From a bacterium (lineage in GTDB: Bacteria; SM23-81; DAOVCL01): a stretch of DNA of 17,360 bases. Positions 1 to 17,360 of the stretch are shown in pieces; the first letter of the stretch is position 1; every line of letters begins with the position of its first letter. Under the pieces are notes generated by a model, which ran no database searches, was not told where the DNA came from, and saw nothing but the letters and a program-made list of their open reading frames with translations. Location: the NCBI GenBank assembly GCA_029932675.1, contig JAOZPP010000074.1, positions 1 to 17,360 of the forward strand. The letters are read 5' to 3'. The position numbers and the translations under genes are program-made.

Positions 1-142
1 GCTACACTATAGACACTTAGCAAAATATCGAATCCCCAAATGCCGATTTCAGGTTTAACTCACGCAGGAAGAAGACACCCAACCCTCCGATTCCGGTGGC
101 CAACCCAGCCAGGGTGCTGGCTAAGATGCCGTTTAATATCAT
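1..142 (-). CDS. ZIP-type metal transporter, N-terminal fragment, interrupted and running off the window
   Basis: The start is ATG at 142, preceded by GGAG with good spacing. The first 35 residues contain a glycine-rich helix (LAGLATGIGGLGVFFLREL) that resembles the first membrane helix of ZIP/GufA-type divalent metal transporters. As written, the frame stops after 41 codons at 17-19. One extra base in the C4 run at 34-37 would keep an open frame to the window edge (…SAFGGFDILLSVYSV), so the stop may be an assembly indel. The family assignment rests only on this short N-terminus and is tentative; other small-helix transporters are possible. If correct, it would import or export Zn, Fe or Mn across the inner membrane, which fits the other metal-handling genes here. 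Two hairpins lie directly upstream. Confidence 0.45.
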
Positions 143-157
143 CTGTTCTCCATTTTT

Positions 158-181
158 CCGTCAGAATCGGGGTTCTGACGG
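158..181 (-). promoter_or_regulatory. Perfect 9-bp inverted repeat just upstream of the ZIP-like gene
   Basis: CCGTCAGAA (158-166) and TTCTGACGG (173-181) pair perfectly around a 6-base loop. On the coding (minus) strand the hairpin is followed by a run of A, not T, so it does not look like an intrinsic terminator. It ends about 15 bases before the ATG, next to the ribosome binding site, so it could be an operator or an mRNA hairpin affecting translation. Its function is inferred from position only. Confidence 0.5.
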
Positions 182-197
182 CTCGGGAGTTTTCTTC

Positions 198-248
198 TAC
201 CCAGCTTTAGCTAGGGTAACCCCTGTGGAATGCTGTGATCCTGTCACA
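198..248 (-). promoter_or_regulatory. Second leader hairpin and a TGTGA-N5-TCACA dyad
   Basis: TACCCAGCT (198-206) pairs with AGCTAGGGTA (209-218) with one bulged base. Further upstream TGTGA (234-238) and TCACA (244-248) form a perfect dyad with a 5-base spacer. The dyad halves are those of CRP/FNR-family sites, but the usual spacer is 6, so I do not assign it. The 143-313 stretch holds no convincing gene and separates the propeller gene from the ZIP-like gene. Confidence 0.3.
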
Positions 249-313
249 CCTTCGGCTCCTTCTTTACCATCTCCACAATCTATACGAGCAACGATCTACG
301 ACCCACGGGTTTT

Positions 314-2170
314 CTACCTCAGAAGGACCGTTTTCCTGGTGGCCACAAACTCACCGATCCTTAACCTATAAAAGTAGATGCCGCTGGCCACTTCCTCCCC
401 CCTGGAGTTTCTCCCATCCCATCGGACCCTGTGGGAACCAGGTAAGAGGGCGGCATTGACCAGGTCCCTTACCTGCTTTCCCAAAAGGTCGTAGATCCTT
501 AGGCTAACCATAACGGCCCTTTGACCTTCCCCCTCAATGGAAAAGGGGATGGAGGTTTGGGCGTTGAATGGATTGGGATAAGATTGGCCCAGGGAGAAGC
601 GGTATGGCCTTCCCTCTTGTCCTATAGGGGAGAGGCCGACGGGCTCGGCCACAGCCCTGGTATTTGTGGATGCCGTATCGTTATACCAGTTGGCGTCATT
701 ACCCAGGATTGTGGTCACCATCACCCTGTAGACCACTCCGGTATCGGGAGAAACCTCCCAGGGAGAAAAATAACGGCGGCTCGTCGTCCCTCCGATCAGG
801 TCGAAGACGAATATGGTGTCGCCATATAGGTAGTGGCCGGCAGTGTCGATTAAGCAGGAGACCTCAAAGCTTTGAGCAGCGGCGCGGTAGTTGCCCACGA
901 GGGCAGAAGGGGTATAGGTGGAACCGGCTTTCACCTCTGCGGGAAGATCAACTGTAACTGCCCCTACATCCGGTCCTCCGCCACCCAAGGCGATGAGCTG
1001 GTTGGAAAAGGTGCCGATGTAGAGTATCCCCTGCCCATCAATGGTGGGTGAAGATTCTATCTCCCCACCGGCCGGGAACTCCCACCGTATGCTTCCATCT
1101 GGGTTCAGGGCATAGATTATGGAGTCCCGGGAACCAAAGTAGATGGTGCCGCAGCCATCAACAGTTGGGGAACCATCCACCCAGCCTCTGGTGCGAAATT
1201 TCCACTTGAGGACCCCGTAGTTCCCGCTATCCTCAATGGCATAAAGGCAAGAATCATAGGAGCCCACATAGATGGTTCCATCAGGCCCAATGGCTGGAGA
1301 GGATTCGGCGCCATCGCCCATTCCAAACTTCCACTTTAGGCTCCCATCTGGATTGATGGCAAAGAAGACGGTATCCACCGGCACCGGGGTCTGGCCCGCG
1401 GCCCCATAGGGGTCAGTGCCCACATAGATGGTTCCGTCAGGTCCAATGGCCGGGGAGGAATCCACCAGATGGCCATCGTAAAATGAGCCAGTGGCAGACT
1501 TCCACCTTACCTTTCCATAGGTGACCGAATCCTCCATCGCATAGAGGTGCTCATCCTTGGAGCCGATGTAGACCTCCCCACTGGGGCCGATGGCCGGTGA
1601 GGAGAAGACGCACCAGCCCGTAGGGTAGCTCCACTTTATCAGGCCATCGGGATCTACCGCATAGATGTTAAAGTTTAGGCTGCCCAAGTAGATTGTTCCA
1701 TCCGGCCCCAGGGCTGGGGAGGAGTAGAGCCAGTATCCCAGATCGGTCTTCCAGCGCAACTTCCCGTAGGTGAGGGAATCCTCCACCGCATAGAGGAAGT
1801 GGTCCAGGGAGCTGAAGTAGATTGTTCCATCCGGCCCAATCGCCGGCGAGGAGAATATCCCCCCTCCGGTCTTGAATTTCCACTTCAAGCTCCCATCAGG
1901 GTTAAGGGCATAGAGGGTGGAATCGCCTCCCCCTCCATAATATCCCCCCGCACCCACATAGATGGTCCCATCCTCCCCTAAGGATGGTGAGGAAGTGACG
2001 GCATCATTAGCGGTGAATGTCCAGCGTAGCTGCGGTGTGGCCGGACCAGTGTAGGGGGTGTGGCCTGTGTGGTGGAGGTCATGGCGGAACATCGGCCAGG
2101 GACTGACCCCGGCCTGCAGAGATGCTGTCCCTGCCAAGAGAGCTAAAAGAAAAAAATTGCTGAATTTCAT
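314..2170 (-). CDS. Secreted PQQ-type beta-propeller protein with C-terminal FlgD-like sorting domain
   Basis: This 618-residue protein begins with a Sec signal peptide (residues 1-20, ending near SLQA). About eight propeller repeats follow to roughly residue 400, each built on SSPAIGPDGTIYVGS followed by LYAI…DG..KWKF. A beta-sandwich region spans about 405-500. The last 90 residues form a FlgD-Ig/Por-type sorting domain (YPNPFN, then IYDLLGKQVRDL, then ASGIYFYRL). Such domains send proteins through type IX-like secretion or anchor them at the surface in FCB-related and candidate phyla. No catalytic residues are evident, so a structural, binding or PQQ-enzyme-like role cannot be separated. 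The start follows AGAGGAGAAAGG. The repeats are visible at DNA level as imperfect direct repeats of variable spacing. The gene lies 90 bases downstream of sfsA. Confidence 0.85.
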   Translation of the reverse strand: MKFSNFFLLALLAGTASLQAGVSPWPMFRHDLHHTGHTPYTGPATPQLRWTFTANDAVTSSPSLGEDGTIYVGAGGYYGGGGDSTLYALNPDGSLKWKFKTGGGIFSSPAIGPDGTIYFSSLDHFLYAVEDSLTYGKLRWKTDLGYWLYSSPALGPDGTIYLGSLNFNIYAVDPDGLIKWSYPTGWCVFSSPAIGPSGEVYIGSKDEHLYAMEDSVTYGKVRWKSATGSFYDGHLVDSSPAIGPDGTIYVGTDPYGAAGQTPVPVDTVFFAINPDGSLKWKFGMGDGAESSPAIGPDGTIYVGSYDSCLYAIEDSGNYGVLKWKFRTRGWVDGSPTVDGCGTIYFGSRDSIIYALNPDGSIRWEFPAGGEIESSPTIDGQGILYIGTFSNQLIALGGGGPDVGAVTVDLPAEVKAGSTYTPSALVGNYRAAAQSFEVSCLIDTAGHYLYGDTIFVFDLIGGTTSRRYFSPWEVSPDTGVVYRVMVTTILGNDANWYNDTASTNTRAVAEPVGLSPIGQEGRPYRFSLGQSYPNPFNAQTSIPFSIEGEGQRAVMVSLRIYDLLGKQVRDLVNAALLPGSHRVRWDGRNSRGEEVASGIYFYRLRIGEFVATRKTVLLR

Positions 2171-2199
2171 TCCTTTCTCCTCTGATTAAAGGTTTAGGG

Positions 2200-2223
2200 A
2201 AAGCTCCTCCCTTAAGGAGCCTT
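2200..2223 (-). other. Hairpin between sfsA and the propeller gene
   Basis: In the minus-strand RNA AAGGCUCC and GGAGCUUU pair over 8 bp (one G-U) around an 8-base loop. Only a short U stretch is included, so it is at best a weak sfsA terminator. It may equally be a leader hairpin 30 bases before the propeller gene. Confidence 0.35.
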
Positions 2224-2260
2224 CAAAGATAGCCAAGGCCTGCTCAATGCTCGACAAGCC

Positions 2261-3061
2261 TTACCTTTTCGAGCTTAGCTTGCTACGCTCGCAGAGTTCA
2301 TTCTGACTGGGACTACTCCCTAAGATTGGCACCCTTCCCTGATAGTAGACCATCCCCCCTCTGTATTTTAGGAGAATGGGATAGACTTCAACTCCCAACC
2401 TTAAGGCTTGATAGAAGAGGGAATGAAATTGGGGATCAGTCTTTTCGTTGGGAGCAAACAGGTCGACACCTTCTCTAAATATGAGGATTAACAAGGAGGA
2501 GCGTAGGCCGGTTTTCCTGAGGGAGATAAGCGTCCTCAGGTGCTTACCCCCTCGCTTTGTGGGGGCATCTGGAAATAGAGCTACCCTACCCACGGCGAGG
2601 GTACAGCCCTTTACCTCTACCCAAATCTCCTTTCCTTCCCTATCTATCAGTAAAAAATCTAACCTGCTGTGGCCATAGGTGGCCTCAGGATTTACCTCCA
2701 CTACTTGACCAAAAGGGGTTAAGTCCTTACTTCTTATTATCGCCTCAGCAATCGCCCGGTGATAGTTGGAGTGCACCAAAACCCAATGAGAATTGCATCT
2801 TCCTGCGACAAGGTCCCATTTCGTGGCCCTGTGATTGCCCCTGGCTCTCTTCAGAAGCACCTTGTTGCCCGGATAGAGGAGTTCGGTAAGCCTACCTGGA
2901 TCGTGGATGTGAACTTTTACCCTACTGGATGTTGTGGGATTGGTAATATCCACTATCCCCAGGAACCTGTTAGGCCTGAGCCTAAATATTCCTACGGCGT
3001 CCCAGGGGAGGTGCAACAAAGGTCTTGCTAATCCGCCTCTTCTCATATAGACAGCCTTCAT
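2261..3061 (-). CDS. sfsA: SfsA family DNA/RNA nuclease
   Basis: The 266-residue product matches the SfsA family. It has the N-terminal OB-like part with HDPGRLTELLYPGNKV (residues 53-68) and the PD-(D/E)xK core with SRLDFLL (Asp135) and IWVEVKGCTL (Glu149, Lys151). These are followed by the family hallmark FPDAPTKRGGKHLRTL. SfsA proteins are nucleic-acid binding/nuclease proteins first named for sugar fermentation stimulation in E. coli. The protein is about 25 residues longer than typical. The extra length is at both ends: a poorly conserved N-terminus, with Met1 and Met6 both lacking a good SD, and a C-terminal tail CERSKLSSKR encoded by a GAGCGTAGCAAGCT-type sequence. The start is therefore uncertain. 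No functional link to the neighbours is evident. Confidence 0.9.
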   Translation of the reverse strand: MKAVYMRRGGLARPLLHLPWDAVGIFRLRPNRFLGIVDITNPTTSSRVKVHIHDPGRLTELLYPGNKVLLKRARGNHRATKWDLVAGRCNSHWVLVHSNYHRAIAEAIIRSKDLTPFGQVVEVNPEATYGHSRLDFLLIDREGKEIWVEVKGCTLAVGRVALFPDAPTKRGGKHLRTLISLRKTGLRSSLLILIFREGVDLFAPNEKTDPQFHSLFYQALRLGVEVYPILLKYRGGMVYYQGRVPILGSSPSQNELCERSKLSSKR

Positions 3062-3356
3062 CCCTCAGAAGTGGAGACAAGGTAAATTACCAGATACACA
3101 TAATTTTATCCACATATCCTGCCCGAAATCATTCCACCACACTTCAGTGATGGGGGTTCAGGGGCTTGCAGCTCAAACTGAGCGGGGATCAAGCAGTGCA
3201 ATACCAAGAGAGCTCTTCACCACAAGGCTGTTATCCCCCAGATCGGGAGAGCCTTACGAGAGATTTGGAAATGCTCGATATATAGACCCTACTGAGAAGG
3301 TTTTTCTAAGGTCAGGTTAAGCCCACCGTTCCCTAACCCTTGACTAGAAGAAGATA
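3062..3356. other. Intergenic stretch without recognised feature
   Basis: These 295 bases separate the DUF2769 gene from sfsA. I looked for tRNA-like cloverleaf and T-loop signals, ORFs with ribosome binding sites, and U-tailed hairpins. I found only weak dyads (GCTCA-AAC-TGAGC near 3171-3183). The sfsA promoter probably lies in the AT-rich part at about 3080-3120, but I cannot define -35/-10 boxes. Confidence 0.4.
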
Positions 3357-3605
3357 TCAACCTGTGGCCAGGTCAAGCTCCAGCTCGGACCCCTGGATAC
3401 AGTAATAACCCCTTTTTAGTCCCAACATCTTATAGATAGGGCAGGTGGGGCAGTCGCAGCCCTTCCTCTCGGTGATCCTCTCACTTTTCCCTACCAGGGG
3501 ATGACAGAACCCCACCTCAGTCTCTCCGGCCACATAGGAGGGGCAGGTGGGGCAGATGCATTTCTCCTTGACCATAGGGAGCTTCTTCTCCAGGTCCTCC
3601 ATCAT
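3357..3605 (-). CDS. DUF2769-type cysteine-rich protein (probably the C-terminal part of a split Tat lipoprotein)
   Basis: The 82-residue frame carries eight cysteines in two similar blocks. The first is CICPTC (Cys16, 18, 21) plus Cys34, and the second is CDCPTC (Cys50, 52, 55) plus Cys69. This matches the DUF2769 pattern, and the two four-Cys sets suggest two metal or Fe-S sites, though that function is inferred. ATG codons at 3605 and 3602 lack a proper SD. The frame is open upstream of them, and its upstream translation (YVRADVAAMMEDLEKK) reads as a natural continuation of the neighbouring Tat-lipoprotein ORF if one base is added at 3630-3633. I therefore think this is the exported, metal-binding half of one roughly 140-residue lipoprotein, not a cytoplasmic protein. 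It is last in a redox module with a cytochrome b-like protein and a rubredoxin-cupin. Confidence 0.7.
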   Translation of the reverse strand: MMEDLEKKLPMVKEKCICPTCPSYVAGETEVGFCHPLVGKSERITERKGCDCPTCPIYKMLGLKRGYYCIQGSELELDLATG

Positions 3606-3610
3606 CGCTG

Positions 3611-3790
3611 CTACATCGGCTCGGACATACCCCTCTTCTCCATCAGGTCCTTCTTCAGTTTATCTAACTGAGAAACCCCAGTGGCGGCTCCCCTCTCTTC
3701 CCTCTTGCCACAGCTCAGCAGACCTGTCCCCGCCAGTGCTGCTCCTCCGATGAACACGCCGGACTTCCAGATGAATTCTCGCCTTTCCAT
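3611..3790 (-). CDS. Tat-type lipoprotein signal and linker (N-terminal part of the split DUF2769 gene)
   Basis: Begins ATG at 3790, with an AGGAGG-like site (AAAGGAGGCAT) just upstream. The 59-residue frame starts MERREFIWKSG, a twin-arginine motif, followed by a hydrophobic Gly/Ala stretch and the lipobox LLSC with Cys27. This predicts Tat export and lipid anchoring. A charged helical linker (QLDKLKKDLMEKRG) follows, and the frame ends abruptly at 3611, five bases before the DUF2769 ATG. Adding one base to the C4 run at 3630-3633 joins the two frames into one protein: Tat signal, lipid anchor, helical linker, two Cys clusters. A genuine two-gene arrangement is possible, but a 59-residue lipoprotein with no domain is less plausible than an indel. 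Confidence 0.7.
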   Translation of the reverse strand: MERREFIWKSGVFIGGAALAGTGLLSCGKREERGAATGVSQLDKLKKDLMEKRGMSEPM

Positions 3791-3832
3791 ATGCCTCCTT
3801 TCTTGGCTCCCAACGGAGCCATAGATGGCCCT

Positions 3833-4159
3833 TTAGAGGTATACGAAGATAGAAACAAGCAGAAAGATGATCACTGGAACCAGGTTAGCCAGGACAAAGG
3901 CCCTTCCCTGCTTGGCGATCCCCCGCACCAAGAAAATCTTGAAGATCCCATACGAAGCGTGAAAGAGGAAGAGAAAAGTCAGGCTTAGGTCAAGGAAGAG
4001 AGGGGTGTGCCACCTTATGGCCTGAGCGGCAGGCAAAAGCCCAAATTTTCCCCGTGACTCAAAGCCGGTGAATAGCTTTGTGCCCACTAAGAGGATCAAA
4101 AGCAGTCCACTGTATTTGTGCCAGGTCCGCACAAAGGCTGCTTGAGCTTGTGGTCTCAT
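3833..4159 (-). CDS. Small three-helix membrane protein, cytochrome b/SdhC-like
   Basis: The 108-residue product has three predicted membrane helices at about residues 15-32, 52-76 and 88-108. His14 (WHKYSGLLLIL) and His67 (LFHASYGIF) sit in or at the ends of helices 1 and 2, and a third His51 sits at the start of helix 2. The spacing and the HKYSGLLL motif resemble the heme-b anchor subunits of succinate dehydrogenase/fumarate reductase and related small cytochromes, so heme binding is likely but inferred. The start follows a strong GAGGAGGAGGAG. No SdhA/B partners are present. Instead the gene lies between the rubredoxin-cupin gene and the Tat-lipoprotein/DUF2769 gene, suggesting electron transfer across the membrane between these partners. 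Confidence 0.6.
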   Translation of the reverse strand: MRPQAQAAFVRTWHKYSGLLLILLVGTKLFTGFESRGKFGLLPAAQAIRWHTPLFLDLSLTFLFLFHASYGIFKIFLVRGIAKQGRAFVLANLVPVIIFLLVSIFVYL

Positions 4160-4241
4160 CTCCTCCTCCTCAAGATAGAATGTTGCCCCTTTACCTCTTG
4201 CCCCTATTCCCCTTTAGATCTCTTAGCGAAGCTTCCTCTCC

Positions 4242-4703
4242 TCATTTCTCTAACATCACCGTATCTATCGGTTTGGGCCCTTTCACCGAGAGAAAGGCGG
4301 CCGGTTCATCCCCGATATTCTCAAATGTATGGGGGATATCCATCTTTCCCTGGATCAGGTCCCCAGCCACGGCCACCAGTTCCTTATCGCCCACCTTAAA
4401 CCTGATCCTGCCCTTAACGATGAAGAAGAGCTCATCTGTTGTGGGATGCTTATGGAGGGGAACCCTCCTGCCTACGGGTAGGTTATAGATATAAGGTTGC
4501 ACCCCAGAGTAATCACCGAAGAAAGGGTTGACATCTACCTCATCTCCATAGGAGAGTTTCTGCCCATAGTGCATATGGATTAGCTCCTCTTCACCAGTGA
4601 TCTCCACGAATTTCTCCCGCGGTGCCCCACAATTGGGGCATTTCTCCGGCGGTTGGTCGCCGGTGTGCACATAGCCACAGACCGTGCAGCGCCACCTTTT
4701 CAT
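4242..4703 (-). CDS. Rubredoxin-like domain fused to a cupin domain
   Basis: The 153-residue protein starts with a short rubrerythrin-type rubredoxin knuckle, CTVCG (Cys6, Cys9) and CPNCG (Cys22, Cys25), that should bind one iron. A cupin-2 barrel follows (about residues 70-145). It has the metal-ligand pattern His84, His86, Glu91 in HKHPTTDELFFIVKG, and His125 in IPHTF. A mononuclear metal next to an FeS4 site suggests an oxidoreductase or a reactive-oxygen sensor/scavenger, but no substrate can be named. The start ATG follows GGGGGAGGTAAG. It is first in a putative three-gene unit with the cytochrome b-like and DUF2769 genes (gaps 82 and 42 bases). A dyad lies upstream in the 233-base intergenic region. 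Confidence 0.85.
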   Translation of the reverse strand: MKRWRCTVCGYVHTGDQPPEKCPNCGAPREKFVEITGEEELIHMHYGQKLSYGDEVDVNPFFGDYSGVQPYIYNLPVGRRVPLHKHPTTDELFFIVKGRIRFKVGDKELVAVAGDLIQGKMDIPHTFENIGDEPAAFLSVKGPKPIDTVMLEK

Positions 4704-4771
4704 CTTACCTCCCCCCTTGGTTTAGCAGTCATTAGTAAAGGGCAGTGAAGTCGCACAACTTAAAGGCTATT

Positions 4772-4798
4772 GTGTATCGTTACCCCTAAACAATACAC
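4772..4798 (-). promoter_or_regulatory. Inverted repeat upstream of the rubredoxin-cupin gene
   Basis: GTGTATCG (4772-4779) and CAATACAC (4791-4798) form a dyad with one mismatch and an 11-base spacer, about 70-95 bases upstream of the start codon. The AT-rich setting and distance fit an operator in the promoter region. I recognise no specific regulator. A second short palindrome (GGCCT-GA-AGGCC, 4818-4829) lies between it and the end of the ferritin-like gene. Confidence 0.3.
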
Positions 4799-4936
4799 TT
4801 CCCCCAGCTCTTCTATGGGCCTGAAGGCCTTGAACCCACGCTAAATGTGGTAGAAATTGGACGTTCAAGCCGACTTGGGAAACCTTGCTCAGAAAGCGAG
4901 ATCTGGCGAAGTTGTAATCCAGGGACTAAATCCTTC

Positions 4937-5437
4937 CTATCCCCTCCTTTTGATCAGGTCCTCTATGTCCTCCAACAGGGCTTGAAAGTCCTCCTCGTGT
5001 TCCACCTCATCCTGGAGGATCTGGAGCACCATATTGTAGGTGACAGGGTCCTTGTCCTTGGTTGTCTCCAACATCCGAGAATAGACCTCTATGGCGCACC
5101 TCTCCCCCTCTACTCCCTGCTCTAATATCGCCTGCACATAGGGGTTCTCAGGGTTCAGATATGCGCAGTTGGCGGTCTGCTCCCAGCTTCGGGGATCGGT
5201 GAGCGGGGTTCCCCCTAACTGGGTCACCCGATTGGCGATCATATCGGCATGGCGCAGTTCATCGGCGGCGTGTTGGATGAGTTCAGCGATAACCGCCTCC
5301 TTCATCGGTCCCCTTACCACTTTAGCACCAACCCAATACTGATAATAGGCAAGCCACTCATCGGCCAAGGCCTTGTTTAGCAACCCAATAAGCTTGCCCA
5401 CATCCATCTGCACTATTCCCCTGCCTTTTGTTCCCAT
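4937..5437 (-). CDS. Dps-like ferritin (DPSL) with a cysteine pair
   Basis: I place the start at ATG 5437, because AAAGGAGGAGAG lies immediately upstream; a longer in-frame extension to 5497 would overlap the preceding gene. The 166-residue four-helix protein carries a di-iron ligand set: Glu27, ExxH in DELRHAD (Glu60, His63), Glu112, and ExxH in DEVEHEE (Glu144, His147). Cys91 and Cys114 match, as I recall it, the conserved cysteine pair of thermophile/anaerobe DPSL proteins ('thioferritins'). These oxidise iron with peroxide and store it in a 12-subunit cage. The likely role is peroxide protection and iron storage in the cytoplasm. The gene is 35 bases after the small winged-helix gene, so the two are probably co-transcribed. 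Confidence 0.85.
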   Translation of the reverse strand: MGTKGRGIVQMDVGKLIGLLNKALADEWLAYYQYWVGAKVVRGPMKEAVIAELIQHAADELRHADMIANRVTQLGGTPLTDPRSWEQTANCAYLNPENPYVQAILEQGVEGERCAIEVYSRMLETTKDKDPVTYNMVLQILQDEVEHEEDFQALLEDIEDLIKRRG

Positions 5438-5472
5438 CTCTCCTCCTTTCTTATCCTCGATTCCTTCCGAAC

Positions 5473-5655
5473 CTACTTGGTTGGGGCATAAAAACACCTC
5501 TTTGGTGAAGAGACCAACCCCTTCTTCTTCAGCCCACTGATCAGCTTGGAGACCTCCTTGCTCTCCAGCCCGGTCAACTTGGCCACGTCTCCTGGCCTCA
5601 TTGGTTTACCGGCTTTCTTCATCGCCTCCAGTACCATCTGTTCTTTAGCTTCCAC
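5473..5655 (-). CDS. Mini winged-helix DNA-binding protein
   Basis: The 60-residue product consists of a single winged-helix domain. It has helix EQMVLEAMKKAG, then a helix-turn-helix (RPGDVAKLTGLESKEVSKLISGLKKKG, about residues 20-46), then a wing ending in RCFYAPTK. The start is GTG at 5655, with GGAGGTGAAAAAAAG before it; no ATG fits. Family-level resemblance is to MarR/ArsR-type domains of about this size found in archaea and anaerobes, and Cys54 is the only cysteine. As it directly precedes the Dps-like ferritin gene, it is a plausible autoregulator of this peroxide/iron operon. That is inference from position. Confidence 0.75.
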   Translation of the reverse strand: MEAKEQMVLEAMKKAGKPMRPGDVAKLTGLESKEVSKLISGLKKKGLVSSPKRCFYAPTK

Positions 5656-5708
5656 CTTTTTTTCACCTCCTTTCAGTAGATTATTCCCCCATTTCTTAGG
5701 CTCCCCTC

Positions 5709-5836
5709 TTACTCAGGCCCAACAAGCGCCTCGATATACTGGAGCCTCTCGTATAGCTCGGGTTGATCACTCTGCATCTGGCTGAGCCTTCCCCATCCAA
5801 TTGTTCCAAGGCGAAATCGAAGAGATTGCCCTTCAT
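5709..5836 (-). CDS. Possible 42-residue small protein interrupted by a one-base shift
   Basis: ATG at 5836 is preceded by GGAGG at normal spacing, within 25 bases of the end of the SHOCT gene. The ATG frame begins MKGNLFDFALEQLDG and then becomes Arg/Ser-rich and implausible, ending at 5696. The neighbouring frame reads QSDQPELYERLQYIEALVGP and ends at 5709. Adding one base to the C4 run at 5791-5794 joins them into a coherent, acidic, helical 42-residue protein. No family is recognised. It is listed because of the good SD, the tight spacing and the same type of break seen in two other genes here, but it could be non-coding. Confidence 0.35.
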
Positions 5837-5857
5837 CCTTAACCTCCATGCAAAGGA

Positions 5858-6160
5858 TCAGCTTAAGTCCTCCCTCATCCTCTGGAACTCCTCCTTGCTG
5901 ATCTCTCCCTTGGCATAGCGCCTCCTCAGGATATCCAGTGGGGTCTCCTTCCTGGCCTCCCCTGAAGCTCCCGGTGCTCCCCGCCGCAGAAGGAGATAGA
6001 TCACTACACCAACCAAAATGAGGAACATGAGCCACATAAAACCACCTCCATATCCAAAGTGCATCATCGGCCCCCAACCTCTCAGCAACCAGCATCCATC
6101 GGCAAAGGAAGTCAAAGGCCAGAACAAGACTATGATCAGAGATAGGAAAAGCTTCTTCAT
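5858..6160 (-). CDS. SHOCT-domain small membrane protein
   Basis: The 100-residue product has an N-terminal signal/anchor (MKKLFLSLIIVLFWPLTSFA) and a short Met/His/Gly-rich loop (GWGPMMHFGYGGG). A second membrane helix (about residues 42-58) is followed by a C-terminal SHOCT motif (DILRRRYAKGEISKEEFQRM). SHOCT domains are short oligomerisation or protein-contact motifs at the ends of membrane proteins. Similar proteins are common beside heavy-metal ATPases. It lies 107 bases downstream of the CopB-type ATPase gene in the same direction, and the Met/His loop could contact copper, so an accessory role in copper export is likely but unproven. GGGGGGAAAACG precedes the ATG. Confidence 0.8.
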   Translation of the reverse strand: MKKLFLSLIIVLFWPLTSFADGCWLLRGWGPMMHFGYGGGFMWLMFLILVGVVIYLLLRRGAPGASGEARKETPLDILRRRYAKGEISKEEFQRMREDLS

Positions 6161-6267
6161 CGTTTTCCCCCCATCTTTACCCTAATAACATTTTGCGGGA
6201 GAGCATCAGCCCCGATTTTTTAGGCGCAAGATGACCTATTGGAATCGATGCTTAGTTTCCCCTTGAT

Positions 6268-8286
6268 TTACTTAGTCACTTTCAAGAATCTGGCATTGAC
6301 TGCCACGATCACCGTGCTCAGGGACATCAGCAGCGCACCAATTGCCGGGCTTAACAGTATTCCCCACTTGTAGAGCGCTCCTGCGGCTAAAGGGATAGCA
6401 AAGGCGTTGTATCCAGTGGCCCAACCAAGATTTTGCATCATCTTTTTGTAGGTTGCCCGTCCCAGACCAATGACGGAGACAACATCGAGGGGGTTGCTCT
6501 TCACTAAAACGATATCCGCTGCCTCCACAGCTACATCCGTCCCCGCGCCAATGGCTATACCCACATCCGCCTGAGCGAGGGCCGGGGCATCGTTCACCCC
6601 ATCGCCGGTCATCGCCACTATAAAACCCCTGGACTGCACCTCCTTCACTTTTGTCGCCTTCTCATCAGGTAAGACCTCTGCAAAGTATTCGTCAAGGCCC
6701 ACTTCCCCAGCCACCCACTGGGCAACCTGCCTATTGTCTCCGGTTAACATCATACACCTGATACCCATCTTCTTTAACCGGGAGATCGCCTGTTTGGACT
6801 CCGGCCTGATAACATCGGCCAGGGCAATAACACCCTGGAGTTCCCCATCAATGAGGATGAAGACTACTGTCTTTCCCTGAGAGGAGAGCTTCCCAACCCT
6901 TTCATTGGCAACCGCCATACCGTTCTCCCTCAGGTACCCAGGGCTCACTACCTGCACCCACCGGCCGTTCACCCTCCCTTGTGCTCCCCTTCCGGGAATA
7001 GCCTTAAATCCCTCTACGGGCAAGGTCTCTTCGGATGATGAGGCGATCGCTTGGGCAATGGGGTGTTCGGAATGGGCCTCTACCGAACCAGCATATCTAA
7101 GGAGCTCCCTCTTCTCAATCTCCTTGGTGAGCACGACTACATCGGTGATGCCAAATCTTCCCTGGGTAAGGGTTCCCGTTTTATCAAAGATTATCGCCTG
7201 AATATCTCTCGCCTTTTCTAAGGCGGCACGATTTCTGATGAGCAACCCTTCCCGGGCAGAGATGGCAGTGGAGACGGCAACAACCAAAGGAACGGCCAGC
7301 CCCAACGCATGGGGACAGGTGATCACCATTACGGTCACCATCCGCTCTAAGGCAAAGGCGAACCCCTTACTCATTAGGACAAACCAGATGAAAAGGGTTA
7401 TCGTCCCCCCTGTTAAGGCAACCATAGTCAGCCAGAGGGCAGCCCGATTGGCCAGATCCTGGGTGCGTGACTTGCTCTCCTGTGCTTTCCTCACCAACTC
7501 TATCACCTGGGAGAGGAATGAATCCTGGCCTATTTTCCTTACCTCCACGGTGATCGAGCCCTGGCCATTAATGGATCCTCCAATGACCTCGTTACTTGCT
7601 TCTTTTAAGGCTGGCTGCGATTCCCCAGTGAGCATCGACTCGTTTACTGTAGTCGTCCCTTCCACCACCACCCCGTCTGCCGGTATCTTCTCTCCAGGTT
7701 TGACAATCACCTTGTCCCCTATGGAAAGGTCACTTATGGACACATCCTCTGTGTCTCCATTCCGCATCAGTTTATGGGCATTCGCGGGCATAAACCTGGC
7801 CAACTCCTCCAGTGCCCGCGAGGCCCCCATTATCGACTTCATCTCTATCCAGTGCCCCAGGAGCATAATGTCCACCAGGGTGGCCAGCTCCCAGAAGAAC
7901 ACCTTTCCGCTGAGGCCAAAGACCACCGCGCTGCTATAGAGATAGGCAGTGGTAATCGCTACAGCGATGAGGGTCATCATCCCTGGCTTTCTCGACTTCA
8001 GCTCATCAAAGATCCCCTTCAGGAAGGGATAGCCACCGTAGAAGAAGATGAGGGAAGAAAGGCCGAAGAGAACATACAGGTCACCAGCGAACCTAACTGA
8101 CTCCCCCCAACCAAGGGATCCCTGAATCATTGGGGAGAGGAAGAGAACTGGAATCGTAATTATTAGGGAGATCCAAAACCTCCCCCGGAAGTCGGCCACC
8201 ATATGGGAATGGTGGCTATGCCCGGAATAGGCTGACTTCATCCCCCCCGCCATCCCCTTATGCATCTGGTGTTTGGCCTCTGCCAT
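6268..8286 (-). CDS. copB: CopB-type copper/silver-exporting P1B ATPase
   Basis: I choose ATG 8286 (672 residues), preceded by AAAGGTGG; an in-frame GTG at 8301 would add five residues. A His/Met-rich N-terminus (residues 1-30, including HSHHSHM) replaces HMA domains. The P-type ATPase hallmarks are present: actuator TGES (220-223), the membrane motif CPH (324-326), the phosphorylation site DKTGTLT (368-374), TGDGVNDAP, and the late helix motif MSLST. CPH together with MSxST is diagnostic for the P1B-3/CopB class, which exports Cu(II)/Cu(I)/Ag(I) from the cytoplasm using ATP. Neighbours are a SHOCT protein downstream and a small exported ORF upstream. The separate CSCG permease/HMA gene at 14788-15999 points to two metal-efflux routes. 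Confidence 0.95.
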   Translation of the reverse strand: MAEAKHQMHKGMAGGMKSAYSGHSHHSHMVADFRGRFWISLIITIPVLFLSPMIQGSLGWGESVRFAGDLYVLFGLSSLIFFYGGYPFLKGIFDELKSRKPGMMTLIAVAITTAYLYSSAVVFGLSGKVFFWELATLVDIMLLGHWIEMKSIMGASRALEELARFMPANAHKLMRNGDTEDVSISDLSIGDKVIVKPGEKIPADGVVVEGTTTVNESMLTGESQPALKEASNEVIGGSINGQGSITVEVRKIGQDSFLSQVIELVRKAQESKSRTQDLANRAALWLTMVALTGGTITLFIWFVLMSKGFAFALERMVTVMVITCPHALGLAVPLVVAVSTAISAREGLLIRNRAALEKARDIQAIIFDKTGTLTQGRFGITDVVVLTKEIEKRELLRYAGSVEAHSEHPIAQAIASSSEETLPVEGFKAIPGRGAQGRVNGRWVQVVSPGYLRENGMAVANERVGKLSSQGKTVVFILIDGELQGVIALADVIRPESKQAISRLKKMGIRCMMLTGDNRQVAQWVAGEVGLDEYFAEVLPDEKATKVKEVQSRGFIVAMTGDGVNDAPALAQADVGIAIGAGTDVAVEAADIVLVKSNPLDVVSVIGLGRATYKKMMQNLGWATGYNAFAIPLAAGALYKWGILLSPAIGALLMSLSTVIVAVNARFLKVTK

Positions 8287-8403
8287 TTTTCCACCTTTCA
8301 CCGCGCCGGATGGGCCCTTAGGGTTGAGAGGACCATCCAGGGATTTGGCTACATTCCTTACTCACGCATCATCGCTGGCCCGGCCATCATATCCCTGGCC
8401 CGT

Positions 8404-8502
8404 CTAACTTTCATATCCACCTGGCCAATGCTGGGCAAGGGCCAAATCACTGGAGGTCAGAAGGAGTAAAACCGAAGGGAGGAAAATCCATCTCCTTCTC
8501 AT
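8404..8502 (-). CDS. Small ORF with signal peptide, upstream of copB
   Basis: ATG at 8502 follows AAGGGGGG at proper spacing. The 32-residue frame is a textbook signal peptide (MRRR, hydrophobic core, then DLALAQ) followed by only eight residues (HWPGGYES). An overlapping frame from ATG 8414 to 8358 encodes an 18-residue Met-rich peptide ending in DMMAGPAMMRE. Together they could be the remains of a small periplasmic Met-rich metal-binding protein broken by a shift, or a signal-peptide-like leader. I cannot join them with a simple homopolymer correction. It sits 117 bases before copB and just after the TPP enzyme gene. Confidence 0.35.
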   Translation of the reverse strand: MRRRWIFLPSVLLLLTSSDLALAQHWPGGYES

Positions 8503-8528
8503 AGCAATCCCCCCCTTTCTCCCCCATC

Positions 8529-10136
8529 TTAAAAGATGCGCTTGGGCTCGGTGACTATATCTACCAGAGCCGGCTTGGGGGATTGCAGGGCCTCCTTAAG
8601 CGCCCTCTCCAGTTGTTCTGATTGGCTCACCTTCCATCCCTCTCCTCCACAGTTGCGGGCATAGGTGGCGAAGTCGGGGTTGGTCAGCTCGGTGGCGAAC
8701 TTAGGGTATCCCTCTGTCCTCTGTTCCACGGTGATCATTGCTAACTCCCGGTTGTTCAAGAGGACGACGATGATATCGAGGTTGTTCTTCACCGCGGTGA
8801 GGAAGTCACCCATTACCTGGGTGAACCCTCCGTCACCGGTGAGGCAGATGACCTGTCGGTCGGGTTGGGCAAGCTTGGCCGCCAGGGCCGCGGGGAGGCC
8901 AAAGCCCATACTTCCCAGGTAGCCGGAGAGGAGCAGGTCCTGTTCTTCCTCCATCCGGAAGTTTCTGCCAAACCAGAAGGCATTATCACCTACATCAAGG
9001 GAAATGATGGCGTTGGGGGGAGCTAAATCCTCCAGGAGCCTCATTATGTACTGGGGCCTGAGCGGGGTCGCCTGAGGGTCAGCTTCCTTGTCCAGCTTTT
9101 CCTCCCAATCGGATTTGAGTCCCTTCACCTCATCCATAAACTTCCGCTCTCCCTTGGCCTCCACTAAGCCAATCAGCTTGGGGATCACCAACCGATTATC
9201 CCCCCAAAGGCCTAACTTCACCGGAAAACTTTTCGCTACCTTCATCGGATTTAGATCCACTTGGATGATGGGGGTGCTTCGGGGGATATCCGTCTGTTCG
9301 GAGAAGGAGGAGCCCAGGACAATGAGCAGGTCCGCGTGGTTCACCACCTGGCGGGCGGGTTGGGTGCCCGTATGGCCTAAGACCCCCAGCGATAAAGGGT
9401 GGCGTTCGGATATTATCCCCTTGGCGCGGAAGGTTGTTGCTATGGGAGCGGAGATCTTCCCAGCCAACTTCAACAGATCCCCCTTGGCCTGCTTGGCTCC
9501 CCATCCCGCGATGATCACCGGCCTCTCCGCTTGGTTGATCAGGGTAGCTGCTTGCTTCAGGGCCTGCTCAGGGGGTTCAACGGAGAAAGCGGGAAAAGAC
9601 CCCTCCCAGGGCTGCGGCTGTAGCTCCCAGGGTTCCTTCTGCACATCATTGGGAATGGCCAGATGGGATACTCCACCTTCGGTGAGGGCATGCTTTAAGG
9701 CCAGGATCACCAGTTCCCTGGTCTGTTCTTTAGCATTAATCGTCTTATTGAAGCCGGCAACTGGATGGAACAAGGCGTCTTGATCGATCTCCTGGAAGCT
9801 TCCTGGCCCCAGGTATTGGAGTTTTACCTGACCGGTGATGGCCAGGACTGGGGCACCATCCATCTTAGCATCATAGAGCCCGGTGATTAAATTTGTGGCC
9901 CCTGGCCCGGCTATGGTCAAACATACCCCTACCCGTCCGGTGAGTTTGGCATAGGCTGAGGCCATAAAGGCAGCCACCTCTTCATGCCGCACTTGGATGA
10001 ACTTCACCTGGTCACTCCTGCGCAGCGCCTCCACTAACCCCAAGGCAGATGTGCCGGGCAGTCCAAAAACCCACTCCACCCCCCAGGCCGCCAACTGTTT
10101 AACGATGACATCGGAGACCGTGCTTTCCTTATCCAT
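8529..10136 (-). CDS. PoxB-like thiamine diphosphate enzyme (pyruvate oxidase/acetolactate synthase superfamily)
   Basis: The 535-residue protein has the three-domain TPP-enzyme layout. The N-terminal Pyr domain holds FGLPGTSALGLVEALR and the catalytic Glu52 in VRHEEVAAFMASAYAK. A central Rossmann-like domain spans about residues 190-330. The C-terminal PP domain holds the TPP-Mg motif GDG (434-436) to NN (461-462). Stretches such as IAGPGATNLITGLYDAKMDG and GSFQEIDQDALF are closest to pyruvate oxidase/pyruvate:quinone dehydrogenase. The membrane-binding C-terminal tail of E. coli PoxB is absent, so quinone coupling is doubtful; acetolactate synthase-like activity remains possible. The start follows GAGGTG. 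It is the last gene of the Fe-S operon, 68 bases after nifU, with a tiny bridging ORF in the gap. Its metabolic link to Fe-S assembly is unknown. Confidence 0.85.
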   Translation of the reverse strand: MDKESTVSDVIVKQLAAWGVEWVFGLPGTSALGLVEALRRSDQVKFIQVRHEEVAAFMASAYAKLTGRVGVCLTIAGPGATNLITGLYDAKMDGAPVLAITGQVKLQYLGPGSFQEIDQDALFHPVAGFNKTINAKEQTRELVILALKHALTEGGVSHLAIPNDVQKEPWELQPQPWEGSFPAFSVEPPEQALKQAATLINQAERPVIIAGWGAKQAKGDLLKLAGKISAPIATTFRAKGIISERHPLSLGVLGHTGTQPARQVVNHADLLIVLGSSFSEQTDIPRSTPIIQVDLNPMKVAKSFPVKLGLWGDNRLVIPKLIGLVEAKGERKFMDEVKGLKSDWEEKLDKEADPQATPLRPQYIMRLLEDLAPPNAIISLDVGDNAFWFGRNFRMEEEQDLLLSGYLGSMGFGLPAALAAKLAQPDRQVICLTGDGGFTQVMGDFLTAVKNNLDIIVVLLNNRELAMITVEQRTEGYPKFATELTNPDFATYARNCGGEGWKVSQSEQLERALKEALQSPKPALVDIVTEPKRIF

Positions 10137-10215
10137 CGGAGATCACCTCTTTAACATCCTCCCATAACCCCAACTGGGCAAAGGAAGGGTGCACTAACTT
10201 AAAGTTATTTCCCAT
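10129..10215 (-). CDS. Possible 28-residue coupling peptide between nifU and the TPP enzyme gene
   Basis: The frame starts at ATG 10215, overlapping the nifU 3' end by 11 bases, and ends at TAA 10129-10131, overlapping the start of the TPP enzyme gene by 8 bases. It therefore exactly bridges the gap and could couple translation of the two genes. The peptide (MGNNFKLVHPSFAQLG and so on) has no recognised family, and its SD (AAAGCGAG) is poor. The downstream gene has its own GAGGTG site. It may be chance. Confidence 0.2.
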   Translation of the reverse strand: MGNNFKLVHPSFAQLGLWEDVKEVISDG

Positions 10216-10591
10216 CTCGCTTTTTCCTATAATCCCTGATTGCCTCATGGAGGGCATCTGCGGCCAGATTAGAGCAATGCATCTTCTGGGGGGGAAGGCC
10301 GTCGAGTTCATCGGCCACATCATTACGGGTAACCTTCATCGCCTCTTCGATGGACATTCCCTTGACCATCTCAGTGACCATACTACTGGTTGCTATGGCG
10401 GAACCGCAGCCAAAGGTCTTGAACTTTATATCGGTGATGATGCCATCCTTCACCCTAATGAACATCTCCATAAGATCCCCACAGACCGGGTTCCCCACCT
10501 TTCCATACCCATCTGCATCCTCTATGGTACCCACATTCCGTGGGTTCATAAAATGGTCCAACACCTTCTTGCTGTAGCCTATCTCTACCAT
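10205..10591 (-). CDS. nifU: NifU/IscU-type Fe-S cluster scaffold protein
   Basis: The 128-residue protein is a complete IscU-fold scaffold with the three cluster ligands Cys37 (NPVCGD, with Asp39), Cys62 (FGCGSAIA) and Cys106 (MHCSNLA). The PPQKMHC stretch stands in place of the LPPVKxHCS motif of IscU/NifU. It assembles [2Fe-2S]/[4Fe-4S] clusters in the cytoplasm using sulfur delivered by a NifS/IscS partner, which is encoded immediately upstream (21-base gap). AAGGGGGTG precedes the ATG. It lacks the C-terminal Nfu domain of full-length NifU; that domain is encoded separately at the head of the same operon (12406-12627). The unusual point is that its partner lacks the PLP lysine. Confidence 0.95.
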   Translation of the reverse strand: MVEIGYSKKVLDHFMNPRNVGTIEDADGYGKVGNPVCGDLMEMFIRVKDGIITDIKFKTFGCGSAIATSSMVTEMVKGMSIEEAMKVTRNDVADELDGLPPQKMHCSNLAADALHEAIRDYRKKRDGK

Positions 10592-10612
10592 CTACACACC
10601 CCCTTCATTCTA

Positions 10613-11770
10613 CTATAGCGCTGAGACCCTCCGCAACCTCTCCACCGTCTCTTTTACTGCCTCGGAGATCTTCGGTATCTCCTCAGGCCTATTTCCTCGA
10701 CCTAAGGTGAGCACCATTGAACCGTGGGCCTCCTCGTGTTTCAATCCAATGGCCAAGAGGACATGTGAGGGTTCCAAGGTCTTAGATGAACAGGCCGACC
10801 CTGTAGCCACTTGGATGTTATGGCGCATATCCATATTTAGCAGGATGCTCTCTCCCTCGATCCTACTGAACCGAAAGCTGGCGTGATGGGGGAGCCTTTG
10901 GGTGGGATGGCCGGTGAGGTAGGCTTCTTCGATCTTCAATATCTCCTCGATCAGCTTGTCCCTCATCTCCTTCAGTCTCCTGGCTTCTTCCCCCATCTCT
11001 GCCTGGGCAATCCTCGCTGCCTCCCCCATTCCCACGATGGCAAAAATGTTCTCCGTCCCTGACCTCAGCCCTCTCTCCTGACCCCCTCCAGGAAGGATGG
11101 GTTGAACCTTTACCTTTGGCCTAATGTAGAGCGCTCCAGCCCCCTGGGGGCCGTAGAAGTTGTTGGAGGAAAGGGTAAGCAGGTCTACCCCATCTGCTTG
11201 CACATCAATCGGTATACACCCCGCGGCGGCGGTGGCATCCACATGCAGGTATAGGCCCTTCTGGTGAACTACTTCTGCTATCTCCTTGATTGGTTCTATT
11301 GTCCCTATCTCGTTGTTGGCCATAATAATCGATGTTAGAATCGTATCCTCGGTGATGATCTCCCTTAACCGGCCAAGGTCAACGGTCCCGGTTGAGTTCA
11401 CTGGAGCGAGATGGAATTCAAACCCGCCCTTCTGCAGCTCCTTCATTGGGTTGAGAACAGAGATGTGTTCTATGGCACTTGCCACTACCTTCTTGCCCTT
11501 TTGGGCATTGCGTAGGGCAGTTCCCCTGATGGCTAAGTTGTTTGCCTCCGTTGCCCCGCTGGTGAAGATTATGCTTTCGGGTTCCTCGGCATTGATCAGC
11601 TTAGCTACCTCTTCCCTGGCCTCTTCCAGAGCTCTCCTGGCTTTCAAGCCCACTGAGTGGAGGGAGGAGGGGTTGCCAATGTTCTCCCCGAGATACGGCT
11701 GGGCGAACGCTACCACTCGGGGGTCAACCGGCCGAGCTGAGGCGTGATCTAAATGTATCCTCTTCCCCAT
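10613..11770 (-). CDS. NifS/IscS-fold protein lacking the PLP-binding lysine
   Basis: The start is ATG 11770, one base after the stop of the DsrE-like gene; an in-frame extension to 11812 lies inside that gene. The 385-residue protein has the full class-V aminotransferase fold and the active-loop Cys327 in GSACSSKTLEPSHVL. It keeps His102 (IEHISV) and Asp178 (HVDAT). The Schiff-base lysine that belongs in SAHK.YGPKG is replaced: the sequence reads SSNNFYGPQGAG with Asn204, encoded by AAC at 11159-11161. The Gln that stacks near PLP (VDATQ) is Ala181. The protein should therefore not be a PLP-dependent desulfurase. It closely resembles, as I recall it, the IscS homologue of Archaeoglobus fulgidus, which lacks this lysine, showed no desulfurase activity, and offers its loop Cys as ligand in an IscU complex. 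Its neighbours are the scaffold NifU, TusA and DsrE-like sulfur carriers. Confidence 0.92.
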   Translation of the reverse strand: MGKRIHLDHASARPVDPRVVAFAQPYLGENIGNPSSLHSVGLKARRALEEAREEVAKLINAEEPESIIFTSGATEANNLAIRGTALRNAQKGKKVVASAIEHISVLNPMKELQKGGFEFHLAPVNSTGTVDLGRLREIITEDTILTSIIMANNEIGTIEPIKEIAEVVHQKGLYLHVDATAAAGCIPIDVQADGVDLLTLSSNNFYGPQGAGALYIRPKVKVQPILPGGGQERGLRSGTENIFAIVGMGEAARIAQAEMGEEARRLKEMRDKLIEEILKIEEAYLTGHPTQRLPHHASFRFSRIEGESILLNMDMRHNIQVATGSACSSKTLEPSHVLLAIGLKHEEAHGSMVLTLGRGNRPEEIPKISEAVKETVERLRRVSAL

Positions 11771-11771
11771 C

Positions 11772-12131
11772 TTAGAAGCTAAGGACAGCATCGGCGTCCA
11801 AGGCAAGGTCATTTAAGGTGGCCGCCCCCACTATCTCTGCCCCGGGGATAAAATCCCCTCTGGGTATACCCAAGAGCTGGGTGCTCTGTTCACAGACAAA
11901 GAGCTTTACCCCGGAGGCCAAGGCCTGATCCATAACCTCCTTGAGGCTGGGGAAATCCCCCAACTTTACCTTCTCCGCCTCCCCCTTCTTCACCACCATT
12001 ACGCCTTTGATGAGGAAGATAATCGCCGCCTCCACCTCCATGGCTGCTGCAGTAGTGGCGAGGATGAACGGTGCATACAACCTCTCCGGGTTCTCCATCC
12101 CACTTGTCTGGATGTAGATGATCTTTTCCAT
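11772..12131 (-). CDS. DsrE/DsrF-like sulfur-relay protein
   Basis: The 119-residue alpha/beta protein matches the DsrE superfamily: an N-terminal strand IIYIQTSG, helix NPERLYAPFILATTAAAM, then LKEVMDQALASGVKLFVCEQS, and the C-terminal GAEIVGAATLNDLALDADAVLSF. The single Cys80 sits where sulfur-accepting cysteines occur in DsrE/TusD-type proteins. TusA-DsrE pairs exchange persulfide sulfur in sulfur-metabolising organisms. AGGAGAAC precedes the ATG. The gene is 9 bases after tusA, and its stop lies one base before the NifS-like start, so translation is likely coupled. I infer that it hands sulfur from TusA towards the NifS/NifU pair, or removes it. Confidence 0.85.
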   Translation of the reverse strand: MEKIIYIQTSGMENPERLYAPFILATTAAAMEVEAAIIFLIKGVMVVKKGEAEKVKLGDFPSLKEVMDQALASGVKLFVCEQSTQLLGIPRGDFIPGAEIVGAATLNDLALDADAVLSF

Positions 12132-12140
12132 TTTGTTCTC

Positions 12141-12383
12141 CTACTTCATCCTTTTTAAGTAAAATGTCAGAACTGTTCCTTCCTTCTCAAATTTGAGCAG
12201 TGCCTGCCCTGCCCTCTTAGCCCACCTCTTGATGTCCTCCTCAGCAGCAGGGTCATCGGCAACCACCTTGAGCACCTGGCCCACCTCTAAGTTTTCGAGC
12301 CCCTCCTTGGTCATAGAGATGGGCAGAGGGCAATAGAGGCCCAGACAATCCAATTCTACATCGGGGGTAATCTTTGAAGCCAT
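12141..12383 (-). CDS. tusA: TusA/SirA-family sulfur carrier
   Basis: The 80-residue protein has the TusA signature: ELDCLGLYCPLPI with the sulfur-carrying Cys18 in the CPxP motif and a second Cys13. It is followed by the two-layer fold ending in GTVLTFYLKRM. TusA proteins carry persulfide sulfur between enzymes, for tRNA thiolation, molybdenum cofactor synthesis or dissimilatory sulfur metabolism. Here it lies between Nfu and the DsrE-like gene (gaps 22 and 9 bases), so its likely job is sulfur delivery in Fe-S assembly, which the PLP-less NifS partner cannot generate from cysteine. A strong GAGGAGGTAATAG site precedes the ATG. Confidence 0.92.
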   Translation of the reverse strand: MASKITPDVELDCLGLYCPLPISMTKEGLENLEVGQVLKVVADDPAAEEDIKRWAKRAGQALLKFEKEGTVLTFYLKRMK

Positions 12384-12405
12384 AACTATTACCTCCTCAG
12401 GGCAA

Positions 12406-12627
12406 TCAGATGGAGACGACCTCTTTTACTTCGGGCACCTCCTCTTTTAAAATCTTTTCTATTCCCATCCTCAGGGTTATCTCGCTCATCGGGCATCCTC
12501 GGCAGACACCGGTTAGCTTTACGGTCACTACGCCATCCGGGCTGACTTCCACCAACTCCACATCACCTCCATCCGCTTGCAATGAAGGCCTGATTCTCTT
12601 TAGAGCAGCTTCTACTCTCTCCTTCAT
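12406..12627 (-). CDS. Nfu (NifU C-terminal domain) Fe-S carrier
   Basis: The 73-residue product is a stand-alone Nfu domain: RIRPSLQADGGDVELV at the start and the CxxC cluster-binding motif CRGCP (Cys42, Cys45) followed by the amphipathic helix SEITLRMGIEKIL. Dimeric Nfu binds a [4Fe-4S] cluster between subunits and passes it to target enzymes. It is the first gene of the Fe-S operon and follows GAGAGGAGGAG. The 220-base region before it carries hairpins and a direct repeat that could regulate the operon. Confidence 0.95.
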   Translation of the reverse strand: MKERVEAALKRIRPSLQADGGDVELVEVSPDGVVTVKLTGVCRGCPMSEITLRMGIEKILKEEVPEVKEVVSI

Positions 12628-12670
12628 TTCTCCTCCTCTCTAAAATTTAGCTCACTACGCTCCTTCCTCA

Positions 12671-12700
12671 CCCCCTTTGCCGGGGGCAAACATTCCCCCG
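12671..12700 (-). promoter_or_regulatory. Overlapping, mutually exclusive hairpins in the nfu operon leader
   Basis: CGGGGG (12681-12686) pairs perfectly with CCCCCG (12695-12700) over an 8-base loop. The same bases can instead form TTTGCC (12676-12681) with GGCAAA (12685-12690), or CCCCC (12671-12675) with GGGGG (12682-12686). The alternatives cannot coexist, which is the layout of a leader switch. They lie 45-75 bases before the Nfu start codon on the transcribed strand. No U-tract follows, so an effect on translation or RNA stability is more likely than termination. Confidence 0.35.
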
Positions 12701-12706
12701 CCCTCG

Positions 12707-12722
12707 GAATTTCTTAGAATTT
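12707..12722 (-). promoter_or_regulatory. GAATTT direct repeat with 10-base period upstream of the Fe-S operon
   Basis: GAATTT occurs at 12707-12712 and again at 12717-12722, separated by CTTA. The two copies are thus spaced by one DNA helical turn. The position, about 80-95 bases upstream of nfu, suits a regulator site. An Fe-S or iron sensor is possible but I recognise no consensus. Confidence 0.25.
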
Positions 12723-12775
12723 GCCAAAGGTTTGATTTAGCCTCTTTTTGGGGAAATCCCTATTTCACTAAGCGA

Positions 12776-12795
12776 AAACCACCCCAATATGGTTT
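12776..12795 (-). other. Hairpin downstream of the hemerythrin gene
   Basis: AAACCA (12776-12781) and TGGTTT (12790-12795) pair around CCCCAATA, 53 bases past the end of the DUF438/hemerythrin gene. A larger GGGGAAA (12750-12756) to TTTCCCC (12793-12799) pairing overlaps it. On the minus strand the 3' side reads GGTTTTCGCTT, a poor U-tract. It may be a weak terminator separating this gene from the nfu operon. Confidence 0.35.
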
Positions 12796-12847
12796 CCCCT
12801 TGGATGTAAATCGAGGGGGTTTTTCTATAGCTGGACCAATGAGGAAA

Positions 12848-14071
12848 TCAGAGAAGCCTCTTCTCCCCCTTTAACTTCCTTATCTCCGTAATATCCTGGG
12901 TTACCTCCAAACAACCGAGATAATCACCTCTTCTATCACGCACTGGAAAATACCTGATGTAGATCATCCTCCCCTGGAGGTTGAGCCAAAACTCCGCTAC
13001 ATCTCTCCGACCAGCTCGGAAATCATCCAATATCTGATTGACGAGGTGGATGCTCTTCTGGGGATGGCATTGCTGAACCTTGCGTCCGATGATCGCCTTC
13101 GTCCTTGGAAAGATCCGCTCCTTTGACTGGCTGAAGTAACGTACCCTGTCTTCTTTATCCACGAAGGTGATATCCACAGGGAGGGTATTGAGCAACATCT
13201 CCAGCTCTTCTTTGGAGAAGCCCCCCGTCTCCAGGTCAATTATCCCTTCTCTCCCCGGATGACGGAGGGGAGGTTGCTCCCCTTTGTCTTTCATATCTGC
13301 TGGTTGGGGGGTAAAGGGGCAATAGCCAAGGTCATCAAATTGTTCCCTCGCTTCCTTCCATTCGCCATCCTCTATTACCTGCAGAGCGGTGGGGAAGAGG
13401 ATCCTGTTCTCCTTGTAGAAGTGGTTGGAGAGGAATTCGAGGAGGGAAACCGTTGCCTCCGCGATTTCCCTCTTAAGATCGTCAAACCTTATACCCTGGC
13501 CTCTCTCGATGAGTTGGTGAATTCTCCTTTCCATCTCTCTTATCTTGTCGTGCTCCATCCACATAACCGCTGGGGGCTCGGTGACCCCGTGTCTCTCTAG
13601 GTAGGGGAAGAGGACATTCTCCTCCCGCAGATAATGGCTCTCCGCCCCCTCCAATTGTCCTATGAACTGGCTTAATTCCCTCTGAAACCCTTCCCCCACG
13701 GAAGCGGAGGCCTTTCCTTGTTTCATCCCCTCAACTGTCCTCTTGAGCCGATCGGCGAGCTGGAGTATTAGCTTGTGTTCCTCCATAAGGATATGCACTG
13801 GATGCCATCCCGGTGCTGAGATCTCCACCTTCTCCAAGGATTCCCGCATTAAGGCTAGGTGGACATTGCAGAGCTTCTGGATCTCCTCCCGAGGCATTCC
13901 CCCCTTGATTAACTCCTCCTCCACCTGAGAGACCTGAAGAGGTGTAATCTCCTCTATTATTCCCCTCAGCTCTTCCTTTATCACCTCGGGGTCTGTCCCT
14001 TGATGTAACCTCTTTATTACCTCCCTCAGGGCTTCTACCTTATCCTCTCTCCTTTTGGATAGATCTTTCAT
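12848..14071 (-). CDS. DUF438-hemerythrin-PAS protein
   Basis: The 407-residue protein has three parts. An N-terminal DUF438 helical domain covers about residues 10-85. A hemerythrin-like HHE domain (about 88-235) has candidate di-iron ligands His90, His99, His146, Glu150, His174, His217 and Glu221 in WHPVHILMEEH, SHYLREENVLFPYLE, WMEHDKI and NHFYKENRILFP. A C-terminal PAS domain covers about 288-400. The PAS carries the QQCHPQKSIHLVNQIL motif typical of this architecture; the Cys-His could bind heme or metal, which is inference. Such proteins are common in strict anaerobes and are thought to sense or scavenge O2 or NO. No kinase or output domain follows. GGAGGATAGGAAG precedes the ATG, and the gene lies 33 bases after the rubrerythrin-like gene, suggesting one stress operon. 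Confidence 0.9.
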   Translation of the reverse strand: MKDLSKRREDKVEALREVIKRLHQGTDPEVIKEELRGIIEEITPLQVSQVEEELIKGGMPREEIQKLCNVHLALMRESLEKVEISAPGWHPVHILMEEHKLILQLADRLKRTVEGMKQGKASASVGEGFQRELSQFIGQLEGAESHYLREENVLFPYLERHGVTEPPAVMWMEHDKIREMERRIHQLIERGQGIRFDDLKREIAEATVSLLEFLSNHFYKENRILFPTALQVIEDGEWKEAREQFDDLGYCPFTPQPADMKDKGEQPPLRHPGREGIIDLETGGFSKEELEMLLNTLPVDITFVDKEDRVRYFSQSKERIFPRTKAIIGRKVQQCHPQKSIHLVNQILDDFRAGRRDVAEFWLNLQGRMIYIRYFPVRDRRGDYLGCLEVTQDITEIRKLKGEKRLL

Positions 14072-14104
14072 CTTCCTATCCTCCTCCCCCTGTATAGCTT
14101 CCCT

Positions 14105-14632
14105 TTAAAAGGTCCATTCCTCTCTCTCAAACCACTGGGCGGGGTTCTCCAAGAGTTGGAGGGAATTGTCCAAGATCTGATAGTGTTCCCGCTCCATATC
14201 GGCCATAAACTGGTAGAAGCGCTTGGCCTCATCGTCGGAGGCCTTCTCCGCCCGCTCTTGGTAAAAGCCCACCAGCTTGTCCTCGATATCCTTTGCCGTT
14301 TGATAAGCCTCCAGATCATCAGCACTTGCCCTTACAGTTCGGTCAATCTCCTCCCGCAGCTCCTGAAAGATGGTCTTAAATGTATCAATAGCTTCCCCCT
14401 TCTTGGGTAAAGCCCCCTCAGCCGACTCCCATCTACCCTTCTCCATAAGCGAGGAGTGGAACCGTTCAATAACTTTCATATGCTTCAGCTCCCAGTCGGC
14501 CAGGGAATGGAAGGTCTTCTTGGCCAACGGATGGGAAGCCTTCCCTGCAACCTCTAAGTAGAACTTCCGCCCCTCGCCCTCCATCTTCAGGGCCAACTGC
14601 AAGGCATCCAAATCGGCCTTCTTTGAATCCAT
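14105..14632 (-). CDS. Rubrerythrin-like ferritin-family di-iron protein
   Basis: The 175-residue four-helix protein carries a symmetrical di-iron site: Glu18/Glu20 (LKMEGEGRKFYLE), ExxH in DWELKHM (Glu48, His51), Glu117 (AKDIEDKLVGFY), and ExxH in MEREHYQIL (Glu147, His150). It ends in NPAQWFEREEWTF, a common tail of this family. Unlike classical rubrerythrin it has no C-terminal rubredoxin domain, so electrons must come from a separate carrier. The likely role is peroxide reduction in the cytoplasm. GGAGGGTAAAAAA precedes the ATG. Its operon partner downstream is the DUF438-hemerythrin protein. Confidence 0.9.
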   Translation of the reverse strand: MDSKKADLDALQLALKMEGEGRKFYLEVAGKASHPLAKKTFHSLADWELKHMKVIERFHSSLMEKGRWESAEGALPKKGEAIDTFKTIFQELREEIDRTVRASADDLEAYQTAKDIEDKLVGFYQERAEKASDDEAKRFYQFMADMEREHYQILDNSLQLLENPAQWFEREEWTF

Positions 14633-14699
14633 TTTTTTACCCTCCTTTTTGTTTTTCGGCCTTCACTCGCCTACTCATTCCACCCCACAGCTTAGGTAG

Positions 14700-14715
14700 A
14701 TCCCTTCTAAAGGAT
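14700..14715 (-). promoter_or_regulatory. Imperfect 16-base palindrome upstream of the rubrerythrin-like gene
   Basis: ATCCCTTCTAAAGGAT is symmetrical except for one C/A pair, and lies about 70-85 bases before the start codon, within the 155-base gap that separates this gene from the permease gene. A short perfect CCTTC-C-GAAGG follows at about 14731. Position suggests an operator; the regulator is unknown, and the sequence does not match a PerR or Fur box. Confidence 0.25.
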
Positions 14716-14787
14716 TAGCGTTGATTAATACCTTCCGAAGGGCTTGGTAAGGCCTTTCTTATCTGGGTTCCATATGCGGTGGGTCCA

Positions 14788-14988
14788 TTATTTTCTACTT
14801 GGGGTATATCCCACCTCCCGAATGGCCCCTTCGACCTCCTCCAGGCTTAACTCACCATCTACACCCACAGTCCTTTTATCCAGATTAACCAATATCCCTT
14901 TGACCCCAGCGATCCCGCGCAGCTTCTTCTCAATAGTCATCTGACAGTGTTTGCAGGTCATATCCGGAACATAGAGTTCGTATCTCAT
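14788..14988 (-). CDS. Possible internal start producing a free HMA metallochaperone
   Basis: Inside the permease gene, ATG at 14988 (Met338) is preceded by AAAGAGGTG at 6-base spacing, as good a ribosome binding site as those of the independent genes here. Initiation there would give a 66-residue protein that is exactly one HMA domain (YELYVPDMTCKHCQ onward), equivalent to a CopZ-type copper chaperone. Full-length and short forms could both be made, as is known by other means for E. coli copA. This is a prediction from sequence; the SD-like bases also encode Lys-Glu-Val of the linker. Confidence 0.4.
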   Translation of the reverse strand: MRYELYVPDMTCKHCQMTIEKKLRGIAGVKGILVNLDKRTVGVDGELSLEEVEGAIREVGYTPSRK

Positions 14989-15999
14989 TGATTTCACCTC
15001 TTTTCCGCTTCCTCTGTAAAGACCCCTCAAGATGATGATGAGGAGGATCACCCCCGCTAATAGCCTCAAGGAGAGGGGAAGCCCGCTGCCTTGGGGGGAG
15101 ATAAGGCTCACATCCCCACCCAGGCTAAGCCAGAGAAGGTTGAATACCCAACCGATTAATAGGGAGATCAGGATGATGAAGGAAAGGTAGATGTAGAAAG
15201 CCCTCCTGCCCAATTTGGAATAGACGAAGGAGAGGGTCACCGTATTGGTGGCGGGACCAGCAATGAGGAAGACCAGGGCGGCCCCTGGAGAGAAGCCCTT
15301 ACCGATGAGGGCGGCAGCAATGGGAATGGAACCGGTAGCACAGACATAGAGTGGAATTCCCAGGGCTAACATCACCAAATAGTGGAGAGAGGGATGGGAG
15401 AGATAGCGGGTCAACAGTTCTTCGGGGATGGCCACGGTGAGGATCCCCCCCAGGAGCGCCCCTACCAGGAGCCATTTTCCGATTTCTGCGGCAAGTTCTA
15501 TAAAGCCATAGCGGAGGGCCTCTTTTACCCTAAATGGGGAAGACAACCATGGATGGGTATGGGAGGTGGGTTTCTCCACCTTCTCTGGATTGAAGAGCCA
15601 GTTGAAGATTCCGATGGTCAACCCGTTGAGGAAGGCAGCCAGGGGGCGGAAGATAGCAAATAAGGGGCCAAGCAATGAATAGGTAGCCAAGATTGAGTCC
15701 ACCCCTGTTGTTGGGGTGGAGACAAGGAAGGAAAGCACTGAGCTCTTGCTGGCCCCTTCTTTCTTTAGGGATGCTGCTACTGGGATGACCCCACAGGAGC
15801 AAAGGGGGAGAGGGATGCCGAAGAGGGTTGCCTTCAGGATAGATCTTGGCCCACTACCGCCTAAGTGCCGTCCAATAAACCTCGCCCCTAAAAAGGAATG
15901 GAGGAGCCCAGCGATGAACATCCCCAAGAGCAGGTAGGGGGCGATCGCCAGCCAAAGTTTGACTGACTCCATAAGGAAAGCATAGATTAAATGGAGCAT
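14788..15999 (-). CDS. CSCG-motif metal permease (SO_0444/ArsP-like family) with C-terminal HMA domain
   Basis: The 403-residue protein has about eight membrane helices in two similar halves. The first half contains the CSCG motif (Cys67, Cys69 in PLPLCSCGVIPVAASL). The second contains the related YVCATGSIPIAAALIGKG near residue 220, with GPATNTVTL after it. This fits the DUF318/ArsP permease family, including SO_0444-type Cu/Zn efflux transporters. Residues 338-403 form an HMA domain with the metal site MTCKHC, a Cu/Zn-binding ferredoxin-like fold that would deliver metal from the cytoplasm. The substrate is inferred as copper, zinc or possibly an organo-arsenical. The ATG is one base after the flavodiiron stop codon, so translation of the two genes is probably coupled. 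An internal SD and ATG directly precede the HMA domain. Confidence 0.88.
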   Translation of the reverse strand: MLHLIYAFLMESVKLWLAIAPYLLLGMFIAGLLHSFLGARFIGRHLGGSGPRSILKATLFGIPLPLCSCGVIPVAASLKKEGASKSSVLSFLVSTPTTGVDSILATYSLLGPLFAIFRPLAAFLNGLTIGIFNWLFNPEKVEKPTSHTHPWLSSPFRVKEALRYGFIELAAEIGKWLLVGALLGGILTVAIPEELLTRYLSHPSLHYLVMLALGIPLYVCATGSIPIAAALIGKGFSPGAALVFLIAGPATNTVTLSFVYSKLGRRAFYIYLSFIILISLLIGWVFNLLWLSLGGDVSLISPQGSGLPLSLRLLAGVILLIIILRGLYRGSGKEVKSMRYELYVPDMTCKHCQMTIEKKLRGIAGVKGILVNLDKRTVGVDGELSLEEVEGAIREVGYTPSRK

Positions 16000-16000
16000 A

Positions 16001-17182
16001 TCATCCTTGCTTGAGAATATTAGCCAATTCCTCCCCTTTCTCCCTCACCCCATCCAATTCCCTCTCCTCGGGCACCCATTGGAGGTTCACCCCGGAGAGA
16101 GGGATCCGCCAATTCAGCTCCCTCATCACCTTCTCGATCTCACCTACCGCTTGCCCACCCCAGCCATAGGAGCCGAAGGCGAAACCTATCCTTGTCTTTG
16201 GACGCAATCCCTTGAGATAAGTAAGGAAAGCCCCCATAGAGGGAAGCATCCCGTTATTTAGGGTGGGTGAACCAATCAAGATGAGCTTAGCGCGGAGTAC
16301 ATCGGCCATCACCGCGGAGATGTGGTTGGTCTTCAGGCTCTTCATCGTCACCGGCAGGCCTGCAGCCTCCAGGGCCTGGCACAGGCTTTGGGCTATCTTC
16401 TCAGTGGAGCCCCACATGGTGTCATAGACAATCACCGCCCTTTGCTCCGCCTCGTTTGCCGCCCATCTATAGTAAGCGTCGAGGATTTTAGAGAGGTAAC
16501 TTCGCCAGATCAGCCCGTGGCTGGGAGCGACCATATCGATATCCAGCCCAGAGACGGCATCCAGCGCCTTCTTCACTTGCTCACCATAGGGGAGGACGAT
16601 ATTGGCGTAATATTTGGCTGCCTCCTCATAGGCGATGTCCCAGCCCACCTCATCGTCAAACCTCTCCGCCGTGGCAATGTGCTGCCCGAAGGCATCATTG
16701 GGCAAAAGCAGCTTTTCCTCGGGGATGTATGTGGCCATTGAATCTGGCCAGTGGACCATGGGAGTAAGAAGGAACTTCAGGGTGCGTTGACCGATTTTCA
16801 CCTCATCCCCAGATCCAACCACCTGAAAGTCCCAATCAGCCGTGAAGTGCCTCCTCAGGCCCTTTTCGCCCTGAGGGGAGCTAATCACCTTGGCCTGGGG
16901 GGCAAGCTCCAAAATTCGGGAGATGCTTCCTGAATGGTCCATCTCTACATGGTTGGAGACCAGGAAGTCTATCCGCGCGGGGTCGATAACCTGACGGATG
17001 CGGGAGAGCATCTCCTCGCAGAGGTAGTGCTTCACCGTATCCACCAAGACAGGTTTCTCATCGATGATTAGATAAGCATTGTAGGTAGAACCCCTCTGGG
17101 TAAGGTAACCATGGAAATTACGCAGATCCCAGTCGATTCCCCCTACCCAATAGATCCCTGGCTTTATCTCTACAGGTTTCAT
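16001..17182 (-). CDS. fprA: Flavodiiron protein (FprA, O2/NO reductase)
   Basis: The start is ATG 17182 with GGAGG upstream; an in-frame TTG at 17197 overlaps that site and is less likely. The 393-residue protein has the metallo-beta-lactamase domain with the complete di-iron ligand set His78, Glu80, Asp82, His83 (NHVEMDHSG), His144, Asp163 and His222. A C-terminal flavodoxin domain follows with the FMN loop YDTMWGSTEKIA (about 253-264). This is the basic two-domain class A form, which reduces O2 to water and/or NO to N2O in the cytoplasm of anaerobes, with electrons from rubredoxin or F420. The rubredoxin-cupin protein here might be one donor, though its domain is of the short type. It lies 54 bases after a ferritin-like gene and is coupled to the metal permease gene. 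Confidence 0.95.
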   Translation of the reverse strand: MKPVEIKPGIYWVGGIDWDLRNFHGYLTQRGSTYNAYLIIDEKPVLVDTVKHYLCEEMLSRIRQVIDPARIDFLVSNHVEMDHSGSISRILELAPQAKVISSPQGEKGLRRHFTADWDFQVVGSGDEVKIGQRTLKFLLTPMVHWPDSMATYIPEEKLLLPNDAFGQHIATAERFDDEVGWDIAYEEAAKYYANIVLPYGEQVKKALDAVSGLDIDMVAPSHGLIWRSYLSKILDAYYRWAANEAEQRAVIVYDTMWGSTEKIAQSLCQALEAAGLPVTMKSLKTNHISAVMADVLRAKLILIGSPTLNNGMLPSMGAFLTYLKGLRPKTRIGFAFGSYGWGGQAVGEIEKVMRELNWRIPLSGVNLQWVPEERELDGVREKGEELANILKQG

Positions 17183-17236
17183 ACCAACCTCCAACAAATT
17201 TTTTCTACCCTCCTTCCTCAGGAGAAAAGAGGAGCG

Positions 17237-17360
17237 TTAATACTTAGCATCCATGCGAAATTCTCCGATATCAAACCAGAATCCGGACTTAGAGAGATAA
17301 TCAAGTTGTGCCTGCAGCAGGGCATAGTGATATTCCTCCTCCTGCCTTATCTTTATAAAT
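17237..17360 (-). CDS. Ferritin-like protein, C-terminal fragment (continues beyond the window)
   Basis: The last 40 codons of a gene are present, ending in TAA at 17237-17239. The residues (IRQEEEYHYALLQAQLDYLS then GFWFDIGEF) match the final helix and tail of rubrerythrin-family proteins. In that helix ExxH supplies iron ligands; here EEEYHY is consistent with Glu-x-x-His. The aromatic GFWFD tail is typical of stand-alone ferritin-like proteins. It precedes the flavodiiron gene by 54 bases and probably shares its transcript, supporting an oxidative-stress operon. Confidence 0.75.
   Translation of the reverse strand, partial: FIKIRQEEEYHYALLQAQLDYLSKSGFWFDIGEFRMDAKY

Follow-up and report, generated by a model that had tools for sequence, protein, structure and literature searches.

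Lysine-less NifS genes adjoin sulfur-carrier genes in archaea and bacteria, suggesting a sulfur supply to Fe-S cofactors without cysteine breakdown

The structures of lysine-less IscS left a question behind them: where does the sulfur of such a protein come from? The question returns in a bacterial contig of 17,360 nucleotides (hereafter the window, meaning the whole stretch analysed), which encodes a lysine-less NifS/IscS-type protein. Its gene lies in a five-gene operon on the minus strand (Table 1), ordered nfu, tusA, dsrE-like, nifS and iscU and separated by gaps of 22, 9, 1 and 21 nt. This bears out the one tight operon of Nfu, TusA, DsrE-like protein, NifS and scaffold claimed in an earlier sequence-only reading of this DNA. 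The longest open reading frame of nifS opens at the ATG at 11812 (399 aa), but we favour the ATG at 11770 (385 aa) given homology and the 1-nt gap that follows the dsrE stop; it also reproduces the residue numbering of the earlier reading. A scan of the window for promoters and terminators gave matches no commoner than expected by chance.

Table 1. Features of the window.
Feature	Position	Strand	Basis
IscU/NifU-N scaffold, 128 aa	10205..10591	-	NCBIfam TIGR03419, 214.1 bits (cut-off 187.9)
Lysine-less NifS/IscS-type protein, 385 aa	10613..11770	-	Orthologue of A. fulgidus IscS (4eb5, E 1.7e-137)
Codons AAC AAC, Asn203-Asn204, at the His-Lys PLP site	11159..11164	-	Sequence reading and alignment
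DsrE-like sulfurtransferase, 119 aa, Cys80	11772..12131	-	Pfam PF02635, 74.9 bits (cut-off 22.7)
TusA-family sulfur carrier, 80 aa, CPLP motif, Cys18	12141..12383	-	Pfam PF01206, 82.3 bits (cut-off 28.6)
Nfu-type carrier/scaffold, 73 aa, NifU C-terminal domain with CxxC	12406..12627	-	Pfam PF01106, 98.6 bits
DUF438-hemerythrin-PAS protein, O2/NO-type sensor or repair	12848..14071	-	Pfam
Rubrerythrin-like diiron protein	14105..14632	-	Pfam PF02915
Flavodiiron protein, FprA type	16001..17197	-	Pfam ODP plus flavodoxin

The cluster ligands of IscU (C37, D39, C62, H105 and C106) are all conserved in the alignment of homologues. The same holds for Cys18 of TusA (77/77 aligned proteins) and for Cys80 of the DsrE-like protein (74/74), whose nearest PDB chain is 3mc3 (E 7e-20). 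The window TusA falls under the NCBIfam TusA equivalog cut-off (54.3 vs 78 bits).

The active site of the NifS-type protein

As the sequence-only reading had stated, Asn203-Asn204 stand at the His-Lys site, Ala181 replaces Gln, and Cys327 is intact. The PLP-binding lysine (E. coli K206) and the equivalents of His205 and Gln183 are therefore absent, while C327, H102 and D178 (E. coli loop C328, His104 and Asp180) are retained. There is one further loss, Val353 in place of Arg (E. coli R354). Both Val353 and the oxygen-stress neighbourhood described below had been overlooked in that reading. The protein also misses the NCBIfam equivalog cut-offs for NifS (431.6 vs 530.75 bits) and IscS (384.3 vs 643.2 bits).

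We compared it with 42 lysine-bearing relatives and with two large lysine-less clades, I and II. Lys, His, Gln and Arg are found in 100% of the lysine-bearing proteins (42/42 for both the Lys and the Arg at position 353) and are lost in clade I, whereas Cys327 is at 100% in both groups. The lysine is usually replaced by Asp in clade I (88%) and rarely by Asn (1%), which makes N204 of the window a local departure from the common Asp. More than 80 homologues of many phyla lack the lysine and keep the Cys invariant, which upholds the claim that the substitution is not an error and rules out chance, a sequencing artefact or a pseudogene.

Could such a protein still be an enzyme, binding PMP or PLP non-covalently and catalysing another reaction, or a slow one in which His102 acts as base? 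Clade I keeps T74, H102, D178 and T239, the residues holding the phosphate and ring of the cofactor, which is compatible with continued binding of PMP or PLP in the pocket. The K206A variant of E. coli IscS retains some PLP and accumulates intermediates, but has no desulfurase activity (PMC9978102). Against residual catalysis, none of Lys, Gln, His and the Arg at 353 is retained, and in nearly every lysine-less member Lys and Arg are lost jointly. Moreover, 11 residue types occur at the Lys position (D, N, E, Q, A, S, T, R, H, G and L), a free variation unlike that of a re-purposed catalytic site. We thus regard a remaining enzymatic role as improbable.

The likeness to the Archaeoglobus fulgidus IscS pointed out earlier proved to be orthology. 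The A. fulgidus protein (PDB 4eb5, 4eb7, 4hvk) is 57% identical to the window NifS, and the latter groups with 4eb5 in one clade (support 100/99) in a tree from which the active-site columns had been left out. Both have the Lys replaced (by Asp in A. fulgidus, by Asn204 here), Gln changed to Ala, the loop Cys kept and iscU adjacent; another A. fulgidus IscS entry, 4r5f, has Lys at the site. The window differs in its bacterial host, in the nfu gene of the operon and in its oxygen-stress neighbours. The lysine-less enzyme was therefore already known. According to PMC7585200, A. fulgidus IscS is inactive and its Cys ligates the cluster on IscU; as cited there, the A. fulgidus work is not said to involve TusA or DsrE. 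The same paper reports that the catalytic lysine is absent from Methanosarcina acetivorans IscS1, encoded with IscU1 (MA0808/MA0807) in a cluster with four more genes of unknown function that it does not name.

Linkage of sulfur-carrier genes to lysine-less nifS

Lysine-less nifS adjoins sulfur-carrier genes in over 100 archaea and bacteria, whereas lysine-bearing nifS almost never does. We counted tusA and dsrE genes within 1.5 kb of 98 lysine-less loci (81 of clade I and 17 of clade II) and of 42 lysine-bearing controls, 20 of which share a genome with a clade I locus. tusA is this close in 74/81 clade I and 13/17 clade II loci, and dsrE in 72/81 and 8/17 (80/98 together); both score 0/42 among the controls. 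The linkage count, which the sequence-only reading had proposed as a check, is thus strongly in its favour (tusA, 87/98 vs 0/42). These controls exclude a background proximity of tusA or dsrE to any nifS. An nfu gene lies upstream of the lysine-less nifS less often (8/81 clade I and 4/17 clade II loci).

Two further sets gave similar results, with linkage in 26 of 28 loci of Methanosarcinia and in all 27 loci that the A. fulgidus query retrieved, both A. fulgidus paralogues included. Many of the latter loci lack dsrE, so the chain need not comprise all of TusA, DsrE and NifS. The carriers, one or both, accompany lysine-less nifS across phyla and in at least two gene orders. The lysine was lost separately at least three times (clades I and II together, L230 and L252), with tusA adjacent each time, which rules out a quirk of a single lineage. 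Since related genomes are not independent, the association rests on these approximately three losses, and a test on independent pairs had only 2-3 pairs, too few for significance. In summary, the link suggests that sulfur can be supplied to Fe-S cofactors without breaking down cysteine.

A few loci depart from the pattern. Three lysine-bearing genes are near tusA-like sequences: L207, with a tusA-like gene 1.35 kb away; L272, which has lost the His and Gln sites and whose tusA match is weak; and L338, a fragment divergent from tusA. Inversely, tusA and dsrE are absent from the available flanking sequence of the lysine-less L145, L233, L238, L241, L283 and L299.

Our literature search found no report of the link with tusA or dsrE; the primary papers on A. 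fulgidus IscS and on the MIS system were outside its scope. The operon arrangement itself had been presented as new, which fails as stated because A. fulgidus carries the same one: its IscS gene has a dsrE-like neighbour, and a paralogue 87% identical lies by tusA and dsrE. The TusA/DsrE partnership offers a specific and testable answer to the question of the sulfur source, one that holds in the very organism of the structural work.

Sulfur source and proposed mechanism

We think it probable that the operon is a module for Fe-S cluster assembly in which the NifS-type protein does not act as a cysteine desulfurase and persulfide is received from TusA/DsrE. The direction of the sulfur flow and the action of TusA/DsrE on the lysine-less NifS are what we infer from the gene neighbourhood. 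TusA would be charged with persulfide elsewhere and would hand its sulfane sulfur to IscU, via the DsrE-like protein where present. During the transfer IscU would dock on the dead NifS dimer, whose loop Cys327 may relay the persulfide or, as the Cys of A. fulgidus IscS is reported to do, temporarily ligate the [2Fe-2S] cluster being formed.

DsrE-family proteins take sulfur from TusA. In the IscS-TusA-TusBCD relay of E. coli, TusA docks on the IscS fold (both chains are in 3lvj and 3lvk) and is loaded by IscS. The window NifS is predicted from its residues to be unable to make persulfide from cysteine, so any sulfur flow would run opposite to that of E. coli. The genome encodes a lysine-bearing NifS on another contig (C98) and a second TusA-DsrE pair near HdrA/MvhD-type genes, either of which would be the likely loader. 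The earlier suggestion that the persulfide derives from sulfide or thiosulfate metabolism is unsupported: the genome has no rhodanese-family match, which discards rhodanese as the source, and the lysine-bearing NifS is an equally good one. Most genomes searched also have a lysine-bearing NifS; the drafts G060, G072 and G078, which may be incomplete, show no other strong NifS or SufS.

Free sulfide might instead be used directly. IscU on the lysine-less NifS would then combine Fe2+ and S2- into clusters, Cys327 being a ligand, and TusA and DsrE would merely share the operon and serve tRNA thiolation or sulfur respiration. This would match the A. fulgidus IscS-IscU pair, where, as reported in PMC7585200, the IscS Cys is a cluster ligand and IscS supplies no sulfur. 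Anaerobic archaea are many of the carriers of the lysine-less gene, and a related minimal system, SMS (SmsBC), assembles Fe-S clusters from sulfide without a cysteine desulfurase (PMC12192291), although its SufBC-type scaffold is unrelated to that of the window. A mere sharing of the operon fits poorly with carriers that stay beside lysine-less nifS across phyla, gene orders and every independent loss, and that are absent beside lysine-bearing nifS. We therefore consider direct use of sulfide rather unlikely. The window genome also has a SufBD-core gene adjoining an ABC-ATPase-like frame.

The MIS system (MisS-MisU) of anaerobic prokaryotes likewise combines an IscS-type protein with an IscU-type scaffold. 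It is characterised by that scaffold together with a working cysteine desulfurase (PMC12192291) and by the lack of a carrier. The window has the fold and the scaffold, but has lost the desulfurase residues and added Nfu, TusA and DsrE. Returning to supply by the carriers, it is conceivable, at somewhat less than an even chance, that these loci form a widespread and undescribed class of Fe-S modules of archaea and bacteria, in which TusA, often with DsrE, replaced cysteine desulfuration as the local feed of IscU and NifS became a docking or relay subunit. If so, not all IscU-type assembly draws its sulfur from cysteine desulfuration, and the annotation of these genes as 'cysteine desulfurase' is wrong in many archaea and bacteria.

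The oxygen-stress neighbourhood

Many clade members, like the window, have oxygen-stress and iron-storage genes in their surroundings, which fits cluster assembly or repair after exposure of an anaerobe to oxidants. If TusA/DsrE feed the module, anaerobes may build or repair Fe-S clusters independently of cysteine under oxygen stress. Such a neighbourhood might also suggest a regulator or inhibitor, i.e., a decoy that switches assembly under oxygen stress by binding IscU or by forming heterodimers with an active NifS, and the lysine-bearing NifS of most genomes searched could be its partner. Yet the protein is accompanied by an IscU of its own in which no cluster ligand is lost, a decoy would not need an invariant Cys327, and the three possibly incomplete drafts mentioned above show no other strong NifS or SufS to act upon. 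We hold this role to be very improbable.

Of the 81 clade I loci, 48 have oxygen-stress genes nearby, as against 1/42 lysine-bearing controls. Such genes are scarce in clade II and in the wide-flank loci of the A. fulgidus query, which rules out a universal role in oxygen stress. By type, clade I loci are near a flavodiiron gene in 26/81 cases (1/42 in lysine-bearing loci), a rubrerythrin-like diiron gene in 24/81 and a DUF438-hemerythrin-PAS gene in 6/81, the last also found near 1/17 clade II loci.

Linkage of tusA and dsrE to lysine-less nifS genes

The operon consists of five minus-strand genes, in the order nfu, tusA, dsrE-like, nifS and iscU, separated by 22, 9, 1 and 21 nt, and all five family assignments pass the curated Pfam cut-off. 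The listed nifS frame starts at ATG 11812; its relatives start near ATG 11770, one base past the dsrE stop, which yields the residue numbers A181, N203-N204 and C327. Re-reading the sequence confirmed where the sequence-only reading had placed both Asn codons.

We counted tusA or dsrE as linked when it lay on the nifS strand, at most 1.5 kb from nifS. The sequence-only reading had paired lysine-less NifS with TusA and DsrE-like carriers from this one operon, and the pairing recurs in other genomes: tusA is linked to 74 of the 81 window-type lysine-less genes (clade I), 13 of the 17 other lysine-less genes (clade II) and none of the 42 lysine-bearing controls, and dsrE to 72/81, 8/17 and 0/42, respectively. 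Fisher tests of all lysine-less against lysine-bearing genes, which ignore relatedness, give p = 7.5e-26 for tusA and 9.1e-22 for dsrE. Because 20 of the 42 controls are paralogues sharing genomes with clade I loci, host background does not account for the linkage. Two further samples agree, with 26 of 28 lysine-less loci in the class of a Methanotrichaceae genome and 27 of 27 in a phylum-wide search using the Archaeoglobus fulgidus protein as query. One genome in the latter sample has a protein with 100% identity and is taken to be A. fulgidus; there, the gene of the crystallised protein comes directly after a dsrE-like gene and precedes iscU. A lysine-less paralogue, 87% identical, is surrounded by tusA, dsrE and iscU. 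None of the open PubMed Central papers that we searched connects TusA or DsrE with a lysine-less IscS, and prior notice elsewhere is possible.

Clade I loci are arranged as tusA-dsrE-nifS-iscU, clade II loci as nfu-dsrE-nifS-iscU-tusA or nifS-dsrE-tusA; the genes have thus stayed together despite changes in their order. The two clades are compatible with a single one (100-row tree, AU p 0.73). Two other losses, nested among lysine-bearing proteins, replaced the lysine by Leu (locus L230) and by Thr (locus L252); both proteins retain the Arg and adjoin tusA, and L252 also dsrE. They look like a possible early stage of desulfurase loss, in which the lysine would go first and the Arg later. About three independent lysine losses are too few for a paired phylogenetic test to become significant.

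In the Methanoculleus-type loci L118-L122, the lysine-less motif is SGNQ and the operon has two or three consecutive tusA-like frames.

Coordinates of features in the window and at compared loci
Feature	Location	Coordinates	Strand	Remark
nifS-type gene	window	11770-10613	-	385 aa
Thiamine-diphosphate enzyme, pyruvate oxidase/acetolactate synthase type	window	8529-10136	-	68 nt downstream of iscU
ArsP-type permease, C-terminal heavy-metal-associated domain	window	14788-15999	-	1 nt past flavodiiron gene
nifS, Lys to Leu	L230	7104-5809	-	
Lysine-bearing nifS	contig C98	L135:8718-9992		~4 kb from second iscU
Second iscU	contig C98	L135:4322-4741		
NifS-SelD-like fusion	contig C46	L002:379-2598		740 aa
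Second tusA-dsrE pair	contig C9	L130:1495-2113		beside HdrA-like and MvhD-like frames

Catalytic residues lost, thiols kept

The best solved match of the window NifS is A. fulgidus IscS (4eb5; E 1.7e-137, 57% identity over 376 columns), and a tree that omits the active-site columns groups the two in a single clade (support 100/99). A. fulgidus IscS has SSND where the window protein has SSNN, and both have Ala in place of Gln. According to PMC7585200, A. fulgidus IscS is devoid of desulfurase activity, which is attributed to the Lys to Asp change, and its cysteine is a ligand of the cluster on IscU. M. acetivorans IscS1 likewise lacks the lysine (PMC7585200). A lysine-less enzyme of this kind was thus already known.

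Across the 81 clade I, 17 further lysine-less and 42 lysine-bearing proteins, the equivalents of Lys206, His205, Gln183 and an Arg aligned with position 353 of the window NifS (26 residues past the loop Cys, the same spacing as R354 in E. coli) occur in 100% of the lysine-bearing proteins. Clade I has D/Q/A/N/E, N/S/T, A/D/I and V/I in their place, respectively, and keeps His102, Asp178 and Cys327 at 96-100%. In E. coli, K206A abolishes desulfurase activity (PMC9978102). With these residues lost together, PLP-dependent cysteine desulfuration is very unlikely; the pocket residues that remain could still accommodate PMP or PLP.

The partner proteins retain Cys18 of TusA (77/77), Cys80 of DsrE (74/74) and, in all aligned full-length proteins, the IscU cluster ligands; the CxxS form of the motif is missing from some DsrE-like proteins of clade II. 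Catalytic residues are lost, thiols are kept and the partnership is conserved. We infer that sulfur would pass from TusA to DsrE, where present, and on to IscU held on a dead NifS dimer, with Cys327 acting as sulfur relay or cluster ligand. The main rival is that the module uses sulfide directly and that the TusA and DsrE carriers serve something else.

Possible sources of the sulfur

Contig C98 of the window's genome encodes a lysine-bearing NifS and a second IscU, probably its ordinary Fe-S assembly set. Contig C46 encodes a lysine-bearing NifS-type desulfurase fused to a selenide-water-dikinase-like (SelD) domain, and the genome also has a SufBD-core gene adjoining an ABC-ATPase-like frame. 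E. coli IscS loads TusA. With the lysine-bearing NifS of contig C98 present and no rhodanese match in this genome, a similar loading of TusA by that NifS is a plausible source of sulfur, and a supply from thiosulfate by a rhodanese route is not supported. The lysine-less protein is the only NifS-type match in 6 of 28 relatives' genomes, three of which have a SufS-type protein; in the other three, all drafts, none was seen. The second tusA-dsrE pair, on contig C9, looks like an arrangement of the sulfur-energy-metabolism type.

Long frames resembling the NifS-SelD-like fusion occur in other genomes (e.g., at locus L042). Locus L338 has a tusA-dsrE-nifS(lysine-less)-iscU operon and, divergent from it and directly beside its tusA, a fragment of a lysine-bearing nifS gene, as though the carrier were fed by an active desulfurase.

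Oxygen-stress genes in the neighbourhood

We clustered the ORFs around the 81 clade I loci and ran Pfam on the cluster representatives. Recurrent neighbours include desulfoferrodoxin, rubrerythrins, flavin reductase-rubredoxin, a flavodiiron protein, a Fur-family regulator, a prismane protein, ferritin and peroxiredoxin. At least one kind of oxygen-stress gene lies within 5.5 kb of 48/81 clade I loci, 2/17 other lysine-less loci and 1/42 lysine-bearing controls. The window operon has genes for a flavodiiron protein, a rubrerythrin-like protein and a DUF438-hemerythrin-PAS protein upstream, and for ferritin and a rubredoxin-cupin protein downstream. The pattern is weak in the wide-flank loci found with the A. 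fulgidus query; the oxygen-stress setting is thus one use of the module, not its definition. The thiamine-diphosphate enzyme gene, on the same strand as iscU, does not recur near the other loci. The clade II locus L136 shares with the window the DUF438-hemerythrin-PAS gene and an ArsP-type permease gene, the latter downstream of its operon.
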